Positions 1 through 45,726 of a DNA stretch of 45,726 nt are shown in pieces. Below the pieces are notes generated by a model. It searched no databases. It had not been told where the DNA came from and saw only the letters and a program-made list of their open reading frames with translations. The stretch lies in the IMG/VR virus record IMGVR_UViG_3300007276_000084, positions 1-45,726 of that record, one strand, 5' to 3'. The stretch's first letter is position 1; every line of letters begins with the position of its first letter. Source of the stretch: a virus. Both the position numbers and the translations under genes were made by a program.

Positions 1-1
1 G

Positions 2-1900
2 GCAAGTAATTTTATAGTTGAACCTACAAGTATATCTTTCAGTGAAGCAAAAGCAGACATTGAATCGTGGTTAGAAACAAGACCGGATGCATTAAAATGG
101 GATGACTTTTTCGCTGCGTCTGCAGGTCAAACAATAATAGAATTACTAGCAGGTGTTAGTACTTTCACAGCTTACCAAATTATTACAGGAAGAAGAGAAG
201 CTTACTTAACTTATGCTGAAAATAGAAGTTCAGCTGTAGCTATATCTAACCAATTAGGTTACTCGGTTTTTAGAGGCGAGAACGCAAATATTAGATTAAC
301 TGTAAACCCTACAGCAACTACAACATACCAGAAATACGAGGTTATAGGTTCAGTTTTAGACTTTGATTTACTAGTAAAAGAAACAACTATATGTAATGCA
401 GGTGTAAACACTTTTGTTGAGTGCGTTATTGGATTTGTAAAAAATGAAACAGTAGTTGTTAACTCTGATTTACTACAATCTTTTAGATTTACAAGTCAAA
501 ATGTATCAGAGGACTTTAGATTATATCTTGATGGTATTGAACTTGCACCCACTAAAAACCTAGTAGATTTAATCGAAGATAAGTTTGTTCAGATATCAAA
601 TGCAACAGGTGCTTTTGACTTATTTTACTTAAATAACGGAACACAAAAATATATTACAGGATCAGTTTACTTTCTTGAATACGTGGAATTAGCTAACCCA
701 GAGTTTACAGTTGATGATGTATCTTCAGATGAACAAGCAATAAATAATGTTGAGATATCTAAAGTTTACGAAGAAGAGGAATCAACAAGAGAAATTAAAA
801 TAAACGCACCCCTTTATAATGAGACTAAATTTGTTATAAAAGGTAGAAATGACTATGCAAAATTATTCACAGCTTTAAGTACGGACATTTTAAGTGCACA
901 AGGTAGAGATTACTCACCTGCAGTAGTTCAGCTTTCTTACGTTAGAGAGAACTTGAACATGTTTACAGAAATAGAAAAAGATGTATTTCAAATCGATCTT
1001 TTAAGAGCAAGACCTTTTGGGGTTCAACCTACGATCATAACGGATCCTGTTCAAAATGATTTAAAGCTAAATGTTCAAGTATACTTAAACGAGAAAACTA
1101 ATGAAGACGTTTTAGCCCTTGTCGAATCTATTTTAGAAACACAAGAAAAGAACATGGGAACAACGATTGACCTTTTCTATATTGAGAATCAAATTGAAAG
1201 ACAAGACTACGTAAAAGCTGCCAGAGTTAGCGTAGACGCTCCTGAGTGGGTAGCTGAAAATTATTATTCTAGAATAGAGTTTGCTTCGGACTTAGCTAAC
1301 AACGATATTGTATTTGAATTCTTATCTCACATTAGAAAGTCAGATGCAGTTGAACCTGTTTGGCCAGAAACTATTGGAGATAGGATAGTTGATAAAGATA
1401 TCATTTGGGAATGTCGTGAAGATTACAGACAAAACTTTCCGCAATGGGATCCAAATACGGAATATACAGAAGACGATATTGTTATACCAAATATATTAAA
1501 CGGTTTTGTTTACGTGGCAGTAGCTACAGTAAATAATTCAGGTTTAGTTGAACCATCATGGCCAACGGAAGTTGTTGAGACAGTTGTTGATGGTGAATTA
1601 GTTTGGAGATGTGTTGATTTAGTGGGTACACCACCTAATTGGCAAGCTGCAACTTCTTACGCTTTAGGTGATGTTGTTATTCCTTCAAGTGGAGGAACAA
1701 AGGCATATCAGGTAGTAAAATATAGAAGTCAAAGTGGTCTAGTAGCTCCTACGTGGAACTTCACTGCAGGGTTCACTACAGATGATGGAAAAATAAAATG
1801 GGCAGCAAGAGAAGTAACTAAAAATACTATTGAAGTAAACTGGAATGAGTACTTCTTAATTGATAAGAGTGTAACAGTAACTTTACAGATAATATTATAA
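2..1900 (+). CDS. Baseplate wedge protein, T4 gp6 / baseplate J-like, 5' partial
   Basis: The reading frame is open from the first bases of the window, so the true start lies upstream; the internal GTG at 683 is not the start. The N-terminal part (AGQTIIELLAGVSTFTAYQ, then NRSSAVAISNQLGYS) matches the pattern of T4 gp6/baseplate J-like wedge proteins, which form the ring joining tail tube to fibres. The C-terminal third is unusual: three copies of a carbohydrate-binding-module 5/12-like unit (W..nt.Y..gDiV......Y......SGl.eP.WP....v.DG...W) at about 1244-1423, 1445-1618 and 1640-1813. The next gene starts 10 bases downstream and encodes the neighbouring baseplate component. Wedge assignment is fairly secure; a glycan-binding role for the repeats is inference. 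Confidence 0.72.
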   Translation, partial: ASNFIVEPTSISFSEAKADIESWLETRPDALKWDDFFAASAGQTIIELLAGVSTFTAYQIITGRREAYLTYAENRSSAVAISNQLGYSVFRGENANIRLTVNPTATTTYQKYEVIGSVLDFDLLVKETTICNAGVNTFVECVIGFVKNETVVVNSDLLQSFRFTSQNVSEDFRLYLDGIELAPTKNLVDLIEDKFVQISNATGAFDLFYLNNGTQKYITGSVYFLEYVELANPEFTVDDVSSDEQAINNVEISKVYEEEESTREIKINAPLYNETKFVIKGRNDYAKLFTALSTDILSAQGRDYSPAVVQLSYVRENLNMFTEIEKDVFQIDLLRARPFGVQPTIITDPVQNDLKLNVQVYLNEKTNEDVLALVESILETQEKNMGTTIDLFYIENQIERQDYVKAARVSVDAPEWVAENYYSRIEFASDLANNDIVFEFLSHIRKSDAVEPVWPETIGDRIVDKDIIWECREDYRQNFPQWDPNTEYTEDDIVIPNILNGFVYVAVATVNNSGLVEPSWPTEVVETVVDGELVWRCVDLVGTPPNWQAATSYALGDVVIPSSGGTKAYQVVKYRSQSGLVAPTWNFTAGFTTDDGKIKWAAREVTKNTIEVNWNEYFLIDKSVTVTLQIIL

Positions 1901-1910
1901 GAAGAGTATA

Positions 1911-3401
1911 ATGATACAAAACGTAAAAAAATACATTGCTGAAAGACTAAGAGATGAAGACCTTTATGCTAAGGTTTTAGACATGTTACAAGCTATTTTA
2001 GACGATTCTGAGATTGGCTATAACGATATTATACAAAAGTATAACGATCCTTCACAGCTTGATCCTGAAGCTACAAGAGCAATATTAGAAGAACTTGGTT
2101 ACTCATATATTGCAGATATTTTTTCATTGTTTGAATCTCAAGACCTAGTACAATTAATTAAATACATGAACTTCATATCACTAATGAAGGGACACAGAGA
2201 TGGACTAGAAACTGTTTTTCAATTTCTAGGTTTAGACTTTGAAATAACTGAATGGTGGGAATACCAAGAAGGTAAAGATGTAAGTTATGGCGATTCAGGT
2301 TTAACGCCAATTGGTTATGTCACAAAAACGTATTACAACCTAGATGTTGATCAGGGTTTAGTTTCAGTTCAAAATAATAAGTTTAGTGATATCTCAGAGG
2401 GTACAGTTTGTTTCTGGTATAGGTTCAACATAGCTACTGAAACACCTCAAATAGATTATATCTTATCAGAAGGTTCACTTGTAAGCCGATATATAGCTGT
2501 TTTACCAAATGGTGATCTAGAATTACTAGGTGGTGCGAGTGAAACAGTAACCGGATTGGGGTTACAAGATGGTGAATATCACTGTGTTTGTGTTACTTTT
2601 CAAGGTGACTACGCAAGAAAGGTTTTCGTTGATGGTACGGAATACACTTTAAATAACACGGTATATCAATTAAGACCATATAAATTTTGTATGACACTTG
2701 ATGGTGATGCAGGTCAAGGTGCAATTGGATTATTAGCACAATTAAACATTTATGAAGATGTTTTTGATTTAACGGATCACTTAGAATATTTCAATAGTGG
2801 TGTTCCGATAAATCCTTCAACACACAATAAAGGTGATAGCCTACAAATAAATTTTACATTTGGTGATAACCTTTTTGACAACGAATTATATTTAGGTGCT
2901 ACTACTTTTAACGATAATGTAAGTGGTGAAAAGCTAAGTATTTATGACGAATCAGGTCAACCTGTAACATCAACATTAAAATCAATTGCTGTAATTGGAC
3001 AAGAAGTTTCTTTCTTAATTCCACATGAATGGAAAATGACAATTGATTTATTAGCTTCAGCATATACAGTAGACATAGCTAAGTCAGCTGAATCGTTAGT
3101 GGAATTTACTAGAAATTACGTTTATCCTGTTTTAAAGTGGTTAGATTTAATTTATGAAGCGGATTTTACACCTTTTCAGTTACAAGCTCATACAGTAGGT
3201 GATAAAATACATCGATTTGAATTTTCAACGCTTTTTAAAACTTTGACAATAAAATCGGCTGTGGATAAGAGGATTCAGTTTAATTCTGATCAAGATTCAC
3301 TTGATAATCCGACTTTATTCGATAATAATTTAAAACAAGAAACGAATTATGAATTTTATACAGAAGACAATGCTTTTTATATAAAACTAGAGGATGCGTA
3401 A
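1911..3401 (+). CDS. Tail protein I-like baseplate protein with LamG-like insert
   Basis: 496 aa. The first ~120 residues include LMKGHRDGLETVFQFLGLDF followed by ITEWWE, the pattern of P2 gpI-type baseplate proteins (kGt..gi...l..lg....i.eWWe). From about residue 145 to 300 a concanavalin/LamG-like domain follows (GTVCFWYRF, DGEYHCVCVTF, KVFVDG, and a closing QLNIYEDVFD). The C-terminus has another fibre-like segment. It starts just after the gp6/J-like gene and its stop overlaps the next start (TAATG), so the genes are translationally coupled. A glycan-binding insert in gpI is not standard and probably decorates the baseplate. The gpI call is by motif only. Confidence 0.6.
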   Translation: MIQNVKKYIAERLRDEDLYAKVLDMLQAILDDSEIGYNDIIQKYNDPSQLDPEATRAILEELGYSYIADIFSLFESQDLVQLIKYMNFISLMKGHRDGLETVFQFLGLDFEITEWWEYQEGKDVSYGDSGLTPIGYVTKTYYNLDVDQGLVSVQNNKFSDISEGTVCFWYRFNIATETPQIDYILSEGSLVSRYIAVLPNGDLELLGGASETVTGLGLQDGEYHCVCVTFQGDYARKVFVDGTEYTLNNTVYQLRPYKFCMTLDGDAGQGAIGLLAQLNIYEDVFDLTDHLEYFNSGVPINPSTHNKGDSLQINFTFGDNLFDNELYLGATTFNDNVSGEKLSIYDESGQPVTSTLKSIAVIGQEVSFLIPHEWKMTIDLLASAYTVDIAKSAESLVEFTRNYVYPVLKWLDLIYEADFTPFQLQAHTVGDKIHRFEFSTLFKTLTIKSAVDKRIQFNSDQDSLDNPTLFDNNLKQETNYEFYTEDNAFYIKLEDA

Positions 3402-4282
3402 TGGCAGGAAATAAAAAAATATCAGAGTTAACTTTAGCCACATCTATTGATGCAACGGCTTATTTACCTATTGTCGATCCAACAGAGGCCTTAGTAGCAG
3501 ATCAAAATAAAAGGGTTACGTTCTCTCAATTGGATACAAGATATATTGCATTAACTCAATTCCCTATTTTATTTAGTAATGAACTAGCAACAAAAACTAC
3601 AGATAATGTTGCAGAAGGTGCTTTAAACAAGTACTACACTGAAAGTAGAGTAGCTGCAAATATTGAAGTAGCCGCAAATACTAATGATAGACATGTTGCT
3701 TTAACAAAAACAGCTGAAACAGAGTATGCAAACCTTGATGTAGCTACTCAAGTTTTAGATATAAGAAATTCTGATCATTTAGAAAACGGTTTAATATCAA
3801 AAGAAGACTGGGTAAATTTTCACTCAAAACAAGATAAACTATCACCTGCAAGTTCAATCACGGGTGGGTTCTTATCTCAAGCAGACTGGATAGCTTTTAA
3901 TAATAAAGTATCAAAATCAACTTATGATCAAGATGAAGGTTCTGTTGCAGTAGTAAATGACTCACCTTCCATTATAGATATACCTGATTTAATATTTGAT
4001 CCTGCCAATGTATTTAGTTTTAATATAACTGTTTCAATACTATTTAAAGTAACATTAGGTTCTGATAAATATAGGACACTTAATTTAAAAGGTGTTAGAA
4101 CAGATACGGATGGTATGATTATAATGAGTACAGTGGATCAAGATAACGCTGCTTTTGGTAATTTAAGTAACTTCTATTTCTTTTGTAATCCAATTACAGG
4201 ACAAATAAGCTATGATTCGGGTAATACACCTGACTTTTTAAGTGGTGAAATGAAGTATAGAGTTTGGACTACAACAGTATAA
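3401..4282 (+). CDS. Tail fibre protein
   Basis: 293 aa, beginning in the TAATG overlap with the previous gene. The N-terminus (KKISELTLATSIDATAYLPI, then DQNKRVTFSQLD) is a common phage-fibre attachment motif. It is followed by DNVAEGALNKYYTESRV, resembling the TDxVxEGxxNxYYTxxRV unit of T4-like long fibres, and by GLISKEDWVNFHSKQDK and GGFLSQADWIAFNNK, two copies of a G.(I/L)S..DW..F..K repeat. The last ~100 residues look like a compact beta-rich tip domain. It probably forms a trimeric fibre at the baseplate. The specific receptor is unknown. Confidence 0.65.
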   Translation: MAGNKKISELTLATSIDATAYLPIVDPTEALVADQNKRVTFSQLDTRYIALTQFPILFSNELATKTTDNVAEGALNKYYTESRVAANIEVAANTNDRHVALTKTAETEYANLDVATQVLDIRNSDHLENGLISKEDWVNFHSKQDKLSPASSITGGFLSQADWIAFNNKVSKSTYDQDEGSVAVVNDSPSIIDIPDLIFDPANVFSFNITVSILFKVTLGSDKYRTLNLKGVRTDTDGMIIMSTVDQDNAAFGNLSNFYFFCNPITGQISYDSGNTPDFLSGEMKYRVWTTTV

Positions 4283-4293
4283 GGGAATAGGTC

Positions 4294-5238
4294 ATGGCCG
4301 GAATAAATACATTAATTTTAAATCAGGGTATTGGTAAAGCAATTGATGCTCAAAATAACTCAGGCTTTTTCATAAAGATAACTTCTTTTGGAATATCAGA
4401 AACTGCAGGTGCTTTCGATAAAGATAGAAACTCAGGTAATTTGCTGTGGTTTAAAACACTTGTAACAAATACAATAAAAATAGATGATAATACGATTGAA
4501 TTAACTTGTGTTGTTCCTCCAAATGCTATTGATAGACAAACAAATTTACCAGTTATAGGGCCAAGAAATATTGGTGAAGTATACATTTATGGTGAAGATG
4601 AAAACGTTGATGAATTTATATTTGCTTTAGGTCAACCTGAATTTTCAGAAACATATGATCCACAAGGTTCGTATGAGATGCGTATACAATTAAAACTATT
4701 AAACGTAACGGTTGATAGTGTATATAGATTCTCTTACACACAAGCGCAAGAGATAGGTTTACATGATGAAAGCCCTATAGCTCACGGTGATTTATTTTGG
4801 AACATGTTAACTGAAACAGAAAGTTTTGAAGCTATAAAAAATAGAGTACATCTAGTAAGACATGCACCTTCCGAATCACTTGTAGAAGTAACACTTCCTG
4901 CACCTGAAGTTGGTAAAAAAGTATGTATAAAAGACGGTGTTGGTGATGTTGTAGGTAAAAGAATAAGACTATTACCTAATGATGGTGAACTAATAGATCA
5001 ATACGGTGCTGCAGGTTACTATTTTAAATACCCTTATGAATCAAAAACTCTAATGAGTGATGGTACAGATTGGTTCTTTGTTTGGTCTGATAATCAAGAC
5101 GCTTCATCTAAAGGTATTGTAAATTTAGGTGATCCAAATACTGTAGGTTCATGGAGATTAAAAGTTGATGGTGGTAGATTACATATACAAAAATCTACTG
5201 GACTTGGTGTTTTTGAAGATAAAGATATTTTAGAATAG
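4294..5238 (+). CDS. Tail fibre protein with P2 gpH/tail-collar-fibre-like N-terminus
   Basis: 314 aa, SD AAGGGAATAGG upstream. Residues 1-150 (NSGFFIKITSFGISETAG, VVPPNAIDRQTNLPV, IGEVYIYGEDE) are clearly paralogous to the N-terminus of the 734-aa fibre gene at 7821. They resemble the N-terminal domain that anchors P2 gpH-type fibres to the baseplate. The rest is a short beta-rich fibre domain (VTLPAPEVGKKVCIKDGVGD, then MSDGTDWFFVWS), a pattern common in phage fibre shafts and tips. Three unrelated genes now separate it from its paralogue. It may be a short fibre or an alternative adhesin. Confidence 0.65.
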   Translation: MAGINTLILNQGIGKAIDAQNNSGFFIKITSFGISETAGAFDKDRNSGNLLWFKTLVTNTIKIDDNTIELTCVVPPNAIDRQTNLPVIGPRNIGEVYIYGEDENVDEFIFALGQPEFSETYDPQGSYEMRIQLKLLNVTVDSVYRFSYTQAQEIGLHDESPIAHGDLFWNMLTETESFEAIKNRVHLVRHAPSESLVEVTLPAPEVGKKVCIKDGVGDVVGKRIRLLPNDGELIDQYGAAGYYFKYPYESKTLMSDGTDWFFVWSDNQDASSKGIVNLGDPNTVGSWRLKVDGGRLHIQKSTGLGVFEDKDILE

Positions 5239-5246
5239 GAAAAAAT

Positions 5247-6785
5247 ATGAAACTAATTAATTTAATATTACTATTTATTTTAGCTTCTTGTAGTAGAAGT
5301 ATAATTGATACGACTCTAAAATTAGGTACAGGCGTTCCTGCTAATACTGTAATTGAGAGTAGTCAAGGACTAGCAAACAACCCTAAGATAATGTACGACT
5401 TTAGTTTAAGTAAATGGCGACTAACAACGGACGGTATTAATTTTACTGATATAGCTACAAGTAATGATGGTGTTGTAGACCTTTTAAGTAATCAATCTAT
5501 TGCAGGTATAAAAACCTTCACAGGTCAATTAGTTGTAACAAGTACAGTAAATGGGTCACACCCTGCACCTTCTATGTTACAAGCAGAAATCAATTTAATT
5601 ACAGGACAAGAAGTAGGTGACTTAGTTTTTAATACAAATACATCGGAATTAAATTTTTGGGATGGTTCTGAATGGGCCGGAATAGGAAGCGGAGGGGGAG
5701 GAATTGAGCTACTAACAAAAGGTGCTTTGATAACTTCCGATGGTGTAACTAATGGTGAATTTACTTGTTTGGATAATGAAATACTAGTATGGGATGCAGC
5801 GGAAGCCGCAGGAGTTAAATGCGTAACTAATAACAGTAATATAGTTCCCTTACTTTCTAACGGACAATTACTAGTAGGTAATGGAGTTTCAAGTTCAACA
5901 TTCTCATGTCCACAAAATGAAATATTAGTTTGGGATTCGACAGGAACAAATGGTTTTAGATGTGATCCCTTGCCAGTTATTACAAATTTAACTGTGGCTA
6001 AAGGTTCCTTATTAACAGGAACAGGTTCAGTTCAAACATTATTTAATGGTTGTGCTGATGGTGAGATAATCGAGTGGGACTCTTTCACAGCTAATGGGTT
6101 TAAATGTATTACAACTCCAGTAGGTGGGGGAGGAGGAGGAACAGGCGATGTTCTACTTGATTTCTTCAGACATACAGAAGATGTTACTCATGTAACAAAT
6201 GGTACAGACGTTGAATTTGCATTTATAAAAACATATACAGTTACAGCGGGGGCAAGATTAAAACTAACATGCTCTTATAGTTACACAACGGTTTCATCTT
6301 TTGATAGTAATGTAACAACTACAAATATTTGTTACGAAGGTTATAAAAGAACCCAAGTAAACCCTAATATGCGATTTTCAATGGAGGCCAGTGCAAGTAA
6401 TCAAGCGTATTACTTAAATACTGACTTCAATGAAATAAATACTTTTTTTGATTTTTTTAGTTCAAAAAAGACTATTCCAACAGACCTTATGGGTGGTACG
6501 GATCCGGTAAGTTATGATGTGGGTGCAAATACACCTGATGATATATATTCGGGACAGGAATTTGCAGGAGATAATACTACATGGTGTACCTATGCTTTTA
6601 AAGATAGTGGTACTGCTATTGCGCACTTTAGAGACACAGACAGCAACGGTTCTATAGCATTAAATACTGAACTTATAACAGGTTCGGTAGGTGTACCTAG
6701 TGGTTATACTTTTAATCAAATTAGAACTAAAATGCAGATGATATGTCAGGTACATGAAGTTAATAGTACAATTATTGATTTATAA
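5247..6785 (+). CDS. Phage-encoded lipoprotein with repeated C-x17-C modules
   Basis: 512 aa. It starts with an evident lipoprotein signal (MKLINLILLFILASC, lipobox LASC, Cys15), so the product should be exported and lipidated in a Gram-negative envelope. After fibre-like segments (SIAGIKTFTG; GDLVFNTNTSELNFWDG) come three repeats of the form kG.LltsnG.....f.C..nEI.vWDs....GfkC. Their cysteine pairs are C174/C192, C221/C239 and C269/C287, each exactly 18 apart. A glycine-rich linker leads to a C-terminal domain with more cysteines. The next gene carries a fourth copy. It sits among tail genes but is unlikely to be an ordinary cytoplasmic virion part; receptor masking or host surface modification is inference. 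Confidence 0.6.
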   Translation: MKLINLILLFILASCSRSIIDTTLKLGTGVPANTVIESSQGLANNPKIMYDFSLSKWRLTTDGINFTDIATSNDGVVDLLSNQSIAGIKTFTGQLVVTSTVNGSHPAPSMLQAEINLITGQEVGDLVFNTNTSELNFWDGSEWAGIGSGGGGIELLTKGALITSDGVTNGEFTCLDNEILVWDAAEAAGVKCVTNNSNIVPLLSNGQLLVGNGVSSSTFSCPQNEILVWDSTGTNGFRCDPLPVITNLTVAKGSLLTGTGSVQTLFNGCADGEIIEWDSFTANGFKCITTPVGGGGGGTGDVLLDFFRHTEDVTHVTNGTDVEFAFIKTYTVTAGARLKLTCSYSYTTVSSFDSNVTTTNICYEGYKRTQVNPNMRFSMEASASNQAYYLNTDFNEINTFFDFFSSKKTIPTDLMGGTDPVSYDVGANTPDDIYSGQEFAGDNTTWCTYAFKDSGTAIAHFRDTDSNGSIALNTELITGSVGVPSGYTFNQIRTKMQMICQVHEVNSTIIDL

Positions 6786-6798
6786 TATAAGGAATAAT

Positions 6799-7500
6799 AT
6801 GAAAATTGTAATAGTTTTATTTTTATTAGGTTTTACAGTAAAGGCTTTTTCGGCTTTTAACCCTATTATAACACTACCTGTTAGTGGGGGTTCTATAACA
6901 GTTAAAGGTGGCTTAATTACTAGTAACGGTACAACTCAAATCCCATTTTTACCTTGTGCAAATGATGAAATAATTGTTTGGGATTCAGCTGAAACGGCAG
7001 GTTTTAAATGTGAAGCAAAACCGATAGGTGGAGGTGGTGCAAGTATAAATCAGGTTATTAATCAAACCGCTACCTTCAATACTTTTGCTGGGAATGTAGA
7101 TGATATAACTCCTACGGTTGTTACATTAACACACCTTACAACATCTTTTACAACAACTAGTACTAATCCTGTTTTTATTACTATTCCTAACTACATATTA
7201 GCTATAGCTTATTCATCTACAGGTGGTGTAGAAACAGACTATGTTGGTGGTCCTTCTATTAGTATATATCGAGATGGGACACTTATAGCTAAAAAAATAG
7301 TTGGGGCTAGAAATACTAGGACTCTAGCTAATGGTGTATATTCTGCTAACGCTGATGTAGGTGTTTTTATGGATAATAGTGTAGTATCAGGTACAACTTA
7401 CGTTTACTCCGTGGAGCTATCTACGGGAGGATATGGTAGACTGTCCTTCACATCTTCAGTAACAGGTGTAAACCAAGCACTTGTATTACAGCAATATTAA
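6799..7500 (+). CDS. Secreted protein with one C-x17-C module
   Basis: 233 aa from the ATG at 6799, preceded by TATAAGGAATAAT; an upstream in-frame ATG at 6754 lies inside the previous gene and has no SD. The N-terminus (MKIVIVLFLLGFTVKAFSAF) is a classic signal peptide with a likely cut after AFSA and no lipobox cysteine. Residues 37-72 hold one repeat shared with the lipoprotein upstream (KGGLITSNG, then C53...NDEIIVWD...GFKC71, again 18 apart). The C-terminal part is beta-rich (ISIYRDGTLIAKK) and may be a small jelly-roll or tip domain. It probably partners the lipoprotein in the periplasm or at the surface; function unknown. Confidence 0.55.
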   Translation: MKIVIVLFLLGFTVKAFSAFNPIITLPVSGGSITVKGGLITSNGTTQIPFLPCANDEIIVWDSAETAGFKCEAKPIGGGGASINQVINQTATFNTFAGNVDDITPTVVTLTHLTTSFTTTSTNPVFITIPNYILAIAYSSTGGVETDYVGGPSISIYRDGTLIAKKIVGARNTRTLANGVYSANADVGVFMDNSVVSGTTYVYSVELSTGGYGRLSFTSSVTGVNQALVLQQY

Positions 7501-7511
7501 TAAGGTGAATA

Positions 7512-7811
7512 ATGAAAGTAAAACATGTAAAAAATTCAATAATATCTAAGATTTTAAAAGTTGAAGCTATTACTATTTATCCCTTCATTTTCTACTCTTA
7601 TAAGTTCCCTAGTAAGGAATTGATGCAACACGAAATGATTCATATAGATCAGGTTAGAAAATTAGGTTGGTTTAGATTTTACTTCAATTACTTATTAGAA
7701 TATATTATGCTTTATAAGAAATATAGAAATCAATCAATAGCGTATTTTAATATTAGTTATGAAAAAGAAGCTTACGCAAAACAACATATAGAAAGAAAAG
7801 ACTTTAGTTAA
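7512..7811 (+). CDS. Small HExxH protein, putative zinc metalloprotease
   Basis: 99 aa, SD AAGGTGAATA. It carries H40-E-M-I-H44 in LMQHEMIHIDQ and a downstream YEKEAYA with E86, a plausible third zinc ligand, the pattern of small gluzincin-like peptidases. The stretch FRFYFNYLLEYIML between them is hydrophobic and may lie at a membrane or in the protease core. No signal peptide is evident. It follows two exported proteins and precedes a fibre gene, so it could act on one of those products or on host envelope proteins. Activity and target are inference. Confidence 0.45.
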   Translation: MKVKHVKNSIISKILKVEAITIYPFIFYSYKFPSKELMQHEMIHIDQVRKLGWFRFYFNYLLEYIMLYKKYRNQSIAYFNISYEKEAYAKQHIERKDFS

Positions 7812-7820
7812 GGATATAAA

Positions 7821-10025
7821 ATGGCAAGTACAGTAAACTCAGTAATAACGAACTCAGGTGTTGAAGAATCAATACTGGCCCAAGCTGAACAAGGTTTTTT
7901 TATACGAATATCTTCTTTTGGTGTATCAGAAACTTCAGGTGTTTTAGATGTAACAAGAACTACATCAAACTCCGAGTGGTTTAAATCTTTAATTTCAAGT
8001 GCTGTAAAAGTTGATGCAAACACGGTTCAAATTAACTGTAATATACCTCCTAATGCAATTGACGCAATAACTACTTTACCAGTATCAGGTGTAAAAAGTG
8101 CAGCTGAAATTTATATTTACGCATTTGATGAAAATGATGTTGAATATCTTTTTGCAATTGGCCAACCGGATATAACAGAGCTTTATTCACCTGCAGCCTC
8201 TTTAACACTAAGATTTTCTTTTAGAATTATAAATACTTCAGTAGATAATATTTATCAATTTTTATATACTCAAGCTAATGAAATAAATGATCACAATAAT
8301 GACTTTAATGCTCACCCCCATCTTCAAGAAAACCTTGAACGATTTGGTATTTATGATCAATTTCTTGAAAGATCTTATAACGGTCAATTAATAGATAATT
8401 TTCCTGCAACAGAAGATGTTGATGATAACAACGCTGTTTATCTTGATACTATAAATAATATATATAGACAGGCTTTATTTGATGGTACAGAAAAAGAAAT
8501 AGCTGTAGGTGTTTACTCAGATAAAAGAAAAACGGTTGTTTTCAGAGGTATAATAGACTTTAATCATACTTCTGATCCATACACAAATTTATATTTAAGC
8601 CCTTCTGTTTTAGGTGGTATCAGTGAATCAGCTACAGATATATTAATTGGTTACGCACTTCCAAACAACAGAATAATGGTAACACCCCAAGATATTAGAA
8701 AAAGAGTTGGAGCTAGTGGTGGTGGTAGTGCTTCTTTTGAAGTTAGTCAATCGAATCACGGATTCCAATTATTAGAAGGTATTTATTTTGATGGTGGTAA
8801 TCCCGATCCTTTTGAAAGAAATTGGAAGGGAGCTAAAGCAGACAGTGAATTAACTTTAGCAACACACTTAGTAACTGGATTCAGTGAAACACTTCCAAAT
8901 GTTTTTACAGCTACAAAATTTGGACGTGACATATACCCTAATCCATTACCAAAATATCAAGGTGAATACTATTATCTTTCTCCTTTTTATGGTGTTGATT
9001 TAGAGATACTAAGTATAGCACCTTCAGCGGTTACAATCTCAGGTTTTCCTGCAGTAACACTTGTAGGTAATACAACGGAAGAAAGAGCAGAAAATTTAGC
9101 TGTATCTTTTGCAAATTTAAGTTCGAATTTTAGAGCAACAGCTTTGGGTTCTTTAGTTCATCTTGAAGTTGATTCTGAATTATTTGTAATTGTAACAGAT
9201 CCTTCAATAATAACTCAGTCTTCATCACAAACTAGAAAAGGATATGCAACTCCTATAGCACCTACGGAAGGTTATGATAACCCTTTATTTTATGTAGAAA
9301 GTAGAACAGCTATTCATACAATGCTTCACAGGCCAACAGGTTTAGGTGGTGCAGGACAATCAACTAGTGGTATTGGTGAGATTGAACGATGGCCTTCAGG
9401 TTCAAATCCATATGGTTTACTTCCTTGTGATGGAACTGTTAGAACTATACTAGGTTATGAAAAGTTATATGAAATTTTAGGTACAGACTATAATACAGGT
9501 GGTGAATTAGTTGATGAATTTAGACTACCTTTAATTCCAACAGAAACTATTGGTACAGGTGACTATGATTATTATATTAGACACACTATGCGAGCAACAT
9601 ATGAAAGTGATCTAACTACACTTAGAAAAAACCCATTATTTCCTTTTGGAGAAGCAGGTGCACCTACAGGACCATCTTTTGTTTGTGCTGAAACATATAC
9701 GTTCTTTAAAACTCAAGTGAGTATAACTACAAACTTAAATATACAAAAACTAAGGCCGGGCCGTAAGTTTTCACTTGCTATTAAATCACAAGCGGCTTCA
9801 ACGGTGTCTTTAGTTATTACACCTGAAACAGATTACGAAGGTATTTCAGGAATAACAATTTTAGGTATTCCTTCAGAAGGTGGTATTAGTAACCCAGTTG
9901 CAGGAACATCAACATATACAGTTTTATTTGATCCAAGTGAAGACAAAAAAATAGATTTTGAATGTCAAAAATTCGGTAATGTAATGTATATTTATGTTAG
10001 AACTAGTGATGGTTGGAGTGAATAA
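7821..10025 (+). CDS. Large tail fibre with gpH-like N-terminus and tail-collar domain
   Basis: 734 aa, SD AAGGATATAAA. The N-terminus (GFFIRISSFGVSETSGV, NIPPNAIDAITTLPV, AEIYIYAFDEND) is paralogous to the fibre gene at 4294. Around residues 510-560 there is a phage tail-collar-like domain (IGEIERWPSG, GLLPCDGTVRTILGYEKLYE, then FRLPLI), typical near the tips of T4 gp12 and related short fibres. The remaining C-terminus is beta-rich. The stop overlaps the next start (GAATAATGG). It is likely the main receptor-binding fibre of this window, with the three small downstream genes as its tip or decorations. Confidence 0.7.
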   Translation: MASTVNSVITNSGVEESILAQAEQGFFIRISSFGVSETSGVLDVTRTTSNSEWFKSLISSAVKVDANTVQINCNIPPNAIDAITTLPVSGVKSAAEIYIYAFDENDVEYLFAIGQPDITELYSPAASLTLRFSFRIINTSVDNIYQFLYTQANEINDHNNDFNAHPHLQENLERFGIYDQFLERSYNGQLIDNFPATEDVDDNNAVYLDTINNIYRQALFDGTEKEIAVGVYSDKRKTVVFRGIIDFNHTSDPYTNLYLSPSVLGGISESATDILIGYALPNNRIMVTPQDIRKRVGASGGGSASFEVSQSNHGFQLLEGIYFDGGNPDPFERNWKGAKADSELTLATHLVTGFSETLPNVFTATKFGRDIYPNPLPKYQGEYYYLSPFYGVDLEILSIAPSAVTISGFPAVTLVGNTTEERAENLAVSFANLSSNFRATALGSLVHLEVDSELFVIVTDPSIITQSSSQTRKGYATPIAPTEGYDNPLFYVESRTAIHTMLHRPTGLGGAGQSTSGIGEIERWPSGSNPYGLLPCDGTVRTILGYEKLYEILGTDYNTGGELVDEFRLPLIPTETIGTGDYDYYIRHTMRATYESDLTTLRKNPLFPFGEAGAPTGPSFVCAETYTFFKTQVSITTNLNIQKLRPGRKFSLAIKSQAASTVSLVITPETDYEGISGITILGIPSEGGISNPVAGTSTYTVLFDPSEDKKIDFECQKFGNVMYIYVRTSDGWSE

Positions 10026-10453
10026 TGGGTAAGACTATTGTAGCAGGAGATGATAGAAGAAAACGTGCTGTAATTCGTACATGGGTTTCAAATCAAGCCA
10101 TGTTTACAGGTAATGTTTTTATTGATGATGACTACCTTTACAGAGTTACCACAGATCATACTTCTTCCAATATAAATAGCGATTTATCAAGTAGTAAAAT
10201 TATCAGACTTGATAGAAGAATAGTAGCAGGTGGTATTAGGGATATTGGCCCTTATATTGCTTACGCAGGTCATTACGCAGCCCCTAGTAGAGATACAGGA
10301 TATAGAGAATCAAGTCATGGTTCAAATGAAATAGTAGTAGGTTACGCACCAAGAGCTACAAATTCAGATAATGGTGGGTGGTCCGATGGTGGTAGAGTTA
10401 CTGTAAGATTTGGATTTATACTAAGACTTCAAAAATTAAACACGGTGGATTAA
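10025..10453 (+). CDS. Small fibre-associated protein, paralogue 1
   Basis: 142 aa, overlapping the fibre stop by one base. It has a short N-terminal segment with the pattern GNVFIDDDYLYRVTTDHTSS followed by DIGPYIAYAGH and a C-terminal DGGRVTVRFGFILRL. The same order (binding-module-like strand, xIGP, glycine/aromatic tip, final R.....L strand) recurs in the next two genes, so I read them as diverged tandem paralogues. They could be receptor-binding tips or chaperones of the upstream collar-domain fibre. No known family recognised. Confidence 0.5.
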   Translation: MGKTIVAGDDRRKRAVIRTWVSNQAMFTGNVFIDDDYLYRVTTDHTSSNINSDLSSSKIIRLDRRIVAGGIRDIGPYIAYAGHYAAPSRDTGYRESSHGSNEIVVGYAPRATNSDNGGWSDGGRVTVRFGFILRLQKLNTVD

Positions 10454-10864
10454 ATGAGTAGTTTTTTACCTTATAGAGAAGATGATGGTCATATATACAT
10501 ATATGATTTTGAAACTAATACGGCATATAACGAAGGTGAAGTAATATACCAAAATAATATATTTTACAGAGCTGAAAAGAACTTTGTTTCTAGTAATACA
10601 GGTGCGCAAGAGGATTTTAATCTTGGTAATTTAGGTCAATTTAATAAATTAGATATGACAGGTTCAGTCAGCACCATTGGACCTATTAGTGATAGAACAG
10701 GTTGGGCTTATGGTAATGGTGATGTTAGCCTTATTTGTCCAGTAGATAAGTTCGTTGTTGGTTATAGGATGTATGGTAATGGTGCAGCTAACTACCCCGA
10801 CGGCGGGAGAACAGGATCAAGTTTTGCACACTGGATGAGAGTTAAAGAAATTAAAAAGGACTAA
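10454..10864 (+). CDS. Small fibre-associated protein, paralogue 2
   Basis: 136 aa, starting directly after the previous stop (TAAATG). NTAYNEGEVIYQNNIFYRAE resembles a carbohydrate-binding-module 5/12 strand pair (Y..G..V...n..Y.a). It is followed by the family's TIGPISDRTGW and PDGGRTGSSFAHWMRVKEI. Of the three paralogues this one shows the binding-module pattern best. Function is inferred only from position behind the tail-collar fibre. Confidence 0.5.
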   Translation: MSSFLPYREDDGHIYIYDFETNTAYNEGEVIYQNNIFYRAEKNFVSSNTGAQEDFNLGNLGQFNKLDMTGSVSTIGPISDRTGWAYGNGDVSLICPVDKFVVGYRMYGNGAANYPDGGRTGSSFAHWMRVKEIKKD

Positions 10865-10865
10865 A

Positions 10866-11282
10866 ATGGCAAAGTCACCTATAAAATATAGAAAATCGGA
10901 AGATCCTTTAAAAAAGGATTATTTCACAGAATGGAAAATTCTTAAAAAATACTTAAAAGGTTCTATTCTAACTTATAATACCGATGCTTATATAGTAAAA
11001 AATGATTTCACTTCCACAGATAATTTCAATACCGATGTTACTAATGGTAATTTACAAAGAATGTCACCTCCTACAGTTAGTGGTGATTTTAGACTAGGCC
11101 CGTATTATACAAGATCAGGTGGGAGAGCACCCACGGTAACTAATGGTGTTGCATGGAAGGGTTCACAATACTACTTATACAGAGTTAGAATAATTGGTGC
11201 AGGTGGTGGTGACTTAAATGATGGCGGCTATCCTTGGACGGCCTATAATTATTATTTTTATTTTAGACTTATAGAACTATGA
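10866..11282 (+). CDS. Small fibre-associated protein, paralogue 3
   Basis: 138 aa, SD AAGGAC. KGSILTYNTDAYIVKNDFTS and RLGPYYTRSGGRAP align with the two preceding genes, as does the end (NDGGYPWTAYNYYFYFRLIEL is the tip and final strand). It is rich in Tyr and Gly at the C-terminus, as expected of a sugar-binding tip. The next gene begins in an ATGA overlap with its stop. Function unknown. Confidence 0.5.
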   Translation: MAKSPIKYRKSEDPLKKDYFTEWKILKKYLKGSILTYNTDAYIVKNDFTSTDNFNTDVTNGNLQRMSPPTVSGDFRLGPYYTRSGGRAPTVTNGVAWKGSQYYLYRVRIIGAGGGDLNDGGYPWTAYNYYFYFRLIEL

Positions 11283-11524
11283 TTGATAATAATGATTTAG
11301 AATTTGATTTTAAAAAACTTGGTGAAGATATGAATGGCACAGTCTTTGAGAAAATGGATCGTGTAAGCATACTAAATCATGAAAACAGTAATCTAAATGG
11401 TGACAATTATCTTGTTTTAAGAAGATGGGAAATAGGTTATGATAGATACGAATGTATCAGAGAAAATAACGGTGTTATACAGCATATAGTTGCAGACCGC
11501 GTAAATATAAAAAAAGTAAAATAA
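11279..11524 (+). CDS. Hypothetical protein
   Basis: 81 aa, starting in an ATGA overlap with the previous stop, so it is translationally coupled to the fibre-tip genes. The protein is acidic at the N-terminus and has a plausible single small domain (NYLVLRRWEIGYDRYECIRE). No family recognised. Its place between fibre tips and a chaperone-like gene suggests a tail role, which is inference. Confidence 0.45.
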   Translation: MIDNNDLEFDFKKLGEDMNGTVFEKMDRVSILNHENSNLNGDNYLVLRRWEIGYDRYECIRENNGVIQHIVADRVNIKKVK

Positions 11525-11535
11525 GGAGAGTGCGT

Positions 11536-11832
11536 ATGGAATTAGAACAAATGTCTTTTGCTATTGAATCAATGTTTCCGGGCATACGAGGTGGTAGTGA
11601 TTATTTACTTCAAGCTTCAGTTGATAATGTAACAGGTGAACAACTAGCAGATGCAACTATTTTTATGTGGGATTTACCAATCAAGCAACCAACTCAAGAA
11701 CAAATTGAAGACTTCTTTTTACAGGTTAAAGATGAATATGATAAAGCAAATAATCTGCAAGAAAATGAAGATGATGAAGTAACTAGAAAGCAAAAAGTAA
11801 TAGATAGTTTTCTTGGTAAGTATGGCAACTAG
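11536..11832 (+). CDS. Hypothetical protein, possibly tail/fibre assembly chaperone-like
   Basis: 98 aa from ATG 11536, with SD AAGGAGAG a few bases upstream; an in-frame GTG at 11530 lies within the SD itself. ATIFMWDLPIKQPTQEQIED resembles the end of small phage proteins of the fibre-assembly kind (W....P.PT.eqi), followed by an acidic, probably helical C-terminus. The stop lies inside the next gene, which starts 11 bases before it. The chaperone idea rests on a weak motif and on position. Confidence 0.4.
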   Translation: MELEQMSFAIESMFPGIRGGSDYLLQASVDNVTGEQLADATIFMWDLPIKQPTQEQIEDFFLQVKDEYDKANNLQENEDDEVTRKQKVIDSFLGKYGN

Positions 11833-12463
11833 GATAACACCTAGTATAATCGAAGAGTTCTCACATACAAAAAATAATATAGAACTTTTAGATAAGTATG
11901 GGTTATTATATATAGATTTGGATTTATCAGAACTAGATAAACAATTATATTATAGACGTTTATTTTCTGAAAAATTTACATTTTCGAGTTCAATTATTTC
12001 TAGGAATGAAAGAAATCACAATCTATCTCATTTTTTTGAAGATCAAAAATTATTGGAAAAATGGTCATTATTTAAAAAAATAAGAGAAGTAGTAGAGTCT
12101 CTAAACTTCCGAGTGGTTTTAGAAAAAGCTCATGCTAATTTACATAACTTCTCTTCTGAATCATCACATCATGTAGATTTTACATCACCTTCAACCGTTT
12201 ATTATGCTAATCCAGAGTGGAATCCAGAGTGGGGAGGAGAAACTTGGTTAATGGATGATAATCATGAAGTAATAGACTCTGTAAGATTTTCACCTGCAAG
12301 ATTGGTTATATTTAATGGTAATAGGCCACATTACGCAAGACCTTGCACTCACTATGCTAAAGGTTTAAACCGCCTAGTATTAGCAAGCAGATTTAAGTTT
12401 ATAGATGAACAAGGCAACGAGCAATATCAATATCCTGAAAAGGAGTTTAAATTTGTTAATTAA
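11822..12463 (+). CDS. 2-oxoglutarate/Fe(II)-dependent oxygenase-like protein 1
   Basis: 213 aa from ATG 11822 (a TTG at 11813 is less likely). It has the metal-binding HxD of the double-stranded beta-helix fold (HHVDF, H117 and D119), the family loop NPEWNPEWGGETWLMDD, a distal His in NRPHYARP (H170) and a candidate 2OG-binding Arg in GLNRLVLASRFKF. Such proteins hydroxylate proteins, nucleic acids or small molecules with Fe(II), O2 and 2-oxoglutarate. It is the first of three consecutive oxygenase-like genes inside the tail-gene region. The substrate is unknown; modification of a fibre or of host surface material is possible. Confidence 0.65.
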   Translation: MATRITPSIIEEFSHTKNNIELLDKYGLLYIDLDLSELDKQLYYRRLFSEKFTFSSSIISRNERNHNLSHFFEDQKLLEKWSLFKKIREVVESLNFRVVLEKAHANLHNFSSESSHHVDFTSPSTVYYANPEWNPEWGGETWLMDDNHEVIDSVRFSPARLVIFNGNRPHYARPCTHYAKGLNRLVLASRFKFIDEQGNEQYQYPEKEFKFVN

Positions 12464-13037
12464 TGACTATGAAGATTTAAAAAATAATCCAAAAGTTGTA
12501 GACGGTTTATTCAATACTATTGATGTGGCCATGATACATAGAAGCTTAAAAACTTTTTCTTATAAGCAGGGGCATAAATCTAAAGTTGATCAAGAAGACT
12601 ATGAAACGTCTTTTGTTCACTACTACGATAATGAAGAAGTTAAGAAAATGAATTTTTATATCAAAATACAAGCGTATCTTAGGGATGAACTTAATTATAA
12701 AGTAAGTTTAGAAAAGTGTTATGTTCATTCATATGGTATGGATCAAAAAACAAAAACTCATACAGATAGTACAACACCAACAGTTATGCTTTATTGTAAT
12801 CCAAATTGGCAACCTAATTGGGGTGGTGAAACTATCATATATGATATAGATAACGAAATTAAAAAAACTATTATACCCAAGTCGGGAAGGGTTCTTATAT
12901 TTGATGGTAATACAATGCACAGCGGTAGGAGTACTACAATTGGTGCACCTGATAGAAGATACGCAATTGTCTTTAAGTTCTTTTTCTTAGATGATAATAA
13001 TAACGTTCAACATGCGAGAAATGAGTTTATAAAATGA
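12453..13037 (+). CDS. 2-oxoglutarate/Fe(II)-dependent oxygenase-like protein 2
   Basis: 194 aa. I place the start at TTG 12453, seven bases after AGGAG (12441-12445); an in-frame ATG at 12405 has no SD and lies 58 bases inside the previous gene. The core matches gene 1: THTDSTTPTVMLYCNPNW with HxD at H103/D105, QPNWGGETIIYD, MHSGRS with distal H156, and DRRYAIVFKFFF with the candidate 2OG-binding Arg. It is a diverged paralogue of its upstream neighbour. The next gene starts in an ATGA overlap. Confidence 0.63.
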   Translation: MLINDYEDLKNNPKVVDGLFNTIDVAMIHRSLKTFSYKQGHKSKVDQEDYETSFVHYYDNEEVKKMNFYIKIQAYLRDELNYKVSLEKCYVHSYGMDQKTKTHTDSTTPTVMLYCNPNWQPNWGGETIIYDIDNEIKKTIIPKSGRVLIFDGNTMHSGRSTTIGAPDRRYAIVFKFFFLDDNNNVQHARNEFIK

Positions 13038-13558
13038 AACAAGAAATACTAGATGATTCACATGAAATAAATATTTCTAAAATACCTGATTTTTTGAGCG
13101 ATAATCTAATGTCGGAATTAAAAGAGGTTATAAGCTACATTGAATCAAGTGATGACCCTATGTTTAAAGATAATCGATTTGATGGTAGGAAAATGACTGT
13201 AGATCCTCAAATCTTAAAAAAAATTCAGTTTTTATACCAAGAAAAAGCTGAAGAAGTATTTGGGATAAAACTTAAACCAAGCTTTACTATACTCGCTATG
13301 TACTCGGAAAAAGGTAATATGTACGATCATTATGACCGTGATATGTGCAAATATATGATAAACATATCAATAGACAGCAATTGTGAGTGGGGATTAAAAA
13401 TAAATGACAAGATATATAATTTAAACAATAATGAAGCAATATTTATGAGTGGGACTTATCATCAACATGGAAGAGTTGGTGAGTTAAATAAAGGCCAATT
13501 TGTACATAATGTCTTTATATATTATGTTGAAGAAGACTTTAGTGGCCCACTTTGGTAG
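13034..13558 (+). CDS. 2-oxoglutarate/Fe(II)-dependent oxygenase-like protein 3
   Basis: 174 aa, ATGA overlap with the previous gene. YDHYDRDMCKYMINISID has an HxD (H99-Y-D101), and GTYHQHGR supplies the distal His (H143 or H145), so the iron triad is plausible. It lacks the NW.GGE loop of the two upstream genes and belongs to another branch, closer to the prolyl-4-hydroxylase/procollagen-hydroxylase type. I could not place the 2OG-binding Arg/Lys with certainty. It ends the transcription block before a promoter-like site. Confidence 0.55.
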   Translation: MKQEILDDSHEINISKIPDFLSDNLMSELKEVISYIESSDDPMFKDNRFDGRKMTVDPQILKKIQFLYQEKAEEVFGIKLKPSFTILAMYSEKGNMYDHYDRDMCKYMINISIDSNCEWGLKINDKIYNLNNNEAIFMSGTYHQHGRVGELNKGQFVHNVFIYYVEEDFSGPLW

Positions 13559-13573
13559 GGTTTTTATTAAATA

Positions 13574-13603
13574 ACTTTTAATATTGTAATTCGTTGCTAT
13601 ACT
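13574..13603 (+). promoter_or_regulatory. Candidate promoter upstream of the LamG fibre gene
   Basis: TATACT at 13598-13603 is a good -10. The upstream ACTTTTAA (13574-13581) is a poor match to TTGACA, but the same ACTTTTAA lies at similar spacing before a TATAAT at 45144. The gap between genes (13559-13625) is the first clear break in the + strand tail operon. Confidence 0.35.
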
Positions 13604-13625
13604 TACAAGAAACAAGGGATATAAG

Positions 13626-14915
13626 ATGACTATTATAGTAAAACCAAGCATTATTCGTAAAGGTGATTTAAACCAACTCGAATTAGATCAAGAACAATTA
13701 TTATTACACCCAGTAGTGGCAGCTAATGAGTACTATAGCAATACTAAGAGATGGCGATTTATAATGTTGACTTACGTAACTGTTCCTAATGGTAACGTTG
13801 CAAAGGTTGTTTTTGATCCCAACGATGATTTTATAACTGCAGTAGCACCCGATCCTGTTGTTTTTGGTGATTTTACACCTTCTGAATTTGCTGAAAATGA
13901 CTTTCAAATACGGATGCTTTCAATCTACGGTTTTGATAATTCATCTTTAGATGTTTATAGATCTGATTTAGATACTGTAGAATTTGATATATTATTAACA
14001 GACTCTTACGGTTTTTACTCATACAGGTTACTTCCACTTCAGGGTGCACTTCAACTTGGTGGGGGTACGATTCAAACCCATCTAACTACTTCAATGTGGT
14101 ATAAATATGATACTACACAAACATTAGGTGCAAAAAATTACTTAATGAGTATTGGTTACGGTTTAAATAGTGGTGATGCAGAAGTTTATCTTGATGCATC
14201 GGGATTTCTGTACCTAGCCGCTCATACTGGTGGTAGTTTTTCAATAGAATTAGTGAATGGTGTTAATATAGATGATGGTAACTGGCATAGTTTAATTCTA
14301 AGTTACTCAGGTGCAATAGCAACAGGTGGTTACGAAGAATGTCGTTTATTCATAGATGGTGTAAAAGAGCAAGAAATACTAGGATTAAATGAAGTAGCTG
14401 TAAATAATGTTTATGTAGCTAATCCTACGGCCAATGAATTAACACCTTTAGACCAAGGTTGTAGAGGTTCAATAGCTCAATTTGAAGTTTGGGGTGAGTA
14501 CTTTGATACTTCTCAAGCTGTTCAATACCATAATAATGGATCGGTTTTAAATCCTAATCTTCATATATTTGCTTCAGCTCTTCTGAATGACTGGACTTTT
14601 GGTGATAACGAACTGGATGATGGTCTAATTGTAGCTGATAATAAGGGTGTTTTTGACCTCACTATACTTGAAGCTCAAGGTACACCTTCTCCTTTTAGAT
14701 CAGGAAGTACGGAACCCATTTGGCAAACGTTAGATCAGGCACTTACAGAAGATTTAGATATAGTTTGGGATAATATAGACGATGATGCTACTAACCCACC
14801 TATTTGGACAGCTAACGCAGTTTATGATGTTGGAGATATCGTTTCTCCAAGTGTACCAAATGGTAAGTTGTACGTTATGGCTAACCAGAACAGAATTAGA
14901 CTAGATCAACCGTAA
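13626..14915 (+). CDS. Fibre/adhesin with shared N-terminal module, LamG domain and truncated binding repeat
   Basis: 429 aa, SD AAGGGATATAAG. Residues 1-120 (KPSIIRKGDLNQLELDQ..., then ADEYYS-like ANEYYSNTKRW, and FDNSSLDVYRSDLD) form a module also found at the starts of the genes at 18455 and 45605. A LamG/concanavalin-like domain follows (INIDDGNWHSLILSYSG-like core, RLFIDG, IAQFEVWGEYFD). The C-terminus has the EPIW...IVW...PPIWTANAVYDVGDIV pattern of the repeats in the baseplate gene at window start. It stops inside a unit, right after LDQP where the homologues continue with W. It is probably an adhesin or decoration protein. Confidence 0.6.
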   Translation: MTIIVKPSIIRKGDLNQLELDQEQLLLHPVVAANEYYSNTKRWRFIMLTYVTVPNGNVAKVVFDPNDDFITAVAPDPVVFGDFTPSEFAENDFQIRMLSIYGFDNSSLDVYRSDLDTVEFDILLTDSYGFYSYRLLPLQGALQLGGGTIQTHLTTSMWYKYDTTQTLGAKNYLMSIGYGLNSGDAEVYLDASGFLYLAAHTGGSFSIELVNGVNIDDGNWHSLILSYSGAIATGGYEECRLFIDGVKEQEILGLNEVAVNNVYVANPTANELTPLDQGCRGSIAQFEVWGEYFDTSQAVQYHNNGSVLNPNLHIFASALLNDWTFGDNELDDGLIVADNKGVFDLTILEAQGTPSPFRSGSTEPIWQTLDQALTEDLDIVWDNIDDDATNPPIWTANAVYDVGDIVSPSVPNGKLYVMANQNRIRLDQP

Positions 14916-14917
14916 TT

Positions 14918-14946
14918 TTTACAAAAAATTATTTTTGGTTTACAAT
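14918..14946 (+). promoter_or_regulatory. Sigma70-like promoter
   Basis: TTTACA (14918-14923), a 17-base spacer and TACAAT (14941-14946), just after the stop of the LamG gene and 31 bases before the next start codon. A TATAAT at 14946 is an alternative -10 but has no -35 at normal distance. Confidence 0.5.
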
Positions 14947-14977
14947 ATAATGACAAGAAAGCGATAAAGGTAAAGTA

Positions 14978-15367
14978 ATGTCAGGAGTTTTATACAAACA
15001 GGGTGTTAATACCCAGTTTAAATTACCATGCAACGGAGATGTTGAGGTAGGTGATTATGTATATATAAGACCGGACGGTGTTCTTGATAAGGCACAGTCA
15101 AATAGCTTATCAACTATGCCTGCAATAGGAAAAGTAACAAAAAAACCAACAAGTACTGAATGTATAATCACGGATAAATTAATAGATGAAGATTACACGG
15201 GAGTTATACCGAGGGATAATTTTTTTATCAGTTCTATAGAAGCAGGTGAACTTCAGACTGATATCCCAGTAAGCGCTAGTTATGTTATTCAGCAAGTGGG
15301 TTATGGTTTATCAAGCGATAAAATTTGGGTTGATATTGATCCAACAAATATAGTTATTAGAAGTTAA
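14978..15367 (+). CDS. Hypothetical structural protein
   Basis: 129 aa, SD AAAGG. It is a compact beta-rich protein (GDVEVGDYVYIRPDGVLDKA, PAIGKVTKKPTSTECII) reminiscent of small capsid-decoration or fibre domains in which GDxVxxxxxG and xxIGxV strands recur. The same pattern is seen at the C-terminus of the fibre gene at 15831 (AGDLVYISANDIVLPYSD, then CIGVALE). The two may therefore share a domain. Exact role unknown. Confidence 0.45.
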   Translation: MSGVLYKQGVNTQFKLPCNGDVEVGDYVYIRPDGVLDKAQSNSLSTMPAIGKVTKKPTSTECIITDKLIDEDYTGVIPRDNFFISSIEAGELQTDIPVSASYVIQQVGYGLSSDKIWVDIDPTNIVIRS

Positions 15368-15382
15368 CGTAAGGGGAAAATC

Positions 15383-15781
15383 GTGGCAGTTAAAAAAAAG
15401 AAAGTATCTAAGAAAGTGGAGAAGAAGGTAGAAAAAGAAGAAATAGTTCCTGAAAATGTTCTGAACGGACAATTACTATCAAGTGAGATAGCGAACATGG
15501 AAGTTCTTTATGCTGAAACTAATCAGGTAAAAGCTGAAATGAATGTTAAGGAGCAATATAGAGCTAACTTAACTTTAAAAGCAGAGAATCTACAACTTCA
15601 ATATAAGTTATTAGAGCAAGATATAAGAATACAAGATAAAGTAATTAGAGAGCATGATGAAAAACATAAAAACGTAGAAGCAAAAATGATTAAGTACATA
15701 GAAGAGATTAAGCAGAAATATGGTGTTAAAAGTAACGATATGATACAATATGACCGTATGACTGGTAAAATCGTAAAATAA
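15383..15781 (+). CDS. Lysine-rich coiled-coil protein
   Basis: 132 aa with a GTG start at 15383, six bases after AAGGGG. The first 20 residues are almost all Lys, Val and Glu (AVKKKKVSKKVEKKVEKEE), followed by a long helical region from about residue 40 to 115 with heptad-like spacing (LTLKAENLQLQYKLLEQDIR). The chain ends with a short polar tail. It may be a scaffold, an assembly factor or a fibre-associated protein. No family recognised. Confidence 0.45.
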   Translation: MAVKKKKVSKKVEKKVEKEEIVPENVLNGQLLSSEIANMEVLYAETNQVKAEMNVKEQYRANLTLKAENLQLQYKLLEQDIRIQDKVIREHDEKHKNVEAKMIKYIEEIKQKYGVKSNDMIQYDRMTGKIVK

Positions 15782-15830
15782 AGTAAGAGGAAAAATACAA
15801 ACCAGCTTATAATACAACGGAGGTATTAGA

Positions 15831-17366
15831 ATGGCTTTAATTCGAGTAATTAAGTATGGGCCGGGTGCCCACAAGTCGGAGCACGATCCATCAACAGATG
15901 ATGTACAATTTGCTTCTTTCGCAACGGCAAACCACACATTAACAGATGCTGCATTAGGTTCTTTAATTAACAATGAGGACGCTTCAAGTCTTCACCACCA
16001 TGATTCTAGATATTTCTCTCAAACGAGTTTTATTAATTCTAGTGCAGGTGTTGCGGATGCAGGAAAACCTGTTATTTTAGACGCTGCGGGTGTAATTGAT
16101 AATTCTATGATTGACGGTGCTTCTTTAAGTTCTGAAATTGACCATAGTAGTCTTTTAAACCTTTCAGCAGATGATCACCCTCAATACTTACAAAGAGATG
16201 GTTCAAATACTTTAACTGCAGATCTTGATATGACTAGTTTATACAAGATTGTTAACTTAGTTGATCCTACAGCGGCACAAGATGCAGCGACTAAAGCATA
16301 TGTTGATTCTGTTGCTGAAGGTCTTGCACCTAAAGAAGCAGTAAGAGTTGCTACGGTTGCAAACGTTGATTTAGCTACTGAATTAGAAGCTAGTGACGTT
16401 ATTGATGGAATTACATTAGTTGCAGGTGATAGAGTTTTAGTTAAAGATCAAACACTATCTGAAGAAAATGGTATTTATATCGTTCAAGCTACAGGTGCAG
16501 CGGTAAGAGCTACTGACTTTGATCAAACTTCTCCTATCAACGAAATCAATGGTGCTTACGTTCCTGTTCAAGATGGTACTGCTAACGCAGGTAAATTCTT
16601 TGTTCAGACAGAATCAGTTGCTACTATTGGTACTGATTCAATCAGCTTTGTATTCTTTAATGCAGTTGCTTCAGGAGTTTCTGGTGGTGACGGTATTGAT
16701 GTTACAGGTGGTGTAGTTTCAGCTGATATTGCAACAACTTCTGGTCTTAAATTTGTTACGGGTCAATTAGCTGTTGAAGTTGCCGACCTTGTTGGTACAG
16801 GTCTAGTTGATAACGCAGGTTTAATTGATGTTGATTTTGCAGCTGATTTCACAATCGACGCAGCTGATGCAAAAGCTATTGAAGCTTCTAAACTTGCTTC
16901 TACGGCTACAGGTGAAGGTGCTTCAATTATTGGTATCGAAGATGCTAATAGTTACTTTACAGCTGAAAACCAAGAAGGTGTAAATAATGAACTTTACGAT
17001 CTTGCAGTAGCAGGTGGTGGGGTTACTTATACGGCCGGTACAGGTGGTGTTACTGCAGGTGATTTAGTTTACATTAGTGCAAATGATATTGTTTTACCAT
17101 ATTCTGATATTACAGTTGATGAGTACTGTATCGGTGTAGCACTTGAATCAGCTCTTGCAACAAACGAAGTTAAAGTTGCTAGATTTGATAAATCTTTAGC
17201 AGGAGTTCTTACGGGTGCTGTTGCAGGTGATGAATACTACTGGGACGGTACTGGATTAACAGCTACTAGACCTTCAGGTGGGAATAGCAACATTTGGTTA
17301 GTTGGAATTGCTAAAAATGCAACCGACTTATCAATCGAAGTTAGACACCTTTTTAAGAAAATCTAA
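15831..17366 (+). CDS. Major tail fibre protein
   Basis: 511 aa, strong SD ACGGAGG. It contains the common phage-fibre segment KIVNLVDPTAAQDAATKAYV, preceded by HPQYLQRDGSNTLTADLDM, and later GDRVLVKDQTLSEENGIYIV and FDQTSPINEINGAYVPVQDG, all typical of trimeric tail fibres. A His-rich segment (SLHHHDSRYF) lies near residue 53. Codon choice is visibly more uniform (many GCT, GGT, GTT) than in neighbours, which suggests high expression. A strong terminator follows directly, so this gene ends its transcription unit. Confidence 0.72.
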   Translation: MALIRVIKYGPGAHKSEHDPSTDDVQFASFATANHTLTDAALGSLINNEDASSLHHHDSRYFSQTSFINSSAGVADAGKPVILDAAGVIDNSMIDGASLSSEIDHSSLLNLSADDHPQYLQRDGSNTLTADLDMTSLYKIVNLVDPTAAQDAATKAYVDSVAEGLAPKEAVRVATVANVDLATELEASDVIDGITLVAGDRVLVKDQTLSEENGIYIVQATGAAVRATDFDQTSPINEINGAYVPVQDGTANAGKFFVQTESVATIGTDSISFVFFNAVASGVSGGDGIDVTGGVVSADIATTSGLKFVTGQLAVEVADLVGTGLVDNAGLIDVDFAADFTIDAADAKAIEASKLASTATGEGASIIGIEDANSYFTAENQEGVNNELYDLAVAGGGVTYTAGTGGVTAGDLVYISANDIVLPYSDITVDEYCIGVALESALATNEVKVARFDKSLAGVLTGAVAGDEYYWDGTGLTATRPSGGNSNIWLVGIAKNATDLSIEVRHLFKKI

Positions 17367-17385
17367 TTAGGTTTTTATAAAGTAC

Positions 17386-17420
17386 GGGGGGGTTGGTCTT
17401 TATGGCTAACCCTCTTTTTT
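17386..17420 (+). terminator. Intrinsic terminator after the fibre gene
   Basis: GGGTTGGTC (17390-17398) pairs with GGCTAACCC (17404-17412) around a five-base loop, with two G-T wobbles; a T-run follows (17415-17420). It lies 20 bases after the fibre stop. No promoter was seen before the next gene, so some read-through is likely. Confidence 0.8.
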
Positions 17421-17434
17421 AAAAGAGGAACTAA

Positions 17435-17839
17435 ATGGGTACAGCGGCAAATATCGTAAAAGTAGGTGAACCTGTAAGGCTAAATATTCAATTATCGGAT
17501 GGTGAAGACTCACTACCTAGGGTTGTTAAAGGCCTAGTAAGGGACGTTAGCGGTATTTTTATTCAAGAAATTGAACTAGTACATATCGGAGGCGGCATGT
17601 TCAAAGATAGTAGCTTAGTAATGCCTCCTACTGATGAAATATCTGTACAATACTCGGTGTACGAACTTGATGGACTAACAACGGATGATACCTATAGTCG
17701 TGATTTAGATACTTTTGTCAGATCAGACAGCGTTATTTCAAGTGGTGGGACTAGTAATTCTCCAAGTGATGACGAATTTGTTGTAATGTATAACGAAGAA
17801 CCTGAACATATTATCGAGGTGCATAATGAAGATAGTTAA
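17435..17839 (+). CDS. Hypothetical structural protein
   Basis: 134 aa, SD AGAGGAA right after the terminator. It is beta-rich (IVKVGEPVRLNIQLSDG, FIQEIELVHIGGGMFKD) with a disordered Ser/Asp-rich tail from residue ~95. The stop overlaps the next start by 14 bases. It resembles small phage proteins that precede fibre genes but I cannot name a family. A role with the next two genes in a fibre or adhesin set is inference. Confidence 0.45.
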   Translation: MGTAANIVKVGEPVRLNIQLSDGEDSLPRVVKGLVRDVSGIFIQEIELVHIGGGMFKDSSLVMPPTDEISVQYSVYELDGLTTDDTYSRDLDTFVRSDSVISSGGTSNSPSDDEFVVMYNEEPEHIIEVHNEDS

Positions 17840-18413
17840 CGACAGACTAGTAATAAAAAAAGGTTCAGACACATCACCTGTATTTAAGCTTAGAGGTAAA
17901 TACTCTAACGATCCTATGGATCTAACAGCTGTTTTTAATATAACAATTGAACTTTCAAAAGCTAACAGGTCTAAGATGATTTTAGACATGACTGAATTGC
18001 CTGCAACAAAGGCATATCACGAAGAAGGTAGCTTAAAAATAGTAGCAGATTTAGCCGGAGCTTCAGGAAATAGTATAGTACTTCCTTTTGATGGTGTTAC
18101 AGATATGGATACAATTGTACTAAATTGGAATACAGCAAATCCTGCTACTACAGTTTCGCATAACGGTGTTGGTGATGAAATACTTGATGGTAACATTAGG
18201 CTTTGGGGTGGTTTAGACGCTTACACTCCTGTTTCTATAGATGGTAATCCAATACTAGGAAGAGTTAAATTAAGGCTTTTAGACACGGATACATTGGTTT
18301 TAAAACGTGGTGATAATCAATCAGTTAAGATAACAATTGATTTTGGTGCACCTCCAAGTGGTGATAGAGAGATAGCCATATTTGATGATAGACTAGATGT
18401 AGTAGATAGATAA
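17826..18413 (+). CDS. Hypothetical structural protein
   Basis: 195 aa, starting 14 bases before the previous stop with SD CGAGG. It has the segments VIKKGSDTSPVFKLRGKYSN at the start and LVLKRGDNQSVKITIDFG near the end; these look like two related beta-sandwich strands (KkG/Rgd...). In between is a segment with aromatic residues (NIRLWGGLDAYTPVSIDG). It probably belongs to the tail or fibre set; no family is recognised. Confidence 0.45.
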   Translation: MKIVNDRLVIKKGSDTSPVFKLRGKYSNDPMDLTAVFNITIELSKANRSKMILDMTELPATKAYHEEGSLKIVADLAGASGNSIVLPFDGVTDMDTIVLNWNTANPATTVSHNGVGDEILDGNIRLWGGLDAYTPVSIDGNPILGRVKLRLLDTDTLVLKRGDNQSVKITIDFGAPPSGDREIAIFDDRLDVVDR

Positions 18414-18454
18414 CGTAAGGACGAACAACTAAATAATTCTATGGAGGAATTAAA

Positions 18455-19279
18455 ATGGCAATTATAACTAAACCTGTATCAATAGATAAAGGTACTGAAA
18501 ACGTAATAACATTAAACAAAGCTGATTTAGCTTCAGATACTAAAGTTGTAGCTGATAGTTATTTTTCAGATCAAAATAATTGGAATAAAATATTTATAAC
18601 GTATAAAACACCTGAGGGTAATCAAGTTAATGATGTAGCATTTGATGCTTCTGAAGCAACACCTGTAGGAAGTTTTAATCCAAGTTTAAAAGCAAGAGAT
18701 ACTTGGGAAGTTCAATCGATTACAATATTGGATTTTGATAATGGTTCTTTAAAACTTTTAAGAGGTGATTTAACAATTGGTGATTTTGACGTGTTTTTAG
18801 GTGGTATAGTTGATCTAGTAGATAATTCATCTGATTTAGGTTCGTTAAATACAGGTACTACTATAACAGCGTCATCGTCCAGTAAGGGTCAAACCTTTCA
18901 GTTAGCTAGTAATGCTAGTGTTTCTGAAATAATTTTGGGTTTAGGAACATATGGTTCATGGACAGGTGGAGTTAAAGTAGAAATATTTGATGATCCGGCT
19001 AGAACTACTTTACTTGGTACTTCTGACACTATTTTAAATGCAGGGCTACCTGCTACAAGTACAGCGGAGGCAGTTACTTTTGTTTTCGCATCACCTGTAG
19101 CTTTAAGTGGTTCAACGGAGTATTACATGCACATAAGTTATTCAGCGGGTACAAGTGGGGTAACTGCTTTTAACGCTATCGGTGTAGGTAGTACGCAAAC
19201 CGATAATTATGCAAACGGTACAGGTTACAATGGTGTAAATCCTTTAGCCTTCGATTATTATTTTGTTATTAGAGGATAA
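18455..19279 (+). CDS. Adhesin-like protein with shared N-terminal module
   Basis: 274 aa, strong SD ATGGAGG. Residues 1-115 (KPVSIDKGTENVITLNKADL, ADSYFSDQNNW, ITILDFDNGSLKLLRGDL) are the module found in the genes at 13626 and 45605. From about residue 130 a different C-terminal domain begins (SSKGQTFQLASNASVSEIIL, VKVEIFDDPARTTLLGTS, FASPVALSGSTEYYMHISYS). This is like the galactose-binding-type beta-sandwich domains found in surface proteins. It is followed by a terminator. Confidence 0.6.
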   Translation: MAIITKPVSIDKGTENVITLNKADLASDTKVVADSYFSDQNNWNKIFITYKTPEGNQVNDVAFDASEATPVGSFNPSLKARDTWEVQSITILDFDNGSLKLLRGDLTIGDFDVFLGGIVDLVDNSSDLGSLNTGTTITASSSSKGQTFQLASNASVSEIILGLGTYGSWTGGVKVEIFDDPARTTLLGTSDTILNAGLPATSTAEAVTFVFASPVALSGSTEYYMHISYSAGTSGVTAFNAIGVGSTQTDNYANGTGYNGVNPLAFDYYFVIRG

Positions 19280-19303
19280 TTTAAAATTTATAAAAACTAA
19301 AAT

Positions 19304-19329
19304 AAAGGGCTTGAAAAGGCCCTTTTTTT
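19304..19329 (+). terminator. Intrinsic terminator
   Basis: AAAGGGC (19304-19310) pairs with GCCCTTT (19319-19325) around TTGAAAAG, followed by T-run 19323-19329. It closes the structural block of the + strand. Confidence 0.85.
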
Positions 19330-19330
19330 G

Positions 19331-19359
19331 TTGATTTAAGGCAACCTTTATGATACACT
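19331..19359 (+). promoter_or_regulatory. Sigma70-like promoter for the small accessory genes
   Basis: TTGATT (19331-19336), 17-base spacer, TACACT (19354-19359), immediately after the terminator T-run. TATGAT at 19349 is an alternative -10. It would drive the genes from 19391 to 20740. Confidence 0.5.
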
Positions 19360-19390
19360 GAGTTATAAGTTAACGTAAAGGAGATTGTGA

Positions 19391-19735
19391 ATGAGAAAAA
19401 TTGAACAAGAAAAACTTTTAAATTTGTTAAATGAAAAAGCTAGAATGAAAAAAGAGTATGCTGAATTAGACAAGCAAATTCTGAGTCTAGCGCACGAAAT
19501 TGGATCCCAAAGTTTATGCATTGAAGTTGAACCTTCTTTAAAAAAAGCTTACCCTGATCTAGCTATTTCAGAAACTCAAAAATATTTTAGAATGAGTCTA
19601 GTAGACAATCTAGAAATCTTCTCTTTAAACGAAGAGGACGACGATACACCAATGGTTATGTTTAGACCTGCTAAATTTTCAAGATTTGAAATTGAAGGTA
19701 AGGCTTTAAAAAATAAACCTAAAGATATGGAGTAA
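19391..19735 (+). CDS. Hypothetical protein with N-terminal helix
   Basis: 114 aa, SD AAAGGAGA. The first ~40 residues form a charged helix likely to be a coiled coil (KLLNLLNEKARMKKEYAELD). A mixed C-terminal domain follows. It is the first gene after a new promoter and is not obviously structural. No family recognised. Confidence 0.45.
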   Translation: MRKIEQEKLLNLLNEKARMKKEYAELDKQILSLAHEIGSQSLCIEVEPSLKKAYPDLAISETQKYFRMSLVDNLEIFSLNEEDDDTPMVMFRPAKFSRFEIEGKALKNKPKDME

Positions 19736-19738
19736 AAA

Positions 19739-20368
19739 ATGGGTATAGCGGTAATTTTAGGAAATTCTATAAAGTATAAAAATGAAATTAAAAACGAATT
19801 TAATTTTAAATTTAACTGGGATCATAAAGTTTGGTTTAAAATAGTTAATGAAGAAACTTACCCTATGCTAGAAACAATATTAGAATCAAAATTCAAAGGT
19901 TGTCATGTTTACTGGATGGCAACCTTAGATTACGTAGGTATGGCCAAAGAAGTTGAAAAAGAAGAGTTTACACCTAAATTAGAGGGTATTGAAAGCCAAT
20001 ACACTGGTAAAATTTTAGAAGTTTCAAAATGGTATGCCGGAGTTTTTAAAGAAAATAACAACACAAAATATGCTTTTAGAAATTTAAAAATATTAAAAGT
20101 ATATAGAGAAACAGAAAAGGCCCTTCAAGTAGATGCTAAATTTTATGGTGGTATAGCAAGTAGATGCGGTTGTTGTGGTAGAGAATTAAATAATGATATT
20201 AGTAGAGCAACAGGTATAGGCCCCGTATGTGCTATGAAAATAGGACTTCCAAGGCCAACGATGGATTCAGCTAAAGAAATAGTTGCTAAATTAGAATCAA
20301 TGAGTGAGGCACAAGGAACTTTTAAAGGAGTTTGGATTCCCAAATCCCAAATCAAGGAGATAATATGA
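19739..20368 (+). CDS. Protein with DUF6011-like C4 zinc-binding motif
   Basis: 209 aa. The segment CGCCGRELNNDISRATGIGP followed by VC fits the C..CGR.L....S...GIGP.C motif of the DUF6011 group, a small zinc-binding unit common in phage and actinobacterial proteins of unknown role. The N-terminal ~90 residues look like a small fold seen in ssDNA/RNA-associated phage proteins (HKVWFKIVNEETYPMLE), but I cannot name it. The last codon overlaps the next start (ATGA). A nucleic-acid role is inference. Confidence 0.5.
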   Translation: MGIAVILGNSIKYKNEIKNEFNFKFNWDHKVWFKIVNEETYPMLETILESKFKGCHVYWMATLDYVGMAKEVEKEEFTPKLEGIESQYTGKILEVSKWYAGVFKENNNTKYAFRNLKILKVYRETEKALQVDAKFYGGIASRCGCCGRELNNDISRATGIGPVCAMKIGLPRPTMDSAKEIVAKLESMSEAQGTFKGVWIPKSQIKEII

Positions 20369-20602
20369 AAAATAAAGAGTCATCTATCGACATATATTCA
20401 GAAGTAGCATTAAGAACGGGAATGGATAGAAAAGATGTTAAACATTTTTGCTATCACCTTTTTTACACTGATATAGTATCTGCATCATTACCAAGTAAAC
20501 CCGAAGAATTAATAGAATTTATAGTTAACTATCTAACGCCAGAAATTCATTAAGCACCAAGTCCTGAAAATCACAAATAAAGGAGATAATATGAAAAATA
20601 AA
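20349..20602 (+). repeat. Direct repeat of translation-start region (20349-20376 and 20575-20602)
   Basis: Two 28-base copies differing at one base cover the SD (AAGGAGATAAT), the ATG and the first four codons (MKNK) of two small genes. They mark the left ends of two tandem cassettes whose cores are unrelated. Confidence 0.85.
20365..20553 (+). CDS. Small hypothetical protein, cassette 1
   Basis: 62 aa from ATG 20365, with a perfect SD AAGGAG inside the repeat; it overlaps the upstream stop as ATGA. An in-frame ATG at 20332 lies inside the upstream gene without SD. The protein is a small, probably all-helical domain (EVALRTGMDRKDVKHFCYHL). Its start and its 3' end lie in repeats shared with the next small gene, although the coding cores do not match. 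Confidence 0.5.
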   Translation: MKNKESSIDIYSEVALRTGMDRKDVKHFCYHLFYTDIVSASLPSKPEELIEFIVNYLTPEIH

Positions 20603-20791
20603 ATTGAATATCGTATAGCTATAAGAGCAATCGATGGAAATAGTATGTTTTTATTTACCGATGAAGCTGACTTAACTAATTTCATATGGGATATAGAAGA
20701 TCATGTTTTGGATATGGCTTTAAGCGTAGTTGAAAAATAGATATTTAATTTAAAACTTCATTCAGCACCAAGTCCTGAAAATAACGAATAA
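20546..20791 (+). repeat. Direct repeat at cassette right ends (20546-20580 and 20757-20791)
   Basis: The two copies of about 35 bases differ at only a few positions; the core CACCAAGTCCTGAAAAT is identical. The right copy is the 3' coding end of the - strand gene at 20745. The left copy, read on the - strand, still spells FQDLVLNE, a ghost of that C-terminus. Confidence 0.8.
20591..20740 (+). CDS. Very small hypothetical protein, cassette 2
   Basis: 49 aa (ATG 20591, TAG 20738-20740). It has the same SD and first codons (MKNK) as the upstream small gene. The rest (YRIAIRAIDGNSMFLFTDEA...) is a small alpha/beta sequence with acidic character. It ends four bases before the stop of a convergent - strand gene, with no terminator between them. 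The start context makes a real gene likely despite its size. Confidence 0.5.
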   Translation: MKNKIEYRIAIRAIDGNSMFLFTDEADLTNFIWDIEDHVLDMALSVVEK

Positions 20792-21041
20792 CATAAATGA
20801 ATTCTTTGTATTCTGTTGCTTCAAAAGATACTACAACTTCATGCTGCGGTATTAGATATCTAACACTTTCAAAAGTTTCTTTATCAAAAAATATAAGGTT
20901 GTATTCATTAAAATAAATATCACCTAGCTCATTGCCAATATTGAACATCTCAATAAAGTTTTTTCGTAAATCACCATCAAGTTTTTTAGCACTTGCGCAC
21001 TCTTGTTGAAGTATCAGTAATTTTTCGTTAATCTCTTCCAT
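20745..21041 (-). CDS. Hypothetical protein, last gene of the - strand operon
   Basis: 98 aa from ATG 21041; another ATG at 21056 lacks an SD, while AAGTGGA lies close before 21041. The chain is acidic and helical at the N-terminus (EINEKLLILQQECASAKKLD) with a mixed C-terminal half (HEVVVSFEATEYKEFIYVIR). Its last codons are duplicated in a vestigial copy at 20546-20580. It overlaps the metallophosphoesterase gene by 14 bases. No family recognised. Confidence 0.45.
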   Translation of the reverse strand: MEEINEKLLILQQECASAKKLDGDLRKNFIEMFNIGNELGDIYFNEYNLIFFDKETFESVRYLIPQHEVVVSFEATEYKEFIYVIRYFQDLVLNEVLN

Positions 21042-23109
21042 CTGTCCACTTCCCATTTATAGCATTATATAAACATCTACTACCATCTTTGTAAATAAGC
21101 ATAGATGTATTAGTCCAAGTTGAAGGTCCGTTATTATAACCTTCTTGTAGGTGAGTTGAAGTACCTACCGCCCAAGCATCTCTTATAATTCCTGCAGTAT
21201 GACTGTGGCCAGAAGCACTAGATCCGTAAGCTGATTCCATAGATATTAAAGAACCTCTTGAACCATTTACTCCCGCATCACCATGGCAATTTATTTGAAC
21301 GTCACCAACGTAATAGTCATCATTTCTACCTAACCAATTTACGTTAGGTAAATCAAGGCCACAATAATCTGATACAGCAAATTTTAAAGTATGGTGGCCT
21401 TCTAATACACCCTTGGCCAAGCAAACCCCTACATAGTGATTTTTAGGATCTTTAGCGTACTTTGCAGCTCGTAACCATCTATCTAACCAGTCATTATGAT
21501 TTGAAGGAACCATGATTACTTCTTCTGCTAACTCACTCCAAAATTTTAATTCTTCTGCAAACATTTTTAATTCCCTATCAAGGCAATCAAGTCCGTTTTT
21601 AGTTTGTATGTGTTTAGCTATGATGTCTTTTTCTATCCAATGATTTATAGAATGTCCGTTTAGGGCATCATGAAGTACGATTCTTTTGGGTTTAAATTTT
21701 TTAATTATTTCTATCCAAGCTTGTCTTGTTTTAGGGCAAGTTGCACCGATATGAATATCACCCATAATAAAAGCTTCTGGACGTTCTATTACTTCTTTTT
21801 TGGGGTGGTATCTTACACCGTCAAGTGTAAGTTCCCCGTCATCATTCAAACATTGAACTTGTCTAAAGTGATATTGTTTTTTGTTCTCAATCTCAACATA
21901 TACAGCTCCAAGTTTGTGATCAAACTCAGATACATAAGCCGTTCTTTGACTCATGTACATTTCACTTCTGTAATCGTCTTTTGTTATAGCACCCGTAGTC
22001 ATTAAACAATGCGGTAATTTGTCTTTACCATTTCTAACGGCCACATATTTTAAAAAGAACTTAGGTGCAGCGTATATAAACGAACCCTGTTTTTTACCTA
22101 TTCTATCAAGTCCTGTTAAGGGGTTTATTTGTTTAGCTGATAATTTAATTGTGGATATATGAAGGTTTTCATTTAGTGCTGTGTCTTCAATAATAACTGT
22201 TTCATTTTCAGCAAGTATTTTATCGATATGCCCTAACTTGTTTAAAGAATCTTTACTTCTTGCAGGATCCGAACAAACTATAATTAGTATCTTAGCTTTT
22301 TTCTTTTTAGCTAGTCTTTTAAGTGATTCATAAAAAGGAACATCTACATCACAACCTGTTACAGCTGTAGTAATTAAAAAACGATCATATTTTTTTACAT
22401 CTGATCTTAACTCTTTAATTCTTTTTTTAGTTGTTAATTGTTTTACTGAATAGTCATTAAACTCTTCTGGAAATTCAACTCTAGCCGCTGATTCTATATC
22501 TGCAACACCGCCAAACCACTTACCAAACCAACTACTAGAAGGCCCTTCTTCAATACTTATAAGCTCTTTTCTAGTAGGTATCCTGTTAAGTTTTTTCTTT
22601 AATTGAACGTAAAAATAAAGACCTTCACGCTTATCAAATATCTTTCTACTCTCTCCTGCTTTATATCCTTCGGGGTATAATTCGGGGTGAAGCTTTAAAA
22701 CATGTTTTTCTAGTTTTAGTAAAGTATCCCAAGAATCTCTTATTCTGTTTCTAGGTACTCCCGCTTCTCTTAGATCAATTAAAGAAGGTGAACCTTTTCG
22801 ATTCTTTGACTTTAATACCTCAACGTAACTGTCTACTACAGCGTTTTTTCTATGTTCTTTATCGTGGTGGTTAGTTCTACTATTAAAGTAGTAAGTAGGA
22901 GGAAAAAGCTCTGGTTTATTTTCCAGTGCTAGTTTTTCTAAATTACCGATCTTTAAAAAATGTTTTCTAACAAGAGTCCTAATTATTCCGACTTCGTTTA
23001 GATCTCTTTGTAACACACGCCCACTGCAATTTTTACTTTTTAGGAGCTTAAGATATAACTTGTATATTCTTTTTTGCTCGACACTTAAGGACTTCAAATT
23101 GAATTCCAT
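21028..23109 (-). CDS. Calcineurin-like metallophosphoesterase with three N-terminal repeats (T5 A1-like)
   Basis: 693 aa from ATG 23109, SD AAGGAAGG; an in-frame GTG at 23118 is within the SD region. The C-terminal ~240 residues carry metallophosphoesterase motifs in order: GDIHIG, LHDALNGHS, SNHNDWLDRW, INCHGDAG and GHSHT. The N-terminal ~240 residues hold three related helical units ending KPELFPP, HPELYPEG and FPEEFND, each with a dL.eaGi....I...f pattern like repeats associated with homing endonucleases. The middle is unassigned. The arrangement recalls T5 pre-early protein A1, which has a metallophosphatase motif and is linked to host DNA degradation. A DNA-targeting nuclease is my best guess. 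Confidence 0.6.
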   Translation of the reverse strand: MEFNLKSLSVEQKRIYKLYLKLLKSKNCSGRVLQRDLNEVGIIRTLVRKHFLKIGNLEKLALENKPELFPPTYYFNSRTNHHDKEHRKNAVVDSYVEVLKSKNRKGSPSLIDLREAGVPRNRIRDSWDTLLKLEKHVLKLHPELYPEGYKAGESRKIFDKREGLYFYVQLKKKLNRIPTRKELISIEEGPSSSWFGKWFGGVADIESAARVEFPEEFNDYSVKQLTTKKRIKELRSDVKKYDRFLITTAVTGCDVDVPFYESLKRLAKKKKAKILIIVCSDPARSKDSLNKLGHIDKILAENETVIIEDTALNENLHISTIKLSAKQINPLTGLDRIGKKQGSFIYAAPKFFLKYVAVRNGKDKLPHCLMTTGAITKDDYRSEMYMSQRTAYVSEFDHKLGAVYVEIENKKQYHFRQVQCLNDDGELTLDGVRYHPKKEVIERPEAFIMGDIHIGATCPKTRQAWIEIIKKFKPKRIVLHDALNGHSINHWIEKDIIAKHIQTKNGLDCLDRELKMFAEELKFWSELAEEVIMVPSNHNDWLDRWLRAAKYAKDPKNHYVGVCLAKGVLEGHHTLKFAVSDYCGLDLPNVNWLGRNDDYYVGDVQINCHGDAGVNGSRGSLISMESAYGSSASGHSHTAGIIRDAWAVGTSTHLQEGYNNGPSTWTNTSMLIYKDGSRCLYNAINGKWTDGRD

Positions 23110-23183
23110 AGCCTCCACCTTCCTTAGTTTTTTGCTTATACAGTAGTATTAGGTAGAGGATATGAAATGGCAAATTTTTACTG

Positions 23184-24020
23184 TTATTTTGTGTGTATTG
23201 CGTTAAAAAACTTTTTAAGCTGATACAAGTAAGGCTTGTTAACACCGATTGTTATTTTAGATTCTTTCTTGATATCCAACACGGTTAATTGCTCTTCAAA
23301 TGAAGCTCTAGCTAGAGATGAAAAGTTAATAACGCTTAGTTTTTTTATCTCTTCTAGGTCAACTTTTTTTATATTTGCAACATACCAGAACTCTTCAGGA
23401 GTTAAGCCTGCTTTAAACTTTTTATCAAATCTTGTCTCTATTTCTTTAGCTTTTTCATAGAAGTCACCATAGACGTTTTTTAGTGTTTCATCCCTAGCAT
23501 TGGTATCTTTTTTTCCTGCTTCGCTAAAACCCTGAATAAACTGTAGTATAGATGTAATAGACGACTTAGATTTATCACCTTTTATAGGGAACGATTCTAG
23601 GTATCTATATATATCAGATACTTGAAAGTCATCATCTTCAAATGAAATTAAAGCTAATTTTGCAATAGGTGTTCTACTTTTTGCTGCACAAAATTCACCT
23701 GTACAGGCCAAATCATCATCTGTTATTTTAATTAACTTACTGCCACAAGTAGGGCAACCCGATGGAAATATTGCACCACTTTCACTGTCTAACTTTTTTA
23801 CATTTAACGATTTATCTTTTTTATTTACTGTTATCTTAACAGTAGCATCTGGTTTTAATCCTAATCTATCAATAGTTCCTGCGTTTGCTATACCTATTGA
23901 ATCAAATTCTACACCGTGTCTTTTATGCATCTTATTTAATAAAACTAGTGGCTTAACGAACCCTACTTCTGTTGTAAACCATCTAACTTCTTTTACTTTA
24001 GCTACAATATCCTTGGCCAT
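23184..24020 (-). CDS. NAD-dependent DNA ligase C-terminal-part-like protein (OB + zinc finger), split-ligase subunit candidate
   Basis: 278 aa, SD AAGGAAGG; its ATG follows the previous TAA by one base. Residues 10-85 match the LigA OB domain (FTTEVGFVKPLVLLNKM, GIANAGTIDRLGLKPDATVK, SGAIFPSG). They are followed by a four-cysteine finger at C89, C92, C106, C111, close to the LigA spacing (E. coli C-x2-C-x14-C-x5-C). The remaining ~165 residues could be a diverged helix-hairpin-helix region. The nucleotidyltransferase domain with KxDG is absent here and not found elsewhere in the window. Phage T5 encodes its NAD ligase as two proteins; this looks like the second half. The partner must lie outside the window or be the host LigA. 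Confidence 0.6.
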   Translation of the reverse strand: MAKDIVAKVKEVRWFTTEVGFVKPLVLLNKMHKRHGVEFDSIGIANAGTIDRLGLKPDATVKITVNKKDKSLNVKKLDSESGAIFPSGCPTCGSKLIKITDDDLACTGEFCAAKSRTPIAKLALISFEDDDFQVSDIYRYLESFPIKGDKSKSSITSILQFIQGFSEAGKKDTNARDETLKNVYGDFYEKAKEIETRFDKKFKAGLTPEEFWYVANIKKVDLEEIKKLSVINFSSLARASFEEQLTVLDIKKESKITIGVNKPYLYQLKKFFNAIHTK

Positions 24021-24021
24021 G

Positions 24022-24318
24022 TTAACCTTCCTTGTTAAATTTGTTATCTTCTAAAATACCTAATATATTTTCATACTCTTCTTGACTCAGAGCAATTACA
24101 TTTTTTGCTTCAAACCCTCTATCATTTTGATAAAGATCTAAGCTAACACCCTGATTAGGAAAAAGTTTTTTAGTTCCCTTCATCTCTTGGATTATGCTTC
24201 TATGTGATACAAAAGCACCTATATCATGTTCGTAATAAGGTTTTATCCAACCAAAACCCTTTTTTCTATCGTAACTCTCAACTTTTCCTACTGTACTCAT
24301 TACGCACTTATCAGACAT
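24022..24318 (-). CDS. Cold-shock-domain protein
   Basis: 98 aa. The start ATG overlaps the RuvC-like stop by 8 bases. Residues 8-75 fit a cold-shock domain: GKVESYDRKKGFGWIKPYYE with the RNP1-like KGFGWI, then FVSHRSI, GVSLDLYQNDRGFEAKNVIA. It probably binds ssDNA or RNA, as a chaperone for phage transcripts or replication intermediates. A short acidic tail follows. A later ATG (M7) is an alternative start. Confidence 0.75.
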   Translation of the reverse strand: MSDKCVMSTVGKVESYDRKKGFGWIKPYYEHDIGAFVSHRSIIQEMKGTKKLFPNQGVSLDLYQNDRGFEAKNVIALSQEEYENILGILEDNKFNKEG

Positions 24319-24862
24319 TATCCGTTCTCCTTAAATAATCTGCTATCCATATAGCATCTGCTATACCGTCGTGGGGTACTCTACTTCTACTTGTAGCTAA
24401 TAGGATATCATTACCAAAAAAGTGTCTTGTTAGACCTATAGGTAACTCCTTACTATTCTCTTTTAAATCAGAAGTATCTAGCTCAACTATAAAACTTTTA
24501 TATTCATTTAACATATTTTTTTGCCATTCTGCAGGTGTGAAGAAATTAACTTCTCCAAACTGCTCAAGAGCACCCCAAAGTAATCCGTAACCTATTCCCA
24601 TATTCATGGAACCGTAAGCAGATCTTAAAGCAAATATAGTTTCTAATCCAAAAACTATACTGTACCCTTTTCCTTCGTATTCACTGAACTTCCTAACTAA
24701 AGCTATATTGTCAGTAAATGTTCTTAGTTTAACTTTTTTACCTTTACCCATGTACTTTTGAAAAGTAGGCATAACAAAAACTTCTAAAATTTTTTGATTA
24801 GAATCCATGATGCAAAGAGCACCCTTATTTCCAACGTCTACACCAACATATAACTTATTCAT
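24311..24862 (-). CDS. RuvC-like Holliday junction resolvase
   Basis: 183 aa. The fold is suggested by YVGVDVGNKGALCIMD (first catalytic Asp), VFGLETIF (Glu at the end of the central strand) and HDGIADAIWIADYL (paired Asp near the C-terminus), the order of RuvC/poxvirus A22-type resolvases. It would cut recombination junctions before packaging. It is embedded in the recombination operon directly after gp46. The SD is a weak GATGTGAG. Confidence 0.75.
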   Translation of the reverse strand: MNKLYVGVDVGNKGALCIMDSNQKILEVFVMPTFQKYMGKGKKVKLRTFTDNIALVRKFSEYEGKGYSIVFGLETIFALRSAYGSMNMGIGYGLLWGALEQFGEVNFFTPAEWQKNMLNEYKSFIVELDTSDLKENSKELPIGLTRHFFGNDILLATSRSRVPHDGIADAIWIADYLRRTDNV

Positions 24863-24863
24863 C

Positions 24864-26894
24864 TCACATCCACACTAATTCACTATGATCTTCGTAGCCC
24901 TTTACTAGTATTGTATGAGGTACAGAATCTGATATTGTTTTATCATGGGATATCCAAAAAATCTGTTTAAATCCTAACTTTTTAATAAAAACCTGTGAAA
25001 CTATTTTTTTAATTTTCTCTTTGTTTGATTCATCTAGTGCACTGTCTATCTCGTCAAGGAATAAGACGTTCAAGTTAGTCCCATTTTGACGTTTTAAGAG
25101 CATTGTTAAAGCTGTTCTAACACATAGACTAGTTATGGTTTTCAAGCCCCCTGAGCACATCTCAAAGGACATCTCGTTATCAGATTGTACTATATTTAGT
25201 TGAAGCTCATCTTTTCTTTTTTTACGCCTAGGTGTACCGCACTTCTTACAAACATGCTTTTTAGTGTTTTTTTCAAACTTAGTACCACAACTTAAGCAAA
25301 GTTCCTCCCAAGATTTTAACTCTCTATCAGGCTTACACTCTATACTAAGCGTTTCATCAATTTCTTCAAGAATGTAGTTGATTTCTTCTTCGATTTCTTG
25401 GAATGAGTTTTCAATCTCAAGTGAAGGTATGCCGTTCTTCCCAAATGTGAAGGACACGTACTGTAAATCTGACAGGATTGTGTTTCTTTTAATGAGAGAG
25501 CTTCTAAGTTCTTCAATTTTTTCTTCGTTTTTTTCATATTCTCCAAATTTATGATTTAAAATTGATAATTCATCTTTTAAATCACTAATTTCATACTCCA
25601 GATTGTCTGCTAAATCAGTTATTTTACTTTTATTCTGGTGAAAGTCAGGATCGTAATTTTCAATAGATACAGATATTTCTTCTAGTTCACTAGTTAAAGA
25701 TTTTTTTAACTCAATTGTAGTCTCTTCTTTTGAAACAAACAGTTCAAGCTTTTTAAACTCGTCTAACATACCAGAATAACTCTTCTTTTCTTCTTTTAGT
25801 TCGTGTAATACCAAAGACGCACTAAGCTTTTTATCTTTTATTGCTGCAAGGTCCGTGTCCATTTTATCTATTTGTTCTTTTGACAGTTTAAGTCTATCGC
25901 AAGATTCATCTAATATAGGGCATAAACCACTACCTGCATTTTTTATTTTAGATATCTTGGATTCTAAATTAACACCTTCGTTTTGTAGCTTATTACACAA
26001 TTCAAAACTGTCCTCTATACGTTTGTCTATGATACCCATGTTTGAGTTAGCTAATTCGTCTTGTAAGTTATCCATCTTTACATACGTACTTTCTACCTTA
26101 TTTAGGTATGTTACGTGCTTATCTATTGAATCCGATAAACTTGAGCTACGCTTTAAAAGCCTGTTGTATTCAGATTCACTTACACTAGATTTATTACTAA
26201 ACTCTTCTAGTTTAGCCTTACAACGCTTTAAATCGTTTTGTTTATTGTCTAGGTCTTCTTTAATCAGAAATATATTGCTTTCAATATCCGTTACATTACC
26301 AATATTTAGCTCTAAATTTCTAAGAATTATTTCTTCTTCTTTTATTTTCTCTTTATATTTTTTTATATCTTCATTTACGGCTTTCTCTTTTTCTTGCCAG
26401 TGATCATTTTTTTGCCATTTCATCATCATCTTTTTTTGTTCAGCTGAACCCAAAGACATGAACCCGTTGATATCGGCTTGTTGAAAAAAGAAAGTCAAAT
26501 CAAAGTCTTTTTCATCAATACCTAGAAGATCGTTAATTATTTGTTGCCCTTCTCTTTTTTTATCTCCAAAACCTACTTCTAGTAACCCCTTACCTTTTGA
26601 GTCAACACCCCTACGAATAGGGTAAATTACCCCTTCGTCGTCAATAAGGTCTAGTTCAACCTGCATCTGATCTTCACCAAAATGAATAAGCTGTGCCGCT
26701 TTTGAAGCTCTTGATTTACCTGTTAGGGCATACCTAGAAGCTTCTAAAGTTGAGGTTTTTCCAAGATAGTTAGACCGCTTATCATCATCGATACCTTTAG
26801 CTAGGATACCCATTACACCTTTTGTATGCAGGTCATCTAATTCAGCGTTTTTTATTCGCATAAAATTAGTCATCTTCAGTCTTTTTATTTGCAT
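24864..26894 (-). CDS. Recombination endonuclease ATPase subunit, gp46/SbcC/Rad50-like
   Basis: 676 aa. The N-terminus (MTNFMRIKNAELD) leads to a P-loop with an inserted segment, SNYLGKTSTLEA. A long coiled coil (about residues 160-500) has a hook candidate CPILDESC near the middle. The C-terminal lobe has the signature CSGGLKTITSL and Walker B VLFLDEIDSALDES. Between coiled coil and signature sits a C4 zinc ribbon (CLSCG...CKKCG) followed by basic residues, an addition to the usual plan. With gp47 it processes DNA ends for UvsX-driven recombination. The start overlaps the stop of the small upstream gene (TAATG). Confidence 0.88.
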   Translation of the reverse strand: MQIKRLKMTNFMRIKNAELDDLHTKGVMGILAKGIDDDKRSNYLGKTSTLEASRYALTGKSRASKAAQLIHFGEDQMQVELDLIDDEGVIYPIRRGVDSKGKGLLEVGFGDKKREGQQIINDLLGIDEKDFDLTFFFQQADINGFMSLGSAEQKKMMMKWQKNDHWQEKEKAVNEDIKKYKEKIKEEEIILRNLELNIGNVTDIESNIFLIKEDLDNKQNDLKRCKAKLEEFSNKSSVSESEYNRLLKRSSSLSDSIDKHVTYLNKVESTYVKMDNLQDELANSNMGIIDKRIEDSFELCNKLQNEGVNLESKISKIKNAGSGLCPILDESCDRLKLSKEQIDKMDTDLAAIKDKKLSASLVLHELKEEKKSYSGMLDEFKKLELFVSKEETTIELKKSLTSELEEISVSIENYDPDFHQNKSKITDLADNLEYEISDLKDELSILNHKFGEYEKNEEKIEELRSSLIKRNTILSDLQYVSFTFGKNGIPSLEIENSFQEIEEEINYILEEIDETLSIECKPDRELKSWEELCLSCGTKFEKNTKKHVCKKCGTPRRKKRKDELQLNIVQSDNEMSFEMCSGGLKTITSLCVRTALTMLLKRQNGTNLNVLFLDEIDSALDESNKEKIKKIVSQVFIKKLGFKQIFWISHDKTISDSVPHTILVKGYEDHSELVWM

Positions 26895-27097
26895 TATTTT
26901 AGTCTCTTTAACGTCGTTATTAAATCATTCTCATTTACACCGTTCTCATCATTTTTAACAAGTAAGCATAATTCAATTTTATCTATCTCAATTTTTATAC
27001 TATCTTTGTTTATTTCTCTTTGATTAAATACCAAATCAGAAATATCCTGCAAACTGAGTTCAACCCTCATACCTTCATCACTTAAAAAATAGTTCAT
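26894..27097 (-). CDS. Small hypothetical protein between gp46 and MazG-like genes
   Basis: 67 aa, sharing stop/start bases with both neighbours, so it is translated with them. It is acidic, with a small alpha/beta-looking pattern (IKIEIDKIELCLLVKNDENG). No family recognised. Position suggests a link to gp46/47, which is inference. Confidence 0.5.
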   Translation of the reverse strand: MNYFLSDEGMRVELSLQDISDLVFNQREINKDSIKIEIDKIELCLLVKNDENGVNENDLITTLKRLK

Positions 27098-27651
27098 TAT
27101 TCCTCCAATATAGTTCTCTCAGATCCTAAATCACGTGTTTTAGCTTCTTCATTTGTAAAACCATTAGGGAATCTTTTCATTAGTTTTTTTATGTTTGTCA
27201 TCTGTATCTGCTCAAATGTCTTGTTTGTGTTCTTAGCTATTAAAGCACTATACCAGAAGCAATCTCCAACTTCTTCACTCAGGTTTACAAGGTCAAGTTC
27301 TTCACCTTTAAACAGGTGGTTTCTAATAGCTTCGATTAGCTCACCTGCTTCCGTGTACATGCCTAAAACACCGTGTAGTATATCGATTATTTTTGGATCA
27401 TCTAGTTTACTAAGAACATCATCATGCTTTATTTCTAAGGCTTCATCTTGTGCCATTACGCTTTCTACAGGTTCTTTACCGTAGTAGATTAATTTTTTTA
27501 GCTTATCAAGTGACCCTGAAACGTCTTGTGCTGTAGTCAACATAAAGGCCATAGCGTCTATAATATCTTCATCAACTATTCTTTGTTTAATTTCAGCATA
27601 GTTTGTGTTGTTAGTTTTTCCTGCTAAATCCATATAATTAAATTCACTCAT
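27097..27651 (-). CDS. MazG-like nucleotide pyrophosphohydrolase
   Basis: 184 aa from ATG 27651, in a TAATG overlap with gp47 and preceded by AGAGG; a longer frame to 27678 is inside gp47. The metal-binding motif pair of the all-alpha NTP pyrophosphatases is present: GMYTEAGELIEAI (ExxE) and LSEEVGDCFWYSALIA (ExxD), followed by NIKKLMKRFPNGF. Such phage MazG-like enzymes hydrolyse nucleotides such as dGTP/dCTP or alarmones. The first 70 residues are extra to the core. Confidence 0.8.
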   Translation of the reverse strand: MSEFNYMDLAGKTNNTNYAEIKQRIVDEDIIDAMAFMLTTAQDVSGSLDKLKKLIYYGKEPVESVMAQDEALEIKHDDVLSKLDDPKIIDILHGVLGMYTEAGELIEAIRNHLFKGEELDLVNLSEEVGDCFWYSALIAKNTNKTFEQIQMTNIKKLMKRFPNGFTNEEAKTRDLGSERTILEE

Positions 27652-28859
27652 TACAAATACCTCTGTGCTATCTTCCATTTTTCTTTTATTCTTTCTGGTT
27701 TATTATTCTTTAAAAAAGTCTTAACTGCGTCTTTAGGATCTAAACCTAATTTTTGGTCAATTGATCTAAACACTTTTTGGTTAACAAACCTAGGAACAAT
27801 AGGTTTAATGGCCCACAACGAACCCCAAGCTAGTTTAATTCTTTCCTCTTCCCAGTTAACAGAGCATTCTTTACTGTTAATTGTCAGATCAAATTTAATA
27901 ACTATTTTTTTATTTTTATCTAAATTACTTAAAAATTCTTTTACTTCTTCAACACCTGTAAGTGTTACACCATCCCAGTCTTTATCCGTTAAATTTAACT
28001 CTAATTGTTTGAATTGAACACAATTAGTTTTAATATATTTGAAGTTTTCTTGTTCACCCATACTTGTAGGTATTGATAACTCTAAAAAATATTTATCAGT
28101 TTCAGCTTCTCCAAAACCACAGTACATCTGACTACCTACAATATTAATGTTTTCGGTTACTTGTTTACTGTGGATATGCGATTGTATTATTTGTGGACGT
28201 GTAAATCCGTTCTTATCAGTGTATGTAAAGGCTTCAGGTATATAAGCTTCTGATTTTTTTAAAAGATTCTCTTCACTACCACCATGCGCACCTCTAACAT
28301 TTAAGTGACTAAAAACGTAGTTAACTGAACCTGCGCCTAGTTCTTTCTTAGTGTCTTTGGCCCACTCCTCAATATAGTCTTGTGTGCCTGAATAGTCGTC
28401 TTTTCTTTCACCAAATTCTAGATGCGCTCTTGTAATATGAGGCATAAATATAAAGTTTAAATAGCCGTAATCTGTAGTTTTAATTTTCTCAACGTGCATG
28501 TCATCTAACAGGGTAATATTATCGTAACCCTTACCTATGCTTTTTATAAAGCCTAAACAAGAAAGTCTTTCAGGATCTGCTATAGCGTCATGATTTCCGG
28601 CCACTACAAATGTTGGTAAATTAAATTTTTTTAATGGGTTTAAAATACCTTCTATAAAATCACGAATAAGCTTTTCACTTGGATTATTACTATTAAAAAC
28701 ATCACCACCTATTACAAAGTAAGTTAGGAACCCTTGCTTTTGAAGCTTAACAGCGTGTTTTATAGCGTCCCTAACAATACTTATAATCTCTTGTGTTCTA
28801 TCAATACCGTCTGTTACAAGGCCAATATGAAGGTCATTTACGTGAACTACCTTAATCAT
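27651..28859 (-). CDS. Recombination endonuclease nuclease subunit, gp47/SbcD/Mre11-like
   Basis: 402 aa with the metallophosphoesterase motifs VHVNDLHIG (DxH), VIGGDVFNS (GD), VVAGNHD (GNHD), FSHLNVRGAHGG and QSHIH. The C-terminal ~100 residues are the capping/partner-binding region. It forms the end-processing complex with the ATPase two genes downstream (gp46). The start overlaps the UvsX stop by 8 bases. The order UvsX-gp47-MazG-small gene-gp46 suggests a single recombination module. Confidence 0.88.
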   Translation of the reverse strand: MIKVVHVNDLHIGLVTDGIDRTQEIISIVRDAIKHAVKLQKQGFLTYFVIGGDVFNSNNPSEKLIRDFIEGILNPLKKFNLPTFVVAGNHDAIADPERLSCLGFIKSIGKGYDNITLLDDMHVEKIKTTDYGYLNFIFMPHITRAHLEFGERKDDYSGTQDYIEEWAKDTKKELGAGSVNYVFSHLNVRGAHGGSEENLLKKSEAYIPEAFTYTDKNGFTRPQIIQSHIHSKQVTENINIVGSQMYCGFGEAETDKYFLELSIPTSMGEQENFKYIKTNCVQFKQLELNLTDKDWDGVTLTGVEEVKEFLSNLDKNKKIVIKFDLTINSKECSVNWEEERIKLAWGSLWAIKPIVPRFVNQKVFRSIDQKLGLDPKDAVKTFLKNNKPERIKEKWKIAQRYL

Positions 28860-30009
28860 TTATTTTCACCTTTTCACTTTCGTAATCCTCTAGTTCAACT
28901 TCGTTATCAAAATCGTCTTCTAACTTAGATGTATAACGTGGTTCTAATATTTGAGGATACTTATTACACATATCTTTAATCTGACTTTCAGGAAAAAATT
29001 CTTCACCCTCTGGACCTTCATAAGTATAACCTTTAATTGTTTTCCTACCGTCTTCAGGATCTTTCATAGATTTTTGTTTAACTTCATCTTCTAAAACTAA
29101 GAAATCACCAAGGCCACTCCACGGAGCTAAACCTTTTCTAAAGTATATTTTTACACCAAACTTTTTCATAGGTTCTACAAATCTATTCTTTGCTGTCTCC
29201 CAGTTACTAGTCATACCTACTTGAACTTTTCTCTCAGTAGAGTTTAGCTTTCTTTTTACCACTAGTTTTTGACCTGCCTTGCCCCTAAGTATCTGACTAC
29301 AGAAATATTCTAGCTGGGGTCCTTTTCTTTTAGTCGGATCTGCAAACATACCTGCAGCGTGGTCTTTTGTTAATTGGTTTATAATTACTAAGCTACAAGA
29401 GTATTCCTGTAATAAAGGCTGTAACATAGCTAATCTATCGTAATAGGCGTTGTTCTTTTTCATTGAACCGTAACCCAACGCCTTACCTTTTTCATCACTT
29501 TCACCTTGCTCTAAACATCTACTAACTGCAAAAGAATCGTCCATTATAACTAGCGGTATACTTTTATCTTTTACTACTTCCCTAGTGGCCTTCATCCATT
29601 CAACCCAAGTATCAAAAGTTGGTTCGATTAGTACACTATCATCATAAAAGAACATATCGTCATCATCCATACCCGCTTTAGCACCATAGTCGGGTTCGTA
29701 AGCCTGTTCTCTATCTTGTAAATAACCTGTACCACCCATGCTGACAGCACCCGATATTAATTCATAACCTAAAAAGGATTTTCCAGTTTGTGAAAAGCCT
29801 TCAATCATCATTATTTTACCACCTAATAAACCACCTGTGGCTTTTTGAAGTGCCCTGTGTTTAAACGGTATTTTCCAAGGTATCAAACTATCTGATTTGT
29901 TTGACATACTTTTAGGTTTATTTTTCTTCATTTTTGCTTTTACAGCATCAAAAAGACTAACTTTTTTTTCAACTTTTTTAGTAGTTTTCTTACTTGCTTT
30001 CTTAGTCAT
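28852..30009 (-). CDS. UvsX/RecA-like recombinase
   Basis: 385 aa from ATG 30009 (GGGGGAATAAG upstream), sharing TAATG with the small upstream gene. The RecA core has Walker A in IEGFSQTGKSFLGYE, Walker B IPLVIMDDSF and a LVIINQLTKD motif. This is followed by a loop like those of T4 UvsX (KGPQLEYFCSQILRG). A ~45-residue Lys-rich N-terminal extension (KKASKKTTKKVEKKV) is unusual. The C-terminus is acidic. It should catalyse strand exchange on SSB-coated ssDNA. Confidence 0.85.
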   Translation of the reverse strand: MTKKASKKTTKKVEKKVSLFDAVKAKMKKNKPKSMSNKSDSLIPWKIPFKHRALQKATGGLLGGKIMMIEGFSQTGKSFLGYELISGAVSMGGTGYLQDREQAYEPDYGAKAGMDDDDMFFYDDSVLIEPTFDTWVEWMKATREVVKDKSIPLVIMDDSFAVSRCLEQGESDEKGKALGYGSMKKNNAYYDRLAMLQPLLQEYSCSLVIINQLTKDHAAGMFADPTKRKGPQLEYFCSQILRGKAGQKLVVKRKLNSTERKVQVGMTSNWETAKNRFVEPMKKFGVKIYFRKGLAPWSGLGDFLVLEDEVKQKSMKDPEDGRKTIKGYTYEGPEGEEFFPESQIKDMCNKYPQILEPRYTSKLEDDFDNEVELEDYESEKVKIND

Positions 30010-30188
30010 TATCTTATTCCCCCGTTTAATTTTTCTAACTCTAATTCGTATTTGTTTAGGTAGTTTATCTCCCACCCCTCTTCTATTGATGAGCTTATAA
30101 CCATTTTGTATTCAGCTATTTTGTTTATTAGAAAGTTTATTCTATTATACATTTCTTCATCTTCGCTTGTTAAGTTTTGAGTATTCAT
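30009..30188 (-). CDS. Small hypothetical protein between 5' nuclease and UvsX
   Basis: 59 aa (ATG 30186-30188, TAA 30009-30011). It fills the only gap in this part of the operon. Its stop overlaps the UvsX start as TAATG, and its start lies 32 bases inside the 5' nuclease gene in another frame. The sequence (MNTQNLTSEDEEMYNRINFL...) is polar and helical. The SD (GGGAT) is weak. The perfect fit between neighbours supports it. Confidence 0.5.
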   Translation of the reverse strand: MNTQNLTSEDEEMYNRINFLINKIAEYKMVISSSIEEGWEINYLNKYELELEKLNGGIR

Positions 30189-31014
30189 ACACTATCCCAT
30201 TAAAATTACTTAAAATTGATTTAAACCCAAGCTTCATACACATTTTCCTAAGTACAGCTGTATTAGTCATTTTTTCTGACTCTTCTTTGTACTTATTATA
30301 TATTTCTAACTTGTCTTCTCTTGTTAAAACACCACCGATGTTTATCAATTTTAAGTTTAGTTTTATTATCTCTTTTTGTTCTTCTGTAAATTTAACTATT
30401 TTATTTTTATTAACTATATCCGTTGCAGCTTTCACACCCCAACCTTTCACGCCCACAATATTATCAGAAGAGTCTCCTACAATCGACTTCCATAAAGGAT
30501 AGTACTTCATGCTGAATCCCATCTTGCTTTCAATTTTACTCAAATCAAAAGTGGTCTTCTGTTTAGGAACATACTGTTTCACATTTTCATCGATAAGTTG
30601 ATAAAAATCTGAATCATTGCTAAAAATAATTTTGTTACCATTTAGCTTACTGCATAAGAACCCTATAATATCGTCTGCTTCAACATCTTGAACAGCTATC
30701 TGTTTTACAGGTAAATGTTTAAATAACGTTTTAGCTGTTTTTGACTGATAAGCTAGGTTCTCTAATAACTCCTTATCGCTTTGACTCCTATGGCCCTTGT
30801 ATTCAGGATATAGGGCGCAACGGCCTTTAGATTTTCCTACATCCCAAGCAATAACTACATTATCAGGTTGATGTATTTTTATTTGCTGTGTAACATCCTT
30901 TAACATACCGAAAACACCACTAACCTTATTACCCTGTGGATCAGTAAGGTTAGAAGTGTAGTTATGCCTATACAACGTATTTTTAGCGTCAATAAACAAA
31001 GTTTTGTTAGGCAT
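30157..31014 (-). CDS. 5'-3' exonuclease / flap endonuclease
   Basis: 285 aa from ATG 31014, overlapping the helicase stop by 8 bases; an ATG at 31068 is inside the helicase gene. It starts with KTLFIDAKNTLYR (first catalytic Asp), VVIAWDVGKSKGRCALYPEY (Asp plus basic clamp), VQDVEADDIIGFL and SNDSDFYQLI (acidic clusters). VGDSSDNIVGVKGWGVKAAT is the helix-hairpin-helix of the PolI N-terminal/T4 RNase H family. It removes RNA primers and flaps, which fits a polymerase gene lacking its own 5' nuclease domain. Confidence 0.88.
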   Translation of the reverse strand: MPNKTLFIDAKNTLYRHNYTSNLTDPQGNKVSGVFGMLKDVTQQIKIHQPDNVVIAWDVGKSKGRCALYPEYKGHRSQSDKELLENLAYQSKTAKTLFKHLPVKQIAVQDVEADDIIGFLCSKLNGNKIIFSNDSDFYQLIDENVKQYVPKQKTTFDLSKIESKMGFSMKYYPLWKSIVGDSSDNIVGVKGWGVKAATDIVNKNKIVKFTEEQKEIIKLNLKLINIGGVLTREDKLEIYNKYKEESEKMTNTAVLRKMCMKLGFKSILSNFNGIVYEYSKLNKRR

Positions 31015-32941
31015 CGTGTAAGCCCATTTCTGACAAGTAGAAAGTAGGTTTGACTTTGTATCTACCAAATGTTTTTGTTATAGCAGATATATAAAGCTTA
31101 TTTTTAGGTCTTGTAACTCCGACATAAGCAAGTCTTCTTTCCTCTTCTAAGCCTTCATCATTTCCATGACTCTTGTAAAAAGGCATTAGTCTCGAACATG
31201 CACCTGCAATTATTACGTTATCAAATTCTAAACCTTTAGAGCTATGCATTGTAAGTAAGTGAACACCTTTTCTTTTCTTTGTATCCTTCTTTCTTTCAGC
31301 GTCTTCTTTTTTCATCTGTTCAGCAAAAGCTAAGAACTTTTTAGGATCTTCGTACTTAGTAGCAAAACCCATTAAAACATCTATATTTATCATTTTGTCA
31401 TGCTCTTTACTGTTAGCGAAATCAGAGTTTTTACCCTCTTCACTTTGCATAAATTCCAGTAATCCAATGTCTTTAAGTACATAAAAAAGTAAGTCTTTAG
31501 TGCTCATTTCTCCACTATTAGCTAAGTGCATACCGTTTTCAATATCCATTACTAACTTATGGATAGCATTGGATTGTCTATTATCTAAGTACATATGACA
31601 GCTTTTTGCAGCATCATAAAAACTACTTGATATATTGTCGTCTATCTCATCTAAAGAAGCGTTCTTTATATACCTAAGTGGGGCGTTTGCTACATTTTTA
31701 AAGTCTAAATATTCAGATTCACTAGGATTAACTATGATTTTCATATAGCTAACTATTTGCTTTATCTCTTTTCTGTTAAAGAAACTATCCTTTGAGTGAA
31801 CAACAAAGGGTATGTCGTTAGCTGTAAACAAGTCTATAAATGGGTAGGCTTGTGCATTTACACGGTAAAGTATAGCTATATCATCCGGTTCTATGCCTTC
31901 AGATATCTTCTTTTTTACAAGGTCTAAAACATTAAATGCCTCATCTAATTCAGTTAATGACCTCATTACTGTTATAGGTGGTCCTTCAATATTAGGTGTA
32001 GTTGTTGGAAGTATATTAGGTATACAGTTATTAGCAATAAGCACGTTACTTGCATCTACAATAGTTTTTGTTGACCTGTAATTAGTAGGTGACTGTATAT
32101 CTATAGCTTTAAACTCTTTAAGAAAATGGTCTAAAAACTTCCAGTCTGAACCTTGAAAAGAGTAGATTGCCTGTCTTGGATCACCTACAACCATAACGTT
32201 ATTATATTTAGAACCTAAAATCTTGTATAATTCGTATGATACCAAGTTAGTATCTTGAAACTCGTCTACCAGAAGATAATCGATTTTATTCACTATTTTT
32301 TTTGTAAATTCAGCGTTTGCAGGATTGGCCATATAAACGTAAGACTCATACAACATATCTGAAAAATCAACATACTGGTTACTAGCTAAAAAAGATTGAT
32401 AATGTCTGTATACGTAGTAAATAGCTACCTCATCATCATTAGTATGATCAAAAGCACTATTACTTAGTTTTGATTTTAGTTGTTCCTTTAAGGTGTCTAC
32501 ACTGATAATATTCAGCTTTAAACTACCTATAGCTCCTAATAATTTTTTTACATCTTTTATTTTTAAATCATGTTTCTTTATAAAGTTACTAAACCAAAGC
32601 CAAGTTGTACCCGACTCAATTAATTTTATTTTATTTATTCCTTGGTCTTTTTTAACTCGCTTTAAAAGGTGATAACCAATAGAGTGTAAAGTTGCCATGT
32701 TAACTTCATCTGCTTCTATACCGTACATACTAACAACTCTTTCAGATATTTCTTTTGCCGCTTTCTTAGTAAATGTACATGCTGTTATTCTCTCGGGTGC
32801 TATACCTTGTTCTAGAAGGTTTATTATTCTATGTGTTAGTACTCTTGTTTTTCCTGCTCCTGCTCCTGCAATTACTCTAGCGGGGCCTTCCATGTGTAAT
32901 ACAGCTCGTTTTTGCTGTTGATTTAGTGTTTCTAAGTTCAT
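31007..32941 (-). CDS. UvrD/Rep-family superfamily 1 helicase
   Basis: 644 aa with all SF1A motifs: Q-motif NQQQKRAVLH, Walker A AGAGAGKTRVLTHR, motif Ia TFTKKAA, Walker B LLVDEFQDTN, motif III VVGDPRQAIYSFQGSD, motif IV NYRST, motif V TMHSSKGLEFDNV and motif VI RRLAYVGVTRPKNKLY. Length and motifs fit UvrD/PcrA/Rep helicases rather than RecB. It probably acts in recombination or replication restart, like T4 Dda in role. SD ATAGGAAAAT. Confidence 0.9.
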   Translation of the reverse strand: MNLETLNQQQKRAVLHMEGPARVIAGAGAGKTRVLTHRIINLLEQGIAPERITACTFTKKAAKEISERVVSMYGIEADEVNMATLHSIGYHLLKRVKKDQGINKIKLIESGTTWLWFSNFIKKHDLKIKDVKKLLGAIGSLKLNIISVDTLKEQLKSKLSNSAFDHTNDDEVAIYYVYRHYQSFLASNQYVDFSDMLYESYVYMANPANAEFTKKIVNKIDYLLVDEFQDTNLVSYELYKILGSKYNNVMVVGDPRQAIYSFQGSDWKFLDHFLKEFKAIDIQSPTNYRSTKTIVDASNVLIANNCIPNILPTTTPNIEGPPITVMRSLTELDEAFNVLDLVKKKISEGIEPDDIAILYRVNAQAYPFIDLFTANDIPFVVHSKDSFFNRKEIKQIVSYMKIIVNPSESEYLDFKNVANAPLRYIKNASLDEIDDNISSSFYDAAKSCHMYLDNRQSNAIHKLVMDIENGMHLANSGEMSTKDLLFYVLKDIGLLEFMQSEEGKNSDFANSKEHDKMINIDVLMGFATKYEDPKKFLAFAEQMKKEDAERKKDTKKRKGVHLLTMHSSKGLEFDNVIIAGACSRLMPFYKSHGNDEGLEEERRLAYVGVTRPKNKLYISAITKTFGRYKVKPTFYLSEMGLHDA

Positions 32942-32971
32942 TTTATTTTCCTATATATGTTTAGATATAAA

Positions 32972-33016
32972 GGGTAGGTAGTCATCTTGCGCAACTGGAC
33001 CTACTATTACCTACCC
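32972..33016 (-). terminator. Long hairpin between SSB and helicase genes, possible attenuator
   Basis: GGGTAGGTA and TACCTACCC (33016-33008 and 32980-32972 on the - strand) form a 9-bp stem around a 27-base loop that contains the palindrome TTGCGCAA (32987-32994). The following T tract is weak (TTTAT). It could limit helicase expression after the abundant SSB, or stabilise the SSB mRNA end. Confidence 0.45.
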
Positions 33017-33045
33017 CGTTTTTAGATTAATTTATAACTAGTATA

Positions 33046-33867
33046 TTAATCTAAATCGAATTCATCTTCTTCAGCTGATTCATCTTCAATAATTTCATCG
33101 TCATCAAACTCATTATCAAGATCTTCATCTTCAACTACAGATTCTGTTTCAGCTTCTTCAATTTTTCTGGCCATTTTTTTAAGTGTAGCTAGTGCTTCTT
33201 TAACTTGAGCGTCGTCTTTAGGTGGGACTAGCTTATCTAAGTTGTAAAGCATTCCTGTTAAAGTCTCTTCATCAAATTTACCGCTTTCTATTAAGTTAGC
33301 TGTTTTATTAAGAAATTTAGCAATTTCGTATCTCTTTTTAATTCTGTCTTTTCCATTGTGCCTTATCTTTAGAACTCTACCTTTATCAAAGTGACAAATT
33401 GAATCTAACTCTTCTTGTGTTTCACACTCAAGTATTTCTTCAGTTACATTATCAAAAACTATTTTTGGCATGTTCAAAACTTGAACACCTGCGTCTATGT
33501 CTTTTACATTTATAGCATTTACGATTCTTACATCTTTAGGCATAAACATCTTCCATAATTCTTTTAATTTCTTATTATCTGATTCCATATACTTTTCACG
33601 GTAAGCCCATCCTGCATCTTTTATAGGATCTTTTTCACCAAACATTGCAGGTGAAGCGACATTAACAATCATTCTTTTTTCTGTAGGACTGTAAACTTGG
33701 TGTACAGACATTTCTTTTATAAAAGTTTTACCATCTGCTGAAGGTAAAAGAATTACACCCGTAGTTTGTTCTTTTAGCTTTAGGTAACTTGTTTTACCAC
33801 CTGTTGCTGACTCTTTTGATTTTTTTGCTGCTTTTTTTGTGTCTTCTAGACTTAGATTAAATCCCAT
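33046..33867 (-). CDS. Single-stranded DNA-binding protein, T4 gp32-like
   Basis: 273 aa from ATG 33867 (SD AGGAAG, start inside the previous gene). The N-terminal 30 residues are Lys-rich, as in gp32. The core has TTGVILLPSADGKTFIKEMS, HQVYSPTEKRMIV and a long OB-like region ending near residue 190. The last ~35 residues are acidic and end DEFDLD, as typical for protein-recruiting SSB tails. The cysteine ligands of the gp32 zinc site are not where the family has them (NVASPAMFGEKDPI in place of a CP...CP..C segment). Operon position next to a UvsY candidate and UvsX supports the call. Confidence 0.75.
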   Translation of the reverse strand: MGFNLSLEDTKKAAKKSKESATGGKTSYLKLKEQTTGVILLPSADGKTFIKEMSVHQVYSPTEKRMIVNVASPAMFGEKDPIKDAGWAYREKYMESDNKKLKELWKMFMPKDVRIVNAINVKDIDAGVQVLNMPKIVFDNVTEEILECETQEELDSICHFDKGRVLKIRHNGKDRIKKRYEIAKFLNKTANLIESGKFDEETLTGMLYNLDKLVPPKDDAQVKEALATLKKMARKIEEAETESVVEDEDLDNEFDDDEIIEDESAEEDEFDLD

Positions 33868-34333
33868 TTTTACTTCCTTTTGTTCTAGACGCAATACCTG
33901 CGTACATTTCGTTTGATTTATATTTAGCTAACTCTTTTGCTAATTCGTTTCTTTCTTTTATTGCATCGTATTTAACTTTTATAAAATCAAATACTTTTTC
34001 AGCTTCGTTTAATTTTTCTTGCGCATCTACATACGATTTTCTAATTTTAACTTCTCTTTTTAGTTCTTCACTTGTAAATTTTTTTAGATTAATGTTTTCT
34101 CTCTTTTTGTTTTCAAAGTCTTTATAAATCTGCTTAATTGTAAATATTTCCTTTCTTTCTAAGTTCTTTTTCGCTTCTCTTATATGGTCTTTTGCATCTG
34201 CTAACATCCAATTGATATCAAAAATATCAACTGCACCTCTAGCTAAAAGGTCTTTTATATTAGCTGAATCTATTAGTAATCTACCCCTAAATTTCTTATC
34301 TTTTTCACTTAAAAATTCTTCAATAAAATCCAT
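33857..34333 (-). CDS. Possible UvsY-like recombination mediator
   Basis: 158 aa, almost entirely helical and highly charged. It has an N-terminal IEEFLSEKDKKFRGRLLIDS, a central helix with INWMLADAKDHIREAKKNLE and a C-terminal EAEKVFDFIKVKYDAIKERN. T4 UvsY has a similar size, a similar helix with a YxxWL-like start and an ending LDxIKxR. The gene lies directly upstream of the SSB and in one operon with UvsX, the partners of UvsY. The match is by eye and weak. SD GTGAG 6 bases upstream; the 49-base gap before it is AT-rich. Confidence 0.4.
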   Translation of the reverse strand: MDFIEEFLSEKDKKFRGRLLIDSANIKDLLARGAVDIFDINWMLADAKDHIREAKKNLERKEIFTIKQIYKDFENKKRENINLKKFTSEELKREVKIRKSYVDAQEKLNEAEKVFDFIKVKYDAIKERNELAKELAKYKSNEMYAGIASRTKGSKNGI

Positions 34334-34382
34334 ACACGCTCACATTTTTTAAAATTTATAACTAAAATTATAGATATACAAC

Positions 34383-37058
34383 CTAAATTTTAACTGTTTC
34401 TCCATACCATTCCCATTTATAGAAATCCTTGTCAATATCAAGTGTTAGCTCGCTTTTAGTACCTTTATTAAAAGTAACTGGCATCTCTTCACTTAGTATT
34501 TTACTCACCTTTTCAGCATCTGTTCTTAAACATTCACCTATAATACCATCGTGAATAGACAACATAATACGTGCTTTTATACCTTCTTTTTGAAATCTTT
34601 TAGCAACTCTTATCTGTGCAGGTTCGAAAACTTCATGTGCACCACCTTGAATCGGAGCGTTAGAGGCTTGTCTTTCTATCGATTGCCTTAGATTATTGGC
34701 CTGCCAAATTAGTCCACTTTCGTTAGAATCATCTGAAGCGTACCTAGAGTTAATCCAGTCTGTTGCTTGGTGAAATCTTCTACGCCTACCACTTGGAAGT
34801 GTTATAAATCCTTCATTTAGTGCTTCTGCAATAACTTCTTTTCTCCACTTTTTCATACCTTTATAAATAGAAAAGTATGCTTCGATCATCTCTTCAGCTT
34901 CATCTTCAGTTATACCAAACTCTTCTGAATAAGAATGACCGCCCTTTCCGTAGTTTAGACCAAAACCAATAGTTTTTGCTTGTGTCCTCTTTTCTTTCCA
35001 GTCCATATCAGGAGCTATTTCTTTAGCCTGTTTCTGGTAATTTAAGTACTCTTCTTCTGTAAGTGAAGTTTCTTCAAGGTCTTTAACCATTGATAACATC
35101 ATATTATAAGTAATTTCATCGGGCATCGTACTTAATTTCTTACCTAGTTCTACGGCATTATACGTATGAATATCTGTACCGTCTTGAAGTCTCTTAGTAA
35201 GTACAGGATCTTTTGAAAGTAATGCTACAACATATTGCTCAACTGCACGATAATCAGCTTCAAATAACATATGGTTTTCATCTGTTGGTATTATTATATT
35301 TCTAATATTAGGTAAGCCTTTAACAGGTCTAGGCCACACTTGAAGACTTGGCTTGTTTGATGAGTATCTTCCAGTTCTAGGTGTCCACAGGTTAAAATTA
35401 GTGTGTATTCTATCGTTCTGATCGAAGTGCTTTAACATACCACCATCTTCATCACTGCCAATTTTGCCCTCTACATACGTACCTGCTAACTTGGTGTATT
35501 TTTTGTACTCTATTACAATCTTAGGTAGTACTCCCCACTTCTTAAACTTAATAAACTTCTCAAGTTCTTCTTTTGAAGTTGAATATCCTGTTTTTGTTTG
35601 CTTTATACCTAGTTTCTCCATTGGAAAATTCTTAGCTTCAAAAAATTTATTTAATTGCTGTGGAGATCCCATGTTGAAATCTTCTATTTTAGTGTACTCT
35701 CTTGCTTCTTTTACTAGACTATTTATTTTCTCAGTTAGTATCTCATTTATTTCTGATAGTAGTTTTCTATCACCCTTAACGCCCTTGTACTCAACACCCG
35801 TCATAAGCTTTAAAGCTTTCATTTTCACCTGCATAAAGTGATCATATAAACCATCTGCTTTTAACTCTTTTACCGTTATAGGGAACATTTCTTTTAAACC
35901 ATAAACATCTATGGCCAAATACCTTTCGCATATTAATGGAGGTATATTTTGATATGTTTTTTGTTTATCTTCATCCTTATTAACGTACTGCCAGTTCAAA
36001 CTGTCGTATGCACCAAAATCAAGGCCACGATACTCCATACATATATTTAAGGCATGTTGCTTATTCTCATCTATCAGTGAATCAGCTAGTAAAGTGTCAT
36101 AACTAAGATCTGAATAAGGAACTTTATGATATCTTGCAAAATTAACATCGAATTTACCATTGTGGAATATCCACTTTATATCTTTACGTGCGTTAACCCT
36201 TCTTATAGTTGCCATTATTTTAAGTCGGTGTTCTTTAACAAACCTATTTATTACACGGCCTCTTTCAATGTTTTCTTTATCCCATTTTTTTATGTGGTGT
36301 TTCTTATAAGTAAGTGTTGGAATAACAAAAATATCATCGTTATTTGTACAATATCCATGCATAAAAGGAGCATCTTTAAAGAACTTAAAACCTGTAGTCT
36401 CTAAATCTGAAGTACTCCATTTGACTTCCTTACTCATCATCGTTTCTTCAAATTCAGCTAAATCTTTTAAGTTTAGTACTGTTTTAAACTTAGGTAGCTC
36501 TTTTAATTTAGGTAGGCCTTGAGAGATAAACTTCTTAGCTTTCTTTAAATCATGAATTATATAGTCATCATATTCCCATTTTCCTAATGAGGCATTAACC
36601 CCAAAAGAAGGCATGATAGGAACTTTTATTTCTTTTTTACCGTAGTTAAAAGATAGTTCATCAAAGTGTCCTCTAAACTCTCTAACTGATTGCTTATCTG
36701 TTAGTGCCCAGTGAGCATATTTACCCATTGCTATTACAATCTTAGGCTTAACTTCTTTAATATCATATAGAAGATACTTCCTACATGCATTTATGTTCTT
36801 AGCCTTTATATCTGAAGGGTTTATTGGTTTACATCTTATAGCTGAAGTAAAGAATACATCTGCAGGATTTATACCTGCTTTCTTTAAAAAATAGTATAGC
36901 TTTTTCTTTATTTCACCCTGTATCAACCTACCAAAGTTATCCTCAACTCTTGCAGGGTGATCTAAAACAATCATAATATCAGGGTTAGAACTACCTACAC
37001 CATCAATCTTGTTGCTTTTACACGTGTTATATAAATTACAATCTACACACTTAGACAT
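34383..37058 (-). CDS. Family A DNA polymerase with N-terminal uracil-DNA-glycosylase-like domain (SPO1-type)
   Basis: 891 aa, SD GGAGAAG. Residues 1-185 resemble family 4 UDG, with iron-sulfur cysteines C4, C7, C76, C92 (the last two 16 apart as in that family). SPO1 DNA polymerase has the same plan. The catalytic motifs are altered: LDHPARVED for GEAPG.eED, and IMPSF for the HPS motif. A DnaQ-like exonuclease follows (STSDLETTG with D218/E220, FHNGKFD, YLAIDVYG). Polymerase motifs are A EADYRAVEQ, B RTQAKTIGFGLNYG and C SIHDGIIGE. Motif C has HDG where HDE is usual. No 5' nuclease domain; that is a separate gene. It is the replicative polymerase. Confidence 0.9.
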   Translation of the reverse strand: MSKCVDCNLYNTCKSNKIDGVGSSNPDIMIVLDHPARVEDNFGRLIQGEIKKKLYYFLKKAGINPADVFFTSAIRCKPINPSDIKAKNINACRKYLLYDIKEVKPKIVIAMGKYAHWALTDKQSVREFRGHFDELSFNYGKKEIKVPIMPSFGVNASLGKWEYDDYIIHDLKKAKKFISQGLPKLKELPKFKTVLNLKDLAEFEETMMSKEVKWSTSDLETTGFKFFKDAPFMHGYCTNNDDIFVIPTLTYKKHHIKKWDKENIERGRVINRFVKEHRLKIMATIRRVNARKDIKWIFHNGKFDVNFARYHKVPYSDLSYDTLLADSLIDENKQHALNICMEYRGLDFGAYDSLNWQYVNKDEDKQKTYQNIPPLICERYLAIDVYGLKEMFPITVKELKADGLYDHFMQVKMKALKLMTGVEYKGVKGDRKLLSEINEILTEKINSLVKEAREYTKIEDFNMGSPQQLNKFFEAKNFPMEKLGIKQTKTGYSTSKEELEKFIKFKKWGVLPKIVIEYKKYTKLAGTYVEGKIGSDEDGGMLKHFDQNDRIHTNFNLWTPRTGRYSSNKPSLQVWPRPVKGLPNIRNIIIPTDENHMLFEADYRAVEQYVVALLSKDPVLTKRLQDGTDIHTYNAVELGKKLSTMPDEITYNMMLSMVKDLEETSLTEEEYLNYQKQAKEIAPDMDWKEKRTQAKTIGFGLNYGKGGHSYSEEFGITEDEAEEMIEAYFSIYKGMKKWRKEVIAEALNEGFITLPSGRRRRFHQATDWINSRYASDDSNESGLIWQANNLRQSIERQASNAPIQGGAHEVFEPAQIRVAKRFQKEGIKARIMLSIHDGIIGECLRTDAEKVSKILSEEMPVTFNKGTKSELTLDIDKDFYKWEWYGETVKI

Positions 37059-37405
37059 TAGAGAACTTCTCCACTATCAAATTCCATATAAGACTTTTCT
37101 GTTAGCTCTATTTCTGTTTCTACAAATGGCCTTGAAGCTTGTCTGATTTCTATTTCTCTAGTATTTAAAACCTTTTTAACACGTGCTAGTAGTAACTTGG
37201 CTGTATATTTATAGTCTCTTCCGTAATCTGGAACAGAGATAGATTCAGAATGACTAATCTGTACTGTTTTATCTTGGTTATTATAACTTCTAATATTACC
37301 TGAATAAGTAAAAGAAGAATGTACATTTTCATACTGTCCAATGTTTATAGTCCTACTCTCAGAGTATGTTAATCTGTCCGGTTGTCCTAAATTGTTTTCA
37401 CTCAT
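37058..37405 (-). CDS. Hypothetical protein
   Basis: 115 aa, SD AAAAGGAAC. Its stop overlaps the polymerase start (TAATG). It looks beta-rich and polar (NIRSYNNQDKTVQISHSESI) with a helical C-terminal segment (TAKLLLARVKKVLNTREIEI). Placed between primase-helicase and polymerase, it may be a replication accessory factor. No family recognised. Confidence 0.45.
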   Translation of the reverse strand: MSENNLGQPDRLTYSESRTINIGQYENVHSSFTYSGNIRSYNNQDKTVQISHSESISVPDYGRDYKYTAKLLLARVKKVLNTREIEIRQASRPFVETEIELTEKSYMEFDSGEVL

Positions 37406-37407
37406 TC

Positions 37408-39369
37408 TCAGTTCCTTTTGTTTTTCTTTTTACTATTTTTTATTTTTTCACGCATACTATCTAGATAATCGTTACCTTCACCTTTAAACAACGCTCTTTC
37501 ATCATTAAAGTAAAGATTTGTTTTACCACCTTTATGCCTACGTGCTGTAACTTTAATTTCTGCTATAGGATCCATCGAACCTTCTTGTGTCATATCTAAC
37601 TCTTCATCATCATCTTCTAAACCTGAAGGTAGTAGTGAGTCATCTAAGTAAGGTCTATGCAGTAAAATAATTGCATCTGAATCTTGAAATATTGAAGCAC
37701 TATCTTTTAAATCATCATTTGTTAAAGCTCTGTTATGATTAGTTTTTCTAGGGTGTGTAATCAAAATAAAAACTATTTGTAGCTCTTTGGCCAATAGTTT
37801 AAAACGCCTTGAGGCTTTATCAATTTGTTCTTTTGCCCTATCACCCCTACATAAAAAGTGTAAGTTATCAAAAACAACTACCTTACAACCAAACCTTTGA
37901 ACAGCTTCTGTGCATTTTATACAGACTTTATCTAATGCATCACCATCATTATCATCAATTAAATCACTAGTCTTAGGGTGAAAAGATTTTAAATTATCCA
38001 CAGGTATTTTTAACATAGCTGATTTTAACCAAATACGCTTATCGCTACATGCATTTTCAAACTCTTTTTTGTGTTCACTATTTTCAAATATAGGATCACC
38101 CTCTTCTGTATATTCAACTTCAGGTACAATAGGCATTTTATCAAACATAACCATATTACCGTACTTTGTAACCATGTCCTCTTCTTCCATCTCACACTGA
38201 TAATTAAAAGAAGAATAACCTTTCATAGCTAAGTAAAGTAACCAGTTCATAGCTAGTGTAGTTTTTCCTACTTTAGGTTTCGCTGCAATAGTTATTAAAT
38301 TCCCCGGCCCGACTTTACCTAATATGTTATTTACAGCTTTCCAACCTGTATCTAAACCATCAAGTTGCATTGATCTTTTACCTATATTAGATACCATATC
38401 TCTGACTACGGACTTTAAATTTGTAATATTTTTAGGGTTAAACTGCCTACCCTTTATCATATAGGATTTAAAATCCTCATTTGAATATAGCTTGAAAAAA
38501 TCATTAGGATCTTTTGCATCTTCAGGTAATATAACGTTAAAACAACGTCCCATACCTAATCTTCTAGCTAGTGCTTCAGCACCTTCTTGGCCCGCTTTAT
38601 CGTTATCTAAAACAATATAAACTTTTTCATATCGTTCTAGTAAGTCATACCACTCTTGTTTAAAACTCTGAGCACCTGCAGTTAGACCTACTACGTTTTT
38701 AAATCCCGCAGTCCACAAAGACATACAATCTATTTCAGATTCAGCTATTATTATATCATCGTAGTCATGGTCATTTAGTATGTCATAGTTGAATAAGGCC
38801 GTTTTACCGCCCTCTTCTCTTCTCCATTTCATTGGACGGCCACTCTTATCCATTTTAGGTTCAAGTGCTCTATATTTTATATTTACTAGATGTTCGCCTT
38901 CGTAGTAGGGAATAGCTAAATGCATACCTGCATCATATGCTTTTTTATCCTTTGTTGCTTTATCTATGTAGGTAAATTTTCTTCTAGCACCTAATTTAAA
39001 GTGGTCAATACACTCCTCACTAAGTCCTCTATCTTCTACAAGATAATCTATAACAAATTTATTGGTTTCTTTTTTTATTGTTTCTGTTAATGCAGGTCCA
39101 AGTTTTTGTTTAATTTGTACAGAAGAAGTATCCTTAAACTCTACAATTTTATCCCTTCCAAGTTTCTTTAATTTACCTAATGCTTTTCTAAAAGTAGATA
39201 ATGACTTTCCACGACTACTACAATTGAAACAATTCCAAGCTTTTGACTCTTTATTTATTCCTAGTCGCTTACGAGTATCAGAGCAAAACGGACAATCTAT
39301 ATAGACTTCTTTTTCTGACTCTCTAAAAGCAAATTTTAGATCCTGTACAAGCTTTAAAGCATCACTCAT
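37408..39369 (-). CDS. Primase-helicase, T7 gp4-like
   Basis: 653 aa. The zinc-binding domain is at residues ~20-55 (CPFC...CFNC), the primase core at ~110-300 with TOPRIM motifs IIIAESEIDCMSLWTAGF and VYIVLDNDKAGQEG. The C-terminal DnaB-like helicase has Walker A AAKPKVGKTTLAM, Walker B KVVVFDNLHFL, and FILITHPRK. A long acidic loop (LEDDDEELDMTQEG) lies near the end. One chain makes primers and unwinds the fork, as in T7. It overlaps the upstream gene's stop by 8 bases. Confidence 0.9.
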   Translation of the reverse strand: MSDALKLVQDLKFAFRESEKEVYIDCPFCSDTRKRLGINKESKAWNCFNCSSRGKSLSTFRKALGKLKKLGRDKIVEFKDTSSVQIKQKLGPALTETIKKETNKFVIDYLVEDRGLSEECIDHFKLGARRKFTYIDKATKDKKAYDAGMHLAIPYYEGEHLVNIKYRALEPKMDKSGRPMKWRREEGGKTALFNYDILNDHDYDDIIIAESEIDCMSLWTAGFKNVVGLTAGAQSFKQEWYDLLERYEKVYIVLDNDKAGQEGAEALARRLGMGRCFNVILPEDAKDPNDFFKLYSNEDFKSYMIKGRQFNPKNITNLKSVVRDMVSNIGKRSMQLDGLDTGWKAVNNILGKVGPGNLITIAAKPKVGKTTLAMNWLLYLAMKGYSSFNYQCEMEEEDMVTKYGNMVMFDKMPIVPEVEYTEEGDPIFENSEHKKEFENACSDKRIWLKSAMLKIPVDNLKSFHPKTSDLIDDNDGDALDKVCIKCTEAVQRFGCKVVVFDNLHFLCRGDRAKEQIDKASRRFKLLAKELQIVFILITHPRKTNHNRALTNDDLKDSASIFQDSDAIILLHRPYLDDSLLPSGLEDDDEELDMTQEGSMDPIAEIKVTARRHKGGKTNLYFNDERALFKGEGNDYLDSMREKIKNSKKKNKRN

Positions 39370-40039
39370 TCAAATCACCTTCAAGCTTGACAATATAAGC
39401 ATCAACCCTCTTACTAGTTTTTCTTTTTCTAATAAGGTAGAGTTTTTGAACGTATTTGGCTTCTTTTAAAGTTGCTGTGCCTTCCATGATCTTCTTAGAA
39501 TAATTTAAGAATTTTTCATTTTCATTTAATGGAACAGAGTAATCTTCTCTAGATATTATTTCAGCTTGTACGGTGTTAGGGTTATTATCTCTAATATGAT
39601 TTAAAAGCCTATCTTCTGCTTGTGATGTACAGAGTTGATTAGGCTTAGGAAAAACACCTTTACCTTTTGATACAAAGGCTAAACCACTAACTTGTGCAGC
39701 AATAAACACATCATAACTAACATTGTTATTGTGTATTATATCAATGGCCTGACAAAAATATTTAAACTCAGGTGAATTAGAAGTATAGTCTACTTTTAAT
39801 TTCTTATTACTATAGAATACTTTTTTAGCATCACCATAAATTTTTACAAGTTTACCTGCTTGAACATAATTATTGTTAGCATAGTCTATATCAATGTCTT
39901 CTTTTTTTTCATCGTTAAGTAAATTGGCCAAAGCAAATTGTAAACCTTTCTTGTTTACTGATAGAAGATTTTCACCTCTATATTTTATACTATACTGCGT
40001 GGCCTTTTCCGTAACAGAAAAGTCTTCAAAAAACTTCAT
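39362..40039 (-). CDS. Hypothetical replication-operon protein
   Basis: 225 aa, weak SD AGAGAG; the stop lies inside the primase-helicase start. No motif is recognised. It has an alpha/beta N-terminal half (YSIKYRGENLLSVNKKGLQF) and a basic, helical C-terminal end (AKYVQKLYLIRKRKTSKRVD) that could bind DNA or helicase. The position directly before the primase-helicase suggests a loader or accessory factor, which is inference only. Confidence 0.45.
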   Translation of the reverse strand: MKFFEDFSVTEKATQYSIKYRGENLLSVNKKGLQFALANLLNDEKKEDIDIDYANNNYVQAGKLVKIYGDAKKVFYSNKKLKVDYTSNSPEFKYFCQAIDIIHNNNVSYDVFIAAQVSGLAFVSKGKGVFPKPNQLCTSQAEDRLLNHIRDNNPNTVQAEIISREDYSVPLNENEKFLNYSKKIMEGTATLKEAKYVQKLYLIRKRKTSKRVDAYIVKLEGDLNE

Positions 40040-40065
40040 AACTATCTCTCTCTATTAGATGTAAT

Positions 40066-40590
40066 TTAGTCTAAATCAAAATCAAAATCATCGTCGTCAT
40101 CTAAGCTAACGTCATCTGACATAAGCTCTTCAACGTCGTCTTCAAAATCTTCTATATCTTCTTCAACTTCTTTTACTTTCTTTTTAGTTTTTGCTTTCTT
40201 CTTAGCCGCTTTTTTCTTTGGTTTCTCTTCAACGATGTCATCTTCTAACTCGTCTAGGTCATCAATATCATCTTCTTTAACTTCAACCTTAGCTTTTGGT
40301 TCTTCAATTTTTTCTTCTACTTTAGCAATGGGTTCAGCTTCTGATTCATATAAAGATGTACCGCAAATATGACATGCACCAAAACCTAACATTGTTTTAG
40401 ATCCACAATCTGGACAATCAATAAAAGCATTTTTATCAGCAAAAGTATCACCTATTGCATTATTTACATTTGTAATCAATACATTATGTCTGTTATGTAT
40501 ATCAGCTAAATTAGCTAATAATGAACTAGTGTTTAAGCTTTCTAACTTGTGATTCTTTAGTATTTTTAAAATGATCTCATCTGTTTTCAT
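40066..40590 (-). CDS. Zinc-ribbon protein with Lys-rich and acidic tail
   Basis: 174 aa, SD AAAGGAAAA. Residues ~55-85 hold a zinc ribbon (CPDCGSK...CHICGTS). After residue 90 the chain is low-complexity: Glu/Lys blocks, a Lys-rich stretch (KPKKKAAKKKAKTKKKVKE) and a long Asp-rich end finishing DDDDDFDFDLD. The SSB in the same operon also ends FDLD. It may contact the same partner or compete with the SSB. Function otherwise unknown. Confidence 0.5.
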   Translation of the reverse strand: MKTDEIILKILKNHKLESLNTSSLLANLADIHNRHNVLITNVNNAIGDTFADKNAFIDCPDCGSKTMLGFGACHICGTSLYESEAEPIAKVEEKIEEPKAKVEVKEDDIDDLDELEDDIVEEKPKKKAAKKKAKTKKKVKEVEEDIEDFEDDVEELMSDDVSLDDDDDFDFDLD

Positions 40591-40599
40591 AATTTTCCT

Positions 40600-40827
40600 T
40601 TAACCGTTTGTGTGATATTCATCTAAAGTTATTTCTTTATAAATTGCATTACCATTTAATTTATTGGCCCAAACAAATCTACCGTATCTACCACAATTAA
40701 ATACCTCTTTTAATCTAGTAGTTTGTCTTCCACTATTACCCATGTCATGTGGACAGTGCGCAATAACTATTCTTGTTAAACCATCTAAGCACTTTAATCC
40801 GTAAGTTCTAAACTCTACTGGCCTCAT
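40600..40827 (-). CDS. Small hypothetical protein
   Basis: 75 aa, SD AAAGGATT. It contains scattered Cys and His (KCLD, AHCPHD, NCGRYG) that might bind a metal, and a compact alpha/beta pattern. It fills the gap between the helicase and zinc-ribbon genes. No family recognised. Confidence 0.45.
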   Translation of the reverse strand: MRPVEFRTYGLKCLDGLTRIVIAHCPHDMGNSGRQTTRLKEVFNCGRYGRFVWANKLNGNAIYKEITLDEYHTNG

Positions 40828-40838
40828 TATAAATCCTT

Positions 40839-42335
40839 TTATTTTATCTTATAGCACCTATCTCCATAGAAATCTTTTATAGCTTTTCTATGCCTTTTAA
40901 AGGAGCGTATCTTATCATCTATCAGAAGCTCAACAACAGGTCTAGGTTTTACACCATATTTTTTTTCTAGATCGCTTCCATGTGTTCGTTCAAATCTTCC
41001 AACTATTTGATTAAGCCTATCTTTAACATTGGATCCCATAGGTGTAGTAACAATACCAAAATTTAAAGTTCTAACACTTAAACCTACTTCTGCTTTTTGT
41101 GTTCCAATTATTACCTGTATTTTTTTTGCTTCAGCATTTTTCTTTACGTAGTCATAGGCTTTCTTGTCATCATACTCAAGTGCAACCTTTTGAGCTGCTT
41201 TGCTTTTGAACTGTTTTATTGATTTTTTACTTAACGGCCCGATAAGTAAAGCTGTTTTTATACCTTTTTTTGTTAACGCCGAAGTCAAAAGACAAGCCTG
41301 TTCTTTACGCTCAACTAAAATCATACACTGTAAACCGTTGTTTACTTGTTTGACGACACGCCTTAAGATATTAGTATTACGTGTTTTGTCTAAGCTCATT
41401 CTTGTAATTAAATTTGAATATTGGTGATCAAATTCGTAATCATAATCTCTATATTCTGTAGATAATAAATGTATATCAGCTAGTATCTTAGAATCGCCGT
41501 CAACTTCTTCTGCGTTATAAACTACTTCACCTAATGTATCTTCTATCAGAAATTCTTTCTTATCTTTTCTAGTATGATTGGCACTAACACCCCAACGATA
41601 CTTTGCCGGAAAAAAGTTAACACTGCCATGCATAGCATCGATTGCTAATTTTTGTGTTTCATCTGCAACTATAACGCCTACACTATCCTTAAAAAGTCTA
41701 AGATTACTTGGAGTACCTAGGCTGTGATAAAGACAAATGTTTATATCACCAAGTCTGGCCTTACCTCTAAAAACGCCACCACAACCTCCTATTCTAGACT
41801 TATCTAAATTAAAAAGGTTTGAATCCGTAGCTTCTTTAATCCACTGCTTCTGAAGAAATTCTGTATGAACTACAATAACAGCTTTTTGTTTAACTAAGGC
41901 AATTGTTTCTAAAACTGTCAGAGACTTACCAAAAGAGGTAAAGGCCAAAGCTATACCTGACTTAGCTTTAATCAAAGCTTTTGAAAAATCCAACTGTTCA
42001 GGTCTACAAGTTACTTTTGATTGACTGTAATCAACTTCTGATAATAAAAGGGTTTTATCTTTAACCTTATAAGGAATACTGTGAACATTAAACTGTCTTA
42101 AAATGTACTTATATAAACCTCTAGTAAACGTAATAACACCATTACTATCATCAAAGCTGTAAGAAAAAAGATATCTATCAACCTTCTGATTACTATAACC
42201 CCACTTATCATTCTCTAAGTATTTAGGATTATCATAAGTAAAACGCTGAATAAGTTTATCTAATAAGTCAGGCTTATTCTTTTCTAGGTATTCTGTTTTA
42301 AACCTAACTGAATTGTCTAAAATTATTTCTATCAT
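40839..42335 (-). CDS. Superfamily 2 helicase, UvsW-like
   Basis: 498 aa. Motif I is atypical (GIALAFTSFGKSLTVLETI), with F before GKS. It is followed by VIVVHTEFLQKQWIKE (Ia), VIVADETQKLA (DExx), WGVSANHTRKDKKE (motif III region) and TQKAEVGLSVRTL with QIVGRFERTHG (motifs V and VI). This order matches phage SF2 helicases such as T4 UvsW, which unwinds R-loops and branched DNA and shifts replication to the recombination mode. It is the first gene of the - strand operon, so it would be expressed early. Confidence 0.78.
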   Translation of the reverse strand: MIEIILDNSVRFKTEYLEKNKPDLLDKLIQRFTYDNPKYLENDKWGYSNQKVDRYLFSYSFDDSNGVITFTRGLYKYILRQFNVHSIPYKVKDKTLLLSEVDYSQSKVTCRPEQLDFSKALIKAKSGIALAFTSFGKSLTVLETIALVKQKAVIVVHTEFLQKQWIKEATDSNLFNLDKSRIGGCGGVFRGKARLGDINICLYHSLGTPSNLRLFKDSVGVIVADETQKLAIDAMHGSVNFFPAKYRWGVSANHTRKDKKEFLIEDTLGEVVYNAEEVDGDSKILADIHLLSTEYRDYDYEFDHQYSNLITRMSLDKTRNTNILRRVVKQVNNGLQCMILVERKEQACLLTSALTKKGIKTALLIGPLSKKSIKQFKSKAAQKVALEYDDKKAYDYVKKNAEAKKIQVIIGTQKAEVGLSVRTLNFGIVTTPMGSNVKDRLNQIVGRFERTHGSDLEKKYGVKPRPVVELLIDDKIRSFKRHRKAIKDFYGDRCYKIK

Positions 42336-42367
42336 TAATTCTCACTCACATTTTTAATTTATACACA

Positions 42368-42394
42368 ATTATATTAAATATTTTAGCTAGACAA
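42368..42394 (-). promoter_or_regulatory. Candidate promoter of the - strand replication operon
   Basis: On the - strand TTGTCT (42394-42389) and TATAAT (42373-42368) with a 15-base spacer, 33 bases before the UvsW-like start. The spacer is short, so a regulated or activated promoter is possible. Confidence 0.4.
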
Positions 42395-42466
42395 GAAAAA
42401 AATAAACTTATATAAACTTTATATCTAAACAAATTCAGTTTTTTCAAAAAAATAGAGGGTTACGCT

Positions 42467-42488
42467 GTTATTGCTTTTAAGCAATAAC
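42467..42488. promoter_or_regulatory. Perfect palindrome, candidate operator
   Basis: Half-site GTTATTGCTT (42467-42476) and its exact complement AAGCAATAAC (42479-42488), two bases apart. The half-site GTTATTGCT recurs at 42745-42753, overlapping the -35 of the regulator promoter. This suggests an operator for a dimeric DNA-binding protein. Confidence 0.55.
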
Positions 42489-42489
42489 T

Positions 42490-42512
42490 AAATTTCGATA
42501 GAAATTTTTTTT
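42490..42512 (+). terminator. Terminator-like hairpin in the divergent region
   Basis: AAATTTC (42490-42496) pairs with GAAATTT (42501-42507) around GATA, followed by a T-run. No + strand gene lies upstream, so it may end a small untranslated transcript or antisense reading. Confidence 0.5.
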
Positions 42513-42541
42513 ATATATACTTTATTATTCTATATCCAAAG

Positions 42542-42577
42542 TTTCTTGGCTGCGCCCTTTGGGGGGCTGGCCAGAAA
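42542..42577 (+). ncRNA. GC-rich hairpin in the AT-rich divergent region
   Basis: TTTCT and AGAAA form the base, GGC/GCC continues, and GCCC (42554-42557) pairs with GGGC (42664-type position 42564-42567) at the top, with a small internal loop. The G/C-rich island stands out from the surroundings. Candidate structured RNA, origin element or protein-binding site; type uncertain. Confidence 0.3.
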
Positions 42578-42626
42578 CGGGTTAATAAATCTGTGAGAAC
42601 AATTCGAACTGACTTTATGAACGTGT

Positions 42627-42657
42627 AAATCAGGTTAGTGAAACTAATCTAAGATTT
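42627..42657 (+). other. Nested stem-loop in the divergent region
   Basis: AAATC (42627-42631) pairs with GATTT (42653-42657), and within it GGTTAGT (42633-42639) pairs with ACTAATC (42643-42649) around GAA. Together with the GC-rich hairpin it could form part of an untranslated RNA or an origin structure. Confidence 0.4.
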
Positions 42658-42748
42658 TCAGTGATGAAAAAACCTTTAGCGTTTTGAATTGCTGATTGTT
42701 GTAACCCTTTGGAAACTGTCAAAAAATTAAAGTTTTTTTTTATAGTTA

Positions 42749-42777
42749 TTGCTAAATTAGATATACCTGTTTATATA
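42749..42777 (+). promoter_or_regulatory. Promoter of the HTH regulator
   Basis: TTGCTA (42749-42754), 17-base spacer, TATATA (42772-42777). The start codon is only 8 bases after the -10 and no SD is present, so the mRNA would be leaderless or nearly so. The -35 overlaps a GTTATTGC half-site, which suggests repression. Confidence 0.5.
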
Positions 42778-42784
42778 TTATTTT

Positions 42785-43579
42785 ATGAGTTCAGGTTATA
42801 CAGCAAAAATTATTGATATAAATCCAACAGACATTTCTTTAATGCAGGATTTTCACAGGGGTAAAACAAAGAAGATAACTTTCTTAAAGCACCTTATATC
42901 AGTTAAAGGGTTGTTTGGAAAAAATGGGGTACAACTGTGTAGTACACAAATAGCACAAGCCCTAAATATATCAGCTCAAAGTGTAATCAATTACTTAAAA
43001 GAATTAATCAGCTTAAATCACCTAGAATGCCTCAACTCGGGATACGTAGTAAAACTTCAAAGTAGAACCTATAGAAATACAAGTAGTACGTTATTTCAGA
43101 TATTTGATAAGTACTGCAACAAATTAAAAGATGCTAAAAAAATAAAGATATTAAAAATAAAACTAAGTATAAGAAGAAAACAAATAGAAGCAATAAAGAA
43201 AATAAATAGTTTAAGCCAAGTAAGTTATAAAGATTGCTACAACTTGGCCAAGTATTACAAAGGATTTCACAAAGACTATCTAGCAGATATAAAGAAATAT
43301 GTTTTAGATAGTCACCTTTTAAGTATAGCTAAAGACGTTATGCCTGAACCCGATAGAGATAGTAGATTGTATAAGACTTTTTACTATGCAATAAAAAATG
43401 TTTACAAATTCTGTAAGCTAAGAAAGAAGTTTACCATTTGGGATTTTGAGTGCATTATTAGTCCATATGCTTATAGAGAAAAAGACAGCACGCATTCACC
43501 CACTTGTAAGGTTATCGGGTACAAGGAGTTTCGAAGGGTTAGAGATACCAAACTTTCAGACGTGCTCTCACTCGCATGA
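42785..43579 (+). CDS. Helix-turn-helix DNA-binding regulator
   Basis: 264 aa. Residues ~50-85 form a winged-helix-like HTH (CSTQIAQALNISAQSVINYL, then KELISLNHLECLNSGYVV as the wing). The remainder is basic and helical (KIKILKIKLSIRRKQIEAIK) and may dimerise or bind DNA. It begins the + strand regulatory block opposite the replication operon. A replication initiator is an alternative, given the basic C-terminus and the structured DNA upstream. A second frame overlaps its 3' end and may be its continuation. Confidence 0.55.
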   Translation: MSSGYTAKIIDINPTDISLMQDFHRGKTKKITFLKHLISVKGLFGKNGVQLCSTQIAQALNISAQSVINYLKELISLNHLECLNSGYVVKLQSRTYRNTSSTLFQIFDKYCNKLKDAKKIKILKIKLSIRRKQIEAIKKINSLSQVSYKDCYNLAKYYKGFHKDYLADIKKYVLDSHLLSIAKDVMPEPDRDSRLYKTFYYAIKNVYKFCKLRKKFTIWDFECIISPYAYREKDSTHSPTCKVIGYKEFRRVRDTKLSDVLSLA

Positions 43580-43763
43580 CATACTAGAAACACAATTAGC
43601 TTCAATATTAATAAACGGACAACATTACCCAGTATTCTTAAATGTTAAAGATCAAGAATTTAAAGCGGCAATTGATTACGATATACTGTATCCTGACATA
43701 TTAGTACGTAAGTCACTGAAACTACGCTCAAGCCATGTAATTTCAACACTTTATTTTCACTAA
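43446..43763 (+). CDS. Overlapping frame at the 3' end of the HTH gene; separate gene or frameshifted extension
   Basis: 105 codons from a TTG at 43446 (next start ATG 43467), neither with a convincing SD. Only the part after 43580, about 60 residues starting DILETQLASILINGQHYPVF, lies outside the HTH gene and looks protein-like. It is in the +1 frame relative to that gene. It could be a small gene, a +1 frameshift extension of the regulator, or a remnant. Without it, 43580-43820 would be empty. Confidence 0.3.
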   Translation: MSALLVHMLIEKKTARIHPLVRLSGTRSFEGLEIPNFQTCSHSHDILETQLASILINGQHYPVFLNVKDQEFKAAIDYDILYPDILVRKSLKLRSSHVISTLYFH

Positions 43764-43791
43764 TGACGTTTCAAAATAATTAACTTACACT
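43763..43791 (+). promoter_or_regulatory. Candidate promoter for the Fis-like gene
   Basis: ATGACG (43763-43768), 17-base spacer, TACACT (43786-43791), 29 bases before the ATG at 43821. The same -10, TACACT, is used by the candidate promoter at 19331. Confidence 0.45.
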
Positions 43792-43820
43792 GTTCTAATA
43801 ACTTGAAAAAGGATTTTTCA

Positions 43821-44309
43821 ATGAAAATTATAACAGATGCTTTTGTTAAAACTGTTAGTGCAAGTGTAGAAGATTGTTCATCAATATCCCAGTTATCTCA
43901 ACTATTTAGAAGATTTCAACCATATATGTACAATACAGACGTTTACAATGTCTTTTACAGTAAACTTATATATTTTAAAGATAGATCAGTAGATTGTCTT
44001 ATAACTGACATGTGTGAATCACTTCAAGAGGATATGGAAGTTGAACGCATGATAACAGGCTTTTCTAGTAGTAACATAAAATCAGAATTAGAAATAAATA
44101 TAACCTTCTATGCTAATGAAGGTGAGATATTGGATTCGTGCATAGAGGAGCTTTTAAGGGTTATCATAGAAAGAACTAATGGTAATACAAATGAAGCGGC
44201 CAGAGTTTTAGGGTTACAAGATTTAGACTTTAAAGAAATTATAGGTAAAAGATATGATGGAATTATAAAGAAACTAAAAAGTGGTGCAAGAAAAGGAAAA
44301 GTAAAATAG
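43821..44309 (+). CDS. Regulator with Fis-like C-terminal HTH
   Basis: 162 aa from ATG 43821 (SD AAAAAGGA); an in-frame TTG at 43803 would precede the SD. The C-terminal ~45 residues read EELLRVIIERTNGNTNEAAR then VLGLQDLDFKEIIGK, the pattern of Fis-family HTHs (I..al..t.GN...AA..LGi...tl...L). These are known from sigma54 activators and Fis. The N-terminal part is helical and acidic. The end is strongly basic (KKLKSGARKGKVK). It probably binds DNA near promoters or the origin. Confidence 0.55.
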   Translation: MKIITDAFVKTVSASVEDCSSISQLSQLFRRFQPYMYNTDVYNVFYSKLIYFKDRSVDCLITDMCESLQEDMEVERMITGFSSSNIKSELEINITFYANEGEILDSCIEELLRVIIERTNGNTNEAARVLGLQDLDFKEIIGKRYDGIIKKLKSGARKGKVK

Positions 44310-44355
44310 GTTGATACTCTTATATAAATATTATATAAGTTTATAAAGGTAAAAA

Positions 44356-44592
44356 ATGGGAAGAAAAGAACTAAGCAACGATAAAAGGTCTATAATAAGA
44401 TCTATATCTCTCAGAGAAGAGGAATTTGAATTCATCAAAGATATTGGTGATGGTTCACTTACCCGTGGAATAAGAGAGATGCGTGAGCTTTCCAGTGCTG
44501 TTTTAAGACTAAATAAAGACTTTAAGTTAGCTAAAAACAAGATCATATCAGAAGTAGAACGAAATATAGAAAGAAGAAGTGGAAAATCATGA
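44356..44592 (+). CDS. Small ribbon-helix-helix-like DNA-binding protein
   Basis: 78 aa, SD AAAGG. IIRSISLREEEFEFIKDIGD then GSLTRGIREM matches the Arc/MetJ/CopG-like ribbon-helix-helix pattern (strand with alternating residues, helix, then Gs...gir). A helical, basic C-terminal half follows. It overlaps the next start (ATGA). It is likely a repressor of the early region or of its own block. Confidence 0.55.
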   Translation: MGRKELSNDKRSIIRSISLREEEFEFIKDIGDGSLTRGIREMRELSSAVLRLNKDFKLAKNKIISEVERNIERRSGKS

Positions 44593-44963
44593 AGTGGAAA
44601 AAGATTAAACATATAACAGATAAAATAGAAATAAACGAACTTGGGGCGGCCAGACACGCACTATCTAAGTACACTCTAGATGTACTCTATAATAATCAAT
44701 CAGGTTTTTACGAAATAAGCATAAATTTAGATAACTCAAAAAAGCAACTTATATTAAAAATGCATGAATTAGTTGCTATTTATTTCTTGAATAACGGCAA
44801 TGAACTTGATAGTAATCAGAAGGTTGTTTTTAAGAATGGTGATGTCACGGACTACGCTTGGGGCAACCTTGAGATAGTGAATAAAAGCCAACATACCAAT
44901 TTTAAAGGAACTAAGCCTAGAAAAGAATTATATGTTAGCTATGGTGACGAAATTTATTGTTAA
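44589..44963 (+). CDS. HNH-endonuclease-derived protein with degenerate motif
   Basis: 124 aa in an ATGA overlap with the RHH gene. KMHELVAIYFLNN, VVFKNGDVTDYAWGNLEIVN and KSQHTNFKG follow the order of phage HNH homing endonucleases (H.LVA..F..n, V.HkDGn..dN...NLe.v). However, the key His of the NHxxG motif is replaced by Phe (VVFKNG). The protein may still bind DNA but probably does not cut it. It could have been recruited as a regulator alongside its coupled RHH partner. Confidence 0.5.
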   Translation: MKWKKIKHITDKIEINELGAARHALSKYTLDVLYNNQSGFYEISINLDNSKKQLILKMHELVAIYFLNNGNELDSNQKVVFKNGDVTDYAWGNLEIVNKSQHTNFKGTKPRKELYVSYGDEIYC

Positions 44964-45012
44964 TTTATAGTGTGCTCTCACATTATATCAACATACTCTC
45001 TCTATTAAAAAG

Positions 45013-45053
45013 CCCACTTGATTTAGATACGTACTAGACTAAGTGGGTTTTTT
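45013..45053 (+). terminator. Intrinsic terminator of the regulatory block
   Basis: CCCACTT (45013-45019) pairs with AAGTGGG (45041-45047) around a 21-base loop, followed by a T-run 45048-45053. An A-run precedes the stem, so it could work in both directions. Confidence 0.75.
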
Positions 45054-45079
45054 ACATTTAATGCTTCATGTTGTATAAT
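45051..45079 (+). promoter_or_regulatory. Strong sigma70-like promoter
   Basis: TTTACA (45051-45056), 17-base spacer, TATAAT (45074-45079). The -35 sits in the terminator T-run. A second -10-like TATAAT (45144-45149), with ACTTTTAA 17 bases upstream, gives another possible start. The resulting leader is about 105 or 40 bases. Confidence 0.6.
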
Positions 45080-45192
45080 ATATCCATCTGAAGAATTCAA
45101 AAAACGTAATTTCAATATACTTTTAAAAACAGCAAATATAGACTATAATCTGTGAAAATAGATTATATAACACTTATTCCATGGGAGGAATT

Positions 45193-45534
45193 ATGTCAGA
45201 ACAATTCGATATTAAAAACTCAAAAGAAGTATTAAAACTTGGTTTTGCATTAGGTAAAGCTATTAAACAATCTAAAGAAAACGATGGTAAAATCGATGCA
45301 ATGGATATTGCACTACTTATGCCTGCAATCGCTTTAGTTGGACCTGCATTTGAAGATATTGCTTTAGTTCCTAAAGAATTAAAAGATCTATCTTTAGAAG
45401 AGGGTAAAGAGCTTCAAGATTACATTATTGCTGAATTTGGTGAATTAATTGATCAAGCTAAGTTAGTTGAGCAAATTAATCTTGGTTTTAAAGCCGCACT
45501 TTCTATTTACGAGTTAGTTAAGTCTTTTAAATAA
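45193..45534 (+). CDS. Small hypothetical structural protein
   Basis: 113 aa from ATG 45193 (SD GGGAGG); an ATG at 45181 overlaps the SD. It is helical and hydrophobic with acidic ends (GFALGKAIKQSKENDGKIDA, MDIALLMPAIALVGPAFEDI). Proteins of this kind are often seen near tail genes of other phages, but I cannot name the family. Codon use is strongly uniform, suggesting high expression from the promoter before it. A terminator follows. Confidence 0.5.
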   Translation: MSEQFDIKNSKEVLKLGFALGKAIKQSKENDGKIDAMDIALLMPAIALVGPAFEDIALVPKELKDLSLEEGKELQDYIIAEFGELIDQAKLVEQINLGFKAALSIYELVKSFK

Positions 45535-45559
45535 GAACTATCATTTAGAAATTTTTCAC

Positions 45560-45585
45560 GGGTTGGCAAAAGTCAACCCATTTTT
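45560..45585 (+). terminator. Intrinsic terminator
   Basis: GGGTTGGC (45560-45567) pairs with GTCAACCC (45572-45579) around AAAA, followed by ATTTTT (45580-45585). The stem is nearly the same sequence as that of the terminator at 17390. Confidence 0.75.
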
Positions 45586-45604
45586 AATGTTATAGGAGAA
45601 AACA

Positions 45605-45726
45605 ATGGCAGATTTAACAGGTGTTCTAACAGGAACAGGAATAGTAAAAGGTCAAGATAACGTAATAACTTTAAATAAGGCTTCATTAAACGCTTTATTT
45701 ACCGATGCGTATTTTGATGTAGCAGA
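45605..45726 (+). CDS. Adhesin-like protein with shared N-terminal module, 3' partial
   Basis: 40 complete codons to the window end. SD TAGGAGA. The start (IVKGQDNVITLNKASLNALF, then TDAYFDVA) matches the N-terminal module of the genes at 18455 (NVITLNKADL...ADSYF) and 13626. A module-sharing structural gene therefore opens the next transcription unit. The C-terminal domain is outside the window. Confidence 0.55.
   Translation, partial: MADLTGVLTGTGIVKGQDNVITLNKASLNALFTDAYFDVA

Follow-up and report, generated by a model that had tools for sequence, protein, structure and literature searches.

Putatively exported, fibre-like phage proteins with a cysteine-bearing variant of the tail-fibre repeat

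Tail-fibre modules normally fold in the cytoplasm and are retained on the virion. In the window, which is the whole of IMG/VR record IMGVR_UViG_3300007276_000084 (45,726 nt), two adjacent genes in the tail region encode fibre-like products that begin with predicted export signals. The window has a G+C content of 33 %, and no end repeats were found in the record. Tail, fibre and decoration genes occupy the plus strand from 683 to about 19,300, and the minus strand from about 20,700 onwards carries replication genes for the most part. The features of the block are listed in Table 1.

Table 1 Features of the exported-protein block and of the genes beside it, in window positions
Feature	Position	Strand	Basis or detail
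Cytosolic tail-fibre-type gene	4294..5238	+	Directly upstream of the lipoprotein gene
Exported fibre-like lipoprotein (putative), 512 aa, three C-x17-C repeats	5247..6785	+	ORF, lipobox LASC followed by Ser
Predicted lipoprotein signal peptide MKLINLILLFILAS	5247..5288	+	Sequence
Predicted lipidated Cys codon, Ser next	5289-5291	+	Sequence
Cys repeat 1	5718..5828	+	Cys codons 5766, 5820
Cys repeat 2	5859..5969	+	Cys codons 5907, 5961
Cys repeat 3	6000..6113	+	Cys codons 6051, 6105
Gly-rich linker GGGGGGTG, 3' of the repeats	6123..6146	+	Sequence
Orphan C-terminal region of lipoprotein, presumed tip	6147..6782	+	Cys 342, 362, 447, 500
Secreted protein (putative), 233 aa from ATG 6799	6799..7500	+	AAGG ribosome-binding site, signal peptide
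Predicted signal peptide MKIVIVLFLLGFTVKAFSA of secreted protein	6799..6855	+	A-x-A cleavage site, between MKIVIVLFLLGFTVKAFSA and Phe
Cys repeat 4	6904..7014	+	Cys codons 6955, 7009
Orphan C-terminal region of secreted protein	7030..7497	+	Strand-rich in a model of pLDDT 33, not reliable
Small putative protease, HExxH (HEMIHIDQ)	7512..7811	+	phrog_15610, E=2.6e-16
Cytosolic tail-fibre gene, Phage Tail Collar domain	7821..10025	+	PF07484, E=1.5e-8

Gene order and export signals

Between the two cytosolic fibre genes the order is lipoprotein, secreted protein and HExxH protease. The N-terminal 168 aa of the flanking fibre proteins are 45 % identical, and these two proteins probably use the same baseplate attachment. 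Intergenic gaps in the block are 8 to 13 bp, the lipoprotein gene starting 8 bp past the tail-fibre gene, no terminator-like sites were found between the window genes on the plus strand, and promoter-like sites were no more frequent in the window than in shuffles. Gaps of this size make the block look like a part of the tail operon, and its tight spacing there suggests that the exported pair is expressed late. The likely true start of the secreted protein is the ATG at 6799, which has AAGG upstream; the annotated longer ORF begins at 6754, and a start there would lengthen the N-terminus and overlap the upstream gene. The 99-aa phrog_15610 protein encoded at 7512-7811, adjoining the pair, could process or release both proteins. 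Elsewhere in the window, a P2 gpI-type baseplate protein with a Laminin_G_3 lectin-like domain is encoded at 1911-3401, and the stretch covering that domain is present again in gene 13626-14915; two adjacent 2OG-Fe(II) oxygenase homologues (11813-13558, mutual identity 27 %) are followed by a gene whose PHROG match bears the label ferrochelatase.

Export was called by a heuristic combining hydropathy and cleavage motif, not by SignalP. Used on controls, it picked out lambda Lom and the T7 spanin but none of the P2 and T4 tail-fibre genes. The lipoprotein begins with MKLINLILLFILASC followed by Ser, a class II lipobox with predicted cleavage before Cys15, and no transmembrane segment was found downstream of the lipobox. 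Under the +2 rule of E. coli, Ser after the lipidated Cys directs sorting to the outer membrane. The preliminary description had read export signals in both genes, a LASC lipobox in one and an AFSA signal peptide in the other, and the heuristic bore this out. Its view that signal peptides are unusual within a tail-fibre region also stands for the most part, lambda lom being a known exception.

The cysteine repeat and its relatives

Four repeats with cysteines 18 residues apart had been proposed, three in the lipoprotein and one in the secreted protein. The residues were confirmed at 174/192, 221/239 and 269/287 of the lipoprotein (spacing 18 each) and at 68/86 of the long ORF of the secreted protein, its single pair. 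When the DNA pattern C-x3-[EQ]-hyd-hyd-x-W-D-x5-G-x-x-C was searched, four matches were obtained in the window and none in 100 shuffles. A Gly-rich linker shorter than that of Table 1, GSGGGG, lies immediately ahead of repeat 1 of the lipoprotein. The four non-repeat cysteines of the mature lipoprotein are all in its C-terminal region, for a total of ten. Searches of Pfam, PHROG and the PDB with this C-terminal region (6147..6782) gave no match, nor did a search of cultured phages and plasmids with the lipoprotein or PDB searches with the full lipoprotein and secreted protein, and no close relatives of the C-terminal region of the secreted protein (7030..7497) were found.

A search with the Cys-repeat consensus gave its best match, at E=1, to the distal long tail fibre of Vibrio phages. 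The plain phage tail-fibre repeat reads KGDLLvGt..RLaVGsNgQVLtADSatAtGvKWa; with a plain-repeat consensus as query, matches to this form were obtained in 71 phage records, and the form is located in annotated tail-fibre or tail proteins. A plain profile was built from eight units taken from phage records, and it aligned with the Cys profile without gaps over 36 columns, with an hhalign probability of about 96 % and P of about 5e-9 to 8e-9. Against the Cys HMM the best plain unit scored 22 bits and the best of 1600 shuffles 9.3 bits, the weakest three plain units falling below that shuffle. Length and register are the same as in the plain repeats of the long tail fibre distal subunit of Vibrio phage SRILMA, Myrna gp112 and Microcystis phage MaMV-CH02, and both forms have the KG-L start, the N-x-[QE]-[IV]-L core, D-S and the G-[FVL]-K end. 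In the Cys form the conserved Trp near the end is replaced by Cys (in 8 of 8 units), Cys also stands for an upstream apolar residue, and Trp takes the place of A in tADS, so that the Cys pair is present in all eight Cys-form units and in none of the eight plain units. These comparisons make the Cys repeat an ungapped variant, with added cysteines, of a tail-fibre repeat that is common in phages. PDB matches to the repeat, Pizza propellers and WD40 strands, were chance only.

True repeats were found by the IMG/VR pattern scan in only two other contigs, G001 (IMGVR_UViG_3300033148_002226), which its tape-measure gene marks as siphovirus-like, and G002 (IMGVR_UViG_3300033153_003319), which is podovirus-like as judged by gene content. 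The total comes to eight units, carried by five proteins from three phages, and each of the two contigs has 2 to 3 consecutive signal-peptide genes 3' of tail/fibre genes. Beyond the cassette, the window phage and G001 share one short match, a 36-residue fibre or decoration stretch; no match was found between the window phage and G002 outside the exported proteins; and G001 and G002 have in common an amidase and one small gene of the lysis region. Since almost nothing else is shared, the cassette has moved horizontally between unrelated phages, most simply ones meeting in the same host group.

Among GTDB representative genomes, an alignment scan for the repeat gave nothing, and an exact-pattern scan gave six matches, which were judged to be chance because the profile recognised no significant repeat in any of them; a host origin of the repeat was rejected on this basis. 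A relaxed Cys pattern yielded two additional matches, both spurious, and attempts to widen the family through the AGFTEFP motif that follows the signal peptide led, past G001 and G002, to chance matches or cytosolic proteins. IMG/VR searches with the whole lipoprotein, the secreted protein and the neighbouring baseplate protein returned no close relatives. A weak likeness (BLAST E=0.012) exists between the second and third signal-peptide proteins in the cassettes of G001 and G002 (L003:8462-8968 and L012:2886-3461), whose C-terminal part is apparently helical. The G001 contig also encodes, remote from its tail genes, a further Ser/Gly-rich lipoprotein with an LVSC lipobox (L025:3930-4451).

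The cultured Bdellovibrio phage phi1422 (NC_019525) likewise has signal-peptide proteins in its tail-fibre region, gp68 (614 aa, L031:1430-3274), encoded 1 bp 3' of the tail-fibre gene gp67, and gp75 (L031:5299-5811), encoded near gp68; both are annotated merely as hypothetical. In phi1422, as in the window phage, G001 and G002, signal-peptide genes abut tail/fibre genes. By the heuristic, a signal peptide is present in 5/5 Cys-form proteins and in 0/7 sampled plain-form proteins (Fisher P=0.001, for five proteins that are not phylogenetically independent), and the Cys form, unlike the plain tail-fibre repeat, is confined to signal-peptide proteins. In nine exported proteins, gp68 and gp75 included, the mature Cys counts are 10, 2, 10, 5, 4, 10, 4, 8 and 2, an even number in eight (P=0.02). 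The window pair accounts for 10 and 2 of these, with Cys contents of 2.0 % and 0.9 %, and the Cys content of the neighbouring tail and structural genes of the window is 0.46 %. This enrichment, together with the even parity, fits disulfides, and each repeat is probably disulfide-stapled. AlphaFold models of both window proteins had a pLDDT of about 33, and the weak hairpin that they contain per repeat is no evidence.

The combination of export with paired cysteines put forward in the preliminary description is therefore strengthened by the relatives, the Cys form occurring solely in signal-peptide proteins. Searches for the repeat in phage and bacterial sequences, among the checks that it had suggested, added the two IMG/VR contigs and, from GTDB, chance matches only. 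The idea of a surface module is well supported as regards export and paired cysteines but not as a new domain, since the match to the fibre repeat makes the module fibre-derived. The infected cell probably directs both proteins to its own envelope rather than solely into progeny particles. The recurrence of the cassette in unrelated phages had been missed.

Possible roles of the exported pair

The explanation that we tentatively prefer is late receptor masking at the host envelope, in which the fibre-like pair would block re-adsorption of progeny and superinfection. Two genes for tail-fibre modules would have been given Sec signal peptides, and their products would be exported to the host envelope late in infection, one lipid-anchored and the other free. 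In the oxidising periplasm, or outside, a disulfide would staple each repeat unit, and the C-terminal tips would bind the host-surface ligand of the virion or one close to it. With this ligand occupied as the cell lyses, progeny would be kept off the debris and the same cell would not be superinfected. There is precedent in the Llp protein of T5, an exported lipoprotein with a disulfide that blocks re-adsorption (PMC9586334). The tail-operon spacing, in suggesting late expression, speaks against a purely early role of the T5 Llp type; a pair appearing late could protect progeny and not exclude early superinfection. No homology was detectable between the tips and the virion fibres of the phage itself, which runs counter to a simple decoy model.

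An unlikely alternative is that the phage infects a Bdellovibrio-like host and supplies it with surface fibre adhesins that alter prey attachment or the handling of the infected predator or bdelloplast. A predatory host is plausible by analogy with the MAT proteins of B. bacteriovorus, which resemble phage fibres, carry a signal peptide and swappable tips and are exported and displayed by the cell (PMC10769870). The gp68 and gp75 proteins of phi1422 point the same way: like the window pair they are exported, contain Cys and lie in the tail-fibre region, and no signal-peptide calls were made in the tail-fibre region of the published structural relatives of phi1422, phages 56, CP-T1, ZF40 and phiPLPE of Aeromonas, Vibrio, Pectobacterium and Iodobacter (PMC3391216). 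The calls in these four phages lie elsewhere, mostly in small or lysis-type genes, and one of 64 aa at the extreme end of phage 56 corresponds to no annotated gene. Against this, the Cys repeat is absent from phi1422 and its exported proteins have no significant similarity to those of the window, which makes the likeness a parallel and not homology, and a protein of the lytic stage would bring little lasting gain to a predator. A similarity of gp75 to a G002 exported protein, noted by eye, was dropped because it had no BLAST support. In a bolder version, which we consider doubtful, a cassette of exported, disulfide-stapled fibre proteins would be exchanged horizontally among unrelated phages of Bdellovibrio-like predators, would correspond on the phage side to the MAT adhesins of the predator and perhaps be their source, and would alter the surface binding of the infected predator.

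It is also rather unlikely that the pair represents virion fibres matured outside the cytoplasm, which would be exported, folded with disulfides and joined to the baseplate when the envelope breaks at lysis. The pair does contain fibre repeats, shows the gene spacing found throughout the tail operon and lies between two baseplate-type fibre genes with similar N-termini, but neither exported protein has the N-terminal domain common to those flanking fibres, and a lipid-anchored copy would remain in the membrane. To our knowledge, no tailed phage adds fibres from the periplasm.

Moron-type surface proteins, which would act in lysogenic conversion or in contacts of the phage with mucus, biofilm or prey as a third party and not in phage adsorption, are improbable. 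Lambda lom, which encodes an exported protein of the outer membrane, is placed comparably between J and the side-tail-fibre genes, and the presence of the cassette in three unrelated phages would suit a moron, but the genes have the spacing of the tail operon and not that of a moron with its own expression. On inspection of the window ORFs, in a record that may be incomplete, neither an integrase nor a repressor was noticed, and a Pfam search with the lipoprotein and the secreted protein gave no match, Ail/Lom included. That the export signals are false, the hydrophobic fibre N-termini inserting in the virion and the cysteines being incidental, is very improbable, since the signals, although called by a heuristic, have a textbook n-h-c structure with a lipobox or A-x-A site and follow the Cys form rather than the plain form, with Cys enrichment and even parity.

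Comparison with known systems

A parallel outside phages is the MAT superfamily of Bdellovibrio bacteriovorus, with which the window pair shares a signal peptide (called by the heuristic in the window pair), a fibre-like mosaic, variable C-terminal tips and phage-fibre ancestry (PMC10769870); the window proteins differ in being phage-encoded and shorter. MAT proteins have a conserved beta-rich domain of ~130 aa directly after the signal peptide, the members are trimeric fibres, and 13 of 21 end in an S74 peptidase tip (PMC10769870). The S74 domain (PF13884) is absent from the window record, which is compatible with MAT membership because members without S74 exist. A clean switch, in which a Trp and an apolar residue become a Cys pair and a signal peptide is added, would show the conversion of fibre modules to exported surface proteins, a step that is also implied by the phage-fibre-like MAT adhesins of predatory bacteria. 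The interest of the finding would climb steeply if the host were a Bdellovibrio-like predator.

Among phage proteins, T5 Llp resembles the window lipoprotein in being a phage lipoprotein, and it has a disulfide and blocks the phage receptor (PMC9586334). Of the window genes, one of the two has the lipobox of the Llp and Cor lipoproteins. Llp is small, is produced early and targets FhuA on its periplasmic side, whereas the window lipoprotein has 512 aa and fibre repeats and lies in the tail operon, from which its timing is inferred; the analogy is functional only. An outer-membrane spanin, a small lipoprotein whose partner is an inner-membrane spanin of the same lysis cassette, differs from the window lipoprotein in size and in position, the latter being flanked by fibre genes. 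Lambda Lom is, like the predicted products of the window pair, exported and encoded between tail-fibre genes, but it is an annotated outer-membrane protein without a fibre repeat, and the Ail_Lom outer-membrane beta-barrel domain of Pfam was matched by neither window protein. The PblA and PblB proteins of streptococcal prophages are likewise phage tail-type proteins that serve as surface adhesins; they reach the surface through phage lysis and not by a signal peptide. Phage fibre modules and exported phage proteins are thus known in kind, and their combination here is new, giving a candidate class of phage proteins, exported late, that may keep progeny from being re-adsorbed.
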